From contig JAQVAV010000010.1 of assembly GCA_028690665.1 (NCBI GenBank), forward strand, positions 1 to 64,000: a stretch of 64,000 bases of DNA, given 5' to 3'. The notes beneath the pieces are model-generated. The model searched no databases, was not told the origin of the DNA, and saw only the letters and a program-made list of their open reading frames with translations. Positions within the stretch are counted from its first letter, which is position 1; each line of letters begins with the position of its first letter. Positions 1-64,000 of the stretch are shown one piece after another. The DNA comes from Paludibacter sp. GTDB lineage: Bacteria > Bacteroidota > Bacteroidia > Bacteroidales > Paludibacteraceae. A program made the translations under genes and the position numbers.

Positions 1-231
1 ATATACGCAAATAAACAATGCTATATTTTAATAGATAAATAATAGATTATATCTTTGTAAATCAATAGCTTTAAATACATTGTTAGATTTAACTAAATAG
101 TAATTGTGGAACGGTAATCTCCACAAATTCTCACAAAACCTTTTGTATAAAGGATTTTAGACGGATTTTGTTCAAAACCCGGCACAAAAACGGCATTAGG
201 TATAATATTTACTATAGGCTGAAAAATCAGC
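1..231. other. Gene-free left edge of the window
   Basis: No frame on either strand gives a recognisable protein here. The stretch is AT-rich. It contains a TATCTTTG motif on the plus strand at 50-57, which fits the Bacteroidetes -7 consensus, but no plus-strand gene follows it. It also holds an imperfect palindrome described separately. This DNA lies where the missing 3' part of the decayed GH2 gene would be expected, so it is probably replacement or decayed sequence. Confidence 0.5.
131..148. promoter_or_regulatory. Degenerate operator-like palindrome
   Basis: TCACAAAACCTTTTGTAT matches the perfect palindrome at 14722-14739 at all but three of 18 positions. Its inner arms (ACAAAA/TTTTGT) are intact, but the central CG is CC. 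It may be a second, weaker site for the same regulator or a decayed one. No confident promoter or gene is attached to it inside the window. Confidence 0.25.
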
Positions 232-810
232 TTACAGTAGAAAAAATGTCCATACCTCAAATTTTATCGGAGCAAACAACAACCTATTGGCATTAAAGTT
301 TTTATTGTTCCATTGAAAAGTACTGCCGGTTGCTTTTTCGTGATAGTTCCAGCTATTATCAACACGTACAGCAATTACATTATCGGCTCCCGGAAAAATA
401 AATGGAGTGAGATCGAACCCGAAAGCCATTACTCCGTTTTCGTGAATGCCGACATATTGTCCGTTGACATAAACCTCTGCTCCGAAACGAACACCCTCGA
501 ATTCGATAAATATTTGCTGATTCTCGGTGACTGAAGGTATTTTGAAATGTTTGCGATACCAGACAATAGTATCTGTCAGTTGTTCGATATGTACGCGGAA
601 AGCTTCGTCTTCATTAAAAGCGTGCGGCAAAGTAATCGTTTTTCAATCCGAATCGTTGAAATCAATATCTTTTGTTTTTGTAATATCTCCGATTTTTAAT
701 TTCCAGTCGAAGTTGAAATTGTAAATCTGACGACTATCAGCAAAAGAGATATTATAAAATAATGTACTCAGAAATAAAACAATATAGACGGATTTGGATG
801 TTGTTTTTAT
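232..810 (-). pseudogene. Decayed glycoside hydrolase family 2 gene (5' part only)
   Basis: The readable part covers a signal peptide and most of the GH2 N-terminal sugar-binding domain (motifs LPHAFNED, VYVNGQYVG, GADNVIAVRVDN). GH2 enzymes are usually 600-1000 residues long; here only about 190 codons remain. Three lesions are visible. The codon where MKTTSK should begin is ATA, and an in-frame TAA lies four codons upstream, so there is no usable start. An in-frame TGA at 643-645 sits where GH2 proteins usually have Trp just before the LPH motif. The frame then runs out at 232, before the sandwich, barrel and catalytic Glu residues. The first two lesions are both explained by G-to-A changes. 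The gene lies at the end of a pectin-degradation cluster and was probably a beta-galactosidase or related enzyme. A single sequencing error could explain one lesion but not all three. Confidence 0.8.
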
Positions 811-844
811 GACAATTGATTACATAATAGCACTTTGAAATTAT

Positions 845-880
845 AAAAAGAGGATAATCGCCGGTTCCGACGATCATCCT
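845..880 (-). terminator. Rho-independent terminator after the PL1 gene
   Basis: On the minus strand a 14-bp stem (AGGATGATCGTCGG with its near-complement, the two imperfect positions allowing G-U pairs) closes on a two-base loop and is followed by CTTTTT. It lies just after the stop codon of the pectate lyase gene. Confidence 0.7.
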
Positions 881-899
881 CCATGAATATAATAAGAAC

Positions 900-3800
900 C
901 TATTTTTTTACTACTTTGTAGGTCGATTTAAGTTTATCATTGCTGTAAAGTTTTACGAAATATATTCCGTTACTCAATGAGCTAACATTCATTTGTACTT
1001 GTTTTTCATTCAACAAATCAGTTGATGTTAATAAACGGCCCTGCAAATTAACTAAAACAATTTTTGCATTGGCATAATTCTCATTCAGACTAATTGTCAG
1101 AAACTTGCTAACTGGGTTAGGCAATATCTGAATAACATCCTGATTGGGATTATTTACAGCATTTACATCTTCCTCTACTTTAAGAACACCGTTCGATAGA
1201 GTCCATTTCATGCCATCGCCAGGAGTCTCCGGAACTATGGAACTAAATGAACCTGAAATACCAGTCCCTGTAAATAAAGTGAACTCATCTCCAACCTGGG
1301 AGGTGCCGGTAATAGTCAGATTTAATGTTCCTGCTAGGACAACTGCACCTGTTGCTGCAACTTTATCGCTTAGTTTCATTGATCGGTTAATTTCCACATT
1401 TACCTGACTTCCGGATTTAAGTACAAGTCCGCCGACGTTCATGGTTGCAAAATTTGTCGGGCCAAGTGTCGGGTCTCCCGGTTGTAATGTTGCTCCCGAT
1501 TGAACTTCCACACTTCCTGGTATGGTTCCCTTCCCAGCTAAAGTAGCACCGTTCATTACTGTCACTTTACCGGTTCCGGTTTGTGTGCCGTCTATAATCA
1601 GCATACCGTCTTTTACAGTAGTTGCTCCGCTGTAGATATTAGCTCCGGTAAGTTTCCAGTAGCCGGTGCCTTCTTTCACTATGTTGGTGGTTCCTTTGTA
1701 ATTTTTGTCAGAACATTCGTTATTGATAAGGCCGTTGAAAGTTTCATCGGTGCCTGCTCCACCTATAACCCAGGTCATTGTTGCGGAATTGTTTTTTTTG
1801 TCGGCTCCTGACAGGTAAGAACCCGCCGGGCCGGATAAGCCTCCGAAATACATAGTACTTGCATTCTTCCAGCAAACAATTTTTGTATTACCAGAAGTTA
1901 CAACACGGGCATTCGGAATTCCTGTCGTATTATTCAGCATAAACTGATTCCCGTCAGAGGTCGTCCCGGTACCGTTCGCATAGACTGTTCCGCTGAACTG
2001 GGACCAGTCGCCCTGAATATATTCACGTACGTATGTTATATTGAAGTTCAATATCCCGCTACCGCTCACTTTGCTGTAAATATAGCAATTTCGGTAAGGT
2101 TCAAAAGACGAAGTTGTACCGTTGTTAACTACCAGATTACTGTAATAATTCTCATAAACGGTAGAAGAGCCTCCACTTGTTTTTACAGAACCTCCGTTCA
2201 AATGGTATTCTTTGGAGGCACTAAATGCATTGCCAATGGCATCGGCACCGTTAATTTCGAGCAATCCTCCGGAAACAGTAGTTATTCCTTCGTAAGTATT
2301 TAATCCTTTCAGCAATAAATTGCCAGTCCCTTTTTTTTCTAAACCTCCGGAGCCATCAATTATTCCTGTCATTGTAAGCACCGAGCCAGTTGTAGACACT
2401 CCAAGTGCGGCATCTCCTTCTAATTTTATGTTTCGGTCGGTTGATATTGTTGGCCCTGTATAAGCAAGTTCACCACCCTTTAGTACCAGATTGAAATTGT
2501 AGTTTTTCGAGGCTCCTATTGAACTTGGCAAGCCTCCGTTTGCTAATCTTGAGGCTTCAAGGACGCCGTTATAAATAACGGTTGCCCCAGTATAGGTATT
2601 GTTTGTTTGTAAAGCCAATGTTCCTGTACCGGTTTTGTTTACCGAGCCGGTTCCTGAAATAGAGCCGGTTCCTGAAACAGTGTACGATGAGTCAGCATCA
2701 ACCACCAACGCTTTTATTCCGGCAGTCTCGTTCAACGTAATTGAATTGACGGAAGAATTTCCGAAGAGAACTTTTGCACTGTCGGTAAAAACCATATTGG
2801 CTTCGGACCCAGACCAGTTTCCGGACGATTTATCCCATGAATTCCCGGTATTTCCAGTCCATGTCAGATCCGGAGAATAAGATGATAAATCAAGTACAGC
2901 AACCGGCACAGGTTTGGTTTTTACACTCAACTCATTCGAATAATCAGAATATCCGGCAGTATTGTAAGCCCTAACTCTGAGAGAGACTACTTCTTCGGGG
3001 TTTAAACCAGTAACCTGAAATGTGTTTTCGTTGACTCCGGTACGGCCAACTTCAGTATAAGTGCCGCCGACTTTCTTTTCGATGCAATATCCGTCTTCTT
3101 TATCCGTAAAGTCGAACCAATATAAATAAATATCGTTTTGTGTTGTCGAGTCGGCTACAAGGCAAAGCGGAGCGCGTAAAAAATCCTGAGAATCGTTATC
3201 TGTAATGCTATTGATATAATTTTCGATATTCAGATAACCGTTGGATGCGAGCGTTACAGCATCGGAAGCCAGAGAAGGATTTAATCCGTTAGCAGTTTCC
3301 CAATCGTCCGGAATTCCGTCGTTGTCAGTATCTGTTTTCTTTGTTCCGCTCCAGACTGTCCACGAAGAAGGAGCCCCGATGGAATTTTCAGTTTCGTTGG
3401 TAATAATTTCGCCCCGTAATCCGAACGATTTTACCTCGTTTACGACATAACAATCGAGCAAATCGCGGTATGGTAAAGAAGCACCTACCGATGGTAACAG
3501 AGAGTCGATAATCGACTCGGCCGGCCACGTTGGTACAGCAGGATAGTTATATGGAATGCTCTGAAAATCAGGGTCTCCGTTGTATTCGCTTTCCGGTACC
3601 AAATAACCGTTTAATGCCCCATTCCGATCTTTGTCCCACCAGTTATCATCAGCATATATGTGATAATTGGAATTGGCTCCGCTTAAAGCATTGACCGACT
3701 TTTCGGGACCGTTGATAAAATAATTGCTCACACAGTTGGCATACGATTGCCCTTCGGAATCACCTCCCATAAGATAGGCTCCCGACGACCAGTTGTAAAC

Positions 3801-4472
3801 CATATTGTTGACATACTGATTAACACCTTTGATTTTATTATTCCGCGTATCATTGTCAACATACAAATTGCGATAAAGAGTTACACCTCCGTCCGTCTGA
3901 ATTAATCCGCCGGCAGAATGGCTGAGCAATCCCTGTGCAATAATGGAATTTTGAATGGTGATATTGCTGATGTCGCTGCCACTAACGGAAAAAGTTTCGT
4001 CGCGTCCCCATGAAACGGAAACATGATCGAAAATCATATTATTGCCATTGGCAACCCCGCAGGCATCCTTCCCGCTATCGCCAACTGCTCCCATACGCAT
4101 GCGTAAATAACGGCAAATGACGTTGTTGGCTCCGGAATAAGAAAATCCATTCCCATAAATGGTTATGCCTTCTCCGGGTGCAGTTTGCCCGGCGATATAG
4201 ATATTGGATGAAATAACAATCCGGCTGGAAATTTTGATGACTCCCGCCACATCGAATACAACAACTCGATTGGAGGAACTCACTGCATCCCGAAACGACC
4301 CTGTTCCAGAATCATTCAGGTTAGTAACATGATACACTGTTGGAGAAGAAGATGCCCGGACTCCTTTGGCATATTTTCCAAAACCCTCGGCTCCGGGAAA
4401 AGCTACAAGCTGCGCATACGAAATGCATATTGACAAAGCTATAGCTGACAAAATAAGTAATGATTTTCGCAT
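900..4472 (-). CDS. Secreted PL1-type pectate lyase with FN3, beta-strand repeats and T9SS tail
   Basis: Predicted to cleave pectate outside the cell or on its surface by beta-elimination. A signal peptide (residues 1-20) is followed by a pectate lyase beta-helix domain (about 22-375) opening with FPGAEGFG, with the family features VTNLNDSGTGSFRDAV, AGQTAPG and DHVSVSWGRDE. A Ca-binding DTDNDGIPDDWE motif near 380-395 and a fibronectin type III domain (about 430-520) come next. From about 530 to 1060 run autotransporter-associated beta-strand repeats, each with a G(T)GxLxLxGxNTYxGxT-like core (near 620, 720 and 945). The last 85 residues are a T9SS type A sorting domain (ILPNP, LQGR, LSNGIYFVKL). 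At 1190 residues it is far longer than a simple PL1 enzyme because of the repeat stalk. It is transcribed towards the decayed GH2 gene and lies downstream of the esterase and other lyases. Substrate fine specificity cannot be read. Confidence 0.9.
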   Translation of the reverse strand: MRKSLLILSAIALSICISYAQLVAFPGAEGFGKYAKGVRASSSPTVYHVTNLNDSGTGSFRDAVSSSNRVVVFDVAGVIKISSRIVISSNIYIAGQTAPGEGITIYGNGFSYSGANNVICRYLRMRMGAVGDSGKDACGVANGNNMIFDHVSVSWGRDETFSVSGSDISNITIQNSIIAQGLLSHSAGGLIQTDGGVTLYRNLYVDNDTRNNKIKGVNQYVNNMVYNWSSGAYLMGGDSEGQSYANCVSNYFINGPEKSVNALSGANSNYHIYADDNWWDKDRNGALNGYLVPESEYNGDPDFQSIPYNYPAVPTWPAESIIDSLLPSVGASLPYRDLLDCYVVNEVKSFGLRGEIITNETENSIGAPSSWTVWSGTKKTDTDNDGIPDDWETANGLNPSLASDAVTLASNGYLNIENYINSITDNDSQDFLRAPLCLVADSTTQNDIYLYWFDFTDKEDGYCIEKKVGGTYTEVGRTGVNENTFQVTGLNPEEVVSLRVRAYNTAGYSDYSNELSVKTKPVPVAVLDLSSYSPDLTWTGNTGNSWDKSSGNWSGSEANMVFTDSAKVLFGNSSVNSITLNETAGIKALVVDADSSYTVSGTGSISGTGSVNKTGTGTLALQTNNTYTGATVIYNGVLEASRLANGGLPSSIGASKNYNFNLVLKGGELAYTGPTISTDRNIKLEGDAALGVSTTGSVLTMTGIIDGSGGLEKKGTGNLLLKGLNTYEGITTVSGGLLEINGADAIGNAFSASKEYHLNGGSVKTSGGSSTVYENYYSNLVVNNGTTSSFEPYRNCYIYSKVSGSGILNFNITYVREYIQGDWSQFSGTVYANGTGTTSDGNQFMLNNTTGIPNARVVTSGNTKIVCWKNASTMYFGGLSGPAGSYLSGADKKNNSATMTWVIGGAGTDETFNGLINNECSDKNYKGTTNIVKEGTGYWKLTGANIYSGATTVKDGMLIIDGTQTGTGKVTVMNGATLAGKGTIPGSVEVQSGATLQPGDPTLGPTNFATMNVGGLVLKSGSQVNVEINRSMKLSDKVAATGAVVLAGTLNLTITGTSQVGDEFTLFTGTGISGSFSSIVPETPGDGMKWTLSNGVLKVEEDVNAVNNPNQDVIQILPNPVSKFLTISLNENYANAKIVLVNLQGRLLTSTDLLNEKQVQMNVSSLSNGIYFVKLYSNDKLKSTYKVVKK

Positions 4473-4496
4473 ATAATTTTATTAGATTTTAATATT

Positions 4497-4504
4497 CAAA
4501 AATA
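4497..4504 (-). promoter_or_regulatory. Possible -7 element of the PL1 gene
   Basis: TATTTTTG on the minus strand fits TAnnTTTG and lies 25 bases before the start codon. No convincing -33 box is seen at the right distance, so this is only a candidate. Confidence 0.3.
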
Positions 4505-4664
4505 TAAAACGTAATACAGGTCGATACTAATTTAATTGATTGATAGCATCGAGTTTTTGACTTATTTTTCGAGAAGGGAAACGAAATATCAAACTGTTCT
4601 ATTACTACACGAAATAATGTTAAAATGGCTCGCGTTCAATTTCCCTGTGGAATCAAATCCAAAG

Positions 4665-6101
4665 TCACCAATTATCTGTTCTGAAAGGTGAGGCCGGCAG
4701 ACCCGTACCATTGCAAAAATTCGGCATGGCTGTTTCGTCCCACGCAAAATGAACTGCGACCGGAGTTTCTACATCCGGAGAACTTACAACCAGCTTTTGA
4801 CCTCTGACAATAGCTTTTGCCGGATAAAATTTTTTGTCAGATCCTGCAATCGTGAACCATGTCAGGGATTTTCCATCGGAACTTTTCAACCCTGTTTTGG
4901 TATGCTTGAATTTTAAAATTATCTTCCCCTTTTTTATTTTCATACCTTTATATAAAGGCCCGGAATACTCTGATTTTGAGCCATAATCCAGGGCTAAAGC
5001 CCACAGCGACAAACGCCGGCCAACTTCCCATTTATAACTGGGATGAATATTTTTGAGATCATCTACCAAATCGGTAGTCACTACCATGCCACTATGCGGG
5101 AATTCGAGGCATTTAGCTTGTTTTTCCCAATAATAAGGCAATAAATCCGTTTCATGTCTGTATTTGTCTTTGGTTCTGTGGCTATAATAGTATGGAGCAA
5201 TCTGTACAAAGTAAAATGCCAGATCATCATCTTTCCAAAGAGATTTCCACGTATCGAGCATAAGTTTCGTTTTGATAACAAAAGAGCTTGTATCGTGTAC
5301 CATTACATTCGATTCGCCCTGATACCAGGTAAATCCTTTTATGGTATACGGAATTATCGGTTTGAGCATTCCTTCGAACATTTTACCCGGTACCATACCA
5401 TCGATTTTAAAATTGTTCCGTCCTTTCAGACTATCTCTAAAAAAAGACGATTGCCGATAAGCATACGCGGGAGTCCACTGCTCAACCCGTGTGCCACCCC
5501 ATGAAGTAGAAATAATTCCAACCGGAACGTTAAGATTCTCTGCCAGATTTTTTCCAAAAAAATATGCTACTGCCGAAGCATATTTTAATGTTGTATCGTT
5601 ACAATCTTTCCAACCATCTGTGGGCAACACCGGCATTAGTTTGTGTTCGACATACAAAAAGCGAATCAACGGATTTTTAGGAACGGCCAATTCTTTTGCT
5701 GCTAAATCTTCACCTTTTGCCGGAGCGGCATATCTTTTCAAATGTCGATCCATGGGATACTCCATGTTAGATTGACCGGAGCAAAGCCAGACTTCGCCAA
5801 CCAGTATGTTCTGTAAAATAATTGTATTTGATCCGGTTATTGTCATTGAGCGGGGTTCGGCAGAAGCCTTCATGGGATCGAGTTGTACCAGCCAATTTCC
5901 TTGCGGGTCAGTTTCAGTTTCCTTTTCCTGTCCGGCAAATGCTACTGTGATTTTTTCATCGGCACCGGCAGTTCCCCATATATTTACAGGTTTGCCCTGT
6001 TGTAATACCATGTTGTTTGTGAGTACTTTTGGAAGCAATACCTGAGCATATACTCCGGATAAAATCAATAAAGAAAAGATTAGAATTAAATATTTTTTCA
6101 T
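4665..6101 (-). CDS. Sialate O-acetylesterase-like carbohydrate esterase
   Basis: Predicted periplasmic or secreted SGNH-type esterase that removes O-acetyl groups from glycans. In this setting the likely substrate is acetylated pectin or rhamnogalacturonan rather than sialic acid. A signal peptide covers residues 1-20. Family features are the nucleophile block GQSNMEYP with Ser111, SWGGTRVEQW, TWYQGESNV near 258-266, and a late Asp...His segment around DLKNIHPSY (His353), which would supply the rest of the triad. The length, 478 residues, is usual for the family (DUF303/SASA). It lies between the PL1 and PL26-type lyases on the same strand, with 120-190 base gaps, so co-regulation is likely but a single transcript is not shown. 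The name 'sialate' is inherited from the family; the pectin role is inferred from the neighbours. Confidence 0.85.
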   Translation of the reverse strand: MKKYLILIFSLLILSGVYAQVLLPKVLTNNMVLQQGKPVNIWGTAGADEKITVAFAGQEKETETDPQGNWLVQLDPMKASAEPRSMTITGSNTIILQNILVGEVWLCSGQSNMEYPMDRHLKRYAAPAKGEDLAAKELAVPKNPLIRFLYVEHKLMPVLPTDGWKDCNDTTLKYASAVAYFFGKNLAENLNVPVGIISTSWGGTRVEQWTPAYAYRQSSFFRDSLKGRNNFKIDGMVPGKMFEGMLKPIIPYTIKGFTWYQGESNVMVHDTSSFVIKTKLMLDTWKSLWKDDDLAFYFVQIAPYYYSHRTKDKYRHETDLLPYYWEKQAKCLEFPHSGMVVTTDLVDDLKNIHPSYKWEVGRRLSLWALALDYGSKSEYSGPLYKGMKIKKGKIILKFKHTKTGLKSSDGKSLTWFTIAGSDKKFYPAKAIVRGQKLVVSSPDVETPVAVHFAWDETAMPNFCNGTGLPASPFRTDNW

Positions 6102-6224
6102 TTTTTCAGCATAAAAAATGCCCCGGTCTTAATCGGGATTTAGAACGAAGATGTTGAATGTTTGTCGAATAAGAATCCTCGATCAGGATATTAGACCTGT
6201 TATAATTTTAGTATATGTAAAAAT

Positions 6225-9200
6225 TCATTTTTCATGTATATTGCATTCGGGTTTGGAAACTTTAAAATCCGAAAACAAAGATACCCGGGAACCCATCAGA
6301 CGCAAACCTATTCTGCCAGATGTCAGTTCAGGATATTCCGATAAATTCCAATGACAAAGTTTTTCGTGATTGTCTCCTGTTATTTTCATATAAATATCAT
6401 CATTGTTCCGGATTACGGTAATGTGGTATTTTATGCCCTTTCGAAAAAGTCCGGTACGTAAGTATTCCGGTAACAAAGCGGTGCCGGCAAGTCCTTTTCC
6501 ACGTTCGGGCAAATACCGGCGGGCACGAATGTAATCTTCCGAGAGTAAATCGTTGTTGTTTTCGAAGGCAGCAAAACTTACATGAAACGCATTAATATGT
6601 TCGTAATATTGCTTCATTGCCGGCACTTTTCGCAATTCATTCCATTGACTAATGTCCTCTACATAAGGATTTTTACCGCTTCCTTCGGCAAAGAGATAGA
6701 GAATATTTACATACTTTGTTGCATCATCGAGCTTTACAAAATCAAAATCCACCCGTAAATTTCCTTCAAACGATTTCTTAGTCCATAATACGGCATGATC
6801 GGCATCGGAAGCAGCTACACGTCCGGCTTTGAAGGTCATTCCTCCGGAAGTGTATTTCAATTGCGCTTTTTCTCCGTCGAGAAACCAGTTTTCGTTGTGC
6901 TGTTTTTTTAGATCGTCGGCAAAAATAATCTGCCAGCTTTGATTTTCGAGTGCTGAAAATGTTCTTTTGTCCTCAGCTTCCTTTTTATCCGGAATTTTGT
7001 CTCCGATCAATTCAAGCATCATAATGGCATTCAGTCCCCATTGGGCTGTCCCGTTTGTCCCGATAAATGGATTTTCGTGTACAGGATTCAAAACATTGGG
7101 TATATCAACTATTTTTGAACCATAGATATTTCTCATACCCATAGAATACTTAGCTTTACGGTTCCAGCCTCCGAAAAATTCCGCCCATGCCCGATCAGCC
7201 AGTTTGTCATCATGCAGTTCGCATGCAGCAAAGGCGGTTAATCGTGGTGTGCGGAAATTAATATCACCCCAGTTGCTGTTGCTGATATTCCGTAGACTAT
7301 CATTTCCCGGCATGCTGTAGTACCGGCAATATTCCGTAAATGTTTTTCTGAATGGTTTATAATCGAGCATATCAAAAAGTTCCATCAAAATTTCATATCC
7401 TCCCATAATTGTAGCCAAATGATTCTTGTTGGTAACTCCGTTTTTTCCATCGTACCATAATTTTCCGCTTTCCGGATCGTATGAAAGTCCGTTGGGGCCT
7501 GTAAACAGATTATCAGGCAGCAGTGATAAACTTTTTAATCCTGTCAGAATTTTATCCCGGTATTTTGTGTCTCCGGTACGTTCCCAGGCCGTCATCCAGT
7601 TTCCGGCTAACGCAAGCCAGTCCGGTCCCCAGCGCAGACGCATTGGCCCACTATACGGAAATTTATCTTTAGGCTGCGCAATACGCAAAGGCTCAAATTT
7701 TACCAGCGCTTTTTCTGCTTCCAGAGATTCCTGCATCAAATCGCCACAACGTTCATCCGTGGTCAGATAATAATAAAAACGCTTCCACGCCGCCTGTCCG
7801 ATTCGCGCTTCTTTTGATCCGCAACCCCAGTGTGAAACATTGTGCCTGCTACCCAGACCCTTCATTTCACCATCGTGGTAACAGTCGACTTCCGAGGTAT
7901 GCCGGGTCATAGCTTCGGCCATGCGGTAAATATCTCCCCGGCCGGAGCGAAGGAATGAATACCATAGCCAGTTGTTGGGTGCCAGTTCCGTATTATCCCA
8001 GGCATATCCGCCAATGTCGTAGCGCCATACATGCCGGACATGATCGTAAGTGTGCATTACATCGCCGAAATTCCAGAATCCGTACCAGTGGCGCTCCTCT
8101 ACCGAACGTTTATAATATAAAAAAGCACTGTCCAGTTGATCCTCAATCCACACTTTCGTTGGATGGAAACGATCGGGGAGGCTCCACATTCCGAAAGCTT
8201 TTACGGCATGCAAATAATCCGGACTACATGCAAGCTGAGGGGGTGTCATTCCCGAATTTGCGAGATTTACAGATTCTTCTTTGTCCGGAAGTGTATCAAA
8301 AGGAGTTAATACAATTTCGGAAGTACGTGCAATGCCATAAGGTGTACTTAGTCCATTCTGTACATCTTCATAAGTAGCCAATAAATCGTGAGCAATGGTA
8401 TCGTAATGACGGAAATCCATTGCTTCCGTCTCTTTAGTCCATAACCAGAGAGTCAGGCAGGCTTCGGTTGTCCGTGCATTATTTATTTCCAATGCAGCGG
8501 GATAAGATTGCCAAAAATCCTTGAGCGATACGGCCAAACCTCCTGATACATCGCCTACTAAAGCGAAACCAGCCGCATGTTCCCCATCGTCGGCGTGAAG
8601 CCACGACGAATTTTTGTTGGTTCTTTTGAATACCGAAAACCCATCACAACCCGGTTGAACTAATTTATAGTCGTTCCAGGAGGCAAAATGCTGATAAAAG
8701 GTATAAGCCTGCGGATCATCCCGGGTTATTTCTGGCAAACGTTCACCTTTAAATTGTCTTTCTGGTAAGGTCATATCTCCTTTGAAACGAAAAGGATCAC
8801 GACCAATAAGCGGCTTCACGGCTTCCGACCATAATCCACCTTTTTCGCTGGCAAACCGTATATGTCTGTTATGATCAGCCTCGCGCATGGGTACGCCAAA
8901 ACTTATTCCCAACGATTTTATAAAATCTTTGTATTGATTTCCGTTATATTCGAAGCTGTTTACAAGTCTGATTTGCTTTTGTCCTGCATAGAAATAAAGC
9001 CGGACTGTAAACGGAAAGAGTTTTCTGTTTGTTTTTGGTGCATAAAACACACCTGTGATTTTCAATACCGAACGTACCGGGCCGCTCTGCTCGACAGTTA
9101 CCTGATTAATTTCACTTTGAAAATGTTCATACGAAAGAATATCTTCATCGGCTTTATCTCTGTTTTCAAGAGAACAAACTAAATGTCCGTTTCGGGCAAT

Positions 9201-9647
9201 CAGCCGGTCTTTTATTTTAATTGATCCGATAAGTTCACTTCCCGATTTATTGACCACACAATTTATAGCTCCTGTATTTACTGTGATGGTTTTCCCGTTT
9301 TCAAGTATTTTAATCTCGTTTTCGGTTTTCCTATGTTTTGGTGCTGGTATTAATAAGAATTCTTGTAAGTTATCAGTAACAGCTGCACATCCCAGCCATT
9401 TTATACTTCCATCGGGCCAGTATGCCAATGGCCATGTTTGCAGATCCAATGTCTGCCCCTGAGAGTTCTGCAATTCGAAAGACTGTTTTTTTTTAACCTC
9501 TCCTTTAGCAAACGGAACTCCCCAGCTAACCCCGGTTGCTGTTGTTGGTTGGGTATCAATCCAGTGTAGTTTTACAGGCTGAATAGCCTGAATACCTGAT
9601 GATACTACCAGTAATATGAGTATAAGTCTGTATTTAAATAATTTCAT
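6225..9647 (-). CDS. PL26-type exo-rhamnogalacturonan lyase (PcRGLX/YetA-like)
   Basis: Likely releases unsaturated disaccharides from the end of rhamnogalacturonan I chains. A signal peptide (about 1-21) leads into a RIFT-barrel-like N-terminal domain containing TGVSWGVPFAKGEV and LAYWPDGSIKWLG, which are typical of the PcRGLX/YetA family. A central beta-sandwich follows, then a large alpha/alpha-toroid domain (about 430-900) with many Trp and Tyr residues (RHWYGFWNFGDVMHTYD, GGYAWDNTEL, RHNVSHWGCGSKEAR). The last 200 residues resemble the concanavalin-like DUF1961 fold, known from YesU in Bacillus rhamnogalacturonan clusters. The neighbours, PL11 endolyase and acetylesterase, fit an RG-I pathway. 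The family assignment rests on recalled sequence motifs; the exact substrate is inferred. Confidence 0.75.
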   Translation of the reverse strand: MKLFKYRLILILLVVSSGIQAIQPVKLHWIDTQPTTATGVSWGVPFAKGEVKKKQSFELQNSQGQTLDLQTWPLAYWPDGSIKWLGCAAVTDNLQEFLLIPAPKHRKTENEIKILENGKTITVNTGAINCVVNKSGSELIGSIKIKDRLIARNGHLVCSLENRDKADEDILSYEHFQSEINQVTVEQSGPVRSVLKITGVFYAPKTNRKLFPFTVRLYFYAGQKQIRLVNSFEYNGNQYKDFIKSLGISFGVPMREADHNRHIRFASEKGGLWSEAVKPLIGRDPFRFKGDMTLPERQFKGERLPEITRDDPQAYTFYQHFASWNDYKLVQPGCDGFSVFKRTNKNSSWLHADDGEHAAGFALVGDVSGGLAVSLKDFWQSYPAALEINNARTTEACLTLWLWTKETEAMDFRHYDTIAHDLLATYEDVQNGLSTPYGIARTSEIVLTPFDTLPDKEESVNLANSGMTPPQLACSPDYLHAVKAFGMWSLPDRFHPTKVWIEDQLDSAFLYYKRSVEERHWYGFWNFGDVMHTYDHVRHVWRYDIGGYAWDNTELAPNNWLWYSFLRSGRGDIYRMAEAMTRHTSEVDCYHDGEMKGLGSRHNVSHWGCGSKEARIGQAAWKRFYYYLTTDERCGDLMQESLEAEKALVKFEPLRIAQPKDKFPYSGPMRLRWGPDWLALAGNWMTAWERTGDTKYRDKILTGLKSLSLLPDNLFTGPNGLSYDPESGKLWYDGKNGVTNKNHLATIMGGYEILMELFDMLDYKPFRKTFTEYCRYYSMPGNDSLRNISNSNWGDINFRTPRLTAFAACELHDDKLADRAWAEFFGGWNRKAKYSMGMRNIYGSKIVDIPNVLNPVHENPFIGTNGTAQWGLNAIMMLELIGDKIPDKKEAEDKRTFSALENQSWQIIFADDLKKQHNENWFLDGEKAQLKYTSGGMTFKAGRVAASDADHAVLWTKKSFEGNLRVDFDFVKLDDATKYVNILYLFAEGSGKNPYVEDISQWNELRKVPAMKQYYEHINAFHVSFAAFENNNDLLSEDYIRARRYLPERGKGLAGTALLPEYLRTGLFRKGIKYHITVIRNNDDIYMKITGDNHEKLCHWNLSEYPELTSGRIGLRLMGSRVSLFSDFKVSKPECNIHEK

Positions 9648-9677
9648 TATTCTTTTAAAAGTTTCTCAACACAGAAA

Positions 9678-9709
9678 CGCAAAGTTCAGATTTTCATCAT
9701 CACTTTGCG
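9678..9709. repeat. Inverted repeat after the PL11 gene
   Basis: CGCAAAGT and ACTTTGCG are perfect 8-base arms separated by 16 bases, inside a longer AT-rich context with CACA/TGTG at the outside. It lies just beyond the stop codon of the PL11 gene and may act as a weak transcript end or RNA stabiliser. The T-run expected of a classical terminator is short (TTTCTG). Confidence 0.45.
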
Positions 9710-9743
9710 CCTCTTGTGGATATTTATAAAAATCACAAAATAA

Positions 9744-12700
9744 TTATTCTTTCACAATTTTCCGGGTAGTGATTTTGTCTCCCGATTGCAGTCTCAGCAT
9801 ATAAATACCTTTAGGCAGAGCTTCTGTATTCAATATTATTTGAGTTTGTCCTTCGTACATCTGCGAATATATTTCTGAACCTAACAGATTGTAAACCGAA
9901 ATTTTTAAATCATCGATTGCGTTGTCTATTTTGATGTTTAATGTATTGCGGAACGGGTTTGGATAAACGTCTGAACCTATTTCCGGATTGATAATGCCTG
10001 TTGCCTGTTTTACTTTTAAAATTCCGTTTGAAGCAAATTCAGATAAATCCCATTCAAGTCCATCGCTTGGAATAGCCGGAGAAATTTCTGCCGGTGTTCC
10101 GTTTATAGTTCCATCGATAATTTTAAAAGCATCTCCTATTGCAAAAACAGTTCCTTCTGTGGCATTTACTTCGAGGATGCCATTCATATTCAATGTTCCG
10201 GAAGTGGTTAATAAATCGTTTGTTGCATTTGTTTTATCGATATCAATAGCTAAAATACCACCTGATAGAATGGAAATGTCATTGTTAAATGTCAGGGTCC
10301 CGATACCATTTCCCGGCGAAAGAGCACCTCCTTCATCTACCGAAACAGCTCCGGCAATAGAACCTGAACCTGCCAAAATCCCGGTGGCATTTACCGAAAC
10401 GATTCCTGTTCCAAGTCCACTTCCGGAAGTGTTATTTACCATAATAGTGCCTTCATCAATGGAAGTTCCACCACTAAAGGTATTGTCATTAGTCAGAGTC
10501 CATACTCCGGTACCCACTTTTGTTATGGCAGCTTTAGCTCCACTTCCGCTATATTGACTATCCGTAATTTTTCCATTAAATGCAGAATTGGAACCACGGC
10601 TGCCAACCTGCCAGTTGATCGTACACGGCCCGGTTCCTCCGGCTCCGAGTTCCGAGTTTGCCATGCCTGCTAAATCTCCTACAGGGATAGTAATATTAGC
10701 GGTAACCCGGTATAACATAGTTACTTTATTATATAGATTGATCTTTGCATTTGTATAACCTTTTGTGTTGTACAAAGCCAGCAAGCCTCCATCGGCATCA
10801 GTAGTGACATTAAGTGTTCCGTAAAATGCCGAAACATCAGAAGCCAGAATATTTGCAGTGTATCCCGAAAAATAATTTAAAGTTCCGCCTCCGGTTATAG
10901 TCCCTGTAATTAATGATTTTCCATCGACATTAAGGGTTCCGGTATATTTTTCCGGTACTTTAATATTCCAGTTAGAAGTATTGTCGGTTCCTGTACTGTT
11001 GTACATAATGAGCGCTCCACCTGCTAGCGTAATTGTATCCGAAGTTCCTATGCCTGATACATTAGCTGCATCCGAAGTCAGTAAGATTGAGCCACTTTTA
11101 ATTGTAGTTCCTCCCTGGAAATCGTTCGAAGCGCTCAAAGCTAATCGTCCCGATCCTTCTTTTATCAGTCGGCCTGTACCGGTAATTTTGCCGGACATGG
11201 TTAGTACTGTAGCGGAGTTACTGATTGAAATGCTTCCTCCGTTTTCGCCAAGAGTAATTCCCCGGTCGGTACTTTGAGTGGCCCCGGTCAGGCTTAACTT
11301 GCCACCATTCAACACTATGTTGGAACTCGAATTTGAAGCGGCTCCGATTGGAGAAGCGATTCCTCCATTGGCCATTTTCTGGAATTCGACTGTGCCTTCG
11401 TTAATAATTGTTTTCCCGGTATAAGTGTTTGAATTACTGATTGTGATTTTACCTGTTCCGTTCTTTACCAACCGGCCTGTGCCGGCAATCTGTCCATTTC
11501 CACTAAAAGAATATGTTGAAGATGATTCTATAACCACGGATGCCGGGTTAACTGCTTCATTTATAGCGATATTTTTTAATAATGAGTTGTTATTAAAAAT
11601 TACAGAATCGTTTGAGGCAAATGTTTTTGCTACATTATCCAGTTTCCAGTTTGCCGTTTTTCCGTTGTCCCAATTTCCGTCCACATTTCCTTCCCAAACA
11701 AGAAATGCTGGTGCGCTGATCCTCAGTATAATGTTCTCATTTTCTTTTACAAAGCGGTAACCAAGGTATGATGGCACCCCGGATACTTTCAGTTTTGTAA
11801 TATCGCCAGAGACACTTCCTTTGCATTGAAGTAAGGTATAATCTCCGGTAGAAATTGTTCCATTGATTGTGTTTAAATTTATTACTGATGAAGTATTCAG
11901 GTTCCAGTCTCCACCAATAGACAATGTATCGTTTGAGACAATAACACCATTGTTTATCATTATGTCGAAATAATAGTTTACCGAACCCTTTTCGGACAGG
12001 GAACCATTTATGGTCATTTTGGAACTTGTTCCTGCTGATTCTCCAACTATAACGTTTGTCCGTGCTGTCAGTGAAACATTTCCTGTAAAAATACCTTTCC
12101 CTCCTAAAGTTGCAAAAGGCTGAATATATACATTAGCAGAAGCAATAGTTCCGTTGTTATACAATGCTCCATCCCATACAGTTGTATTTCCTGTAAAGTT
12201 ATTTTCTGTATTTAAAGTAAGAATGCCGGCTCCGTTCTTTTTTAGATCCGCAGTTCCCGAAAGTTTTCCGGTTCCTGATAGGGTGACATTATAAGGAGAA
12301 TTTACTTTTATTCGTATGGGAAGAAGTGTCCCGGAAAGGGAAATGTCAGCATCGGTTCCGGCAGAAATATCAAACAGTACTTTTTCTCCGTTTTTGAATT
12401 TTGCCGTATTTCCAAGGCTGTCAGTCCATGAGGCTGTAGTGTTTAAATCCCATTTTGTTCCGCTTGTCCAGCTTAGCTCATTATCGTAAACCGGAGAAAC
12501 CGGAGCTGTATCCATATCATCGCCCATGTAAAAACCGGCATGAGGAGGCTGATTGTAGCCAGTGTTTTCCCAAGCAACTCCTGCACGGTAAACTGCGTCG
12601 TGCATCAGAGTATAAAGTTTATACCCGGTTGGAATGGTAGTCGTAAATATACGTAATTTTGTATTATCCGATGTTCGAAAAATTACTTCTTCCCTCCAAT

Positions 12701-14300
12701 CTCCCAAAATATCAGCAGAAATATTCGGAGTCGCTTTGGTATAATTGTTTGACAAACAACCATCTGCTGTCATTAATGTTTCGCCCATGTATTTCGAAAT
12801 TATGGTTCCATCGAGTAGTTCATCTTGTAAATCTCCATCCCAATAAATGCGAAAATTCATTGAGGGTTTGGAAGTATACAATACACTGCCTGATTTTGAA
12901 AATACACCAGCTCCGTGTGCACTCCACATTTCGAAACCATAATTGCCTGCAGTCACATTCGCTGCCAGCCCACGTCCGTTATCATCTCCGGTAAAAGTTC
13001 CAAACAGGATTGCTCCGGTTTTGGCATCGTGCATTTCCTCCCCGTAGGCAGAACCGGATTCTTCGTGTACTTCCCAAACTTCCAATCCTTTACGTTCAGG
13101 ATTTAGGTCGGACAAATGCATCGCATCACCATGTCCCAATCCGGTACGATACAGCAACTTCCCATCGTCATCCACCGCTCCGGAACCCCAGATGATTTCG
13201 TCCTTTCCGTCATCGTCTACATCGCCAATACTCATATTATGATTCCCCTGCCCGTAAAGACCTACTCCGGAAGTTGTACCGGAGTCGTAAGTCCAGACAT
13301 TCGTCAGATTGCCGTCCCGGTAATTCCATGCAGCCACAACAGCCCGCGTATAATATCCGCGACACATAATAGCACTTGGATGCAAACCATCAAGATAAGC
13401 TGTTCCGGCCAAGAAACGGTCGACCCGATTTCCATAGCTATCGCCCCATGACGAAACCGTTCCGCGAGCAGGAATATAATTAGTGGTCGCGAGTTCTTCT
13501 CCGGTAAGTCCGCTGAAAACGGTCAGGTATTCCGGCCCCGATAAAATTCGGCCAGAACTGTTTCTGTAGTCGGCGGCATCATTGTCCGTAGCTGCAGGTC
13601 CTTTACTTAAATAGTTGCCTTTTCCATCTTTTGCTCCCGGAGCTGTTTTACATATAATTTCAGCTTTTCCGTCGCCATCGAAATCGGCTACCTGAAACTG
13701 GGTATAATGTGCACCGGCCCGGATATTTTTACCTAAATCAATGCGGCAAAGTTGAGTTCCGTTCAATTTGTACACATCAATAAAAACATCTCCGGTATAA
13801 CCCGAATTGGAATTATCTTTAGAGTTGGAAGGATCCCACTTTACAAAAATTTCCAGTTCGCCGTCGCCATCAGCATCGCCTGTACTACAGTCGTTGGGAG
13901 AATAACTACAGGTTGAACCATCCGGCATTGTCATATCGGTTGGGATATTCATAGGAATATCCCAATAATTAGTTGACCATGGTGTTACAGAATTCTGTTC
14001 TCCGGTTTCAACCCCGTTGATAACTGTTTTTACTGTATAAGTTGTTGCAGATGTACTATTGTCGGTATAATTGGAAGCTCCGGTAACAGGAGAATCTGTA
14101 ATTTTTACCTCATCCCGATAAAGATTAAAAGCTATATTGTCCGGATCGGAACCCAAAATTCTCCAGGACAGGAATGTTTGTGTCGATGATGTTTTAACCG
14201 CTATTAATCCGCGATTCAGTTTTTCCATCCTGCGTTGAGCATGGATTTGAAGTACAAAAATCAGTAGAAATGAGACAGTAATAAAAGTAATTTTTTTCAT
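9744..14300 (-). CDS. PL11 rhamnogalacturonan endolyase with beta-strand repeats and T9SS tail
   Basis: Cleaves the rhamnogalacturonan I backbone internally by beta-elimination. The start chosen here is the ATG that gives a normal signal peptide (MKKITFITVSFLL...HAQ), 46 codons inside the longest frame, leaving 1518 residues. The catalytic part (about 22-615) has the PL11 hallmarks: RGLIAV near the start, FLSWR, DIP.N.P near the hinge, and many Ca-binding DxDGDGxxE loops (CSTGDADGDGELE, DFDGDGKAEI, IGDVDDDGKDEI). Roughly 620-1430 are autotransporter-associated beta-strand repeats with cores such as LNTENNFTGNTTVWDG and LSASNDFQGGTTIKSG. The last 85 residues are a T9SS type A sorting domain (VYPNPFRNTLNIKI, ALPKGIYMLRL). 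The same repeat stalk and tail occur on the PL1 enzyme in this cluster, suggesting both are displayed the same way. Related catalytic domains include YesW/YesX of Bacillus. Confidence 0.92.
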   Translation of the reverse strand: MKKITFITVSFLLIFVLQIHAQRRMEKLNRGLIAVKTSSTQTFLSWRILGSDPDNIAFNLYRDEVKITDSPVTGASNYTDNSTSATTYTVKTVINGVETGEQNSVTPWSTNYWDIPMNIPTDMTMPDGSTCSYSPNDCSTGDADGDGELEIFVKWDPSNSKDNSNSGYTGDVFIDVYKLNGTQLCRIDLGKNIRAGAHYTQFQVADFDGDGKAEIICKTAPGAKDGKGNYLSKGPAATDNDAADYRNSSGRILSGPEYLTVFSGLTGEELATTNYIPARGTVSSWGDSYGNRVDRFLAGTAYLDGLHPSAIMCRGYYTRAVVAAWNYRDGNLTNVWTYDSGTTSGVGLYGQGNHNMSIGDVDDDGKDEIIWGSGAVDDDGKLLYRTGLGHGDAMHLSDLNPERKGLEVWEVHEESGSAYGEEMHDAKTGAILFGTFTGDDNGRGLAANVTAGNYGFEMWSAHGAGVFSKSGSVLYTSKPSMNFRIYWDGDLQDELLDGTIISKYMGETLMTADGCLSNNYTKATPNISADILGDWREEVIFRTSDNTKLRIFTTTIPTGYKLYTLMHDAVYRAGVAWENTGYNQPPHAGFYMGDDMDTAPVSPVYDNELSWTSGTKWDLNTTASWTDSLGNTAKFKNGEKVLFDISAGTDADISLSGTLLPIRIKVNSPYNVTLSGTGKLSGTADLKKNGAGILTLNTENNFTGNTTVWDGALYNNGTIASANVYIQPFATLGGKGIFTGNVSLTARTNVIVGESAGTSSKMTINGSLSEKGSVNYYFDIMINNGVIVSNDTLSIGGDWNLNTSSVINLNTINGTISTGDYTLLQCKGSVSGDITKLKVSGVPSYLGYRFVKENENIILRISAPAFLVWEGNVDGNWDNGKTANWKLDNVAKTFASNDSVIFNNNSLLKNIAINEAVNPASVVIESSSTYSFSGNGQIAGTGRLVKNGTGKITISNSNTYTGKTIINEGTVEFQKMANGGIASPIGAASNSSSNIVLNGGKLSLTGATQSTDRGITLGENGGSISISNSATVLTMSGKITGTGRLIKEGSGRLALSASNDFQGGTTIKSGSILLTSDAANVSGIGTSDTITLAGGALIMYNSTGTDNTSNWNIKVPEKYTGTLNVDGKSLITGTITGGGTLNYFSGYTANILASDVSAFYGTLNVTTDADGGLLALYNTKGYTNAKINLYNKVTMLYRVTANITIPVGDLAGMANSELGAGGTGPCTINWQVGSRGSNSAFNGKITDSQYSGSGAKAAITKVGTGVWTLTNDNTFSGGTSIDEGTIMVNNTSGSGLGTGIVSVNATGILAGSGSIAGAVSVDEGGALSPGNGIGTLTFNNDISILSGGILAIDIDKTNATNDLLTTSGTLNMNGILEVNATEGTVFAIGDAFKIIDGTINGTPAEISPAIPSDGLEWDLSEFASNGILKVKQATGIINPEIGSDVYPNPFRNTLNIKIDNAIDDLKISVYNLLGSEIYSQMYEGQTQIILNTEALPKGIYMLRLQSGDKITTRKIVKE

Positions 14301-14721
14301 TCGGAATAAATTTAAGGAAAAAGAAGATGCCCGGAACGTGTCTTCAGAAACATCTCTGTTGTAAATTGTATAATCCCAGAGATTCAGGACGGCACTGTAA
14401 ATAATATAAAAAACCGGAATCTGATTATCTATATGCAAAATAACAAATAATGATTTGTCTCCGGGCTGGAAAAACGTTCAAAAAGCTTTTTCTGAGTACA
14501 GAAGTCATTTTTTGTGGAAATGAAACAGGTTGTTGAAAGTTAAAATAAAGATTATCTCAATTTAGAAAAGGTTAAGATTAGTTTGTTGATTAAATATTAA
14601 AATGATATTTTCAGGCTATACCATTTTCGGTGTAAATTCTGTTTGCGTAAACAGTGATTTCCAAATGTCATCGATATCTTAGATTGCATTTTGAAAAATA
14701 TGTTAAATATTAAACAAAGTT

Positions 14722-14739
14722 TTACAAAACGTTTTGTAA
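14722..14739. promoter_or_regulatory. Perfect 18-bp palindromic operator (LacI-family-like)
   Basis: TTACAAAACGTTTTGTAA is a perfect palindrome with a central CG, a layout typical of LacI/GalR-family operators. It covers the proposed -33 box of the plus-strand promoter, so a bound protein would block it. No LacI-type regulator gene is in the window, so the partner is unknown. Confidence 0.6.
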
Positions 14740-14764
14740 CTTTTTACCTATTTTTATATCTTTG
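14733..14764 (+). promoter_or_regulatory. Promoter of the beta-helix operon
   Basis: TTTG at 14733-14736 and TATCTTTG at 14757-14764, 20 bases apart, fit the Bacteroidetes housekeeping promoter pattern. The predicted transcript starts about 120 bases before the ATG, giving a long leader. Confidence 0.65.
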
Positions 14765-14894
14765 ACAGGACTAAAAAAAAACACTCCTGAAAAATAAGCA
14801 GCATTTTTATATTGAAATAAATGTCTGATAGATACTTAAGTTCAAAGTATTCCGATAATTCAGCTAATTAAAACCATTATATCAAATATCTTTT

Positions 14895-15908
14895 ATGAAA
14901 TCAAAATTATTCTTATTTGTGATTTTAGTTGCATGGGCAACTACCAGTAATGCGGCCATTTGGCGAGTAAATAATATGAGTGGAGCCGATCCTGATTTTG
15001 TGACCATTCAGGGGGCTATCGACAGCGTAAGTCCGGGCGATATATTGTACGTAGAAGGAGGAATTTACGACGGATTTACACTCAACAAACCACTGAGTAT
15101 TATTGGTTCCGGTTTCGGGAATATGGACAATTCTGAGGTTGAAACTCCCTTGAATCCTACGCAAATCAGTAGTGATGTTTATCTCGTTCCGGGTGCACAA
15201 GGAAGTTACATTACCGGATGTAATCTAAAAAATGCAGGTGCAGTATTATATTTACAAACAACTGATATTATTATTAGCCGATGCAATCTGTATTATACAT
15301 ATTTTAAGACATTGATGAATAACTATAAAACCAATATCGGTAATGTAAGTTTCTCAGGTTCAATTATTAAAGCTTTATTGCTTAATAATGACGGTATTGA
15401 TGATACTCTTTGCGTTTCTAATGTGAATATTAGTAACTCAGTTATTACAGGCCGTATTTTCTTAAATTCTTATGAAAATGATTATTCATTCAGTGGTACA
15501 TTTAACCAATGTGTATTCCTGACTAATAATATAATTACAACCCAATGTTTATACAAAAACTCAATCTTTTACGCTGACGATTATTCCTCAGCCTCACAAA
15601 TAGATGATGGTTTCAATAACTCTACCTCGTACTGTATTTATCTATATAATTACACATTAGGTTTTGGCGAGTCAAACTGTCTTTCCGGAATAACCGACCT
15701 GTTTTCTACCGGAGGGTATAATACATTATCTGACACAACTCCCGCCAAAGGATTTGGTGATCATGGTCAGGATGTGGGGATTTACGGTGGTGATAATCCA
15801 TTCGTTCCTGGTGGTTATGCTCCTGTGCCGACCATTACCAAACTGAATATGCCTACACAGGTTAACGGTACTATACACTTGAATATGAAAGCCAAAGTTC
15901 TGAAATAA
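14895..15908 (+). CDS. Secreted beta-helix protein of unknown function
   Basis: Has a signal peptide (residues 1-21, cut after SNA) and an opening typical of right-handed beta-helix proteins: FVTIQGAIDSVSPGDILYVEGGIYDG, followed by LNKPLSIIGSGFG, here quoted in parts. The body (about 60-300) is rich in Asn, Ser, Ile and Val with regular coil-like spacing (ISNSVITG, NQCVFLTNNIIT). No catalytic residues or known lyase or hydrolase motif can be identified. There is no T9SS sorting domain of its own. The next gene starts nine bases downstream and does carry one, so the two are almost surely an operon and may form a surface pair. Fold confidence is good; function is unknown. Confidence 0.75.
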   Translation: MKSKLFLFVILVAWATTSNAAIWRVNNMSGADPDFVTIQGAIDSVSPGDILYVEGGIYDGFTLNKPLSIIGSGFGNMDNSEVETPLNPTQISSDVYLVPGAQGSYITGCNLKNAGAVLYLQTTDIIISRCNLYYTYFKTLMNNYKTNIGNVSFSGSIIKALLLNNDGIDDTLCVSNVNISNSVITGRIFLNSYENDYSFSGTFNQCVFLTNNIITTQCLYKNSIFYADDYSSASQIDDGFNNSTSYCIYLYNYTLGFGESNCLSGITDLFSTGGYNTLSDTTPAKGFGDHGQDVGIYGGDNPFVPGGYAPVPTITKLNMPTQVNGTIHLNMKAKVLK

Positions 15909-15917
15909 ACGATCGCT

Positions 15918-17381
15918 ATGAAGAAAAACGGATTTTTATACAAAACCGGTATTCTGTGGATGTGTCTTTTCGGTTTTACAGCAGTTTATGCTCAGATTGA
16001 GCAGATGGAGTATTTCGTGGATAACGACCCAGGATGGGGGAATGCTACTCAGTTAAGCATTAGCCCGGCCGATGCAATTGACACCGATGTTACGCTGGAT
16101 TTTTCGGATTTGACTGCCGGACTGCATTTTCTGGGCATTCGGGCTAAAACTCCTGATGGCTGGGGAATTACACGCGTGAAAGATTTTTATTATCTGAATG
16201 TAGCTGCCGACCGGCAAATTACCGACATAGAATATTTTATCGATGCCGATCCCGGAGGTGGAAACGGGATTGCCGTCAGCATTACACCTGATACTCTGAT
16301 ACAGGGTGTGTTTGACATAAGTCTACCTAATGTGCCAGCAGGTTTTCATAATTTCTGTATTCGTGCACGTACCGAAAATGGTGACTGGGGAATTTTGCGT
16401 ATCAATAAGTTTTTTTATCTGAAAACTTCGGCTTCGAATCAGATAACCAATATTGAATATTTTGTGGATAATGATCCCGGGCAAGGAAACGGAAATGCTG
16501 TCAGTATATCGCCGGACACTCTGATACAAGGCACTTACGATATTTCATTTCCTGATTTAAGTACCGGTTTTCATAATTTTGCCATCAGGGCAAAAACGCT
16601 GAATGGCGATTGGGGTATGCCTCGTTTCAATAAGTTTTTCTACCTGAAAACTTCGGCTTCGAACAAAATTACAAATGTCGAATACTTTTTGGACGAAGAT
16701 CCCGGAGCTGGTTCCGGAACTGCCATTCCAGTTACTCCGGATACATTAATTGATGCAAATATCAGTGTCGATTTTTCGGCGCTCGAAAGTGGATTACATT
16801 GCTTTGGCATACGTTCTAAAACAGAAAACGGTGACTGGGGACCGTTGCGGACAAATCGGTTCTTTTTGTATCGAAGTTCGGGTACAGACCTGATTTCGGG
16901 TGTGGAATATTATATTGATGAAGATCCCGGTGCCGGATTTGCCACTGCTATTCCCGTTGCTACTGCCGATTCGGTGGAAGCTGCCATAGATATAGATGTT
17001 TCGTTGCTGGAGCCGGGCTATCACACGTTGGGTATCCGCAGTCAGATTGATGGTGGTAACTGGGGCCCGACTACTACCCAACTTTTCTATAAGGACGACA
17101 CATATACCTCCTTAATTGATGTAAAAAGTGAAGATGAAATGATTTTGATAGTTTATCCGAATCCGGCAACCGATTATATCAACGTGAAAGCTCTGAATGT
17201 AAACGGAAATGCGACACTTGAAATTTGTGATAATGCAGGAAAAATTCTGTTGACTGAAAAATATATACTTAGCAATACCATGTTGGAAAAACTGAATTTG
17301 TCGAGTTTTCAATCCGGAAATTATATTATCCGGTTACAGACAGAAAAGCATGTAAAAACAATAAATGTCCTGAAAAAGTAA
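15918..17381 (+). CDS. T9SS-secreted protein with five YFxDxDPG repeats
   Basis: A signal peptide (about 1-26) is followed by five tandem repeats of about 75-80 residues, each starting with (I/V)EYF(V/I/L)D.DPG.G and ending in GxR(A/S)(K/R)T..GDWG..R..(K/R)FF. Repeats 2 to 4 are the most alike; repeat 1 has a shorter PDGWG end and repeat 5 has GGNWGP. The C-terminal 85 residues are a T9SS type A sorting domain (VYPNPATDYINV, SFQSGNYIIRL). The acidic DxDPG turns suggest Ca binding or a beta-rich rod, but no function can be assigned. It is the second gene of the operon with the beta-helix protein, and a strong terminator follows it. Confidence 0.8.
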   Translation: MKKNGFLYKTGILWMCLFGFTAVYAQIEQMEYFVDNDPGWGNATQLSISPADAIDTDVTLDFSDLTAGLHFLGIRAKTPDGWGITRVKDFYYLNVAADRQITDIEYFIDADPGGGNGIAVSITPDTLIQGVFDISLPNVPAGFHNFCIRARTENGDWGILRINKFFYLKTSASNQITNIEYFVDNDPGQGNGNAVSISPDTLIQGTYDISFPDLSTGFHNFAIRAKTLNGDWGMPRFNKFFYLKTSASNKITNVEYFLDEDPGAGSGTAIPVTPDTLIDANISVDFSALESGLHCFGIRSKTENGDWGPLRTNRFFLYRSSGTDLISGVEYYIDEDPGAGFATAIPVATADSVEAAIDIDVSLLEPGYHTLGIRSQIDGGNWGPTTTQLFYKDDTYTSLIDVKSEDEMILIVYPNPATDYINVKALNVNGNATLEICDNAGKILLTEKYILSNTMLEKLNLSSFQSGNYIIRLQTEKHVKTINVLKK

Positions 17382-17404
17382 GATATTTTGTTTATTTTAA
17401 TTGT

Positions 17405-17447
17405 AAAGCTCCGGTATATAAAATAGAATACCGGAGCTTTTGTTTTT
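17405..17447 (+). terminator. Rho-independent terminator of the beta-helix operon
   Basis: Perfect 13-bp stem AAAGCTCCGGTAT / ATACCGGAGCTTT with a 10-base loop, followed by TGTTTTTG, just after the five-repeat protein gene. It faces the converging XRE gene and could serve both strands. Confidence 0.85.
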
Positions 17448-17469
17448 GCGCATCTATTCCCGGAATAGA

Positions 17470-17844
17470 TTATTTTTCTGCAACATTACCATAGCCATGT
17501 ACACTGGCATTTGCTGATTTTAATAGACGTATAATTTCAATTTTATCATTTACAGTATCTTCAAGGTATCTGATTTCTATATTTTTTTGCTCAAGCATTA
17601 ATTTATAACGTTCAACATTATTATTTGAACTTTTTGTAGCATTGTCTGCAAATTCTTCTTCGCTGAAAAATTCCAAAGGCGAAATTCCGATCACTTTACA
17701 CAGCAATTTAAGTCTCCTCAAATCGATAGTCTCGTTATCCAATGCAATTTGTAATCCTTGTCGTGTATATCCTATTTTGCTTGAAGCTTCCTTGATAGAA
17801 ATTTTATTATCTCTACATAGTTTTGAAAAGTCGCTGTATTTCAT
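17470..17844 (-). CDS. XRE-family transcriptional regulator with coiled-coil tail
   Basis: A 124-residue DNA-binding protein. Residues about 8-60 form a helix-turn-helix of the Cro/XRE type (ISIKEASSKIGYTRQGLQIAL, shown up to the recognition helix, then LRRLKLLCKVIGISPLEFF). After a short Asn/Ser linker, residues 75-112 form a charged helix (KLMLEQKNIEIRYLEDTVND) that is probably a dimerising coiled coil. It is divergent from the two small plus-strand genes. Its upstream gap holds a perfect palindrome over a -7-like element, so autoregulation is likely. Its targets are not known. Confidence 0.8.
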   Translation of the reverse strand: MKYSDFSKLCRDNKISIKEASSKIGYTRQGLQIALDNETIDLRRLKLLCKVIGISPLEFFSEEEFADNATKSSNNNVERYKLMLEQKNIEIRYLEDTVNDKIEIIRLLKSANASVHGYGNVAEK

Positions 17845-17902
17845 TTAATTAAATACAATTTATTTTAAAATTGATTATAAATAAAAATATATTGAGCAAT
17901 TT

Positions 17903-17926
17903 TATTTGCTTATTAAAGCAAATATA
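17903..17926 (-). promoter_or_regulatory. Palindrome overlapping the XRE gene promoter
   Basis: TATTTGCTT and AAGCAAATA are perfect 9-base arms around a 4-base centre (ATTA). The right arm overlaps CAAATATA, which is a TATATTTG -7 element on the minus strand in front of the XRE gene. A second TATATTTG lies at 17954-17961. This fits an autoregulatory operator for the adjacent XRE protein, also placed to act on the divergent small genes. Confidence 0.5.
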
Positions 17927-17991
17927 TTTTAATTTGTATAATATAAATCTGAACAAATATACATAATTGAACAAAACAACATGAAAAAATT

Positions 17992-18222
17992 ATGAAAAAG
18001 AACACAAAGATTTCAAATGAGAGTCCGGAAAGAAATTCATTTTTGGAATGGGTAAACTCAATTACAGTTGGAGACTATAAAAGAATTAAAGGGCAGATTA
18101 TTGATCAGTGTAAAATTTCCGATCAGATATTCAGGCATTGGAAATGTGGAAATACCAAAATTCCTTTTTGGGCACAACCAATAATCAATAAAATTGCAGG
18201 TAAAGATATATTCAACCCGTAA
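17992..18222 (+). CDS. Small helix-turn-helix-like protein
   Basis: A 76-residue protein without signal peptide or membrane segment. The second half (ISDQIFRHWKCGNTKIPFWA followed by a short helix) has the spacing of a small HTH, with the 'trigger, W..G...IP' pattern seen in many short Bacteroidetes proteins. It begins about 150 bases from the divergent XRE gene and is followed after 54 bases by another small ORF. It could be a transcription factor partner or an orphan of a mobile element. The function is not known. Confidence 0.55.
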   Translation: MKKNTKISNESPERNSFLEWVNSITVGDYKRIKGQIIDQCKISDQIFRHWKCGNTKIPFWAQPIINKIAGKDIFNP

Positions 18223-18276
18223 TGCTGGAGGCCAATATCATTTAATTTATTATCAAAAGTTTATCTCAGAAACACT

Positions 18277-18570
18277 ATGAAACAAGAAATTATGAAATTT
18301 GAGAGTGGAGAGTTCCAAATAAAATTGGATATATGTATGGATATTTTCCTGCTCATGCAGATGAATTTCTGCCCTTATGACCACAAAGAACTGATTTATG
18401 AAATAATTTGTAGTAATAAATCAGTCAAAGAAATTGATGATATAGGTATGTATGATGAAAAAAACGGGTATGCCATCTACCTGCTTTATAAGGAGTTTCG
18501 CCCGGATGCTTTAAAGGAAGATATATATGAAATGTTAATGGAATATTTTGATGCAACCGGGTTAAATTAA
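18277..18570 (+). CDS. Hypothetical small acidic protein
   Basis: A 97-residue protein, not recognised. It is acidic and mostly helical by eye (ELIYEIICSNKSVKEID, DALKEDIYEMLMEYFDATG), with no signal peptide. It follows the small HTH-like gene on the same strand, and a good terminator lies about 105 bases after it, which supports transcription of the pair as a unit. Confidence 0.5.
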   Translation: MKQEIMKFESGEFQIKLDICMDIFLLMQMNFCPYDHKELIYEIICSNKSVKEIDDIGMYDEKNGYAIYLLYKEFRPDALKEDIYEMLMEYFDATGLN

Positions 18571-18675
18571 GATGAAATATATAACATACATCTGTCAAAT
18601 AATTGATTAAAAATAGTTTAGCAGAGACTTACTCTGGTTCAGTAAACAATAGAGGAACATACATTTTGAAACAGT

Positions 18676-18713
18676 CCCGGTATTCCAGAATAAAAAGAAA
18701 TACCGGGCTTTTT
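18676..18713 (+). terminator. Rho-independent terminator
   Basis: CCCGGTATT / AATACCGGG, a perfect 9-bp stem with a 14-base loop, followed by CTTTTTAT. It lies between the small plus-strand genes and the converging GH95-GH43 gene and may end both. Confidence 0.8.
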
Positions 18714-18722
18714 ATAAAACTG

Positions 18723-21700
18723 TTATTTATCTTTTTTTAATCTGTTGTAGACATCCTGACTTACCTGAATTATTGTTCCGTGACGAATACCGTTCGGCAA
18801 TTCAATCTGGTCTGAAATATCCGTCCAGCTTACGAGATCGCTGGATTTTACTGCGCCATATTTATGTTCACGGTATTTGTCGAAATAAACTATCCATTGA
18901 CCATCCTTTTGTAAAGCGGTTGGTCCTTCAGCCCAATACTTCCCGGTAATTGGTTTGTCTGCTGCCGAGTAAGGCCCTGTTAGCCGGTTGCCCCATGCAA
19001 TTTTCAGATTTTTTTGCACCGGCTCGGGTGTTTCATCTTTCATAATCATGAGAAATCGACCTTTATAAGGAATAATCGTAGCATCGATTACATTAAATCC
19101 GGGATCGTAAAGCAGCGTTGTCGGACTGAAATTTATGAAATCTTTCGTCGTACAGTAATATATACGATGATTGTATCCAGCCTCGGTTGCAGGTTTGGTT
19201 TCCTCAAAACGTCCTTCTACGGTCGAGGCCCAATAAATCATATAAATACCTGATACCGGATCTTGTGTAATTTCGGGTGCCCATGTATTTCGGGTGCCAT
19301 CTACCTTTTCCATTACAGGCAGAAATTGTTGTTCCGACCAATGGATTAAATCAGACGATGAAGCATAGCCAATGCCTTTATCCGTCCAGCTTACAGTCCA
19401 TACTATGTGGAACTTCCCGTCAGTTCCTTTGATTATACAAGGATCACGCATCAGCCGGTCTTTTGCAACCTCAGGATGTAAAAACGACGAATCATTATGA
19501 AATGCTTCCCAGTGTAATCCATCCGTACTTCCGGCCAAATGTAAACCATCTTCACTACGTCCTTTGAAGTAGGCAAACACATAATAATGGTCGCCCGGTA
19601 ATGCATTTACCTGATATGATTGTCCCTTTTCTGTAGGGAAAGTTGTCTTGTAAAATCCGTTTTTGGTCTTTTCTGATTTTACATTCGACCCATTTATATT
19701 CACCGGTGAGCTTGTGATAAGGCAGCACACATTTCCCGATCCTGAAATTATCGTTGCCGAATCAAGCTGGTTTTCATTCCAGGCCATATTTATGGTGAAA
19801 TTTCCCCGTGCTTTCAGCCCATCCACACTTCCTGAATCCCATGCTTGGGGCAATGCCGGCAAAAGCCTTATTTCATTCATGGTCGACTGTAATAACATTT
19901 CAGCTACAGCAGCAGTGCCACCAAAGTTTCCATCAATCTGAAAAGGAGGATGAGCATCGAACAAATTCGGATAAGTTCCGCCTCCACTTCGTTTGTCAGC
20001 TCCTTTATAACCATCGGGATCGACATAATTCAATAATTCCCGGTACATTTTATATGCATGGTTGCCATCCCAAAGCCGGGCCCACAGGTTAATGCGCCAA
20101 CCTTTTGACCAGCCGGTGGTCCGGTCTCCTTTAATTTCGAGTGTTCGTCGGCATGCATTGGCTAAAACCGGTGTTTTTTCAGGATTAATCTGACTGCCTG
20201 GAAACAACCCGAATAAATGTGACTGATGCCTGTGCTGCGGATCTTCATCCTCCCAATCGTAATACCATTCCTGCAAATTACCTTTTTTACCGATTTTATA
20301 GGGAGCCATACGATCCAAAGCTTCTTCCATTTTTCCCCGGAGCTCAATATCGGTATCTAATACTTTTGTAGCCTCAGTTGTTTGCAGAAAGCATTCCCGG
20401 ATCATAGCCAAATCGGCTGTTCCTCCGTACAGGGTCGCGCCTTTAAATCCGGAAGGAGTTACATAGCTGTTTTCCGGAGAGGTGGATGGAGCTGTAACCA
20501 AATAACCATCGGGGCTCTCAGTCAACCATTCAAGACAAAATTCAGCAGCGCCTTTCATCAACGGGTAAGCATAATCTTTCAGATATTTTTTATCCTGCGA
20601 AAACAGGTAGTGTTCCCATAAATGGGTGCTCAGCCATGCTCCTCCCATATTCCAGCATGCCCATTTCGGATCGCCTTTGCCCAAATCTCCTACCGGATTG
20701 GACATGGCCCAAATGTCGGAATTATGTCCGGCTGCCCAGCCTTCGCAGCCGTAATAAGTTCGGGCCGTAACAGTTCCTGCTTTGGCTAAATTATCTATAA
20801 ATGAAAGCAGTGGTAAATGCATTTCTGACAAGTTAGTCGTTTCTGCTGGCCAGTAATTTTCTTCGACATTAATATTCGTCGTATAATTGCTACTCCATGG
20901 CGGGCGCATATATGGGTTCCATATCCCCTGAAGATTAGCCGGTACCGTTGGAGTTCTCGATGAAGATATAAGTAAATACCGGCCAAAATTAAAATACAGA
21001 ATTTCCAGATTTTTATCTTCTTTGCCTTCGGCATAACGTTTCAATCGCAGGTCTGTAGGTAAATCGGGGGCAGTGGTTTCCCCCAGCGACAATTTTACCC
21101 GGTTGAATAATGGTTGATAGTCTGCCCAATGATTTTTCAGCAAAGTAGCATATTTTTTTTTCATTGCAGCCTTTAGTGCCGAATTTGCAATGAACTGATA
21201 ATCCCGGCCATCAGTTGCCGGATTTTTGTCGTAACCGTTAAAGCTGGTAGCAATACTAATATATACGACTGCCTCGGTGGCATGGCTGACTATAAGAGAC
21301 GAATCGGAACGGAGTACTTTGCCGTCTTTTAGTTTTACATTGCATAAAGCTGCAAACTTAGTTCCTCGTTTTTCATCGTAACGCACAGGATTTTCCTCTC
21401 CTTTCCGGTAGCTCGGAGCACAGTAATAGGGAGCAGAACCTGTCATGTTGAGCCCGGATTTATCAACCATTGTTTTATAATGCAACAGGCTGTTCAGACT
21501 CAATGAGAAGTTTAATTTTTTTTTGCTCCCGGAAGTTAACTTCACAACAAGCACTTTATCGGGGTATGATACGAATGAAGTCCGTGCATACTGTACGCCG
21601 TTAGCAACATAACTTACTGAGGCGACTGCTGTTTCGAGATCAAGTTTTCTTTCATAGTTTTTATATTCTGTGTGACCTGTTTTGATATGTAAAGTACCAA

Positions 21701-22049
21701 GCGGGGCATAGGACTGTGAGAAAACTCCCTGTACTTTTCGGTTCAGCTTTTCGGCAAGCGGATAATCCTCTTTCCTCAGTGCTTCACGAATTTCCGGAAT
21801 GAACCGGAAGGCTTCAGGATTGGCGTACAGATTGGCCGGTTCTCCTGTCCACAGGGTAACATCATTCAGGTAAACAATTTCATCATCCGGTTTTCCAAAA
21901 AAAGTAATTCCGCATTGTCCGTTTCCCTGAACAAAAGTCTCTTCAAAAAAAGTAGCCGGCTTATCGAATTTTAGTTCAACAGGAGACTGAGAGTATAAAT
22001 GCGAAATTATGAAAAAGAAGAGAGCACTGATAAGTATTGATTTTCTCAT
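18723..22049 (-). CDS. GH95 alpha-L-fucosidase/galactosidase fused to a GH43-like domain
   Basis: A two-enzyme fusion of 1108 residues. After a signal peptide (1-20), residues about 22-790 match GH95, whose members remove alpha-1,2-L-fucose or alpha-L-galactose. Motifs include [28 protein letters not shown]-like [60 protein letters not shown] and QIDGNFGG. Residues about 805-1108 form a five-bladed propeller of the GH43 type with RDPCI (base Asp), IDATI (second Asp) and EGPTA (acid Glu), all present, so the second domain looks catalytically competent. Such a domain usually acts on arabinose or galactose side chains. Together they could trim side chains of RG-I, RG-II or xyloglucan. The gene stands alone, converging with the small-gene unit and divergent from the FAS1/SusCD locus. 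Confidence 0.88.
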
Positions 22050-22499
22050 TTTGAGGTGTTAAAGTTATTTTTTAAATTTGAATCTTTAATTCAAAAATAC
22101 AAAAAAGAGGATATAGAGAAAAACTTGATATGTTCACAAATCGGGGTGCATTTGATTAAATTTTCCTGTAAAGACATTCAAATACAAATAAAAGTGTGTG
22201 AAAACCCTGTTTTGATATCATCAATATTTCGAAATGAAATAAATTGGAATAAACTGAACGACAGAATAGTTGATTAACTCTGATTAAAACATATAGAACT
22301 AACGGACTGAAATTCGGTACCTGCAATACTAAAATTTCATATTTATTAGGTTTTATATACACCTGTATAGAATTCTATGCATTTGTACAATTAGACATTA
22401 CCCTCCGAAAAGTGATATTGTACTTTTGCAATACAGATTTCATCGCCCGGCCGGTGAGTTTAATTAAAGGATCATTTACCTTAAAAAATTTAATGTTTC
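22050..22499. other. Divergent gap between the GH95-GH43 gene and the FAS1/SusCD locus
   Basis: AT-rich, with no supported ORF; two short frames of about 70 codons lack family features. On the minus strand, TATTTTTG at 22092-22099 is a possible -7 element for the GH95-GH43 gene. The plus-strand promoter for the uptake locus is listed separately. Confidence 0.5.
22421..22428 (+). promoter_or_regulatory. Probable -7 element of the FAS1/SusCD operon
   Basis: TACTTTTG matches TAnnTTTG and is the best candidate in the gap; transcription would start about 70 bases before the first FAS1 gene. The -33 region (around ATTACC) is poor, which is common where an activator such as an ECF sigma factor or hybrid regulator is needed. 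No such regulator is in the window. Confidence 0.45.
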
Positions 22500-24911
22500 A
22501 TGAAAAAATCGATGAAAATTTCTATCCTTTTGTCATTAGTGCTGCTTTTCGTCGTAAGCTGTTCGAATGAAAAAGACGAATACTTCGCCCGTCCTTCCTG
22601 GTTGGAACCACCTATTTATCAGGTATTACAGGAAAAAGGCAGATTCACCAATTATCTTAAATGTGTTGACCGCACTATGTATGCTTCGACCCTTAAGTCA
22701 AGTGGGTTATACTCAGTTTTTGCTCCCAACGACGATGCCTTCTCCGCTTATTTCGCTTTAAAGCATGTAAACTCTGTTGACGAACTATCGGATACACTTG
22801 TTAAACAAATTGTAAGCTACTCGATGGTCAATAATAAATATATTTACGAACGGCTTACCGATGTATTGTCCGGAGGTTGGGATACGCTTACCAGTATTAA
22901 GAAAAGAACTGCTTATTACGAAACCATCCACCGTGAGACATATCAGGGGAAATCTATATGGGTTTATGATATGCCGTCGTTCAATGTTGGAGATAATAAC
23001 TATAAGTATTTACCATTTTATTTAAAACGTGTATTTGAACAGTCGAGAAGTGCAGCTCAGGCTTCCTCTGATTATAGCATATTCTATCCGGAAGCAACGT
23101 ATACCGGCGAAAATGTACAAAGCGCCAACATGCTTGAAAAAGATATGATGGCCGAGAATGGTGTTGTGCATGAAGTTGATCGGGTACTTGAACCTCTTCC
23201 TACATTGGAGAAACTACTCGATACTCCCGATTATTCCGATTTTCGTGAACTTTTGAATATCACAGGTTCTACCGGAGAACCATATTTCATTACTTACACA
23301 TACAGTAAAACAGCTACTGATTACTTTCAGGAGGCTATGCCCGATTCAATAATTGACGAAGTGTATCTGAAAACTTATAGCGGACTTTCTTATAATTTGA
23401 ATTTTGAGCGCTATGGTAGTACGGTAAAAGACGCGGAACAGGGTGGATATACTTTGTTTGCTCCCGATAATACGGCGATTGCTAAATTTAATGATTATAT
23501 AAAAGATTATTATCCCGGTGGTATTAAAACAGCCTCCAATGATATTATCAGCTATTTTCTTAATGCCCAACTCTCGAGTGATTTGGTTTGGCCGGGAGAT
23601 TATAAAGGTAGTATGAATGATCTTGGAGAGTTTCTGAACGGAGTTGGTAACCGTGGAGCTGATTTTGACAAAAACAATTATACTAAAATAGCACCGGCCA
23701 GCAACGGGTTCTTTTACGGAGGAGATAATTATATCCGAAGCCGTTATTTTGAAACTGTCTTTACAGAAATTTTGCTCAATGGGGACTATAATCTGTTGAA
23801 AACTGCGTTTACAGAATATTTTGAAACAACTCTTGAAGAAGAATTACTGCAATGTGAGCTGAATGGTTACACCCAGGAAAATTATACCGTATTAATGCCA
23901 TCCGACGAATTACTTACGGACGATGGATTCAAATGGGAGTGGATTTCAGGTTCTAACAAATATGGATTCACTCATTCGCACTCCGGTAGCTCGTTGGGAA
24001 ATTTTGATGTTGCTTCTCGTATGCAACGTCTTGTAAGATCCCACATATTCAAACGGTTGAAAAATAATGATGTGGATTGTTCGATCACTGAATTTGCAAC
24101 AGACCCTTCATTCGAATCAGCTTATGCCGGATATTCTTATGCCGTGAATGAGTATGGAGATATGATTCGCTATAAAGATGGTAAAATCCAAATGTTGGGT
24201 AATTATGACGAAAACGATTGGGTAACAGCTACACCTTATAAAACATTCAACAATGGTCAGGTTTTCAAAATTGACAAAATGCTTCAGTATTCACGCCGAA
24301 ATACTTATCCGGATGCTCCGGAAGGATATACCATGCAGGATTTGTGGCTATATATCCTCAGTATGGCTTCAGGAACCCAAAATGTAAATATTGCTCTGTT
24401 TAAAAACTATATGAATGCTTGTCTGAAAGGGGACGAAAGTAATGAGTTGGCCGGTTTGTCGGCAGATATGGTGTTGACCATTTTTATGCCTACCAATGCG
24501 GCTATGAGCAAAGCAATAGCAAACGGGGATTTGCCCAAATTAACCGAAATAACTGCCGATGTCGCAGCACGTCAAAAGGCAACTTCCTTTATTCTTTATC
24601 ATATTGTGAAAGGGAAGATATTCGTTGATGACGGATTACCATATATTATGCCTAACGATGAAGTAATTAAAGAAGAAGTTTGGCCAACAGCATTGAAGGA
24701 TGTTGTTGATAACACATACCTCGCCATCAGAAAAGATGACGATGGACATCTTTTGGTCTCAACTCAGGTTGAAAGTACTGGTAAAGAGTTGTCCACTGTT
24801 GTGAAAACGGCTACGGTAAAACGAGGTGTGAAAAGAAGCAACTACTTCGCATCTAATGCAGTACTTCACGAAATCGACGATTATTTTGTGTACCAGAAAG
24901 CTACTGAATAA
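22500..24911 (+). CDS. Lipoprotein with about four fasciclin (FAS1) domains
   Basis: A surface-type lipoprotein: the signal peptide ends in the lipobox VVSC with Cys21. The 803 residues form about four FAS1-like domains, near 35-230, 240-410, 420-600 and 610-800. Their signatures are YSVFAPNDDAFSAYF and GVVHEVDRVLEPL in the first, YTLFAPDNTAIAKFN in the second, YTVLMPSDELL in the third and LTIFMPTNAAMSKAI followed by AVLHEIDDYF in the fourth. FAS1 domains mediate binding to proteins or glycans. It is the first gene of the locus and sits 25 bases before a SusC gene, so it probably works as an extra cell-surface glycan-binding component of the SusCD machinery. The ligand is unknown. Confidence 0.85.
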   Translation: MKKSMKISILLSLVLLFVVSCSNEKDEYFARPSWLEPPIYQVLQEKGRFTNYLKCVDRTMYASTLKSSGLYSVFAPNDDAFSAYFALKHVNSVDELSDTLVKQIVSYSMVNNKYIYERLTDVLSGGWDTLTSIKKRTAYYETIHRETYQGKSIWVYDMPSFNVGDNNYKYLPFYLKRVFEQSRSAAQASSDYSIFYPEATYTGENVQSANMLEKDMMAENGVVHEVDRVLEPLPTLEKLLDTPDYSDFRELLNITGSTGEPYFITYTYSKTATDYFQEAMPDSIIDEVYLKTYSGLSYNLNFERYGSTVKDAEQGGYTLFAPDNTAIAKFNDYIKDYYPGGIKTASNDIISYFLNAQLSSDLVWPGDYKGSMNDLGEFLNGVGNRGADFDKNNYTKIAPASNGFFYGGDNYIRSRYFETVFTEILLNGDYNLLKTAFTEYFETTLEEELLQCELNGYTQENYTVLMPSDELLTDDGFKWEWISGSNKYGFTHSHSGSSLGNFDVASRMQRLVRSHIFKRLKNNDVDCSITEFATDPSFESAYAGYSYAVNEYGDMIRYKDGKIQMLGNYDENDWVTATPYKTFNNGQVFKIDKMLQYSRRNTYPDAPEGYTMQDLWLYILSMASGTQNVNIALFKNYMNACLKGDESNELAGLSADMVLTIFMPTNAAMSKAIANGDLPKLTEITADVAARQKATSFILYHIVKGKIFVDDGLPYIMPNDEVIKEEVWPTALKDVVDNTYLAIRKDDDGHLLVSTQVESTGKELSTVVKTATVKRGVKRSNYFASNAVLHEIDDYFVYQKATE

Positions 24912-24936
24912 CGATTAACGAAACAATTAAAATATT

Positions 24937-27900
24937 ATGAAACAATATATTAAATTAACCTTTACAGTCGTTGTATCTCTGCTTTTGAGTGCAAGCCTGT
25001 TGGCGCAGTCCAAACAATTTGTGCACGGTAAAGTAACGGCTAAATCGGACAAATTGCCACTTATAGGTGTTTCGGTAGCGGAATACGATGCCAGTAACCG
25101 TATTCTGAACGGTGCGATTACTGACTTTGACGGGAACTATACGCTGAAAATATCGGGAGCCTCCGGCACTAAAATAGTATTCTCTTATATCGGTTACAGA
25201 CCGGTAACCAGAACCGTGAAAAACTCAACATCTCTGAATGTTGAAATGGAAGATGCTGCTCAGCAAATTCAGGAAGTAAATGTTACGGCCCGCAAAAAAG
25301 TCAGCACAGGAATTGTAAATATTGAAGAAAGAGACCTGACTTTTGCCATGAGTAAAATTGAAACGGAGTCGCTGGAAGGACTTCAGGTTGCTTCTATCGA
25401 TGAGGCGCTTCAGGGCCGTATGTCGGGAGTTGATATTGTTGCTAATAGTGGTGAACCCGGTGCCGGAATGTCTATCCGTATCCGTGGTACAACTTCCATC
25501 AATAACGGTTCAGATCCTTTGATTGTGGTGGATGGAATTCCTTACGATACCAGTATCGGATCTGACTTTGACTTTGCCACGGCGGATGAAGAAAATTACG
25601 CACAACTTTTGAATATTTCCCCTGCCGATATTCAGGAAATTTCGGTATTGAAGGATGCTGCTGCCTGTGCGATGTACGGTAACCGTGGTGCTAATGGTGT
25701 TTTGCTTATTAAAACCAAGCGCGGTACAATGAGCAAACCTATGGTAACCTATACTTTTAAAGGATCTGTCAATACTCCGGCTGAACCAATTTCCACATTA
25801 TCAGGAGATCAGTATACAACACTGATTCTGCAAGAGGCCGAAAATGCAGGTTATGCATTAAGTACAATTTCTTATCCTGAATTTTCTTACGACCCAAACA
25901 ATCCGTATTATTATTACAACTATGGACAAAATACCGACTGGTACAGGGCTTTGACCAGAACCGGTTACACGCAGGACCATACGCTGTCGCTTTCGGGCGG
26001 CGGAGATAAAGCTATGTACCGTGCTTCGGTTGGCTATTACAATCAGGAAGGAACTGTGGTTGGGCAGGCTTATTCGCGCTTGACTTCATCGTTAAATCTG
26101 GATTATAATGTTTCGGATAATTTAAAATTCCAGGTAAGTTTATCGTATACGCATGGAGATCAGGACAAAAACTTTGCGGTAGATTTGCTTAATTCAGCTT
26201 ATACGAAAATGCCTAACATGGCAATTTACGAATATACTGCCAACGGAATACCGACATCTAATTATCTTTCTCCGGAAACCACTCCTCAGGGGTCTTTTCT
26301 GACATTTAATTATTCGAAAAGTAAGTATGGTGTTTACAATCCTGTAGCAATGGCAGAAGCCGGTTTCTGGAAAGTGAAAAGTGAGCGAATTATTCCTAAA
26401 TTCAATCTGCAGTACTGGATTATTCCTGAAGTTCTTAAATATCAGGCAGATTTGGCATTCGATATTAATACTTCGAAAGAAAATAAATTTTTGCCTCAGA
26501 TTGCAACCGGTCGGTTATGGCCCGAAATTAATGTTAACCGTGCTCAGAATTTGTATTCCGAAGGATTTGTTGTGCAAACATTCAACCGGGTGTATTATAC
26601 CCCAAAACTACCAAAAGATCATGACGTAATTGGACTTGTACAATATAACACATACGATGCCAAATATTCCGGTTATCAGGAAACCAGTGCTTTGAGTGCA
26701 TCTACTTATTTACAGGATCCGGCTATTTCGTCTCTTATAGTAGGAGATGGACTGGGACTTTACTCCGGTAGTTCGCAGGCACGCTCCCTGTCGCTTCTAG
26801 GCATGTTGCAGTATAAATATTTAGACAAATATATTGTTAACGGTACCATACGCCGGGATGGAGACTCAAAATATAGTGAAAAGAACCGTTTCGGCTATTT
26901 TCCGAGTCTATCTGTCCGTTGGAGAGTTTCAAATGAATCATTTATTAAAAATTTAAAGTTTATCAATGATTTCAGCTTGCGTGCTTCGACTGGGATGAGT
27001 GGTAACCCTGTAAATAAAAACTATTTGTATTATAATACTTATAATACATATTCCTGGACTTATTTGGGAGAACAGGGTGTTTATTCGAGCAATCTTCAGC
27101 TTTCTAATCTGAAATGGGAAAAGGTGACCGACTACAATTTCGGAGCGAACCTGATTATGTTGGATAATCGTGTTAATATGGATTTCAATATCTATAAAAA
27201 ACGTACCACCGATTTATATTTCCCGAAAGTGGGCATCTCAAGTGCGACAGGATTCAGCGATGTCAATTCTAATGTGGGAACCATGGATAACCGGGGATGG
27301 GAGTTGAGTATATATACTCAGCCGATAAAAACGAAGGACTGGCAGGTCGACTTTAATATGACATTTGCCCGTTCCGAAAATGAGATTATTTCGCTTTCTG
27401 ACAATATCCCTCTGATCTCTACCCCGACGGCGACTAATGGAAAATACCTGACCAAGTTACAGGTTGGCAATCCTATTGGTTCGTTCTATGGCTATGTATA
27501 CGAAGGTGTATATCTGAACCAGGAAGAAACCATTGCTAAAGATGTAAACGGAAATCCTATTTACACTTATGATGAAAACGGAAACAAAGAAACTGTGCAG
27601 ATGAAATTCTGGTATCCATCTGTCGGATATGAATTCCAATCGGGCGATGCCAAATATAAAGATATCAATCATGATGGAAATATTAATTCACAGGATATTG
27701 TGTACCTCGGTAATTACAATCCTCTGCTGACAGGTGGTTTTGGGCCTACTATCCGTTATAAAAAATCGTTAAGTCTGACTGCCTATTTCTACTATCGTTA
27801 TGGATTTGATGTGATCAACCAGACCCGTATGGATTTGGAAAGTATGAGCAGTTTCGATAATCAGAGTACAGCTGTTTTACGCCGTTGGACACACGAATAC

Positions 27901-28236
27901 AGCGACCCGTCAACTGCTCCGAAAGATTTACTGCCAAGAGCATTGCTTAGTAGCGGTTATAACTGGGCCGGCTCAAGCCGTTTTATCGAAGATGGCTCAT
28001 TCTTGCGTTTCAAATCATTAACTCTCAACTACTATTTCGATAAAAATTTAGTGAAAAATTTAGGGATAAATGAATTGAAAGTATGGACAACGGTACAGAA
28101 TATATGGCTGTGGACCAATTATACGGGAATGGATCCCGAAGTTTCGGTGCGTAATGCGATTACCGATTTAGGCCGTGATTATTCGCGGTCGGGACGTCCG
28201 AGAGAGTATTCGTTAGGATTAAGTGTGAAATTCTAA
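24937..28236 (+). CDS. SusC-like TonB-dependent outer-membrane transporter (first pair)
   Basis: Outer-membrane channel that imports oligosaccharides with energy from TonB. The signal peptide (1-23) is followed by a carboxypeptidase-regulatory-like domain (about 28-100, with VSVAEYDASNR and FSYIGYRPV). The plug domain (about 135-260) has SIRIRGTTSINNGSDPLIVVDGIPYD and VLKDAAACAMYGNRGANGVLLIKT, quoted in pieces. The rest is a 22-strand-type barrel ending in an aromatic residue (LGLSVKF), as outer-membrane barrels do. Its 1099 residues are typical. The SusD partner starts 12 bases downstream. Confidence 0.95.
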   Translation: MKQYIKLTFTVVVSLLLSASLLAQSKQFVHGKVTAKSDKLPLIGVSVAEYDASNRILNGAITDFDGNYTLKISGASGTKIVFSYIGYRPVTRTVKNSTSLNVEMEDAAQQIQEVNVTARKKVSTGIVNIEERDLTFAMSKIETESLEGLQVASIDEALQGRMSGVDIVANSGEPGAGMSIRIRGTTSINNGSDPLIVVDGIPYDTSIGSDFDFATADEENYAQLLNISPADIQEISVLKDAAACAMYGNRGANGVLLIKTKRGTMSKPMVTYTFKGSVNTPAEPISTLSGDQYTTLILQEAENAGYALSTISYPEFSYDPNNPYYYYNYGQNTDWYRALTRTGYTQDHTLSLSGGGDKAMYRASVGYYNQEGTVVGQAYSRLTSSLNLDYNVSDNLKFQVSLSYTHGDQDKNFAVDLLNSAYTKMPNMAIYEYTANGIPTSNYLSPETTPQGSFLTFNYSKSKYGVYNPVAMAEAGFWKVKSERIIPKFNLQYWIIPEVLKYQADLAFDINTSKENKFLPQIATGRLWPEINVNRAQNLYSEGFVVQTFNRVYYTPKLPKDHDVIGLVQYNTYDAKYSGYQETSALSASTYLQDPAISSLIVGDGLGLYSGSSQARSLSLLGMLQYKYLDKYIVNGTIRRDGDSKYSEKNRFGYFPSLSVRWRVSNESFIKNLKFINDFSLRASTGMSGNPVNKNYLYYNTYNTYSWTYLGEQGVYSSNLQLSNLKWEKVTDYNFGANLIMLDNRVNMDFNIYKKRTTDLYFPKVGISSATGFSDVNSNVGTMDNRGWELSIYTQPIKTKDWQVDFNMTFARSENEIISLSDNIPLISTPTATNGKYLTKLQVGNPIGSFYGYVYEGVYLNQEETIAKDVNGNPIYTYDENGNKETVQMKFWYPSVGYEFQSGDAKYKDINHDGNINSQDIVYLGNYNPLLTGGFGPTIRYKKSLSLTAYFYYRYGFDVINQTRMDLESMSSFDNQSTAVLRRWTHEYSDPSTAPKDLLPRALLSSGYNWAGSSRFIEDGSFLRFKSLTLNYYFDKNLVKNLGINELKVWTTVQNIWLWTNYTGMDPEVSVRNAITDLGRDYSRSGRPREYSLGLSVKF

Positions 28237-28248
28237 AATCAGATATAT

Positions 28249-29847
28249 ATGAAAAATCTTAAAATATTATTCTCCTTTTTAGTTTTACTGTTGTTTGGTT
28301 CGTGCTCGGACTGGCTCAACTTAGAACCGGAAGATGGAGTTACGGTAGATGAATTCTGGAAAACCAAAGAACAGGTAAATTCCGCAGTCATTGGTTGTTA
28401 TTGCTCCATACAGGCCGGCCCTGTCGAAAAAATGTTTCTTTGGGGTGAACTCAGGGCTGATATGGTTGAAAACGGGGCGTACATTAGCAGCTCATATTCC
28501 AATATTATTGATGGCGAAATTTCTCCGGAGAATAAAGTTGTCAATTGGTCGTCGTTGTATACGGTAATTAATAATTGCAATATTGTACTTAAATATGCTC
28601 CCGGAGTAAGGGATGTCGACGGTACATTTACCGAAAAGCAACTGAAAGCCTATGAAGCCGAGGCGCTTACTGTTAGGGCTATGATGTATTTTTACTTAGT
28701 ACGTTCATTCAAAGATGTTCCTCTGTCGCTCGAAGCATACACATCAGATGATCAGGATCTGTATCTTCCAAAAACTTCGGGAGATGTGATCTTAGATACC
28801 TTGGTCCGGGATTTGAAAATAGCAGTACAAAACGCCCCTGTAAGTTATAGCACGACTGCTTCAAGTAAAAGCCGTATAACCGCATGGACAGCCAGAGCGC
28901 TTTTAGCCGACATTTATTTGTGGCAGGAAAAATATGCAGAATGTGCCCAGACTTGTCAGGAAATTATTGGTTCGGGTCGTTTCAGTATGATTCCTGTCGA
29001 GAAAACATTACTCGAAGTAACGGATGGCGGTGTGGTACTAGACACTGTTACAGTTGCTAACGAATCGGATGCCGATCAAATGTTTATCAATTCTTACGTC
29101 AACGGAAATTCTGTAGAGTCAATCTTTGAAATTCCTTTTACTACAGCAGAGAATAATCCTTTCTACAGTATGCTTGCCCCGACAATTAACGTGTTAAGAC
29201 CAAAGCTGGACGTGGTGGATGGCACTATCTTCCCCGACCCTGTTTATTCTTATGCAAGCGAAGCTACTGATATTCGCGGCTCAGGATGCTCGTACAGAGC
29301 CAATGTTTGCTGGAAATATGTAGGTACAAGCCGTACCGGTGCAGTAAGAACTGCAACAGAATATACAACTCCGTGGATCGTTTACAAATATTCCGATGTT
29401 TTGCTTATGAAAGCCGAAGCAATGAATCAGATAGGGCTTCATACAAGCGGAGAGATTGTTCAGGATTACTACCAGCAAGCCATTGATTTAATGGACGAAG
29501 TGCGAACAGCCCGTAATGCCGTGGCTACTCCGGATTATGATTTCGTTGCAGGGGATGTAGATGGAAAATCACTCGAAAAAGCGATTCTCGAAGAGCGTGC
29601 CCGTGAATTTGCTTATGAAGGTAAACGTTGGTATGATGTTTTGCGCTATGCCAAACGAGATGATTATGCCGGCAGTAATCTGCAATACCTGATTAATTTA
29701 GCCATCAGCAGTGCTTCTCCTCAAAAACAGCAAAGTCTGATTGCCAAATATAAAGATCCAAAGCATAACAGTCATTACTGGCCAATTTATACCAGTGAAA
29801 TCGAAACCAACAAAAATCTTGAACAAAACGAGTTTTACGCTAAATAA
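28249..29847 (+). CDS. SusD/RagB-like glycan-binding lipoprotein (first pair)
   Basis: Cell-surface lid that captures oligosaccharides for the adjacent SusC. The lipobox LFGSC places the lipid on Cys19. The SusD N-terminus (LNLEPEDGVTVDEFWKTKEQ) is followed by the helical TPR-like region (EALTVRAMMYFYLVRSFKDVPL, split here from its neighbours). The C-terminal signature has ILEERAREFAYEGKRWYDVL and RYAKRDD. The length, 532 residues, is normal. It is followed 12 bases later by a FAS1 lipoprotein in the same operon. Confidence 0.95.
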   Translation: MKNLKILFSFLVLLLFGSCSDWLNLEPEDGVTVDEFWKTKEQVNSAVIGCYCSIQAGPVEKMFLWGELRADMVENGAYISSSYSNIIDGEISPENKVVNWSSLYTVINNCNIVLKYAPGVRDVDGTFTEKQLKAYEAEALTVRAMMYFYLVRSFKDVPLSLEAYTSDDQDLYLPKTSGDVILDTLVRDLKIAVQNAPVSYSTTASSKSRITAWTARALLADIYLWQEKYAECAQTCQEIIGSGRFSMIPVEKTLLEVTDGGVVLDTVTVANESDADQMFINSYVNGNSVESIFEIPFTTAENNPFYSMLAPTINVLRPKLDVVDGTIFPDPVYSYASEATDIRGSGCSYRANVCWKYVGTSRTGAVRTATEYTTPWIVYKYSDVLLMKAEAMNQIGLHTSGEIVQDYYQQAIDLMDEVRTARNAVATPDYDFVAGDVDGKSLEKAILEERAREFAYEGKRWYDVLRYAKRDDYAGSNLQYLINLAISSASPQKQQSLIAKYKDPKHNSHYWPIYTSEIETNKNLEQNEFYAK

Positions 29848-29859
29848 ACTTATTAAGCC

Positions 29860-31662
29860 ATGAAAACAATATATAAAAAAATCAGCAACGGAATACTGGC
29901 ACTTACAACTGTAGTGACCGCTGTATTTTCGTTCAGCTCCTGTACCGATTATTTGGAAGGGAAAACTTTCCTTACGTCCGATGATGTAATGATTGATGAA
30001 TACATCGAGCAAAAAGATCCTTCTATGTCTGAATTTTTAAGAGTGGCTGATAAAGCAGGATTCAGAGGTATGTTGCATGCCTATGGTACAAATACCTGTT
30101 TTATTCCAAGTAACGATGCAATTGAGGTTTATTGCCAAAGACAGGGTCTTGACTCGTTGGAAGAATTGTCTGTGGAAGAGCTTGAATCATTTGTTAAGTT
30201 TCATATTGTCCGGGATACTATAAAAACAGCAGAATTCGTCGATGGACGATTGTCTACGGCAACAATGCTGGGTAAATACCTGACAACTAAAACAGTTCAG
30301 GAAGGAAGCAGCGATCCTGTTATCCGGGTAAACCGTCAGGCCAATATCATTGACGAGGATATTCGTGCCGCTAATGGAATTATTCATAAGATTGATTATG
30401 TGCTTACTCCTAATCCGTATACAGTAGGTGAAATGATCGAAATGTTACCGGAGAATTATTCTTTGTTTAAAATGATCATGGAAGAATCAGGGATGGTTGA
30501 CACGCTGACAAATAATAAGGAATCCGGGAAATGGTATACGGTCTTCCTTCAAAGTAACGAATCATTTGAAACTGCCGGAATCCCTACTTCCGATCTGCAG
30601 GTGGGACGCGATTCTATTCTTGCTAAAATGAAGGTGGCCCAACCTGATTATGCCGATGATGATGCAAAGCTTCTTGATTTATTCTCACGTTATCACATTG
30701 TTAACCGGTTGGCTTATGTTACCGATTTGTCGCTTACAAGCTCAGAATTAAGTATAGCAACCAATCAGGTACTAACTTTCAAAACAAATAAAGATTCATT
30801 GCTTGTGAATGAGTATCAATCGCTTACGAAATTCGAGAAAGGCGTAAATGTAAATAAAGCTTCCGACTGGACTGACTATAGTTGCTATAATGGAGTTATG
30901 ATTGATCTGGAAGGATATATTCAACCGGTGAAACGTGGTGCCGAGGCCGTTTATTGGGAACTCACCGACCAACCGGAGATCAAAAAACTGAAAGAATACC
31001 GTAAAGCAGGTTCGTGGGTTACGTTCCAGCCTGGTGAATTGTCAGAACTTAGCTTTGGAGGAAAAAATAATCCTACAATAACTTATGTTGTGGCTTCCGC
31101 CTGGGATGTGAAAACTCAGTATGTTCATGGCGATTATTTTGAAATACCTATGCGTCCGACACTTTTGCAGTGGATGGAAATTAAAACTCCGGTGTTAACC
31201 GAAGGTGTGTACAATGTATGGATATGCTGGCGCCGTGGTGGTGATAATAATAAGTTTAAAACCACTTTCAAACAGGACGGAAAAGAAGATCAGGTATTAC
31301 CGAACGTGTTCGACCTTGGAGAATATTTCAATACATCAAATACTCCTGAAGTAAACCTGAATAACGGTATGAAACAATACAATGCCAAATCGAAAAACAG
31401 TGTGGTTTGCAGTCGTAACTGTGGAGCCATAAAAGTTGAATATACAGGCCGGCATACTTTACGTATAGATGCTTTAAGCGGTAAAAGTCAGGCTGCATGG
31501 TGGGATATGATTCAGTTTATTCCGGTTGACGAAAATCAGTTATGGCCCCGTTTCGACAATCTGGGAACAGCCATTTATCCTATGGAAAATGACAGTGCCG
31601 GTGTAAATTGTGCGACAATTTCTCCTTACGACCAACCTTGTGTAGGTGATTTAAGTAACTAA
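29860..31662 (+). CDS. FAS1 lipoprotein with C-terminal binding-like module
   Basis: The lipobox FSSC gives Cys28. Residues about 40-180 form one FAS1 domain (NTCFIPSNDAIEVY, NGIIHKIDYVLTP) and about 185-355 a second, more divergent one. From about 362 to 562 there is a separate beta-rich module starting at WELTDQPEIKKL, with WMEIKTPVLTEGVYNVW and ending in WWDMIQFIPVDENQ. The same module occurs in the T9SS-secreted protein at the end of this locus. Such a C-terminal part resembles a carbohydrate-binding sandwich, but no known family is claimed. The gene lies 12 bases after susD and 17 before the next lipoprotein. Confidence 0.8.
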   Translation: MKTIYKKISNGILALTTVVTAVFSFSSCTDYLEGKTFLTSDDVMIDEYIEQKDPSMSEFLRVADKAGFRGMLHAYGTNTCFIPSNDAIEVYCQRQGLDSLEELSVEELESFVKFHIVRDTIKTAEFVDGRLSTATMLGKYLTTKTVQEGSSDPVIRVNRQANIIDEDIRAANGIIHKIDYVLTPNPYTVGEMIEMLPENYSLFKMIMEESGMVDTLTNNKESGKWYTVFLQSNESFETAGIPTSDLQVGRDSILAKMKVAQPDYADDDAKLLDLFSRYHIVNRLAYVTDLSLTSSELSIATNQVLTFKTNKDSLLVNEYQSLTKFEKGVNVNKASDWTDYSCYNGVMIDLEGYIQPVKRGAEAVYWELTDQPEIKKLKEYRKAGSWVTFQPGELSELSFGGKNNPTITYVVASAWDVKTQYVHGDYFEIPMRPTLLQWMEIKTPVLTEGVYNVWICWRRGGDNNKFKTTFKQDGKEDQVLPNVFDLGEYFNTSNTPEVNLNNGMKQYNAKSKNSVVCSRNCGAIKVEYTGRHTLRIDALSGKSQAAWWDMIQFIPVDENQLWPRFDNLGTAIYPMENDSAGVNCATISPYDQPCVGDLSN

Positions 31663-31679
31663 ACGAAAAAATATACATT

Positions 31680-33368
31680 ATGAATTGTAAATATATATAC
31701 AAAAGCATTTTTACATTACTTTTTCCGGCTGTCATACTGTTGCTGAATGGTTGTAATGACGCTGCATGGGAAAGTCATGTCGGGAATGATGAATTTGTAA
31801 AAAAGAACCTGTATCAGGCTATTGGTGAGAAACCTGAGTTGTCGATTTACTATAACGTACTGAAAAAAACAGGTTATAACGAGATTCTCGAAACATCGAA
31901 CAGTTATACGGTTTTTGCACCTGCCAATAGTGCATGGTCGGGAGTAGACACCAGCAGTGTCGACAATCTGACCAAACTGATAGGAATGACTATCGCGTAT
32001 AAAACATATTTTACGGACAATACCGAATTATATACAGAGGTAAAAGCCGTCAATGATAAAAATATTTTTTATGATGCTACTGATAAAACTTTTAACGGGG
32101 CTAAACTTATCGATCCCGATTACAGAACTTCAAACGGAGTTTTGCACGTTACCGATAAGATTGTAGAACGAAAGGAAAATATTTGGAGTTTTATTTCAAC
32201 CCTTACAGAAAGCAGTCAGTATAAATATATCAAATCGCTGAACGAAACAGTGATGGATGAAGATAAAAGTGTGGCTGTCGGGGTTTATCCCGATGGACGG
32301 ACCAAATATGATACGATTTGGAAAAACATCAATAATTTCTTGAGTGCTTTCCCAATTGATAACGAAGATTCCATTTATACTTATGTGATGGTTGAAAATA
32401 CCGGGTTCGATATGCTTTATACCAAATATAAACCATATTTCAAAATGAGTTCCGATTTAAGTACCGACTCATTGACCCGGTTCAACATTTGTGGCGATTT
32501 CGTATTCAACGGATTGATAGATATTACAAAGGTTGATACACTAGAGAATGTTTCCGGAGTAAAAGTTCCTTTAGCCGGAGTTACAATTTCCCGCACATAC
32601 GATGCTTCAAACGGACGTGTTTATGTGATTAATCAATCCAATATTCGTCTGAAAGATAAAATTAAACCGATTAAAATTGAAGGTGAAGATTTTATAAATG
32701 CTTACGATAAAAATTATGTTTTCACCCGCTACAAACGCTGGGCAAGTGGTGAACGCGATATTGCACTTTCCTGCGGAGAAACTCAGTCCGACTCTTTGTG
32801 GCGAAAAGTACCTCTGGCTCCCGATACTGTTGTGAAAAAAGACAGTGTAGCGTCAAAAACCTATTTTATTAATAGCAATCTGGTTGCTAATGTTGCTAAT
32901 TTCTACATCGAATATACGGCCAATGTAAACTCAACCAATTACGATGTTTACTATGTGGCTTACGATGATATTTCCGACCATTTCGATTCTACGTACACTT
33001 CCTATGGCGTTTACAAAGTAGTTCAAAAGTTATTTGTATCGATGCCGGGTGCTAAAAAACTTGTTCGCGGTACTACCGATAACGGGGCCGAAGTTGTCAA
33101 TAATTATTTAGGGAATATGATCTGTTTTGCAGGAGAGGGATATGCCGGGGTGCACGAACTTACCAAACTGAAAAAATGGTCACTGATTCAAGATACTCAG
33201 ATACTTGATACACCTCTGACTACTGCTGATGCTGATGTTATGTCGGTTGCACAAAGCGGAACAATGACTATGTGGTTATGCAATGCGGCCAGAAGTACCA
33301 CGGCCAGTCGTCAGGGTCTGCTCTTCCTGGATTATATTTTATTGGTTCCGAGAATTACTGAAGAATAA
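31680..33368 (+). CDS. FAS1-like surface lipoprotein with CBM-like C-terminus
   Basis: The lipobox LLNGC gives Cys25. Residues about 40-165 form a FAS1 domain (YTVFAPANSAWSGVD, NGVLHVTDKIVE). A second, weaker FAS1-like unit spans about 170-325, with RVYVINQSNIRLKD at its end. The last 230 residues (KIEGEDFINAYD through LFLDYILLVP) form a beta-rich region resembling a carbohydrate-binding sandwich, where the terminal 'LDYI.LVP' strand is typical. It is the second of two consecutive FAS1 lipoproteins between the two SusCD pairs and probably adds glycan-binding surface to the complex. The function is inferred from context. Confidence 0.75.
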   Translation: MNCKYIYKSIFTLLFPAVILLLNGCNDAAWESHVGNDEFVKKNLYQAIGEKPELSIYYNVLKKTGYNEILETSNSYTVFAPANSAWSGVDTSSVDNLTKLIGMTIAYKTYFTDNTELYTEVKAVNDKNIFYDATDKTFNGAKLIDPDYRTSNGVLHVTDKIVERKENIWSFISTLTESSQYKYIKSLNETVMDEDKSVAVGVYPDGRTKYDTIWKNINNFLSAFPIDNEDSIYTYVMVENTGFDMLYTKYKPYFKMSSDLSTDSLTRFNICGDFVFNGLIDITKVDTLENVSGVKVPLAGVTISRTYDASNGRVYVINQSNIRLKDKIKPIKIEGEDFINAYDKNYVFTRYKRWASGERDIALSCGETQSDSLWRKVPLAPDTVVKKDSVASKTYFINSNLVANVANFYIEYTANVNSTNYDVYYVAYDDISDHFDSTYTSYGVYKVVQKLFVSMPGAKKLVRGTTDNGAEVVNNYLGNMICFAGEGYAGVHELTKLKKWSLIQDTQILDTPLTTADADVMSVAQSGTMTMWLCNAARSTTASRQGLLFLDYILLVPRITEE

Positions 33369-33391
33369 AAAACACTTTTTGAAGAAGACTT

Positions 33392-36300
33392 ATGAAACAA
33401 CTTAAATATATTTTAGCAGTTTTAATGCTTACAGCCGGATTAAACCGTCCGGTCTTGGCACAGGAAAGTGTAAAACAAACTGAAATCTCTGGAACTGTTT
33501 ATGAATCGGCAACCGGCAAACCTGTTTCCGGGGCCCAGGTAATCATTCCGGGCATCACTTCTGTGCTAACTAATGACAGTGGTAAATTTGTATTAAACAA
33601 AACTGTCGCCGGGGCTTATATTAACGTCACTGCTCCGGGATATGCTCCTAAAAGAATTTCGTTAAACAACAAAAAAGTCCTTTCGGTTTATTTGTTGGAC
33701 GAAAGTTTTAAAGGAAACTATGAGGATATAAGCTTACCTTTTGGAAATAAAAATGCACTGGAAAATTCGTTTGCAGTTTCTTCGCATGAAAACAGGGACG
33801 ACTATAAAACAGGATTCCCGGGTATCGAAGGTATACTTCAGGGCAATGTAAACGGTTTGAATGTCCGTACCCGTACAGGTTCGCCGAATGCCGGAGCAAA
33901 TATGTTTCTGGACGGTATAAATACATTGAATATTAATTCTCAGCCTTTAATCGTGATAGATGGTATCATTTACGATAATCAGTTGATCTATTCACTTATC
34001 GGCGGAAATCATATTTCAGCTCTGTCTGATATTGATATTAAAGACATAGAATCGGTTACGGTTCTGAAAGATGGAACCTCTATTTATGGATCCAAAGGAG
34101 CGAACGGAGTAGTCGTTATAAATACAATTCAGGCAAGAACTCCGGCAACACGTATCAACTTTTATTCATATTTAGGAGTAAGCCTCGAACCTTCCAACCG
34201 TTATAGAATGATGGGGGCCGACGATTATAGAAACTATATTTATGATATGTCCTCTGATTACGGCTTAACAGCTAATCAAATTAATGCTTTACCATATTTG
34301 AATTCCGAAAAACCGGTAGTTGAGAGCTGGGGCGTTTCAGGAAATGAAGATTATTACCGTTACAATCAGTCTACCGACTGGCAAAATGAAGTTTTCCGGA
34401 GTTCGTTCAATCAAAATTATCATTTGAATATAACCGGAGGTAATGAATCAACGCTGTTAGCTGTAGCTGTAGGTTATATGGGGCAAAGCGGAGTTGTCCG
34501 GAATACCGATTATTCAAGATATTCGGCCCGGGTGAATGCAAATATCAAAATGAACGACTGGTTCAGGCTGAATGCAAACATTAGTTTTATTTATGCTGAA
34601 AGACAATTGGCATTTGAAGGTCTCAATCGTAACTTCAACCCGGCTTATGCATCTTTAATTAAGGCCCCTTTTGAATCTCCTTATATTTACAATGTTCTGG
34701 GAGAAAAAACGCCTAATTACGAAAGTGTCGATATATTTAATGTTTCCAATCCGACAATTTTAGTTAATTATCCTTCGGAAAATAACAGATTTCGATTTTT
34801 TGGAAATCTGAAAGGAGAGATTACTTTTTCAAATTATCTGAAGGCCAATATTATTTTTGGACTCACATCCGACAAGGTTACTAAGGAACAGGTTTTTATG
34901 CCTAACGAAGGTGTCACTCACGATATTTCTGCCACCGGTGTTATTACCAACGAATCACAACAGTTGCGCAACTCCCTGAATCAGGTAAATACTGACACAT
35001 ACCTGAGTTACGACAGATCGTTCGACAATATTCATAATGTATCGGCTCATGCAGGTTTTCGTTTTCAGTCGGGTCGTAACGAATTGGATTGGGGTAAGGC
35101 CTACAACACTTCGAGCGATGAGATGAAAACGCTTGGCGACGGTGTGAATGCTCTGGCTCAGGTTGGAGGAAACATTGGCAGCTGGAGGTATATTTCTGAT
35201 TATCTGAATGTAAATTATAGCTACCTGAATAAATATTTAGTTTCAGTAAATGCTGCTTTAGACGGGTCTTCAAGATTTGGAGCAGATGCGCAGGGTTTGA
35301 AACTGTTTAATCACGTGTTTGGTTTGTTTCCATCTGTAAATGCAGCCTGGCTGCTTACTTCAGAAGATTTTATGGGCAGTCAGCAGACTTTTGATGTGCT
35401 GAAAGTAAGAGTGGGATATTCAGTTACCGGAAACGATGATATTGGAAATTACTCAGCAAGTTCATATTATATTCCTCAAAGCTTTTTAGGAGCTTACGGG
35501 CTTGTAAGAGGCAATATCCCTAATGCTTCTCTGAAATGGGAAACCCATAAAAAAGCTGTTTTGGGTATTGATGCTTCTTTGTTAAAGGAAAAGTTGAACG
35601 TCAGTGTTGACCTTTATACCAGCAAAACCGAAGATTTGATTAATATTAAAAATTTGAGTACGGTTTCAGGATTTTCGGTAGCCCTGATGAATGATGGCGC
35701 TTTGCAGAATACGGGAGTTGATCTGAATATCAATGGCCGGATCATCGATCAAAATAACTTAAAATGGGATGCAGGAGTCAATGTGTCGACCTATAAAAAT
35801 AAATTGCTTTCTGCCTCAACAGATGAAACGTTCAATACCATAGTCGGAGGTATTATCCGTACAAAAGTTGGTGCGCCGGTGGCTCAGTTTTATGGTTATC
35901 AGACTAATGGCATTATTAGTTCTGCAGAAGAAGCAACTTCGGAAAACCTGAATATTAAAAGCTCGGATGGAACTTTGACTCAATTCTCTGCCGGCGACGT
36001 AAGATTTGTTGATAAAGACGAAAATCATATAATTAACAGCGAAGACATGACGGTAATAGGGGATCCGAACCCGGATTTTTTTGGAGCCCTGACATCAAAA
36101 GTTCAGTGGAAACAATTTAGTTTGAATGCGCTGTTTACGTTCTCTTACGGTAATGATATTTACAATGCGCTTCGTGCAAATCTGGAATCTTTATCCGGTA
36201 CCGATAATCAGACTATTGCGGCTGTTTATCGCTGGAAAACAGATGGACAGCAAACAATGACTCCCAGAGCATCGTGGGGCGATCCTATGGAAAATGCAAG

Positions 36301-36559
36301 ATTTTCCGACCGCTGGATTGAAGATGGGTCCTACATTCGTCTGAAATCGTTGACATTCGCTTATGATTTGACTCTGAAATCAAAAATTATCAATAGCGCT
36401 CAGGTTTATGTAACAGGAAATAACCTGCTTACATGTTCAAGATATCTGGGATATGATCCCGAATTCAGTGCAGGCCAGAGTGCCGTTTATGCGGGTATTG
36501 ACAATGGAGTTACTCCTCAGCCGCAAACGGTTTTGTTCGGTGTGAAAATAGGATTATAA
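33392..36559 (+). CDS. SusC-like TonB-dependent outer-membrane transporter (second pair)
   Basis: A second importer of the same locus, only distantly similar to the first. The signal peptide (about 1-23) leads to a carboxypeptidase-regulatory-like domain (ISGTVYESATGKPVSGAQV, FVLNKTVAGAYINV). The plug has GIEGILQGNVNGLNVRTRTG, NINSQPLIVIDGIIYD and VTVLKDGTSIYGSKGANGVV. The barrel ends in VLFGVKIGL. The usual long stretch between the regulatory-like domain and the plug is short here. It starts 23 bases after the preceding lipoprotein gene, and its SusD partner follows after 35 bases. Confidence 0.93.
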   Translation: MKQLKYILAVLMLTAGLNRPVLAQESVKQTEISGTVYESATGKPVSGAQVIIPGITSVLTNDSGKFVLNKTVAGAYINVTAPGYAPKRISLNNKKVLSVYLLDESFKGNYEDISLPFGNKNALENSFAVSSHENRDDYKTGFPGIEGILQGNVNGLNVRTRTGSPNAGANMFLDGINTLNINSQPLIVIDGIIYDNQLIYSLIGGNHISALSDIDIKDIESVTVLKDGTSIYGSKGANGVVVINTIQARTPATRINFYSYLGVSLEPSNRYRMMGADDYRNYIYDMSSDYGLTANQINALPYLNSEKPVVESWGVSGNEDYYRYNQSTDWQNEVFRSSFNQNYHLNITGGNESTLLAVAVGYMGQSGVVRNTDYSRYSARVNANIKMNDWFRLNANISFIYAERQLAFEGLNRNFNPAYASLIKAPFESPYIYNVLGEKTPNYESVDIFNVSNPTILVNYPSENNRFRFFGNLKGEITFSNYLKANIIFGLTSDKVTKEQVFMPNEGVTHDISATGVITNESQQLRNSLNQVNTDTYLSYDRSFDNIHNVSAHAGFRFQSGRNELDWGKAYNTSSDEMKTLGDGVNALAQVGGNIGSWRYISDYLNVNYSYLNKYLVSVNAALDGSSRFGADAQGLKLFNHVFGLFPSVNAAWLLTSEDFMGSQQTFDVLKVRVGYSVTGNDDIGNYSASSYYIPQSFLGAYGLVRGNIPNASLKWETHKKAVLGIDASLLKEKLNVSVDLYTSKTEDLINIKNLSTVSGFSVALMNDGALQNTGVDLNINGRIIDQNNLKWDAGVNVSTYKNKLLSASTDETFNTIVGGIIRTKVGAPVAQFYGYQTNGIISSAEEATSENLNIKSSDGTLTQFSAGDVRFVDKDENHIINSEDMTVIGDPNPDFFGALTSKVQWKQFSLNALFTFSYGNDIYNALRANLESLSGTDNQTIAAVYRWKTDGQQTMTPRASWGDPMENARFSDRWIEDGSYIRLKSLTFAYDLTLKSKIINSAQVYVTGNNLLTCSRYLGYDPEFSAGQSAVYAGIDNGVTPQPQTVLFGVKIGL

Positions 36560-36594
36560 AAAAGAAATTTCAAAATCATTTAAAATTAAACGAT

Positions 36595-38484
36595 ATGAAA
36601 ATCCATAATATATTAGTGGTTTCTGCAATCTCAGCCTTAGGTATTCTTGGATTGGCAGCTTGTGATGACATGCTGAATGTGAATGCCGAAGAAGTTGTAG
36701 AAAGCAGCGAAAACTATCAAAATGTTTATGATGCTGACAATGCAATATGGGGACTGTACGGGAAGTTTGCAAAATTGGCCGAAGATGTGGTTGTGCTCAA
36801 TGAACTGAGAGCCGACCTGATGGATGTTACCTCCAATGCAACTGCCGATCAGGTTGCAATCAGCAACAATACGGCTGATGAAAGCAATCAATACTGTGAT
36901 CCTACGCCGTTTTATGAAGTAATTCTGAATGCAAACGACATTTTATACAATTTTGATAAAATGTTGGCTGAAAATAAAATTTCACAGGAGAATTATGATC
37001 CCCGTTATTCGGATGTTATGGCTATCCGGTGCTGGACATATCTTCAGTTAGGTATTCAGTTTGGCAATGTCCCTTACGTGACCGATCCTATTGAAAGTAT
37101 CGATGCCCTGGATAATCAGGAATTATATCCGGAAATTTCGTTGGATCAGTTGATTACCAACCTGATCAGCGATATGGAAAACATACCGACGCTCGAAGTT
37201 AACACATTGTCTTCTTTCTATGGCAAAACTATTAGTAATAATGGAGAATCATTTTACCTTAATATGCAGTTTATCAACAAACATTTGTTGCTGGGTGATC
37301 TGTATTTGTGGAACGATGATTATGTTTCTGCGGCAACGCAGTATAAAGCTTATATGGATGAAGATGATGTAAGTTCGTCGAAGACTCAGATTAACAATAA
37401 GGTAAGCGGTTGGGTTTGGGCAGGAACCAATGAGCCCCGTTTCCAAATCTGCTATCAGCGTTATAAAGATCAGGACGTGACTTCTTACCGCAACATGTGG
37501 AAAGAAATTTTTTACCGCGGATCAACCGATGTGGGAAGTTCTGCCAATGTAGGTTTACAGGATGAAATGATATGGATGGTCAATTACAGTGGAACCGCAG
37601 AATCAACCAGTCCGTTTGTGAAACTTTTTGCCAATACGGGAGTCGGTGAATATCAATTACGTCCGTCGGTTTATGTGGTCGACAGTTTGTGGGAAACTCA
37701 GGTACAGCAATCCAATGGTTTCGTGTTCGATGGACGTGGCCGCGAATCTTCGTTCGATTCTATAAATGGTCAGCCCGTGGTGCTCAAATATCTCTACGAC
37801 TACTATACCACTACGACCACAGATGCAAACAAAACCATACATTTGGATTATTACAGCATCGACAATCCATATACCCAGTCTGGTAAATGGTTTCTTTACC
37901 GTGCAGCTTTGCTTCATTTACGCTATGCCGAAGCAGCTAACCGGGCTGGCTATCCGAGGCTGGCTTATGCTCTGTTGAATAACGGAGTGAAAACAAATTT
38001 TGACTGGGAAAAAAGCGATGGTTCTTCCCGTGCAGATAAAGAAGGGGTGCAATATACCAGTTACCCGCCGGCTAATGATTCAACGGCCGCCGTACCATAT
38101 CCGGCTCCGTTTTATTTAGATGCCCGCCAGAACGATGCCCCTTACACTTTCCTGCGTTCTCCATGGAGGGACAACGCAGGTATTCGTAACCGGGCATTCC
38201 TGACAAATATCGAAACTCCTGATTATGTGCATGATGGCACCAATGACCATAACGATTCTATTCAATGGATTGAAAATGCTTTGATCAAAGAAGCCGCATT
38301 GGAATGCGCTTTTGAAGGAAATCGTTGGGGGGATTTGTTACGCGTAGCCCGTCGCCAGAATAAAGATGGCAAAGGTTCTGTCGCCTCTCTGATGAATGCC
38401 GCTGTAAGTCATAAGTTTAATGCCTCCGGTGGTGGTTCTGCCAATATAACAGATGCCAACCTTTATTTACCAATGAAAAAATAA
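36595..38484 (+). CDS. SusD-like glycan-binding lipoprotein (second pair)
   Basis: Partner of the second SusC. The lipobox GLAAC gives Cys23, followed by DDMLNVNAEEVVESSENYQ. The helical body has RCWTYLQLGIQFGNVPYV and HLRYAEAANRAGYPRLAYAL, which are SusD features. The C-terminal signature is ALIKEAALECAFEGNRWGDL followed by LRVARRQ. At 629 residues it is about 100 longer than the first SusD, through added loops around 330-470. A 198-base gap with a new promoter follows it, so it is probably the last gene of the main transcript. Confidence 0.92.
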   Translation: MKIHNILVVSAISALGILGLAACDDMLNVNAEEVVESSENYQNVYDADNAIWGLYGKFAKLAEDVVVLNELRADLMDVTSNATADQVAISNNTADESNQYCDPTPFYEVILNANDILYNFDKMLAENKISQENYDPRYSDVMAIRCWTYLQLGIQFGNVPYVTDPIESIDALDNQELYPEISLDQLITNLISDMENIPTLEVNTLSSFYGKTISNNGESFYLNMQFINKHLLLGDLYLWNDDYVSAATQYKAYMDEDDVSSSKTQINNKVSGWVWAGTNEPRFQICYQRYKDQDVTSYRNMWKEIFYRGSTDVGSSANVGLQDEMIWMVNYSGTAESTSPFVKLFANTGVGEYQLRPSVYVVDSLWETQVQQSNGFVFDGRGRESSFDSINGQPVVLKYLYDYYTTTTTDANKTIHLDYYSIDNPYTQSGKWFLYRAALLHLRYAEAANRAGYPRLAYALLNNGVKTNFDWEKSDGSSRADKEGVQYTSYPPANDSTAAVPYPAPFYLDARQNDAPYTFLRSPWRDNAGIRNRAFLTNIETPDYVHDGTNDHNDSIQWIENALIKEAALECAFEGNRWGDLLRVARRQNKDGKGSVASLMNAAVSHKFNASGGGSANITDANLYLPMKK

Positions 38485-38494
38485 AATTCATGTT

Positions 38495-38574
38495 CTGAAA
38501 TTTGTGCTTATCAATTGTAATTCTGATAATTATGAAAAATGTAGATTTTGCGAAACAGTAAACGCAAATTTCAG
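38495..38574. repeat. Long-loop inverted repeat after the second susD
   Basis: CTGAAATTTG(TG) and (CG)CAAATTTCAG are 11-base arms with almost 60 bases between them, in the gap before the T9SS gene. It may cap the end of the operon transcript; no T-run follows, so a terminator call is not justified. Confidence 0.4.
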
Positions 38575-38612
38575 GATATGAACAATTATACATGTCAAAA
38601 CACTATTTTCCA

Positions 38613-38643
38613 TTGCTATGACATAGCATATCCGATAGTTTTG
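38613..38643 (+). promoter_or_regulatory. Promoter of the T9SS-secreted module-sharing gene
   Basis: TTG at 38613-38615 and TAGTTTTG at 38636-38643 with a 20-base spacer fit the Bacteroidetes promoter. The start codon is about 40 bases downstream of the -7 element. Confidence 0.6.
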
Positions 38644-38682
38644 CAATAAAAATTTATTATTAATCACTTATCTAATTGTATC

Positions 38683-41154
38683 ATGAAAAAATTAATTACT
38701 TCATTATTTATTCTGAGCACAGTAATTGTTTCTGGATTTTCACAAGCTGCTTGGGATAATTTTTATGTGGCGGGTGTAGATGGAAAAGGAAAATACACAC
38801 AGGATCCGGACACAATGTATGTGGCTATCCAATGTAGAAATGGAGCTTACGATGCTATGTGTGCTAATGCAGATGGTACTCTTGTCGGACTTCCCTTAAG
38901 TACAGATTATAATGCTGGAGATTCGGTTACATGGAGAGTGGAAAAAGGGGTTCCATTAGGAACAACTCCCCGAGTGCGGTTTGTGAATGTGAAAACAGGT
39001 ATGTATCTGAAACAGGGTACAATAAATGGCACATTGTCTCCTTATTTGGCAGCTTATTCAGACACTGTTCCTGATGCAGTTATGGATTTCATTTTAAGGG
39101 ATCAGGGCACTGATAGTAAAGGTACTTACTATTATTATATTACCGGCAATGAAAATAACGAATTTTATAATGGAGGTAATAATGCTGAATCTGGGACAAT
39201 AACGGTTAAGTCAGTGGATCAGGGTTGGAAATTCGTTCCACGCCAAGGTACTCAGCCCAAAGAAGCTTTGCCAACACCCGCACTCTCGTTAACTTTTGGT
39301 GAAACAGAACTTCATGCAGGTGATCTGGCAACAGTCAATGTTACGGTAACAAAACAGAATACAGACTTGTTTGGGCAAACTTTGTTGTATTTGGGAACGG
39401 AATTGCTTGATACAATATCGCTTGATGCTAATGGGCAAGCAACAAAATCTTATGAAGTAACTTATGGCGAAAATATATTTACTTTAGCATACAGTGGAGA
39501 TGATAATTATGTTGCAAATTATATCAGAGATACTGTTAATGCCGGACCATCACTCAATGCAAAAACAACAAAAATTACCTTCTCTATGCCGGCAACATCT
39601 GAAGTGCATAAAGATGTGAAAGTTGATTTTGCTGTAACAACATCATCTGATGATGTTGTTAGTTCTGGAACTGTGACTTTATTTATTAACGGTGTGGCAA
39701 AGAATATGGTTGCTGTGGATGTTTTAGGCATGGGATCAATTACATATCCGAATTTTTTAGTTGGAACAACAACAATTAAAGCTATTTATGCAGGAGATAA
39801 TGTGAATTATTTAAATTCAGATACAACAGTTACTACAATCGAGATGGTACCATCTACCTCTAATATTAAACCATATCCTGTTTATTTTGATCTTGCTGAT
39901 CAACCTGAAATTCGGGAATATGATAGAAAGTTAAATCTCATTACTCCCGCTGATCGGCCATATTCAAAAGCATTTACACTTGATTCTTTAGCTGGTATTA
40001 CATTGACCGATACAATTTCAAGCGTACAGGTAACTTATAATGTCCTTGCCGGTACTTATGATAAGTCTGCAAACTGTTACAACCATGCCGATAATATAAT
40101 TGTTCCACTTGGCTATGGACGAGCAGGCTGGATGAAGATTAAAACTCCATGGCTAAATGAAGGTTGTTACAACGTTTATCTTTCAGACAGAGTTAGTGTT
40201 GGAAAACAAATTAATATTACACAAATTACTATGGATGATAAACCTCTTTACTTCCCTGAAGAAGAGATGTATGGACTTTGGTTGAATTATTGGGCTGGAG
40301 TAAATAACAGACGTCAATGGAATGCTAAATTTTACGATGGTAATCTTGGAATGAATTATTTTGGTAGTGTCAGAGTTGATAATTCCGGCAGTCATACCCT
40401 TAAGTTTGATTTTGATAAGTCTGTAGGAGATAATGTGACGTTAGATATGCTTCAATTTATCCCGGTTGATATGGATTCTCTTACTATATATAATACAGCT
40501 TCCGAGAATACTTCAAAAACATATTATCCGTTATTTAGTTGGACTGGATTTGCTTACCAACCAGATTATGATGCTTCTACTGTAGCTACATCTTTTGCTG
40601 ACTTTACAAATTTGGCTCCTGCTTATCAGGTTACAGATGTTACAGATTGGGGAACGACCTATAATTACACTATAGATAGTTTGGAGATCAAATCGGTTAC
40701 TATTGATGGAAGCGAATATACTGCAAACTATGTGACCGTATATAGAGCCGAAGATAAGTGGACACGTGTAAGTGAAGGATCTTCTACCGGAGATATTTAT
40801 TCTGTAGACTTGCCTCAAGGTGATTATTATTATGAGACTATTAATTTTGTGGATGTTGCGTATGATGGTTCTGTTGGTTATCGGAAGCTAATTAGCAGTG
40901 GCTATTTCAGCTTGCCTTCAACCGGAAATAAAGTCGTAAATAGTTCCAATATTAAAGCTTATGCTTATAATAAAACTTTGAACGTGAAAGGTATTCATGC
41001 AGGAGCAAAAATTCTTGTTTCGGATGTGACAGGAAGAATTCTGATAAATACAACCGCCAAATCAGATAGCTATTCTGCAACGCTTCCACAAGGTATATAC
41101 CTTGTAAAAGTTGTTTCGGGTGAAACTTTGAGAACAAAAGTACTTGTCAAATAA
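38683..41154 (+). CDS. T9SS-secreted multidomain protein with Ig-like repeats
   Basis: A secreted 823-residue protein. A signal peptide (1-20) is followed by a roughly 170-residue domain with a trefoil-like look (FYVAGVDGKGKYTQD, RVRFVNVKTGMYLKQ, YYYITGNENNEFYNGG). Two bacterial Ig-like domains come next, about 205-300 and 300-395 (FTLAYSGDDNYVAN; TIKAIYAGDNVNY). Residues about 398-598 are the same module as in the FAS1 lipoprotein earlier in the locus (LADQPEIREY, WMKIKTPWLNEGCYNVYL, LDMLQFIPVDMDS). A further beta-rich region leads to a T9SS type A tail (LNVKGIHAGAKILVSDVTGR, LPQGIYLVKVVSG). No catalytic domain is seen. It is probably a secreted or surface glycan-binding or adhesion protein of the locus. 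A terminator follows closely. Confidence 0.8.
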   Translation: MKKLITSLFILSTVIVSGFSQAAWDNFYVAGVDGKGKYTQDPDTMYVAIQCRNGAYDAMCANADGTLVGLPLSTDYNAGDSVTWRVEKGVPLGTTPRVRFVNVKTGMYLKQGTINGTLSPYLAAYSDTVPDAVMDFILRDQGTDSKGTYYYYITGNENNEFYNGGNNAESGTITVKSVDQGWKFVPRQGTQPKEALPTPALSLTFGETELHAGDLATVNVTVTKQNTDLFGQTLLYLGTELLDTISLDANGQATKSYEVTYGENIFTLAYSGDDNYVANYIRDTVNAGPSLNAKTTKITFSMPATSEVHKDVKVDFAVTTSSDDVVSSGTVTLFINGVAKNMVAVDVLGMGSITYPNFLVGTTTIKAIYAGDNVNYLNSDTTVTTIEMVPSTSNIKPYPVYFDLADQPEIREYDRKLNLITPADRPYSKAFTLDSLAGITLTDTISSVQVTYNVLAGTYDKSANCYNHADNIIVPLGYGRAGWMKIKTPWLNEGCYNVYLSDRVSVGKQINITQITMDDKPLYFPEEEMYGLWLNYWAGVNNRRQWNAKFYDGNLGMNYFGSVRVDNSGSHTLKFDFDKSVGDNVTLDMLQFIPVDMDSLTIYNTASENTSKTYYPLFSWTGFAYQPDYDASTVATSFADFTNLAPAYQVTDVTDWGTTYNYTIDSLEIKSVTIDGSEYTANYVTVYRAEDKWTRVSEGSSTGDIYSVDLPQGDYYYETINFVDVAYDGSVGYRKLISSGYFSLPSTGNKVVNSSNIKAYAYNKTLNVKGIHAGAKILVSDVTGRILINTTAKSDSYSATLPQGIYLVKVVSGETLRTKVLVK

Positions 41155-41176
41155 ACTTGATTTTAAGAATAGAAAG

Positions 41177-41203
41177 AGGCTGCCAAATGAGCAGCCTTTT
41201 TTT
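41177..41203 (+). terminator. Rho-independent terminator
   Basis: AGGCTGC / GCAGCCT stem with a 7-base loop followed by seven T, 22 bases after the T9SS gene; it ends the polysaccharide-uptake locus. Confidence 0.88.
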
Positions 41204-41313
41204 ATTGAAGTTGTATTTGATTTCTCGCAAGAATTTTTTATCTCGATAATGTTTAGGAAAAGACAAGACAGAATTTATCCTCAGGATTATTTTATTCCTG
41301 CCAATGTTTGTTT

Positions 41314-43194
41314 TTATATCTCGCTCAATTCTAACCAACGCATGGTTTTTTCATCAATCAGGTCATTGAGCTGACCGAAACGTTCGGAGAGTTTAATAAT
41401 TTCATCGCTCAACAAAGTGCCCGATGCCAGCTGATTTTCGATGTCTGCCTTTTCCTGTTCCAGTTGAGGAATTTCTGCATCCAAAGCTTCCAGTTCTTTT
41501 TGTTCCTTGTAACTGAGTTTCTTTTTTGCCGGAGCAGTTTCCGCTATTTTTGCTCCTTCTCCTTTCGGAGCAGGTTGGGGAGAGACTTTCTTTTCCTCTC
41601 TTTCCTGTTCTTCCAGTAATTCAGTCCATTCACGGTAATCGGTATAATTCCCCGGAAAATCTTTCAGCTCGGCATCGCCTTTAAATACGAGTAAATGATC
41701 CACCACTTTATCCATAAAATAGCGGTCGTGGCTGACTACTATTACACAACCTTTAAAGGATTGGAGATACTCTTCTAAAATATTGAGCGTTACAATGTCT
41801 AAGTCATTGGTCGGTTCGTCGAGCACTAAAAAATTGGGGTTACGCATGAGTACGGTGCACAGATAAAGCCGGCGTTTTTCACCTCCACTGAGTTTATACA
41901 CATAATTATACTGTGTTTCGGGGGTGAACAGAAAATATTGCAAAAATTGCGAAGCCGACATTTTACGCCCGTTGCCTAAATCAACTTCTTCGGCAATGTC
42001 TCTTACCACATCAATAACTTTTATTTGTTCATCGAAAACTAATCCGTCCTGACTGTAATAGCCAAACACAACAGTTTCCCCAATGTCGAAAGAACCGCTG
42101 TCGGGTTTTACTTCGCCTAACAGCATTTTCAGAAAAGTAGATTTCCCGGTTCCGTTTTTTCCCACAATCCCCATTTTTTCATAGCGGGCGAAGTTGTAGT
42201 AAAAGTTATCGAGAATTTTCAGATCTCCGTAGGATTTACTGATATACTTTGCTTCAAAAATTTTAGATCCGAGGTAACTGGCTTTTACGTCAAGTTGCAC
42301 TTTGTCGTTGTTGCGGCGTTGTTTGGCCCGCTGTTCGATTTCGTAAAAGCGGTCGATGCGCGATCTCGACTTATGCGCCCGTGCCTGAGGTTGCCGGCGC
42401 ATCCAGTCGAGTTCGGTACGATAAATATTGACGGTTCGTTCTGTTTCTGCATTAAACGAATCAATTCTTTCCTGGCGTTTTTCGAGATAATAGCTGTAGT
42501 TTCCCGAATACTGGAACAAAGCCTGATGGTCGAGTTCCATGATGTCCGTACAAACACGGTCGAGAAAATACCGGTCGTGTGTGACCATAAGCAGCGACAT
42601 GGTGGAACGTTTCAGAAAATCTTCGAGCCATTCCACCATTTCAAGATCCAGGTGGTTAGTCGGTTCGTCGAGTATTAACAGTTCCGGTTCGCAAATCAGT
42701 ACGTTGGCAAGCGCAACACGTTTTAATTGTCCGCCTGAAAGTTCACTTATTTTCTGTTCAAAATTATTGATTTTTAGTTTGCCCAGAATTTGTTTGATGC
42801 GTGTCTCATAGTCCCAGGCTTTAAAGGTGTCCATGCGGTTGATAATTTCATCCAACCGGGTGTGGTCACCGTTCGACATGCAATGCTCGTAGTCGGCAAC
42901 TGTACGTACAACTTCATTGTCCGATTGCAGGCAGGTATCAATGACCGAAAGATTTTCCGGAAATTCCGGTGACTGTTCCAGATAGCCTACGCGCAAATCC
43001 CGGCGAAACGTAATCTGACCATTATCGTAATCTTCTTTTCCCGCAATAATATTAAGCAGAGTGGTTTTTCCTGTTCCGTTTTTGGCGATCAGTGCAACAC
43101 GTTGCCTGTCGGTGATGCCAAATGAAATGTTTTCGAAAAGAAGATTGTCGCCAAACGACTTGGTGAGATTTTCAACCTGGAGATAGCTTGCCAT
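41314..43194 (-). CDS. ABC-F family ATPase (Uup-like)
   Basis: A soluble ATPase with two nucleotide-binding domains and no membrane part. ABC-F proteins bind the ribosome, and Uup-type members are linked to ribosome rescue and DNA branch processing. Domain 1 has Walker A KNGTGKTTLL (about 37-46), signature LSGGQLKRVAL (near 153) and Walker B LLILDEPTNHLD. The linker between domains is rich in Arg (RRQPQARAHKSRSR). Domain 2 has Walker A KNGTGKSTFL, signature LSGGEKRRLYL and FLVLDEPTNDLD. The tail (about 555-626) is a charged coiled coil (LEALDAEIPQLEQEKADIEN), as in Uup. Length 626 is normal. A TATCTTTG element lies about 40 bases before the start. Confidence 0.9.
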   Translation of the reverse strand: MASYLQVENLTKSFGDNLLFENISFGITDRQRVALIAKNGTGKTTLLNIIAGKEDYDNGQITFRRDLRVGYLEQSPEFPENLSVIDTCLQSDNEVVRTVADYEHCMSNGDHTRLDEIINRMDTFKAWDYETRIKQILGKLKINNFEQKISELSGGQLKRVALANVLICEPELLILDEPTNHLDLEMVEWLEDFLKRSTMSLLMVTHDRYFLDRVCTDIMELDHQALFQYSGNYSYYLEKRQERIDSFNAETERTVNIYRTELDWMRRQPQARAHKSRSRIDRFYEIEQRAKQRRNNDKVQLDVKASYLGSKIFEAKYISKSYGDLKILDNFYYNFARYEKMGIVGKNGTGKSTFLKMLLGEVKPDSGSFDIGETVVFGYYSQDGLVFDEQIKVIDVVRDIAEEVDLGNGRKMSASQFLQYFLFTPETQYNYVYKLSGGEKRRLYLCTVLMRNPNFLVLDEPTNDLDIVTLNILEEYLQSFKGCVIVVSHDRYFMDKVVDHLLVFKGDAELKDFPGNYTDYREWTELLEEQEREEKKVSPQPAPKGEGAKIAETAPAKKKLSYKEQKELEALDAEIPQLEQEKADIENQLASGTLLSDEIIKLSERFGQLNDLIDEKTMRWLELSEI

Positions 43195-43659
43195 TTTATT
43201 TTGAAATTGCAGTAAATAATTTTATTTTGCCCGACAAAGATAATCAAATAAAAACGGAGAGGGGCCATCCAAATAATCGCTTGCAGAGATACGGTGAAAC
43301 GAAAATGCATTTTTCTGAACACAAATTTCGGTGATGCCAATCGGGGAGCCACTTTGGGTCGCGTTCTGACTATGATCGTTGTTTATGAAGTTCACATTTT
43401 TTTGATTTTTGAATACTATCCGGATAAAGGCTGTTGTAAATATGGAATGTACTTCCTGAAGATTTGTAACCAATTTTAATTTGAAATATAAACAAAAATT
43501 AATGATCCGATTTGAAATAAAAAGTCTTTTTCTTATCTTTGTTAGGACTGTTTCTGACGAATGGCGGCTGTTTTTAAATAGTTAATATTCTGCCCGGATT
43601 TATCAGAAAGTCAGCATTAAATTCATGAAATAGAAATTCATCAATTCAATAAAATTTAT
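43195..43659. other. Divergent gap with promoters for the ABC-F and rubrerythrin genes
   Basis: No supported ORF is present; short frames here look accidental. On the minus strand TATCTTTG at 43235-43242 is the likely -7 element for the ABC-F gene, without a clear -33 box. The rubrerythrin promoter is listed separately. Confidence 0.5.
43511..43541 (+). promoter_or_regulatory. Consensus promoter of the rubrerythrin gene
   Basis: TTTG at 43511-43514, a 19-base spacer and TATCTTTG at 43534-43541 match the Bacteroidetes consensus exactly. The leader to the ATG is about 110 bases. Confidence 0.8.
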
Positions 43660-44235
43660 ATGAAAAGTCTAAAAGGAACACAAACAGAAAAAAATTTGCT
43701 GACCGCTTTTGCGGGTGAAAGTCAGGCGCGTATGCGTTATACTATGTTTTCGAGCACAGCTAAAAAAGAAGGTTTCGAGCAAATTGCAGCCATTTTCATG
43801 GAAACTGCCGAACAGGAAAAAGAACATGCCAAGAAATTTTTCAGACATCTTGAAGGAGGTATGGTTGAAATTACAGCATCCTATCCTGCCGGAGTTGTAG
43901 GCACTACCGCCGAAAACCTGAAAGCCGCTGCTGCCGGCGAACACGAAGAATGGACTGCCGATTATCCTCATTTTGCCGATGTGGCAGAAGCCGAAGGCTT
44001 TGCCAATGTGGCTGCCACTTTCCGCAAGGTAGCGTTGGTTGAAGAACAACACGAAAAACGATATCTGCGTTTACTCGAAAAAGTAGAAGCCGGTAAAGTT
44101 TTTGCACGCGACGAAGAAATTGCATGGCAATGCCGCAATTGCGGATACATCCATTATGGCAAGGAAGCTCCTAAAGCATGCCCGGTATGTGCGCATCCTC
44201 AGGCCTATTTCGAAGAAGAAAAACAAAATTATTAA
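43660..44235 (+). CDS. rbr: Rubrerythrin
   Basis: Cytoplasmic peroxide-reducing enzyme of anaerobes. The N-terminal four-helix diiron domain (about 1-145) carries the Glu/His ligand motifs AGESQARMRY, ETAEQEKEHAKKF and ALVEEQHEKRY. The C-terminal rubredoxin-like domain has iron-binding cysteines 158, 161, 174 and 177 (QCRNCGYIH, ACPVCAHPQAYFE). The length, 191 residues, is exactly that of the family. It is a single gene with a consensus promoter in front and a strong terminator behind. Its presence supports an anaerobic or microaerobic host. Confidence 0.96.
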   Translation: MKSLKGTQTEKNLLTAFAGESQARMRYTMFSSTAKKEGFEQIAAIFMETAEQEKEHAKKFFRHLEGGMVEITASYPAGVVGTTAENLKAAAAGEHEEWTADYPHFADVAEAEGFANVAATFRKVALVEEQHEKRYLRLLEKVEAGKVFARDEEIAWQCRNCGYIHYGKEAPKACPVCAHPQAYFEEEKQNY

Positions 44236-44274
44236 TTGTTTTTTGGGGACTTTACTTCCCGGCCAGATAATATT

Positions 44275-44316
44275 GCAACCGCTACTCCTGCATCGAGTGG
44301 CGGTTGCTTGGTTTTG
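44275..44316 (+). terminator. Rho-independent terminator of the rubrerythrin gene
   Basis: GCAACCGCTAC / GTGGCGGTTGC, an 11-bp stem with one mismatch and an 11-base loop, followed by TTGGTTTT, about 40 bases after the stop codon. Confidence 0.75.
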
Positions 44317-44390
44317 GGTTTTTGCCTGATTTTGTAGTATAAAATTCGTTCTTTATTTGGTACATGGAAGGTGTATAAAAAGAAAAAAGA

Positions 44391-44522
44391 ACACGAATTT
44401 TACAAATTAACGCAAATCATAAGTTGTTGATAATGTGGTAATATCGTAAAATGAATTTGCGTAAATTTGTGTGAATTGCGTAATTTGTGTTCAGAATAGG
44501 CACTTATTGGACGCCCTCGTGG
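44391..44522 (+). repeat. Dispersed 61-nt repeat, copy A (with flanks)
   Basis: The core is 44411-44471. It starts CGCAAATCATAAGTTGTTGA and ends GAATTTGCGTAAATTTGTG. Its ends can pair with each other over about 18 bases with gaps. It is nearly identical to copy B at 48283-48343 and similar to copy C at 50249-50309. Copies A and B also share the downstream tail TTCAGAATA..CACTTATTGG, followed by ACGCC. It lies in the gap between rubrerythrin and mnmD. Confidence 0.8.
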
Positions 44523-44598
44523 TAAATCATTGATATATTATAAAATAATAGGTATTGATATTTTTTTGTTATGTGCTAAGAATTCGTCCATAAAAATT

Positions 44599-45285
44599 AT
44601 GAGAGATATTTTACATGAGAATACAGATCATACTTCGATCAGACTGACCGAAGATGGTTCGCATACTTTATATGTTTCCGGAATAGATGAATGTTATCAT
44701 TCTTCGCATGGTGCCATTCAGGAGTCGAAGCATATTTTTATCGAAGCTGCTTTAAATAATTGTAAAAAAACAGAACTTACCGTTTTTGAAGTTGGTTTCG
44801 GCACCGGCCTCAATGCTTTTCTTACTTGTCTTGAAGCGGAGAGAAGAGGATTGAAAGTTCATTACATCTGCATTGAAAAATATCCCGTTCCGATAGAAAA
44901 TGTGGAAAGGCTGAATTTTCCGGCAGTTTTATGCCCCGAAAAGCAAAATGTATTTATGCAGATGCACTGTTCGGCATGGAATGAGAAGATACCATTAAGC
45001 GATACTTTCGGCCTGCTGAAAATAAAAGGCGACTTTACTTCGTACCTGCATACCGATAAATACGATGTTGTTTATTTCGATGCATTTTCGCCCGATAAAC
45101 AGCCTGAAATGTGGTCGGACATTCAGTTTGGGAAGATATTTGAAGCCTGCAATCCCGGAGCAGTGCTTACAACTTATTGTGCTAAAGGTGTTGTGCGCCG
45201 TACAATGCAAAGCACAGGGTTTTCCGTAGAAAGATTGCCCGGTCCTCCCGGAAAACGGGAAATGCTCCGCGCCATAAAAGAATAG
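44599..45285 (+). CDS. mnmD: tRNA 5-methylaminomethyl-2-thiouridine methyltransferase
   Basis: SAM-dependent methylase that finishes the mnm5s2U modification at the wobble base of some tRNAs. The ATG chosen is 23 codons inside the longest frame, because homologues begin near 'DGSHTLYV' and the extension is hydrophobic and AT-rich without conservation. Features are DGSHTLYVSGIDECYHSSHGA, split as DGSHTLYV and YHSSHGAIQES, the SAM loop FEVGFGTGLNAFL, DVVYFDAFSPDKQPEMW and LTTYCAKGVVRRTM. It matches the stand-alone MnmD form without the FAD domain of MnmC. It is a single gene flanked by repeats, and no clear promoter was identified. Confidence 0.88.
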   Translation: MRDILHENTDHTSIRLTEDGSHTLYVSGIDECYHSSHGAIQESKHIFIEAALNNCKKTELTVFEVGFGTGLNAFLTCLEAERRGLKVHYICIEKYPVPIENVERLNFPAVLCPEKQNVFMQMHCSAWNEKIPLSDTFGLLKIKGDFTSYLHTDKYDVVYFDAFSPDKQPEMWSDIQFGKIFEACNPGAVLTTYCAKGVVRRTMQSTGFSVERLPGPPGKREMLRAIKE

Positions 45286-45300
45286 TTTTTTTTTAAATAT

Positions 45301-45330
45301 TCACGAAGCTAAATTTGCGTTCAAAGAACT
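45301..45330 (+). repeat. Fragment of the dispersed repeat tail
   Basis: CACGAAGCTAAATTTGCGTT resembles CAGCGAAGCTAAATTTGTGTT in the tail of copy B. The 61-nt core is absent, so this looks like a decayed remnant just after mnmD. Confidence 0.4.
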
Positions 45331-45515
45331 CTTTTGCCCTTCATTTGCTGACTGCTAAATTGAAAGTTATACGACATTATTTAATTTCTATCACTTAGTT
45401 ACCCCTGAGTATTTATAGAAATTCATGAAAAATTAATATGTGTTTTTCCTGTATGACTTAGGCTATGGTTGTTCTTACAAAATAATTACATTTATGAAAC
45501 TCTTTTGTATTTTTA

Positions 45516-45546
45516 TTGGAAAAATAGGAAAAGATTTATAAATTTG
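45516..45546 (+). promoter_or_regulatory. Promoter of the DUF6359-type secreted protein gene
   Basis: TTG at 45516-45518, a 20-base spacer and TAAATTTG at 45539-45546 fit the Bacteroidetes pattern. The leader before the ATG is about 115 bases. The rest of the 378-base gap after mnmD holds only the repeat fragment and AT-rich DNA. Confidence 0.5.
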
Positions 45547-45663
45547 TCCAAGTATGTCATTTTGAAAGAAAAGTGTTTTTATGGCTTTGTATTTAACTGG
45601 AGAAATGATAAATTTTATAGCAAAATAATCATATATTAATAATAATTTAAAAAATAGATTGAC

Positions 45664-48177
45664 ATGAAAAAAATTACTTTCTTGTTATTGGCCTTTTTTA
45701 TGTATGTAAACATGTATGCGGGTTCTGGTACACAAACTGATCCTTATACAGTTGCAGAAGTAATTAATGCATACGGTTCTAATAACATCGTTCCAAGTGG
45801 AACTTATGTTTATGGTTACATAGTTGGTGGTCGTTATGATGATTTTGATTATAACTCAAATGATTATGGCATTTCTATTGCAGATAATTCATCGGAAACG
45901 TCTTTAAGTAATTGTCTTCAAGTTAAATTGCCAACGGGCTTAAGGGCAGATTGGCATCCCAAAAACAATCCATCTGTATTACACAAAATGGTAATTTGTT
46001 CTGGTTCAGGAGATGGATATGGTGGATATATTGCACTTGAAAATTCTGTTACAATTAGTTTATATACTCCAAGTAGTACAACAGTTTCCACACCCACAAT
46101 CAGTGCCTCCGGAGATGAAAAAACAACAGATACATATTTCAATAGCGCTGAAATAACTTTGGCTACAGCAACAGAGGGAGCTACTATCTATTATACAGTA
46201 GATGGTTCAACTCCTACTACCAGTTCTACACAATATTCTGCTCCATTTACCATTACCGAAACTAAAACAATTAAGGCTTTGGCTGTAAAAGCAGATATGG
46301 ATAATAGCGTTGTTGCTGAAAAAACAATAACTATTGCCACTCCGGCTACAGCAACCACTCCATATTCCGAAGCATTTAATAATACGCTGGGTGATTGGGT
46401 TACTTATGAGCTTGCCGGTACAAAACCGTGGTATGCTTCATCTGATGGGGCTGTTGCTAATGGATATCAGGGCGGAGATGTCGAATCATGGATGATTTCC
46501 CCTAAGTTTACTGCTGTTGGTGATGGCTTGGCATTTTCATTTAATTATGCATCCAAATATACGGGAAATCCTATTTTGGTAAAAATGTCTTCCAATTATA
46601 TCGGTTTTGGAGATCCTTCTTCTGCTAACTGGACAGATTTGACTTCAATAGCTGCCCCTGAAGTGCCGGATAGTTATACCGTAAAAAGCACTGGAGATAT
46701 TATTGCAGCAACCACTGGTACTGTTTATTTTGCTTTGGTTTATGATAATGACGCTGAGCCTTATTCCGATTGGAGAATTACTAATGCATCTGTAACTGAT
46801 TATACAATACCTACTTCTCCAACAATTACGACAGTAGAGTCTTCTGTCCCGGAAATGACTGCTGTTACCGGAAGTACTACCGATACAGAAACAATACAAG
46901 TAACCGGAGCTGCTTTAACAGCTGATATTACAGCTGCTGTTTCGGGCGACAATGTAGCCGAATTTTCTGTTAGTCCTGAAACTCTTACCAATACAAGTGG
47001 AGCTGCAAGTGGTACAATTACGATTACTTACAACCCATCTACTGTGGGTGCTCATACGGCAACTCTTACGCTTTCGAGTACAGATGCTACGCCGGTAACA
47101 TTTACTTTGACCGGAACTGCATCTTTTGATACTCCTGTTGCTACGGAGGCAAGCGCTGTTTCCAATACGGGTTTCACTGCGAATTGGGATGCTCTTACCG
47201 GAGCTGACTCTTATGAGCTAAATGTGTATACAAAGGCAGAAGAAAGCGTCGTTGCTTCCGATTTGTTTATTTCGGAATATGGAGAAGGTAGTGGCGGAAA
47301 TAAGAAATACGTTGAAATCTTTAATGGAACAGGGACTAGTGTTGATTTATCTAGTTATGTAATTAAGAAAGCTGTTAATGGAGGTGGATGGAATGCAACT
47401 GTCTACAGTTTTCCTGAGTCAACTAATATGGCAAATAATTCAACTTTTGTTTTAGCAAATAATGAAACTGATGTTCCGGGGGCAGATGCTTATGATGGTT
47501 TTTGTAATTGGACTGGGGATGATGCAATCGGGTTATTTAAAAATGATGTATTAATCGATGTGTTTGGAAATCCAGATGCAGATCCTGGTAATGGTTGGGC
47601 TGTTGCCGGCATAAGTAATGCTACTATAGATCATGTGTTAATTAGAAAATCTTCTGTTTCGAGTCCAAATACAGATTGGTCTGCATTGGCAGGGACTACT
47701 TCTGAAAATTCGGAATGGATCGTGTCAGATTTTACTTATAATAGTACAGAACAAACAACAAATCTTGGTTCTCATACATTTGATGGAGTAGGAGTAACCT
47801 ACACACCAATTACCAATTCTCCATTTACAGTTACCGGAGAAACAAGTAAGGTATTAGCTGAACTTACGGCAAATACGACTTATTATTACACCGTAATCGG
47901 AAAGAGCGGTGAGATTAGCTCTGAAGAATCTAACGAAATTTCAGTGGCAACCGGTCCGACGACAGTCGTAGATATTCCTGCCGAACCAAGAATCGGTGTT
48001 TCAAACGGAAACATTTTGTTGACTACTACTTCCGGTCAACATCTTGACATTTTCAATGTAATGGGACAGAAAATTGTGAGCACAATAACTAAAGATGGTT
48101 TGAATACAGTTCCAGTAAATGTAACTGGAGTTGTGTTTGTCAAACTTGGCGCCCAGATTACAAAAGTGATGTTGTAA
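45664..48177 (+). CDS. Secreted multidomain protein with lamin-tail domain inserted in FN3
   Basis: A secreted 837-residue mosaic. After the signal peptide (1-19), residues about 20-135 resemble a DUF6359/OB-like domain (GTQTDPYTVAEVI, YVYGYIVGGRYD). Next is a chitobiase C-terminal-like domain (ATIYYTVDGSTPTTSSTQYS, about 145-220), then a choice-of-anchor-J-like domain (YSEAFNNTLGDWVTYEL, SWMISPKF; about 228-375) and an Ig-like sandwich (about 378-490). A fibronectin type III domain begins near 495 (FTANWDALTGADSYELNVY). It is interrupted by a lamin-tail domain (DLFISEYGEGSGGNKKYVEI, about 530-690) and resumes with YTVIGKSGEISSEESNEISV. The end (HLDIFNVMGQKIVS, NVTGVVFVKLG) is a short T9SS-like sorting tail. 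No enzyme active site is seen. It may be a surface or extracellular-matrix protein. Confidence 0.75.
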   Translation: MKKITFLLLAFFMYVNMYAGSGTQTDPYTVAEVINAYGSNNIVPSGTYVYGYIVGGRYDDFDYNSNDYGISIADNSSETSLSNCLQVKLPTGLRADWHPKNNPSVLHKMVICSGSGDGYGGYIALENSVTISLYTPSSTTVSTPTISASGDEKTTDTYFNSAEITLATATEGATIYYTVDGSTPTTSSTQYSAPFTITETKTIKALAVKADMDNSVVAEKTITIATPATATTPYSEAFNNTLGDWVTYELAGTKPWYASSDGAVANGYQGGDVESWMISPKFTAVGDGLAFSFNYASKYTGNPILVKMSSNYIGFGDPSSANWTDLTSIAAPEVPDSYTVKSTGDIIAATTGTVYFALVYDNDAEPYSDWRITNASVTDYTIPTSPTITTVESSVPEMTAVTGSTTDTETIQVTGAALTADITAAVSGDNVAEFSVSPETLTNTSGAASGTITITYNPSTVGAHTATLTLSSTDATPVTFTLTGTASFDTPVATEASAVSNTGFTANWDALTGADSYELNVYTKAEESVVASDLFISEYGEGSGGNKKYVEIFNGTGTSVDLSSYVIKKAVNGGGWNATVYSFPESTNMANNSTFVLANNETDVPGADAYDGFCNWTGDDAIGLFKNDVLIDVFGNPDADPGNGWAVAGISNATIDHVLIRKSSVSSPNTDWSALAGTTSENSEWIVSDFTYNSTEQTTNLGSHTFDGVGVTYTPITNSPFTVTGETSKVLAELTANTTYYYTVIGKSGEISSEESNEISVATGPTTVVDIPAEPRIGVSNGNILLTTTSGQHLDIFNVMGQKIVSTITKDGLNTVPVNVTGVVFVKLGAQITKVML

Positions 48178-48205
48178 CCTCGTTGTTGTTCAACCATATT
48201 TTGAG

Positions 48206-48235
48206 AGGCCGGCAAATATAGCCGGCCTTTTTTAT
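48206..48235 (+). terminator. Rho-independent terminator
   Basis: AGGCCGGC / GCCGGCCT, a perfect 8-bp GC-rich stem with a 7-base loop followed by a T-run, 28 bases after the stop codon of the multidomain protein. Confidence 0.88.
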
Positions 48236-48270
48236 GCCCGTTTATGAAATTTAGGGATGAGGCAAAAAAA

Positions 48271-48400
48271 AACGCAAATATCCGCAAATCATAAGTTGTT
48301 GATAATGTGGAAATAGAGTAAAATGAATTTGCGTAAATTTGTGAACCAACGGTCAGCGAAGCTAAATTTGTGTTCAGAATAAACACTTATTGGACGCCAC
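48271..48400 (+). repeat. Dispersed 61-nt repeat, copy B (with flanks)
   Basis: The core at 48283-48343 differs from copy A only in a few bases around its middle (GGAAATAGAG versus GGTAATATCG). The downstream tail is also shared. It has the same orientation as copies A and C, in the gap before the SulP gene. Confidence 0.8.
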
Positions 48401-48454
48401 CTGCCTTGCTCTAAAAAAACTGTTATACAACATAGATTTTCAATAAAATAGCAG

Positions 48455-48462
48455 TACCTTTG
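48455..48462 (+). promoter_or_regulatory. -7 element of the SulP gene
   Basis: TACCTTTG matches TAnnTTTG, 28 bases before the ATG. No good -33 box is seen. Confidence 0.5.
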
Positions 48463-48489
48463 CAGCGTTTTTCTAAAAATTAATATAAT

Positions 48490-50178
48490 ATGAGATTTCA
48501 ACCTAAGTTACTGTCAACTTTAAAAAATTACAGCAAGGAGCAGTTTTATACCGATTTGATGGCCGGCATTATTGTCGGTATTGTGGCTTTGCCGTTAGCT
48601 ATCGCTTTCGGTATTGCTTCGGGTGTTACTCCCGAAAAAGGTTTGTTTACCGCGGTCATAGCCGGTTTCATTATTTCCTTTCTGGGTGGAAGTAAAGTGC
48701 AAATCGGAGGCCCTACCGGTGCTTTTATTGTCATTGTTTATGGTATTGTTCAGGAGTTTGGCGTTACCGGACTGGCTATTGCCACTATGATAGCCGGTGT
48801 AATGCTGGTTGCCATGGGAGTACTCAGGCTTGGCAGTATTATTAAGTTTATTCCTTTTCCCGTAGTGGTTGGCTTTACGAGCGGTATTGCGCTGACAATT
48901 TTTACCACACAGATAAAAGATTTGTTCGGATTGCAAACCGGAGCCTTGCCCGGTGATTTTATCCATAAATGGATTGTGTACGGACATTCTTTTAATACCT
49001 TAAACTGGTGGTCATTGGCAGTGGGTCTGCTTTCTGTTGTAATTATTTTTATAATGCCCAGGTTTTCTAAGAAAATTCCGGGTTCGTTGGTGGCTATTGT
49101 TTTGCTCACTGTCATTGTATATTTTCTGCGTACCAAGTTTGGCATAACAGGTATTGAAACAATTGGTGACCGTTTTACCATTAATGCATCGTTGCCCGGA
49201 GTGCATACACCTGATATTAGTTTTCAGGAAATACAGACATTACTTCCCACAGCTTTCACAATAGCTATGCTCGGGGCCATTGAATCTTTGCTTTCGGCTA
49301 CCGTAGCCGATGGTGTTATTAACGACAAGCACGATTCGAATACCGAACTTATCGCTCAGGGCGTGGCAAATTTTGTTGCTCCGATTTTTGGAGGAATTCC
49401 GGCTACCGGAGCCATTGCGCGTACCATGACGAATATTAACAACGGAGGACGTACTCCGGTTGCCGGCATTATTCATGCTATCGTTTTACTGCTGATTATG
49501 CTTTTTCTCGGTGATTTGACCAAACATATTCCTATGGCGTGTCTGGCCGGAGTTTTGGTAGTGGTTTCTTATAATATGAGCGAATGGCGTACATTTAAGT
49601 CTATTCTGAAGAATCCTAAATCGGATGTTGCCGTATTGCTTACCACATTTACGCTCACGGTTGTTTTTGACCTGACAATTGCCATTGAACTCGGATTGCT
49701 TCTGGCAGTTGTGCTGTTTATCCGCCGTATTTCCGAAACTTCCAATGTGGCTATATTTCGCAATGAAGTAGCACAACCTGTGTATGTCGAAGGTGCCACC
49801 GATACCGAAAAACTTGTATTGCCCAAAGGAGTGGAAGTGTACGAGATAGAAGGTCCTTTCTTTTTCGGGGTTGCCAGTAAGTTTGAAGAAACCATGAAGC
49901 AGCTCGGCGATAAACCTAAAGTTCGTATTATCCGCATGCGAAAAGTACCATTCATCGACTCTACGGGCACACATAACCTCGAAAATCTGATTAAAATGTC
50001 CCGGAAGGATAAAACGGTTATTTTACTTTCGGGCGTGACGGATGAAGTGCGGGAAGTACTTGTCAAAGTTGGTATTGACAGATTGTTGGGTGCGGACAAT
50101 ATTTGCAGCAACATTAACGAGGCTGTTCGAAAATCGGAAGAAATTCTGGCTTTGGCTACAGAAAGTCACAAAAAATAG
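48490..50178 (+). CDS. SulP-family anion transporter with STAS domain
   Basis: Inner-membrane carrier of the SLC26/SulP family, which moves sulfate, bicarbonate or other anions. Residues about 10-420 contain the hydrophobic transport core, starting with the family block FYTDLMAGIIVGIVALPLAI and with GLFTAVIAGFIISFLGGS and GAIESLLSATVADGVI. Residues about 440-550 form the cytoplasmic STAS domain (YEIEGPFFFGVASKFEETM, VPFIDSTGTHNLE). Length 562 is normal. It is a single gene between two copies of the dispersed repeat. The substrate cannot be told from sequence; there is no adjacent carbonic anhydrase or sulfate-assimilation gene. Confidence 0.93.
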   Translation: MRFQPKLLSTLKNYSKEQFYTDLMAGIIVGIVALPLAIAFGIASGVTPEKGLFTAVIAGFIISFLGGSKVQIGGPTGAFIVIVYGIVQEFGVTGLAIATMIAGVMLVAMGVLRLGSIIKFIPFPVVVGFTSGIALTIFTTQIKDLFGLQTGALPGDFIHKWIVYGHSFNTLNWWSLAVGLLSVVIIFIMPRFSKKIPGSLVAIVLLTVIVYFLRTKFGITGIETIGDRFTINASLPGVHTPDISFQEIQTLLPTAFTIAMLGAIESLLSATVADGVINDKHDSNTELIAQGVANFVAPIFGGIPATGAIARTMTNINNGGRTPVAGIIHAIVLLLIMLFLGDLTKHIPMACLAGVLVVVSYNMSEWRTFKSILKNPKSDVAVLLTTFTLTVVFDLTIAIELGLLLAVVLFIRRISETSNVAIFRNEVAQPVYVEGATDTEKLVLPKGVEVYEIEGPFFFGVASKFEETMKQLGDKPKVRIIRMRKVPFIDSTGTHNLENLIKMSRKDKTVILLSGVTDEVREVLVKVGIDRLLGADNICSNINEAVRKSEEILALATESHKK

Positions 50179-50228
50179 AATAAGCCGAGTGCGACTTTGA
50201 GTCCGTACTCTGACTATTATAATTATTG

Positions 50229-50321
50229 AACGTTAATTTCACAAATTACACAAATCGTAAGTTATTGATAATTTAGCAATAATGTAAATTGAATTTGCGT
50301 GAATTTGTGAAATTAGCGTTC
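50229..50321 (+). repeat. Dispersed 61-nt repeat, copy C (with flanks)
   Basis: The core at 50249-50309 is exactly as long as copies A and B, but more diverged (CACAAATCGTAAGTTATTGA at the start). Flanks GAACGTTAATTTCACAAATT and AATTTGTGAAATTAGCGTTC are inverted relative to each other, so this copy can form a nearly complete hairpin. Confidence 0.75.
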
Positions 50322-50332
50322 TAAAATAAAGA

Positions 50333-50360
50333 AAGGGCATGACTCAAAAGTCACGCCCTT
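50333..50360. terminator. Bidirectional terminator between SulP and leuB
   Basis: AAGGGCATGACT / AGTCACGCCCTT, a 12-bp stem with one imperfect pair and a CAAA loop. On the minus strand it is followed by TCTTTATTTT, ending the leu operon after leuB. It also faces SulP transcripts. Confidence 0.75.
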
Positions 50361-50385
50361 ACTAAAAAGCATAAGCCAATCGGAT

Positions 50386-51480
50386 TTATTTGTTTTTAAT
50401 GTAGTTTACTACCCATTCTCCAACTTCGGAAGTTGAGTAAGTTTTTCCTCCGTTTGCAATATCTTCGGTTACAACCCCGGCATCCATACTTGCTGCAACA
50501 GCTTCACGGATTAAAGCGCCTTCTTCCATCATTTCAAATGCATATTCAAACATGAGGGCCGCTGACAGAATAGTGGCTAACGGGTTAGCTATGTTTTTAC
50601 CGGCAGCCTGAGGATATGAACCGTGTATCGGTTCGAATACCGATGTGTGAATACCTACCGAAGCGGAAGGCAACATGCCGAGAGAGCCTGTAATAACGGA
50701 AGCTTCGTCGGTAAGAATATCTCCGAAAAGATTTTCGGTTACCAGCACATCAAAACTTTTAGGCCATTGGATAATGCGCATGGCGGCATTGTCGACGAAC
50801 ATGTATTCTGTTTCAACATCAGGATACTGAGGTGCAATTTCCTGTGTAATCTGTCTCCATAAACGGGAAGTGGCAATGACATTGGCTTTGTCCACCATAG
50901 TTACTTTTTTCCTGCGCTGTCCGGCATATTTATACGCCAAATGTATAATGCGTTCAACTTCTTCGCGGGTGTAAACGCAGGTATCATAAGCAGTGTTGCC
51001 ATCTTCCGAACGGCCTTGCGGACGGCCGAAATACATTCCTCCTGTAAGTTCACGGATGCACATAAAATCAGCACCTTCAACCAGGTCGGCACGAAGCGGT
51101 GATTTATGAATCAGTGATGGAAAGGTAGTTACCGGGCGTATGTTGGCAAATAATCCGAGACTTTTACGCATTCTCAAAAGCCCCTGTTCCGGACGAACTT
51201 TGGCATTCGGGTTATTATCAAATTTAGGATCGCCGATAGCGCCGAAAAGCACTGCATCCGATTTCATACAAAGCGCATGAGTTGTTTCCGGATACGGATC
51301 GCCTACTGCATCGATAGCACAGGCACCCACCAAAGCATGTTCGTAAGTAAGTTCATAATTGAATTTTTCGCATATCGCTTTTGTTACATTCAGGGCCTGT
51401 TCAACAATCTCCGGACCTATACCATCACCCGGAAGAACGGCAATGTTTAATTTTTTAGCTTCTTTTGCTTGATTTGACAT
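50386..51480 (-). CDS. leuB: 3-isopropylmalate dehydrogenase
   Basis: NAD-dependent oxidative decarboxylase of leucine synthesis; it also processes 3-methylmalate in the citramalate route to isoleucine. Family features are [11 protein letters not shown] at the N-terminus, [27 protein letters not shown], the catalytic Lys in [25 protein letters not shown] and [19 protein letters not shown]. At 364 residues it is of normal size. It is the last gene of the leu operon on this strand. The 262-base gap before it is occupied by a small gene on the opposite strand, and no clear promoter of its own was found. Confidence 0.97.
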
Positions 51481-51530
51481 AATTGTTTGATATTTTGAAT
51501 ATTGACTGTATTCTATTTTGATTTAATCTT

Positions 51531-51538
51531 TATATTTG
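51531..51538 (+). promoter_or_regulatory. -7 element of the small membrane protein gene
   Basis: TATATTTG fits TAnnTTTG on the plus strand, 26 bases before the ATG of the 57-codon gene. The -33 box is not evident. Confidence 0.4.
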
Positions 51539-51564
51539 TGCGTTAATCAATAAATCTGAAATAC

Positions 51565-51738
51565 ATGAATTACATTTTAATTCCCATCGGCGGGTTTATG
51601 GCTATTGTCATGTTATTGTTAATAAATTCAGTTCGTTTGAAGAAACCTTATGGCATTATTCTAAAAGTTGTGATTGCACTTCTTTTTGTTGCCGCATTTA
51701 TTTTAATAGCACATTACACATCGCCAAAACCTTATTGA
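51565..51738 (+). CDS. Small two-helix membrane protein, antisense within the leu operon
   Basis: A 57-codon frame starting MNYILIPIGGFM and ending HYTSPKPY. Two hydrophobic helices (about 3-21 and 31-50) are separated by a basic loop (NSVRLKKPYG), which predicts a hairpin with the loop in the cytoplasm. It stops five bases before the cimA stop codon on the other strand, and a -7 element lies in front. It reads like a real inner-membrane microprotein, but the family is not recognised. Its transcript would be antisense to any cimA-leuB read-through RNA. Confidence 0.6.
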   Translation: MNYILIPIGGFMAIVMLLLINSVRLKKPYGIILKVVIALLFVAAFILIAHYTSPKPY

Positions 51739-51742
51739 AGTC

Positions 51743-53251
51743 TCACGATTCAATAATGTTCATCATTTTTTCGGTAGCTTTAATAGCCGCTACCGTCTGG
51801 TCACCGTCCAAGCCTCTTGTTTTAAAAACTTTTCCGTTGAACTGCCAGGTTATAATTGTCTGGACAATGGCATTTGTCTGTCCTCCCGGAGGAATTACCA
51901 CCTGATAATCCAATAGTTCGGGAGTAGGTTTTCCAAGCTTTTTGTAAATTTTATAAAGCGCTTTGGAAACGGCGTTATATTGTCCGTCGCCGGAAGCCGA
52001 TTGCTCATAAATTTTTCCGTGTATTTCCACTTTTACTGTTGCCATTGGCCGTAGTTCCATCGAAAGCGACAGTGAATAATTTAGTACCTTGATCACAGGA
52101 TTATCCTGCTCGTTTTTAATAACGTCGGAAACAATGTAAGGAAGTTCATCCAATGATACAAGCTCCTTGCGGTCGCCAAGTTCAATGACTCTTTTGGTCA
52201 CTTTTTGCATCATGGCATCATCGAGTTCAATGCCAAGTTGCTCAAGATTCTTGATAATGTTGGCTTTGCCCGAAGTTTTGCCGAGTGCATATTGTCTTGT
52301 CCGCCCAAATCTTTCGGGCAGCAATTCGTTATAATATAGGTTTTTCTTGTTATCTCCGTCGGCGTGTACACCAGCCACCTGAGTGAAAACATTTTCGCCG
52401 ATAACCGGTTTGTTGTGAGGAACCCGGATGCCGGAATAGGTTTCCACAACTTTACTTATCGAGTTGATTTGCTTTTCCTTTAAATTTGTTTTTACATTTA
52501 AATGATCATGTAAAACGGCTAAAACACTTGACATGGGGGCATTGCCTGCTCTTTCTCCCAACCCGTTTATTGTGGAATGAATACCCTTGATGCCGGCTTT
52601 AACAGCGGCATAAACATTGGCAACAGCCAGATCGTAATCGTTATGTGCGTGGAAGTCGAAATGAAGATCAGGATAACGATCAATCATTTTTTTGCAAAAA
52701 TAGAATGTCTCGGTCGGATTAAGAATTCCGAGCGTATCGGGGAGCATAAATCGTTTAACAGGGGTGTTTTTTAATTCATCAACCATGTAAAATACATAGT
52801 CTTCCGAATTTCGCATGCCGTTCGACCAGTCTTCAAGATAAAGGTTGACGGCCAATCCCATTTTTGTAGCCTGCTCAATGACCTGTTTGATGTCGGCAAC
52901 GTGTTGTTCCGGAGTTTTTTTGAGCTGATAGGTACAATGTTTAAGTGAACCTTTGGCTAACAGATTAATAACTTCACACCCTGCATCCTTAATCCAGTTT
53001 AATGATGTAAATCCATCAACAAAACCGAGCACCTCTATTTTTTGAATGTGTCCGTGCTGTTTTGCCCATTGCGCAATCTTTTTTACACTATCAAACTCGC
53101 CTTCCGAAACTCTGGCCGAAGCAATTTCAATACGGTCGACGCCTAATTCTTCCAATAACAATCTGGCAATACTTAGTTTTTCGTGTGTGCTGAATGCAAC
53201 TCCGGATGTCTGTTCTCCATCCCGGAGCGTGGTATCCATTATTTCGATCAT
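51743..53251 (-). CDS. cimA: (R)-citramalate synthase, isopropylmalate-synthase family
   Basis: Condenses pyruvate and acetyl-CoA to citramalate, the first step of a threonine-independent route to 2-oxobutyrate and isoleucine; LeuCD and LeuB then act on the product. The TIM-barrel part has [55 protein letters not shown] and FHAHNDYDLAVANV. These are closer to the Leptospira-type CimA than to LeuA. The C-terminal regulatory domain (about 380-500) holds VVIPPGGQTNAIV. The ATG used here gives 502 residues; a TTG two codons upstream is possible. Co-location with leuA, B, C and D supports the role. A second 2-isopropylmalate synthase activity cannot be excluded. Confidence 0.85.
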   Translation of the reverse strand: MIEIMDTTLRDGEQTSGVAFSTHEKLSIARLLLEELGVDRIEIASARVSEGEFDSVKKIAQWAKQHGHIQKIEVLGFVDGFTSLNWIKDAGCEVINLLAKGSLKHCTYQLKKTPEQHVADIKQVIEQATKMGLAVNLYLEDWSNGMRNSEDYVFYMVDELKNTPVKRFMLPDTLGILNPTETFYFCKKMIDRYPDLHFDFHAHNDYDLAVANVYAAVKAGIKGIHSTINGLGERAGNAPMSSVLAVLHDHLNVKTNLKEKQINSISKVVETYSGIRVPHNKPVIGENVFTQVAGVHADGDNKKNLYYNELLPERFGRTRQYALGKTSGKANIIKNLEQLGIELDDAMMQKVTKRVIELGDRKELVSLDELPYIVSDVIKNEQDNPVIKVLNYSLSLSMELRPMATVKVEIHGKIYEQSASGDGQYNAVSKALYKIYKKLGKPTPELLDYQVVIPPGGQTNAIVQTIITWQFNGKVFKTRGLDGDQTVAAIKATEKMMNIIES

Positions 53252-53255
53252 AATC

Positions 53256-53330
53256 AATGTGTCAATTAGTTAATATGTCAATATGCCAATGATATTTCTA
53301 CATTAGCATATTAACATATTGGCAAATTTT
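53256..53330. repeat. ORF-less inverted-repeat element between cimA and leuD
   Basis: The gap is filled by two imperfect inverted arms of about 27 bases (about 21 of 27 complementary), containing AATGTGTCAATT / AATTTGCCAAT-type ends around a roughly 20-base centre. The arm motif is that of the cassette around the intact four-helix-bundle gene, so this looks like a solo or deleted copy of the same element. Confidence 0.65.
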
Positions 53331-53917
53331 TACTTGCGTGAAGCTTCGTAAGCTTCGATCAGGTCTTTTTTGCTCAACAGATAATCGATGTCGTCTAAAC
53401 CGCTGAGCAGACATTCCTTTTTGTACGGATTAATTTCGAAGGATTCCGAGGTGCCGGTAGCGTTGTTGGTGATGGTCTGATTTTCCAGATCAACGGTTAC
53501 TGTCATTTTAGCATCAGAGTTCACTGCTTTGAAAATTTCCGAAAGAAATTCGGTAGAGACAATTACTGGCAATACACCGTTATTCAGTGCATTATTGCGG
53601 AAAATGTCGGCAAAAAAGCTTGATACCACCACTTTGAAACCGTAACCGGCTACAGCCCATGCTGCATGTTCTCGACTCGAACCGGAACCGAAGTTTTTCC
53701 CTGCTACCAACACGGAACCGCTGTATGCAGAATTGTTCAGAACGAAGTCGGCCTTAGGGCTTCCGTCTTTGTTGTAACGCCAGTCGGCAAAAAGATTGTC
53801 GCCGAAACCGTTTTTGTCCGTTGCTTTCAGGAAGCGGGCCGGTATAATCTGGTCGGTATCCACATTTTCGATAGGCAGTGGAACGACAGTTGATGTTAAT
53901 GTTATGAATTTTTCCAT
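53330..53917 (-). CDS. leuD: 3-isopropylmalate dehydratase, small subunit
   Basis: Partner of LeuC in the isomerisation of 2- to 3-isopropylmalate, and of citramalate to 3-methylmalate. Features are [14 protein letters not shown] near the N-terminus, the swivelling-domain loop [15 protein letters not shown] and [18 protein letters not shown]. Length 195 is normal. It is separated from leuC by about 500 bases that hold the four-helix-bundle cassette, whereas in most genomes the two genes nearly touch. Confidence 0.96.
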
Positions 53918-53923
53918 TTTTAT

Positions 53924-54423
53924 AATTTGCCAATGAGAAAATATGCCAATGTGCCAATTGTAGCGAAGATTCCGTTTTCGGAATATGAATTAACATGGAC
54001 TTATTTGCTCTTTGACGTATTAATTATACTGTTAATAATTTTTTTGTATTTCTTTTATCTCATCTATTAAAGATGCTTCGAAAGGGTAATTTTCAGAATA
54101 TTTGCACAAAAGCAACCAATATTCAGTTTCATCTGCCTCTTTTGCCGCAATTTTAAATTTATGAATGAAGTCTGCCTTACTTTCACAGTTTTGGGCTTCT
54201 CGTACATTTGCACCAATTGAAGTGCCACTTTTTAATATCTGATTAGAAATAACGTATTTTCTATGTTCTTCTAATTTTTCAGCATAAGCCACTATCTTTA
54301 AAGCAAATGTAAAAGACAAATCTACAATTCTGTTTCCGGTTTTTGGTAATTCACTCATAAATTCAATAACTTTTTCGCTATTTGTTCATTGGCACATTAG
54401 AATATTGGCACATTGGCACATTA
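53924..54423. mobile_element. Inverted-repeat cassette carrying an intact four-helix-bundle gene
   Basis: Arms of about 37 bases at 53924-53960 and 54385-54423 are inverted copies of each other at about 80% of positions. The inner AATGTGCCAAT (11 bases) and outer AATnTGCCAATG are the best conserved parts. The cassette fills the leuC-leuD gap: its outer edge includes the TAA stop of leuC, and the other edge is 7 bases from the leuD start. The only ORF inside is the four-helix-bundle gene, in the direction of the operon. No transposase is present. The architecture, a coding loop on a long stem, is like rRNA intervening sequences. Confidence 0.6.
54032..54358 (-). CDS. Four-helix bundle protein (23S rRNA intervening-sequence protein family)
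   Basis: An intact 108-residue protein of the S23/IVP family, named from ORFs inside 23S rRNA intervening sequences and related in fold to the Avd proteins of diversity-generating retroelements. Motifs are FALKIVAYAEKLEEHRKYV, the conserved QILKSGTSIGANVREAQ and DFIHKFKIAAKEADETEYWL. The biochemical function of the family is not settled, but basic pentameric members bind nucleic acid. It lies on the same strand as the leu genes, between inverted arms, and a frameshifted relative lies on the other side of leuC. Confidence 0.85.
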   Translation of the reverse strand: MSELPKTGNRIVDLSFTFALKIVAYAEKLEEHRKYVISNQILKSGTSIGANVREAQNCESKADFIHKFKIAAKEADETEYWLLLCKYSENYPFEASLIDEIKEIQKNY

Positions 54424-55812
54424 TATTCTCGGATCGGTGATTTTACCTGTCACTGCAGCTGCGGCAGCTACAAGCGGGCCTGCAAGAATGGTCCGTGCTC
54501 CCGGTCCCTGACGGCCTTCGAAGTTGCGGTTCGATGTTGAAACGGCGTATTTACCAGCGGGTACTTTGTCGTCGTTCATGGCCAGACAGGCAGAACATCC
54601 CGGCTGACGAAGCTCGAATCCGGCTTCTTTCAGAATGTCGTACAAACCTTCTTCACGAATTTGTTTTTCAACCATCCAGCTTCCCGGAACTAACCATGCA
54701 ATTACATTATCGGCCTTCTTTTTGCCTTTTACGTAATTGGCAAATACACGAAAATCTTCGATGCGACCGTTGGTACAACTTCCGAGGAATACATAATCTA
54801 TGGTTTTACCAAGCAGTTTTTCTCCTGGTTTGAAGCCCATATAATCCAATGATTTCAGAAATGAGATGCGCCCGGCTTCATCAATTGTGTCCAATGTAGG
54901 AATTGAATCGGTAATACCCATGCCCATGCCCGGGTTTGTTCCGTAAGTGATCATCGGTTGAATATCAGCGGCATTAAATTCGAGTTCCTTGTCAAATTTA
55001 GCACCTTCATCCGATTTTAAAGTTTTCCAGTAAGCTAATTTTTCTTCCCAAATTTCACCTTTCGGTGCAAATTCGCGACCTTTCACATACGCGAAAGTAG
55101 TTTCGTCCGGAGCAATCATGCCACCGCGGGCACCCATTTCAATCGAAAGATTACAAACGGTCATGCGTTCTTCCATGCTCATGTTACGGATAGCTTCGCC
55201 GGCATATTCCACAAAATAGCCGGTAGCACCTCCGGTTGTCAGTTTCGAAATCATATAAAGAGCCAAATCCTTGGCAGTTACACCTTCCGAAAGTTTCCCG
55301 TTGAAGGTTATGCGCATGGTTTTCGGGCGGGTTTGCAGAATACACTGGGTAGCCAGCACCATTTCCACTTCACTGGTTCCGATACCGAACGCAATGGAAC
55401 CGAATGCGCCGTGTGTAGACGTGTGACTGTCACCGCAAACAATGGTCATGCCTGGTTGGGTAAAGCCGTTTTCAGGGCCAATAATATGAACCACTCCGTT
55501 TTTCTGATGTCCGAGCGGGAAAAACAACGGCATGTTGAAATCAGACGCATTCCTTGCAAAAGTATCTAACTGATTCCGGGAGATCGGATCTTTTACCGGC
55601 TGATCCTGATTGATCGTTGGTGTATTGTGGTCTGCTGTCATGGTTGTTTGTTCCGGACGGAAAACTTTCAGTCCGCGAGCCCGAAGTCCGTTAAAAGCCT
55701 GAGGGCTGGTTACTTCGTGGCAGAAATGACGGTCGATATACAACTGCGTCGGTCCGTTTTCGACTGAAGATACAACATGTGCATCCCAGATTTTGTCAAA
55801 TAATGTTTTCAT
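54421..55812 (-). CDS. leuC: 3-isopropylmalate dehydratase, large subunit
   Basis: Aconitase-family [4Fe-4S] enzyme of leucine synthesis that works with LeuD. The start chosen is [14 protein letters not shown]; 19 upstream codons in frame belong to the flanking inverted repeat and look non-coding. Features are [35 protein letters not shown] with the first cluster cysteine, and [11 protein letters not shown] with the other two. The length of 463 is normal. The ATG is preceded by TTTTTTTTGACGAC of the second cassette, so its translation signal is shared with that element. Confidence 0.97.
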
Positions 55813-55821
55813 ACTTTTTTT

Positions 55822-56288
55822 TGACGACGGACAACAGACGACAGACAACAGGATAGTTATCATATTCAAATGTGTCCGTTTTTCATTAATTATTTATTCT
55901 TTATTCCTTTTTTTTAAGTACTTGGTTAAAGCATGAATTCCTGAAGAAATACTTTTAGATTTCTCCCGAAGTTCTATTGCTCTTTCGTTGCTACAATATT
56001 TCCTGTCTTTGGCAAGGTACAACATCCTTTTTACTTTCACCACAACTGGCTTTTGAAATGTCAAGATATTTAACAAACATTGCATCTGAACTATAATCAA
56101 ATCCTTTAGCAATGTTATTTATGACAGAAACTGCAGCCCTCTGAATTTGATCTTTGAATCCAAAATCTTTCATATTTTCGGTTAAATCATATATCTGATT
56201 TACGAAAATTCTGACATTTTGCCAAATTCTTAAGTTCTCAAAACTTTTCATTTCAGCAGTCTGTTGTCAGTAGTCTGTTATCAGATTA
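55822..56288. mobile_element. Second inverted-repeat cassette with a frameshifted four-helix-bundle gene
   Basis: The arms at 55822-55857 and 56253-56288 are inverted copies (about 20 of 26 aligned core bases), built on GACAACAGACnACnGACAACAG. The outer edge again includes a leu stop codon, that of leuA, and the other edge is about 10 bases from the leuC start. The arm sequence differs completely from the first cassette although the architecture and cargo family are the same. Confidence 0.6.
55894..56251 (-). pseudogene. Frameshifted four-helix bundle protein gene
   Basis: The first frame gives NLRIWQNVRIFVNQIYDLTE, GFKDQIQRAAVSVINNIAKG and KYLDISKASCGE, then loses similarity. The next frame resumes with VKRMLYLAKDRKYCSNERA and SISSGIHALTKYLKK, the normal C-terminus of this family. 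One extra A in the GAAAG run near 56034-56038 explains the switch. A sequencing error is possible. Otherwise the gene is inactive while its cassette is kept between leuA and leuC. It belongs to a different subgroup from the intact gene downstream. Confidence 0.8.
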
Positions 56289-57779
56289 TTTCACGAATTG
56301 ATTAATAGCATTGATATATGCTTCCACCGAAGCAGCTACAATGTCAGTATTAGCGCCAAAACCATAATAAACAATACCTTCGTGTTCCACCTGCATGTGA
56401 ACTTTGCCCATGTCGTCGCTGCCCTTGTTCATCGACTGAATAGTAAATTCCTGAAGATTCATATTCCGTTTGATGATTTGTTTCAGAGCTTTAATCGCTG
56501 CATCCACAGGTCCGTTGCCTGACGCAGCCGCTTCAAATTTTTCTCCGGCTATTTTCAGACCGATACTTGCTACCGGTTTTACTCCAACGCCGGAAGTCAC
56601 CTGAAGAAAATCAAGTTGAATGCGTTGCTTGTCAGAACGTTCTTTGCCGGCAAGCATTAGTATGTCATCATCGATAATGTCTTTTTTACGGTCTGCTAAT
56701 TTAAGAAATTCTTCATAAATTTTATCCAAAGCCGGACCTTCAACGGTTACTCCCAATATACTTAAACGATGTTTCAGTGCTGCGCGGCCACTGCGTGCGG
56801 TAAGAACAATAGAATTTGTATCGATTCCTACGTCGGTCGGATCCATGATTTCGTAACTTTGGCGGTTTTTCAACACGCCGTCCTGATGAATTCCTGACGA
56901 ATGAGCAAAAGCGTTACGTCCTACGATAGCTTTGTTTGGTTGCACCGGCATATTCATCAGGCTCGAAACCATACGGCTGATAGGATATATTTTTTGTGTG
57001 TTTATGTTCGTGTCGATTTCAATATTCTTATGACATTTCAGAATCATGGCTACTTCTTCAAGTGAAGTGTTGCCTGCCCGTTCTCCAATACCGTTAATCG
57101 TCACCTCTACCTGACGGGCACCGTTCAAAACACCGGACATGGTGTTTGCTGTGGCCATTCCCAAGTCATTGTGACAGTGTGTGGAAAGAATAGCATTGTG
57201 CACTCCTTTTACATTTTCCATAAGGAATTTTATCTTTTCACCATATTCCGATGGCAGGCAATAGCCGGTTGTATCGGGAATATTTACTACTGTTGCACCG
57301 GCTTTGATAACGGCTTCTACAACACGTGCTAAATATACGTTATCGGTACGGCCTGCATCTTCGCAATAAAATTCAATATCTTCCACATATTTCTTGGCAT
57401 ATTTGACAGCGGCTACGGCCCGTTCCAAAATTTCTTCCTGATTGGAATTGAATTTATATTTGATATGATATTCGGAAGTCCCGATTCCAGTGTGAATGCG
57501 TTTGTGTTTGGCATATTGTAGCGCTTCGGCAGCCACATCAATGTCCTTTTGAACTCCGCGCGTTAATGCGCAAATAGTCGGCCATGTAACGGCTTTTGAG
57601 ATTTCAACCACTGAATTGAAATCGCCCGGACTCGAAACCGGAAAACCCGCTTCGATAATATCCACTCCCAATGTTTCGAGAGCTTTTGCCACCTGAATTT
57701 TTTCAACGGTGTTCAACTGGCATCCGGGTACCTGTTCGCCGTCGCGTAAGGTGGTGTCGAAAATAAATAATTTGTCCAT
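56286..57779 (-). CDS. leuA: 2-isopropylmalate synthase
   Basis: Commits 2-oxoisovalerate and acetyl-CoA to leucine. The catalytic barrel has [43 protein letters not shown] and the metal-binding [33 protein letters not shown] and [11 protein letters not shown] follow. The C-terminal allosteric domain (about 370-497, with [11 protein letters not shown] and [12 protein letters not shown]) is present, so leucine feedback is expected. At 497 residues it is of the shorter bacterial type. It is the first structural gene after the attenuator, with a separate small hairpin just before its ATG. Confidence 0.95.
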
Positions 57780-57790
57780 AATTGCTCTTT

Positions 57791-57847
57791 TTGACGACAG
57801 GTTACAGATAACCGCTTTCCGGTTGTTTTTCTGTGCCTGTCAGATTG
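57791..57847. repeat. ORF-less hairpin between the attenuator and leuA
   Basis: TTGACGACAGGTTACAGATA + ACCG pairs imperfectly with CCGGTTGTTTTTCTGTGCCT + GTCAGA, giving a hairpin of about 22 bp with small bulges. Its edge TTTTTGACGACAG is like the edge of the second cassette (TTTTTGACGACGG), so it may be a solo copy of that element. Confidence 0.55.
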
Positions 57848-57914
57848 AATTCGTTTTTATGAATTTTAGTTTTAATTTGTTGTCTGCCGGCAATTGTTAT
57901 TCGGCTTAAAACAA

Positions 57915-57954
57915 CATTAAAAAAGCCTTTCACACCGTAGTGAGAAAGGCTTTC
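57915..57954 (-). terminator. Attenuator terminator of the leu operon
   Basis: On the minus strand AAAGCCTTTCTCAC / GTGTGAAAGGCTTT is a 14-bp stem with one mismatch and a TACG loop, directly followed by T residues (CTTTTTTAATG). It lies between the leader peptide and leuA. Its ascending arm, CTCACTACG, can instead pair with CGAAGTGAG at the end of the leader peptide frame (57985-57993 on the plus strand), eight of nine bases, forming an antiterminator. Confidence 0.88.
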
Positions 57955-57985
57955 AATATTTTATTTACTTATCTACATACCAAAC

Positions 57986-58054
57986 TCACTTCGTCTTGTT
58001 TTGCAAGAGAATAATAATACCGAGTAGTATAATATGTAGGAAGTTGTTGTTCAT
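57986..58054 (-). CDS. Leu/Ile-rich leader peptide of the leu operon
   Basis: A 22-residue peptide starting MNNNFLHIILLG, with five Leu and five Ile among residues 6-17 (Leu codons CTA, CTA, CTC, CTC, TTG; Ile codons four ATT and one ATA). A weak AAGGA-like site precedes the ATG. Its stop codon lies inside the CGAAGTGAG segment that can act as the antiterminator strand. A ribosome stalled on Leu or Ile codons would leave that segment free, while one reaching the stop would cover it. The absence of Val and the equal share of Leu and Ile fit an operon that makes leucine and, through CimA, isoleucine. Confidence 0.88.
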   Translation of the reverse strand: MNNNFLHIILLGIIILLQNKTK

Positions 58055-58076
58055 TGTTCCTTTTTATAAAGTTGTG

Positions 58077-58106
58077 CAAAGATACGCCTAATTTTGAAAC
58101 TGACAA
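58077..58106 (-). promoter_or_regulatory. Promoter of the leu operon
   Basis: On the minus strand TTG (58104-58106), a 19-base spacer and TATCTTTG (58077-58084) match the Bacteroidetes consensus. The leader peptide ATG is about 22 bases after the -7 element. Confidence 0.85.
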
Positions 58107-58174
58107 TATAGAATGAAATTTTTTTGATTATTTTTCTTTCAATTCAAAATTCTTTTGATACAAATAACATTATT

Positions 58175-58780
58175 TTAGTAGAGATTGTTTTCAATAGCAG
58201 CACAATTTAGTTCAATTTCTCCGAATTCAATCATCGCATTAAAGATTCGTATTCGGGAAAAATGGTTTATATCATTAGATTTGAGGTCTTTTTCAATAAT
58301 TTTATTTTCTGCAATTAAGCTGGCTCTGTTGGTCCCATACAAAACGGGTATGCGTGGAGTGTACCATTTTTCGCCATCAAACAAGGCGATATTAGCGTAT
58401 GATGTATCGGTTAACATTCCGTTTTTGACCATAATTACATCATCGCATTCTCTTCGTTGTGCAAAAGCTCTGTCTATTTCAGCCCTGTCTTCGTTTTTAT
58501 AATCATGGGTTTGAGCAGAAGTCTCTACCAATTTTAAGCTTTCTATTTTCCTCATTTTATAAGGTGCAAACTCCGTTTCTTGAGTTTGATGATCAAAAAT
58601 GATTCTGTATTTATAAAGACCTGTTTCAGGATAATTGGTTGTCTCCAACAACTCGGAAAGATTGAACGGGGCAAAACCCGGGTAACAGCTTTTAAAAGAC
58701 TGGTTAATTCTTTGCTGGTGAAAGCTGAGACGGAAAAATTGTCCGTCCTGTAATTTTATGGATTCAATGCAACGGTACAT
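58175..58780 (-). CDS. pabC: Aminodeoxychorismate lyase-like class IV aminotransferase
   Basis: PLP enzyme that splits 4-amino-4-deoxychorismate into p-aminobenzoate and pyruvate for folate. At 201 residues it is short, as are many Bacteroidetes members. The likely PLP lysine is Lys95 (THDYKNEDRAE), and GMLTDTSYANIALFDG (Asp125 where many homologues have Glu) and TPRIPVLYGTNRASLI follow the class IV pattern. It overlaps the end of pabB by 17 bases, so the two are translationally linked. A branched-chain aminotransferase role is less likely given the length and partner. Confidence 0.8.
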   Translation of the reverse strand: MYRCIESIKLQDGQFFRLSFHQQRINQSFKSCYPGFAPFNLSELLETTNYPETGLYKYRIIFDHQTQETEFAPYKMRKIESLKLVETSAQTHDYKNEDRAEIDRAFAQRRECDDVIMVKNGMLTDTSYANIALFDGEKWYTPRIPVLYGTNRASLIAENKIIEKDLKSNDINHFSRIRIFNAMIEFGEIELNCAAIENNLY

Positions 58781-59747
58781 ATACTTTTTGAATGAGTTCT
58801 GCGTATTCTTTGTCTACATCGCTTTGGAACGTAATGCCGCCCCCGCTTTTAAAAATAAGTTTTTCGTCCTTTTGCTCAATATAGCGAATCATAACAGCCG
58901 AATCGAGGCTTGTTCCATCGAACCAGCCAAAAATGCCGGTGTAAAATCCACGTTCATAATTTTCAACAGTTTCAATAATTTCAACAGTCTTCGGTTTGGG
59001 AGCACCACTAACCGAACCAGCCGGAAGTAGTTTGAACAGAATATCCCCCAAATGTTGTTCAAACTCTTCGGGCAAATCGCCACGTATTTCTGAACTTACC
59101 TGCAAAAGTCCGCCTTTGTTTGTTTTAATTTTGTCTATGTAGCGGTATTTTGTTACGGTAACGTTTTCGGCCACCATGCTCAGGTCGTTACGAATCAGGT
59201 CGACAATTGTTGCATGTTCCGCTTTTTCCTTGGGGTCGTCGAGAATAATTTTTTCTGCATTGGGAATCGTTGCATCAATGGTTCCTTTCATAGGATAAGA
59301 AAAAATTTTATTATTCCTTATTTTTACGAACGTTTCCGGTGAGAGTACCGTGAATTTATTTTTTAGCCAGAGTTTGTATTTGGCTCGTCCAATATTGAAA
59401 AAATCTTCTGTTGTTAGGTTCGTTTCTACTTCGGTGGGCTGGGTGAGGTTCACTAAAAATGAATTTCCTTTGTGAATCTGGTCGGCAACAAAATTGAATC
59501 TGGTGGCATAATCAGTTTTTGAAACTGGATGTAAATCCCATTTAAATACTTGATTATTAGTGTAATTATTTTGCTCTTCCGGTGAAATACCGAACCGGAT
59601 ATAATCGGATTGAATATCCGGCTCGGGAATAACGAAGCCTTTTTCTGCTTTAAAATCGATAATGAACAAAAACGGTTGCCGCGCAGAGCCGAACCGGTTC
59701 ATTTTATCGATTATTTCGTGGCGTTCAAGTTGCGGATATGGGAACAA
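58764..59747 (-). CDS. pabB: Aminodeoxychorismate synthase component I
   Basis: Makes aminodeoxychorismate from chorismate with ammonia from a glutaminase partner. The 327-residue chorismate-binding domain has FSYPMKGTIDA (the PIKGT-type Lys), EHATIVDLIRNDLSMVA, LLPAGSVSGAPKPKTVEII and YERGFYTGIFGW, then SGGGITFQSD. The long N-terminal region of larger PabB proteins is missing, as usual in Bacteroidetes. No ATG fits the expected N-terminus except an internal one at codon 16; the start given is a TTG, and an in-frame stop lies 14 codons upstream. It is followed directly by pabC; pabA is not in the window. Confidence 0.88.
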   Translation of the reverse strand: MFPYPQLERHEIIDKMNRFGSARQPFLFIIDFKAEKGFVIPEPDIQSDYIRFGISPEEQNNYTNNQVFKWDLHPVSKTDYATRFNFVADQIHKGNSFLVNLTQPTEVETNLTTEDFFNIGRAKYKLWLKNKFTVLSPETFVKIRNNKIFSYPMKGTIDATIPNAEKIILDDPKEKAEHATIVDLIRNDLSMVAENVTVTKYRYIDKIKTNKGGLLQVSSEIRGDLPEEFEQHLGDILFKLLPAGSVSGAPKPKTVEIIETVENYERGFYTGIFGWFDGTSLDSAVMIRYIEQKDEKLIFKSGGGITFQSDVDKEYAELIQKVYVPLH

Positions 59748-59818
59748 GCTGATTCTTTTTTGATCGTATTCATAATGTAACTATGAATAGACGGATATAG
59801 CTTTAGTCTAAAAAACGT

Positions 59819-61063
59819 TTAATGCTGTTGATTGTTCGGTTTTTTATTTTTGTTTCTTCTGAATTTACCTTTCCCACCTGAGAATTTTTTGTGTCCGTGA
59901 CGAAATTTATCCGGATCGTAAACCGGTGCTTCTCCCAGATCTTCCGGCAGAGGAATTTTATAAATATCCTTTTCGAGAAATTTTTCAATCTGGTGAAACC
60001 GGAATTGTTCATCTTCCGAAACGAGCGTGATGGCCATTCCCTCAGCTTTCGCCCGGGCAGTTCGTCCGATACGGTGAACGTAGTCTTCTACATCGTGAGG
60101 CACATCGAAATTAATAATCAATGTAATGTCATCAATGTCGATACCACGCGATACAATATCAGTAGCCACCAGAATGCTGACGCGATTATTCCGGAATTCA
60201 TGCATTATGTAATCGCGTTGTGTCTGATCGAGATCAGAGTGCATTTCTCCCACAGATAATCCCATTTGCCGGAAAGTCTTATTCAGTTCTTTGACCTTGA
60301 TTTTCGAACCGGCAAAAATAATGACCTTTTCAGGAGTATGTTCGGCAAAAAGAGTTCGGATAATTCCTGTTTTTTGAGCTTCGGTACAGATGTAAGCTGT
60401 TTGCATAATGCTTTCGGGCGGACGGGAAACAGCAATTTTTATTTCTACCGGATCCTGCAGAATAGTTTTTGCCAGCTGTCGGATTTTAGGCGGCATAGTT
60501 GCAGAGAACATGATGGTTTGACGTTCTTTAGGAAGATGTTTTACAATCTGCATAATGTCGTCGAAAAATCCCATATCAAGCATGCGGTCGGCTTCATCTA
60601 GAATAAAATATTGAATCCCGCTAAAATCAATATCGTAAAGATTAATATGGGAAATAAGTCGCCCCGGGGTAGCAATTACCACATCGGCTCCTTTAGTCAG
60701 ACCGCGTCTTTGTACATCCCAGGCTTGAGCATCGTTGCCACCGTAAACAGCTACCGACGAAAAAGGGGTGAAATAAGAAAATCCCTCCATTTGCTGGTCA
60801 ATTTGCTGAGCCAGTTCCCGGGTAGGAGACATGATGATTGCATTGATTTTGTTTTCGGCGTGTGGTTCGCTTATTAAGTTATGCAACAACGGAAGAATGA
60901 AAGCGGCGGTTTTTCCGGTTCCTGTCTGTGCACAGGCAATAACATCTTTTTTGTTCAAAATTACGGGGATAGTTTGTTCCTGAACCGGGGTGGCTTCCTG
61001 AAAATTCATAGCCTGCAATCCTTCCTGAACAGAATCGCACAGCGGTAATTCATCAAATCTCAT
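59819..61063 (-). CDS. rhlE: DEAD-box RNA helicase, RhlE type
   Basis: ATP-dependent RNA unwinding protein of the cytoplasm, usually involved in ribosome assembly or RNA decay. The Q motif and motif I (ACAQTGTGKTAAF), PTRELAQQI, TPGRLI, DEAD, SAT, ATDIVSRGIDIDD and HRIGRTAR are all present in order. A short basic tail (GHKKFSGGKGKFRRNKNKK) is likely RNA-binding. At 414 residues it is of the RhlE-like size common in Bacteroidetes. A TATATTTG -7 element lies about 20 bases upstream. Confidence 0.92.
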   Translation of the reverse strand: MRFDELPLCDSVQEGLQAMNFQEATPVQEQTIPVILNKKDVIACAQTGTGKTAAFILPLLHNLISEPHAENKINAIIMSPTRELAQQIDQQMEGFSYFTPFSSVAVYGGNDAQAWDVQRRGLTKGADVVIATPGRLISHINLYDIDFSGIQYFILDEADRMLDMGFFDDIMQIVKHLPKERQTIMFSATMPPKIRQLAKTILQDPVEIKIAVSRPPESIMQTAYICTEAQKTGIIRTLFAEHTPEKVIIFAGSKIKVKELNKTFRQMGLSVGEMHSDLDQTQRDYIMHEFRNNRVSILVATDIVSRGIDIDDITLIINFDVPHDVEDYVHRIGRTARAKAEGMAITLVSEDEQFRFHQIEKFLEKDIYKIPLPEDLGEAPVYDPDKFRHGHKKFSGGKGKFRRNKNKKPNNQQH

Positions 61064-61083
61064 TTACATTTCTTTTGGTTGTG

Positions 61084-61091
61084 CAAATATA
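61084..61091 (-). promoter_or_regulatory. -7 element of the DEAD-box helicase gene
   Basis: TATATTTG on the minus strand fits TAnnTTTG and would give a leader of about 15 bases. A -33 box is not clear. Confidence 0.5.
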
Positions 61092-61194
61092 CTTATTAAA
61101 ATTGACATGAGAGAAATGGCCGTTTTGTAATTTCAGTTGCTGTGAAATAATGCCCTGATTTGACTTCTCCGAATGCGTAATTTGTTATTCTGTG

Positions 61195-62622
61195 TTACAT
61201 AAGCGGACTGAAAAGACGTGCAAAAGATTCTTGAAGTTTTTGCCAGCGTTTACGATTAGTCCAAGCTTCAAGGGTTAGTTCTTCACAATTAAGAATGTCT
61301 TTTTCAAATAGTTTGCGAAGCTGTTCGGCAGCTCGTTTATCGTACATAAATGCGTTAGCTTCGAAATTTTGATTGAAACTACGTTCATCCATATTGGCCG
61401 ATCCCACAATTGAAATAAAATCGTCGATAACGATGGCTTTGCTGTGTAAAAATCCTTTGTGATATTTATAAACTTTGACTCCGGCTTCCATAATTTGTCC
61501 CAAATAACTTGATGAGCATGCATCGGACAGGCGGGAGTCTGAATGTTCTGGAATCATGAGCCGGACATCAACTCCACTCAAAGAGGCCATCTGCATACAG
61601 GTTTGAACAACTTCGTTGGGAATGAAATATGGTGTGTGGATGTAAACATATTTTGTGGCGGACATAATAGCCGACGAAATCCCCTGCATAATAACTTCCC
61701 AGTCGGTATCGGGACCACTGCTTACAACCTGTACGATATTTTTTCGATACCTGTTGGGCTGAGGAAAATATTTGGGATCATCTATCATTTTTCCTTCAAC
61801 GAAGTACCAGTCGATCAGGAAAAGCTGTTGCAGCCCGTGCACTACACTTCCCTTAAAACGGACAAAGGTATCCCGCCATTTTCCCAAATCATTTCCAAAA
61901 ATATATCTGTCGGCAAAATTGAGACCTCCGGTAAATCCTGTTTCTCCATCGACTACGAGTAATTTGCGGTGGTTTCGGTAGTTAATTTTGCTACGCCCAA
62001 GCCGGATGCGGAGAGGTAAAAATGGTTTAATATAAACGCCTGCATCCCTCAATGATTGCAAGTACATTCGCGATAAGAAAAAACTTCCCCAATAATCGTA
62101 AATCATTCTGACTCTCACCCCGTCTCTGGCTTTTTTTATAAGCAGTTCCCGCAGCTGATTGGATATTTTGTCGTTCCCGAAAATGAAAAATTCTATATGG
62201 ATATGGCTTTGGGCATTTTCGATAGCCTGGAACATAGCCTCGAAAGTTGTCTTTCCATCCGAAAATATTTCTATTCTGTTAAAAGGATAGATTTGAGCAT
62301 CGTTGTTTTTGTAAAGTAATTTGATCAGATTCATTTGGTTACCTTTGATAGTTGACCTGTAATCGTCTAACTTGGAAAGATCAAATATCATCTGGTTTTT
62401 ATGGCTGAAGCGAAAACTTTTTTTAGAAACAAGTTTCTGCTTCCGCATATTTTGGCCGAAAATTACATACAAAATTAATCCTAATATGGGCAGAAAGAGT
62501 AAAACTAAAACCCATGAAAGCGACTTTGCTGGATTTCTGTTCTCGAGGAGTAATACGGATATGGTTGTTGTTAATGTATAAGTATATAAAACAATAAAAA
62601 TGATGGCCAGAATGCTACTCAT
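61195..62622 (-). CDS. cls: Cardiolipin synthase
   Basis: Membrane phospholipase-D-superfamily enzyme that joins two phosphatidylglycerols into cardiolipin. Two hydrophobic helices at the N-terminus (about 2-22 and 34-54, with LSWVLVLLFLPILGLILYV) anchor it. Two HKD motifs are intact: HRKLLVVDGETGFTGGLN (near 218) and HSKAIVIDDFISIVGSANMD (near 390). Length 475 is normal. It begins 12 bases after the stop codon of ribD on the same strand, so the two are likely co-transcribed. Confidence 0.93.
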   Translation of the reverse strand: MSSILAIIFIVLYTYTLTTTISVLLLENRNPAKSLSWVLVLLFLPILGLILYVIFGQNMRKQKLVSKKSFRFSHKNQMIFDLSKLDDYRSTIKGNQMNLIKLLYKNNDAQIYPFNRIEIFSDGKTTFEAMFQAIENAQSHIHIEFFIFGNDKISNQLRELLIKKARDGVRVRMIYDYWGSFFLSRMYLQSLRDAGVYIKPFLPLRIRLGRSKINYRNHRKLLVVDGETGFTGGLNFADRYIFGNDLGKWRDTFVRFKGSVVHGLQQLFLIDWYFVEGKMIDDPKYFPQPNRYRKNIVQVVSSGPDTDWEVIMQGISSAIMSATKYVYIHTPYFIPNEVVQTCMQMASLSGVDVRLMIPEHSDSRLSDACSSSYLGQIMEAGVKVYKYHKGFLHSKAIVIDDFISIVGSANMDERSFNQNFEANAFMYDKRAAEQLRKLFEKDILNCEELTLEAWTNRKRWQKLQESFARLFSPLM

Positions 62623-62634
62623 GGGGTCATTTGT

Positions 62635-63717
62635 TTAAAACTGTTTTTTAGTATTAATAAAGTGTATCCATTGATGTTTGTCGTATACTTCATAAGTAAA
62701 TGGCTCAATTTTCAACTCGGGAGCTTTCACTCCCTCACAGACTATTTGTTCCGATATTTCAACGTTGGCTTCATCCCATAACCCTTGTTGTATGAACGAA
62801 TTCAGAATTTTTGCCCCGCCTTCGACCAATACTGAGTTGATGTTCCGTTTGAACAATTCGTTTAAAATCGTTTTCAGACAGTTGGCATCAAAGTTTATTT
62901 TGATATATTCGACATTTTTGTTAGATTCTTTTTCCTCTTCAGTAAAGATCAGGGTTGGAATCAGCCCGTTCTTCAGATTATGGCTTACCGGAATCTTTCC
63001 CGTGCGGTCAATAGTAACCCGTATGGGATCCCGACCCGACCAGTTTCTTACTGTCAGCGATGGGTTGTCGAGAACTACGGTATTGGTGCTTACCAAAATT
63101 GATTGATTTTCTGACCGCATTTTGTGTGTAAGTCGTCCGGTGATTTGGTTGGAAATTTTCAGGGGTGGTTCTTCGTGACTTTTGCGGGTCTTGTCGAGAA
63201 AACCATCTTTGGTCTGTGCCCATTTTAAAAGGACAAAAGGTCTTTTTTCTTTCTGATAAATGAAAAAACGTTTGTTTAGTTCTCTGCATTCTTTTTCAAG
63301 TACACCTGTTTTTACCTGAATTCCGGCTGCTTTCAGAATCTCGATTCCCCGGCCCGAGACTTTCGGATTCGGATCAAGCGTGCCGATTACAACGCGCGGT
63401 ATACCCGATGCTACAATCAGGTTGGCACAGGGTGGCGTTTTTCCATAATGAGAACAAGGTTCCAGACTGACATATAAGGTCGCTGTTTTAAGTAACTCTT
63501 TGTTCTTTACGGAGTTTATAGCATTGGGCTCGGCGTGGGGATGTCCATATTTTTTATGATAACCTTCTCCTATGATTTCATCGCCTACAACCAAAACCGC
63601 TCCAACCATGGGGTTTGACGAAACATAACCTACTCCCATTGAAGCCAACTGGAGGCAACGCTGCATATACAGTATGTCTTTTTCTTCTATTCCGGAAGAG
63701 GTATTGATGTCGTTCAT
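62635..63717 (-). CDS. ribD: Riboflavin biosynthesis deaminase/reductase
   Basis: Bifunctional enzyme of the second and third riboflavin steps. The start chosen is the ATG (MNDINTSSGIEEKDILYM) 22 codons inside the longest frame, whose upstream part runs into the divergent prmC promoter. The zinc-binding deaminase domain has HPHAEPNAI (His61, Glu63) and EPCSHYGKTPPC (Cys88, Cys97). The reductase domain (about 150-360) starts at RPFVLLKWAQTKDGFL and has SVLVEGGAKILNSFI. Length 360 is typical. Confidence 0.94.
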   Translation of the reverse strand: MNDINTSSGIEEKDILYMQRCLQLASMGVGYVSSNPMVGAVLVVGDEIIGEGYHKKYGHPHAEPNAINSVKNKELLKTATLYVSLEPCSHYGKTPPCANLIVASGIPRVVIGTLDPNPKVSGRGIEILKAAGIQVKTGVLEKECRELNKRFFIYQKEKRPFVLLKWAQTKDGFLDKTRKSHEEPPLKISNQITGRLTHKMRSENQSILVSTNTVVLDNPSLTVRNWSGRDPIRVTIDRTGKIPVSHNLKNGLIPTLIFTEEEKESNKNVEYIKINFDANCLKTILNELFKRNINSVLVEGGAKILNSFIQQGLWDEANVEISEQIVCEGVKAPELKIEPFTYEVYDKHQWIHFINTKKQF

Positions 63718-63765
63718 GTCTTTTTCTTTGTGAATTTTATTGTTTTTGCAATAGTCTAAAATACT

Positions 63766-63773
63766 TATCTTTG
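63766..63773 (+). promoter_or_regulatory. -7 element of prmC
   Basis: TATCTTTG fits TAnnTTTG, and TTTG at 63745-63748 lies 17 bases upstream. Only four bases separate the -7 element from the ATG, so transcription would begin at or very near the start codon, suggesting a leaderless message. Confidence 0.55.
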
Positions 63774-63777
63774 CAAT

Positions 63778-64000
63778 ATGCAAGATGCTATTGACTATAT
63801 TGCCGTGGAATTAAACGGATTATATCCTGAAGAAGAGATACGCGGAATAACTAAAATTTTATTGTCCGAGGTTACAGGATTTTCGTTTTCCCAGCTTATT
63901 ATAAACAAAAATACTAAAATTTCTGATGAACAAAATTTTTTATTCTGTTCTTTTGTTGAAAAGCTAAAGAATTTTGAACCACTACAATACATTTTAGGCA
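63778..64000 (+). CDS. prmC: Peptide chain release factor glutamine methyltransferase (5' part)
   Basis: N-terminal 74 residues of the enzyme that methylates the GGQ glutamine of release factors. The helical N-terminal domain (MQDAIDYIAVELNGLYPEEE, LLSEVTGFSFSQLI) and the family motif EPLQYILG right at the window edge support the call. The methyltransferase domain, with its NPPY motif, lies outside the window. It is divergent from ribD. Confidence 0.85.
   Translation, partial: MQDAIDYIAVELNGLYPEEEIRGITKILLSEVTGFSFSQLIINKNTKISDEQNFLFCSFVEKLKNFEPLQYILG

Follow-up and report, generated by a model that had tools for sequence, protein, structure and literature searches.

The gap between leuC and leuD in this Paludibacter sp. 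contig is filled by a unit of about 0.5 kb that is probably a mobile intercistronic cassette, built from two inverted arms of short-period repeats (mostly 7–8 nt) and one cargo gene, and resembling the intervening sequences (IVSs) of 23S rRNA without being one of them. The arms and the gene occur together as a unit at many unrelated sites. The cassette occupies almost the whole interval between the stop codon of an operon gene and the start of its downstream neighbor, and at a given site it can be missing or swapped for a cassette with a different cargo. Arm sequence turns over, yet the pair within a copy remains matched.

An inverted-repeat search of the 64,000-nt stretch analyzed here (hereafter the window) placed the upstream, leuC-side arm at 54388–54425 and the downstream, leuD-side arm at 53921–53958, both read on the minus strand. 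Each arm is 38 nt long, and the two are 84% complementary across a 429-nt spacer, close to the approximately 37 bases and 80% of the original prediction. Between them, an open reading frame at 54032–54358 on the minus strand encodes an intact 108-aa four-helix-bundle (4HB) protein, which matches PF05635 (E 1.3e-21, 77.3 bits vs a cut-off of 33.8) and TIGR02436 (E 2.7e-23, 82.3 bits vs a cut-off of 24). The upstream arm includes the leuC stop codon (54421–54423) and the downstream arm stops 3 nt short of the leuD start; the intact gene and the nearly exact filling of the gap are thus as predicted. The host genes, leuC (54421–55869) and leuD (53330–53917), lie on the same strand and, like leuA, were named by eye from their translations. 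Both arms consist of octad repeats of the ATTGGCAC type. In the predicted fold of the sense-strand RNA, the arms form the closing stem (−121.2 kcal/mol, z −4.75, with 0 of 100 shuffles equally low). Arm scores come from local inverted alignment of the two 200-nt flanks of a gene. This locus scores 23.0; among 271 background genes from a 400-kb stretch of its genome, which still include the one PF05635 gene of that stretch, two reach at least 20.

A second cassette occupies the leuA–leuC gap, also on the minus strand, with an upstream arm at 56261–56282 and a downstream arm at 55830–55851. Its arm unit, of the heptad type ACAACAG, differs from that of the leuC–leuD cassette, and the frame of its PF05635 gene (55958–56239) is broken by one in-frame stop codon.

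A profile made from six proteins matched the structures 2rld (E 6.5e-40) and 2gsc (E 3.7e-19) of the Avd superfamily. Judged by these matches, the cargo at leuC–leuD is a 4HB protein of the 23S-IVP/Avd superfamily. Against PHROG, the window protein gave no match, and the protein of another copy, L001, matched "Avd protein of DGR" (phrog_3206, E 1.5e-5).

To see how far the plan extends, we turned to the genus, where PF05635 matches were found in 45 of 48 genomes (about 255 matches altogether). Our genus set comprises 97 loci: 8 from the same genome, 29 that the search gave directly as loci and 60 taken in the order of the listing, a choice that favors high-scoring copies. Among the 95 loci with enough flank for the arm test, arms score at least 12 in 84 (vs 9.5% of cross-locus pairs), at least 16 in 70 (vs 3.7%) and at least 20 in 42 (vs 2.1%); the other 11 fall below 12. 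The corresponding counts for the 271 background genes are 19, 3 and 2, and of the three reaching 16, two are, by eye, transposase-like genes with palindromes of their own. Small codirectional background genes (n = 26) gave 4 at 12 or more and 2 at 16 or more. The best period of 75 genus arms was 7 in 47, 8 in 13, 9 in 3 and another value in 3, with none in 9; after shuffling, 69 of the 75 had no period. No tight array with a period of 5–12 turned up in a strict scan of 400 kb of the window's genome, which indicates that its arms are degenerate. Two transposase-like genes on contig C2 of this genome (65209–65661, with a Y1_Tnp match, and 395037–395621, recognized by eye) are flanked by palindromic repeats of their own, which differ from short-period arms.

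The genome of the window carries nine PF05635 matches in eight loci, and arm units differ between these loci. The expectation that the arms would recur around other copies therefore held for the plan, which recurs widely, and failed for the sequence, as the other PF05635 copies of the genome have other units. A single arm sequence for every copy in a genome can be rejected, since units vary by site. The unit family of leuC–leuD does recur with the same protein subfamily elsewhere in the phylum.

PF05635 is present in 157 of 198 phylum genomes sampled, 153 of them above the cut-off, and the 30 best-scoring phylum loci include 20 with arms at 12 or more and 11 at 16 or more (cross-locus 5.9% and 1.7%). 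When named genomes were scanned with the window protein, at least 593 stretches matched, and at least 487 of these encode a relative. The best 80 of these relatives form our named set, all Bacteroidota by record title, including Tannerella, Bacteroides, Dysgonomonas, Mucilaginibacter and Flavobacterium. Arms score at least 12 in 70 of the 77 testable loci; 51.7% of cross-locus pairs also reach 12, because the set is one subfamily with one arm family, and the within-locus statistic is accordingly not discriminating alone. The value of the set lies in its site spread, stop-codon position and period. Period 8 was found in 55 of 67 scored arms. The loci fall into 28 site groups if one common neighbor merges them and 39 if both are needed, counts inflated by loci at contig ends, and across these groups the subfamily goes mostly with one octad arm family.

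We compared the leuC–leuD gap at the 30 best LeuD loci of the genus, after searching 48 genomes. The original prediction had suggested looking for empty sites among relatives, and 13 of the 30 gaps are empty or nearly so (15–62 nt). Five hold a 4HB cassette or its remnant, and twelve hold a GxxExxY gene, each coinciding with a PF13366 match (two were checked individually). The empty gaps are too diverged to reveal a target-site duplication, and none was found by eye. On a LeuC–LeuD tree, four states (empty, 4HB and two GxxExxY arm types) require 13 changes vs a shuffled mean of 14.7. Shuffled labels were as low as 13 in 29 of 200 trials, so the states are little more orderly than shuffled ones on this poorly resolved tree (7 of 27 inner branches starred). 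One starred, that is supported, clade is mixed, with three GxxExxY loci, one 4HB locus and one empty gap. We found neither outcome that would count against the original prediction, namely the gene present in all relatives without conserved arms or arms that do not recur, because empty sites exist and the plan recurs widely.

The GxxExxY/PDDEXK_3 (PF13366) genes share the leuC–leuD site with the 4HB cassette and often lie within inverted arms, although they encode an unrelated nuclease fold. We fetched 30 PF13366 loci, three of them at leuC–leuD; of the 28 testable ones, 20 have arms at 12 or more and 15 at 16 or more (cross-locus 14.3% and 3.3%). These arms are weaker than 4HB arms. Their units are of other types (ACGCAAAT, ACGCGGATT, CCGCAGAG) with less marked periodicity, mostly without a clear period (12 of 16), and 25 of 26 assessable loci are codirectional with both neighbors. 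PF13366 gave no match in the genome of the window. One genus genome (G035) carries 17 PF13366 matches, several of them fragments, vs 0 to 8 in the other 47. Defense-system models returned no match for two 4HB proteins and only weak Cas4-like scores (E 0.003–0.01) for two GxxExxY proteins.

We next asked how arms and genes are related at different sites, using the 3352 pairs without detected flank homology among the 84 genus loci with arms. Arm similarity of at least 14 was seen in 47% of pairs whose proteins are at least 70% identical (n = 51), 30% at 60–70% identity (n = 73), 1.9% at 50–60% (n = 155) and 0–0.3% below. The Mantel correlation of arm with protein similarity was 0.49, reached in 0 of 2000 permutations (highest 0.073). 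Arm similarity thus tracks protein identity at unrelated sites, indicating that arms and gene travel together. Flank homology was judged on 800 nt, and contig edges cut some genus loci short, so that a number of the pairs counted as different-site may in fact share a site. Same-site orthologue pairs are also common (109 in the genus, one site being occupied in up to seven genomes), and much of the spread is therefore vertical.

At 14 sites common to at least two loci (55 loci), the match of an arm to its partner in the same copy was closer than to the equivalent arm of an orthologue in 153 of 218 ordered pairs, and the own-partner sum exceeded all 2000 within-site permutations. The two arms therefore change in concert. 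The 4HB protein is under purifying selection, with dN/dS of 0.03–0.38 for same-site pairs with dN below 0.5 and unsaturated dS. The domain is not generally basic (median pI 6.08; pI above 8 in 16 of 84), and charge alone therefore makes no case for nucleic-acid binding.

The copies sit in operons in a consistent direction. In the genus, 86 of 89 PF05635 genes are codirectional with both neighbors, compared to 171 of 267 background triples from the genome of the window; 8 of the 97 loci were left out of this count owing to contig ends or distant neighbors. The three non-codirectional loci are L007, L008 and L086, of which L007 is a miscall, its true neighbors cas1 and cas2 both lying in the sense direction. 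The PF05635 gene of L007 (same genome, contig C5, approximately 33250–33540) stands between cas1 and cas2 with octad arms of the TTCAATCC type and looks like a cassette inserted in a CRISPR adaptation operon. Of the assessable loci in the named set, 65 of 71 are codirectional with both neighbors, and in 48 of 60 the arm starts −9 to +12 nt from the upstream stop codon, often supplying that codon. Further host pairs include two methylmalonyl-CoA mutase genes, ABC transporter genes and, in G002, succinate dehydrogenase-type flavoprotein and iron-sulfur genes. Of 75 genus arms, 28 carry stops in all three frames (vs 15.7 after shuffling), as do 45 of the 67 arms from the named set (vs 24.7); arms supply stop codons in excess, but not as a rule.

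The plan is also present on cyanobacterial plasmids. A search with the L001 protein gave 22 plasmid records, of which 20 bear cyanobacterial names; we fetched 12, all cyanobacterial. Inverted arms score at least 12 in 11 of the 12 (cross-locus 12.9%) and at least 16 in 7 (6.8%), with period 7 in 9 of 10 scored and heptads such as AGCTAAA, GGTGACA, AACAGGG and GTAGGGA. By annotation, eight of the 4HB genes are sense to both neighbors, three (L319, L320 and L322) are antisense to both and one (L324) is mixed, the last being the only locus without arms. Neighbors include cas6–cas4 and cmr2–cmr3. In L319, the 4HB gene lies antisense between the two ribonucleotide reductase genes.

Among known systems, the closest likeness is to the 23S rRNA IVS, described as stem-bordered, excised by RNase III and parasitic (PMC4990558). 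Like the cassette, an IVS with an S23p/23S_rRNA_IVP ORF is a PF05635 gene between complementary arms in a transcribed unit, patchy in distribution and with empty sites, and its size is similar (428–444 nt in Coxiella; PMC4990558). The cassette shares its complementary, stem-forming ends, as seen in the window arms, their fold and 84 of 95 genus loci. It differs in lying in protein-coding operons, in its short-period repeat arms and in the purifying selection on its protein, compared to the decaying IVS ORF reported for Coxiella (PMC4990558). An IVS in the strict sense can be rejected, as the cassette sits between leuC and leuD, outside rRNA. Rfam at the gathering score gave no match in the window or in loci L204–L219, and a 23S search of five genus genomes gave matches only in G002, where 3 of 3 are full length despite nine PF05635 matches. 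The mobile intervening sequence of the original prediction is probably a mobile intercistronic unit that resembles an IVS in plan, and not an rRNA IVS proper. The observation at leuC–leuD itself is confirmed, including the plan of a 23S rRNA IVS, stem-forming arms around a PF05635 gene in a transcribed unit, within a protein-coding operon. Its earlier interpretation is partly supported: the plan was right, and the details were wrong in that arms are specific to site and subfamily, the leuC–leuD site also takes a second cargo, and a role in mRNA processing is not supported.

The swapped cargo at leuC–leuD has a parallel in CPR bacteria, where the same rRNA insertion sites are reported to carry IVP ORFs, homing endonuclease ORFs or inserts lacking an ORF (PMC11270868). 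Those insertions sit in 16S and 23S rRNA genes, and short-period arms go unmentioned in the available text of that paper, which describes PF05635 proteins as functionally uncharacterized. A PF05635 homologue from Xanthomonas is reported to form a ring-shaped oligomer (PMC4990558). PF05635 genes in cas loci were noted in 2013 as an interesting function under the name 23S_rRNA_IVP (PMC3936711); the cas1–cas2 and cas6–cas4 copies found here look like ordinary insertions. Transposons with terminal inverted repeats and MITEs share with the cassette its inverted ends, many sites and gene-less derivatives, whereas the cassette has no transposase ORF within it and no target duplication was found at the diverged empty leuC–leuD gaps. 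Moreover, its ends are tandem repeats that vary between subfamilies and are still matched within each copy. A Y1 transposase can be rejected as a fixed partner, since Y1_Tnp matches occur in 40 of 48 genus genomes; G032 has eight PF05635 matches and no Y1_Tnp match.

Short heptamer repeats have been described before. The STRR repeats of cyanobacteria are intergenic, 7 nt in unit length and able to form hairpins, and their function is called still not known (PMC2670836); heptanucleotide repeats in cyanobacteria also appear in a title from 1997 or earlier in a reference list. TAACTGA repeats occur in Beggiatoaceae and some Bacteroidetes, with Paludibacter propionicigenes among the listed species (PMC4679880). 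As described in the available portions of these sources, both kinds of repeat stand without a link to 4HB genes, whereas in the cassette such repeats form the paired arms of a gene. The arms of the cyanobacterial 4HB loci resemble STRR repeats (tandem heptanucleotides, intergenic and hairpin-forming); the window arms, with period 8, share the general form alone. The arms of locus L098 mix CAGTTAA and CAGTTAT, the latter being TAACTGA on the other strand. Among the papers listed in a literature search (titles and abstract openings, mostly in non-subscription journals), none linked PF05635 or GxxExxY genes to short-period inverted arms.

Three other explanations were weighed against the mobile cassette. 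The one that survives best is an IVS-like RNA device. Here the arms would pair into a stem on the polycistronic mRNA for RNase III, or a different RNase, to cut; the unit would serve to separate or tune the neighboring mRNAs and would be kept for this function, not as a mobile element. The arms do close the sense RNA fold, nearly all genus copies (86/89) lie in sense between codirectional genes, experimentally cut 23S IVSs are reported to follow the same plan (PMC4990558), and one site is kept in up to seven genomes. However, G.U mismatches between the arms do not exceed A.C mismatches on the sense strand (89 vs 112 at score 12; 88 vs 109 at score 14, p 0.15; 62 vs 63 at score 20; 12 vs 21 in GxxExxY arms), and sense-strand RNA selection is on this count rejected as the main force on the arms. 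The arm unit also follows the protein across unrelated host operons, 13 of 30 relatives have an empty or nearly empty leuC–leuD gap, and 3 of 12 cyanobacterial copies are antisense to both neighbors. We consider this explanation unlikely; the mRNA-processing device of the original prediction loses ground on the same mismatch counts and antisense copies.

It is very improbable that the unit behaves like a retroelement, with the Avd-like protein binding its RNA and a trans-supplied reverse transcriptase (RT) copying that RNA for sense insertion into transcribed DNA. The 4HB protein does belong to the same superfamily as Avd of diversity-generating retroelements (phrog_3206, for the L001 protein; PMC10053308, as far as its available text goes), and the sense bias in Bacteroidota is strong. 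Unlike a diversity-generating retroelement, the cassette has no adjacent RT, and the sole RVT_1 match of the genome is approximately 59 kb from the nearest PF05635 gene. RVT_1 was found in just 20 of 48 genus genomes, which rejects an RT as a fixed partner; G002, G012 and G037 lack an RT match and have 9, 14 and 7 PF05635 matches, and antisense copies exist in cyanobacteria. A purely RNA-level account is disfavored by the mismatch counts, the antisense cyanobacterial copies and these RT-free genomes taken together.

Least probable of all is that the repeats came first, host intergenic repeats expanding and inverting by replication slippage and 4HB or GxxExxY genes settling there or being tolerated, with no single element: gene-less hairpins with the same units and heptamer repeats described without a 4HB partner in Bacteroidetes (PMC4679880) and cyanobacteria (PMC2670836), in the available text of both, fit this account, but arm sequence tracks protein identity at unrelated sites, one octad family goes with one subfamily phylum-wide, and the strict scan of 400 kb found no tight array.

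Two such gene-less hairpins occur in the window itself, neither assigned a strand. One, at 53264–53328, lies between leuD and its adjacent gene and has octads of the ATTGGCAC type; the other, at 50222–50327, has ACGCAAAT-type repeats, like the arms of GxxExxY cassettes at leuC–leuD. The latter and a ACGCAAAT-type hairpin on contig C2 (382848–382970) have, by eye, a common loop core of approximately TAAGTTATTGATAATKTRGCAATAA, which looks as it might in a MITE-like family. Two similar gene-less ATTGGCAC-type hairpins, L015 (contig C24, approximately 237058) and L020 (contig C2, approximately 97921), apparently lie between tRNA-like sequences, also by eye. Four further loci (L027, L031, L014 and L019) are composite gene-less intergenic repeats with two unit types, some with a CATAACTTGTTCC-like core by eye.

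For the mobile cassette, we envisage the following mechanism. The cassette would insert as DNA at stop–start junctions, where it would do the least harm, and most persisting copies would be sense-oriented because the gene uses host operon transcription. The arms may then fold as a hairpin, in single-stranded DNA or in mRNA, and a ring-shaped 4HB oligomer may recognize the hairpin arms of its own cassette. This putative recognition is suggested by the joint evolution of the protein with the arms and by its kinship to Avd. Slippage and template switching at the hairpin could keep the arms periodic and alike.

More broadly, we tentatively propose a new minimal class of mobile element, consisting of self-matched heptad or octad arms and one interchangeable cargo (a 4HB protein or a GxxExxY nuclease-like protein), specialized for operon stop–start junctions and present in at least Bacteroidota and Cyanobacteria. 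On this proposal, STRR and TAACTGA-type repeats could be its arms or relics, the 23S rRNA IVSs a branch that settled in rRNA, and the PF05635 genes of cas loci plain insertions, with the cargo protein recognizing its own arms.

The cassette ties an unexplained gene family, PF05635, to an unexplained class of short DNA repeats. The family is widespread, and its name binds it to 23S rRNA. If 4HB genes and heptanucleotide repeats are one element, both questions become testable together, and annotations such as 23S_rRNA_IVP in cas loci (PMC3936711, in the part available) could be re-read as insertions. Operons could then be screened for a very small mobile cassette that spares genes on insertion.
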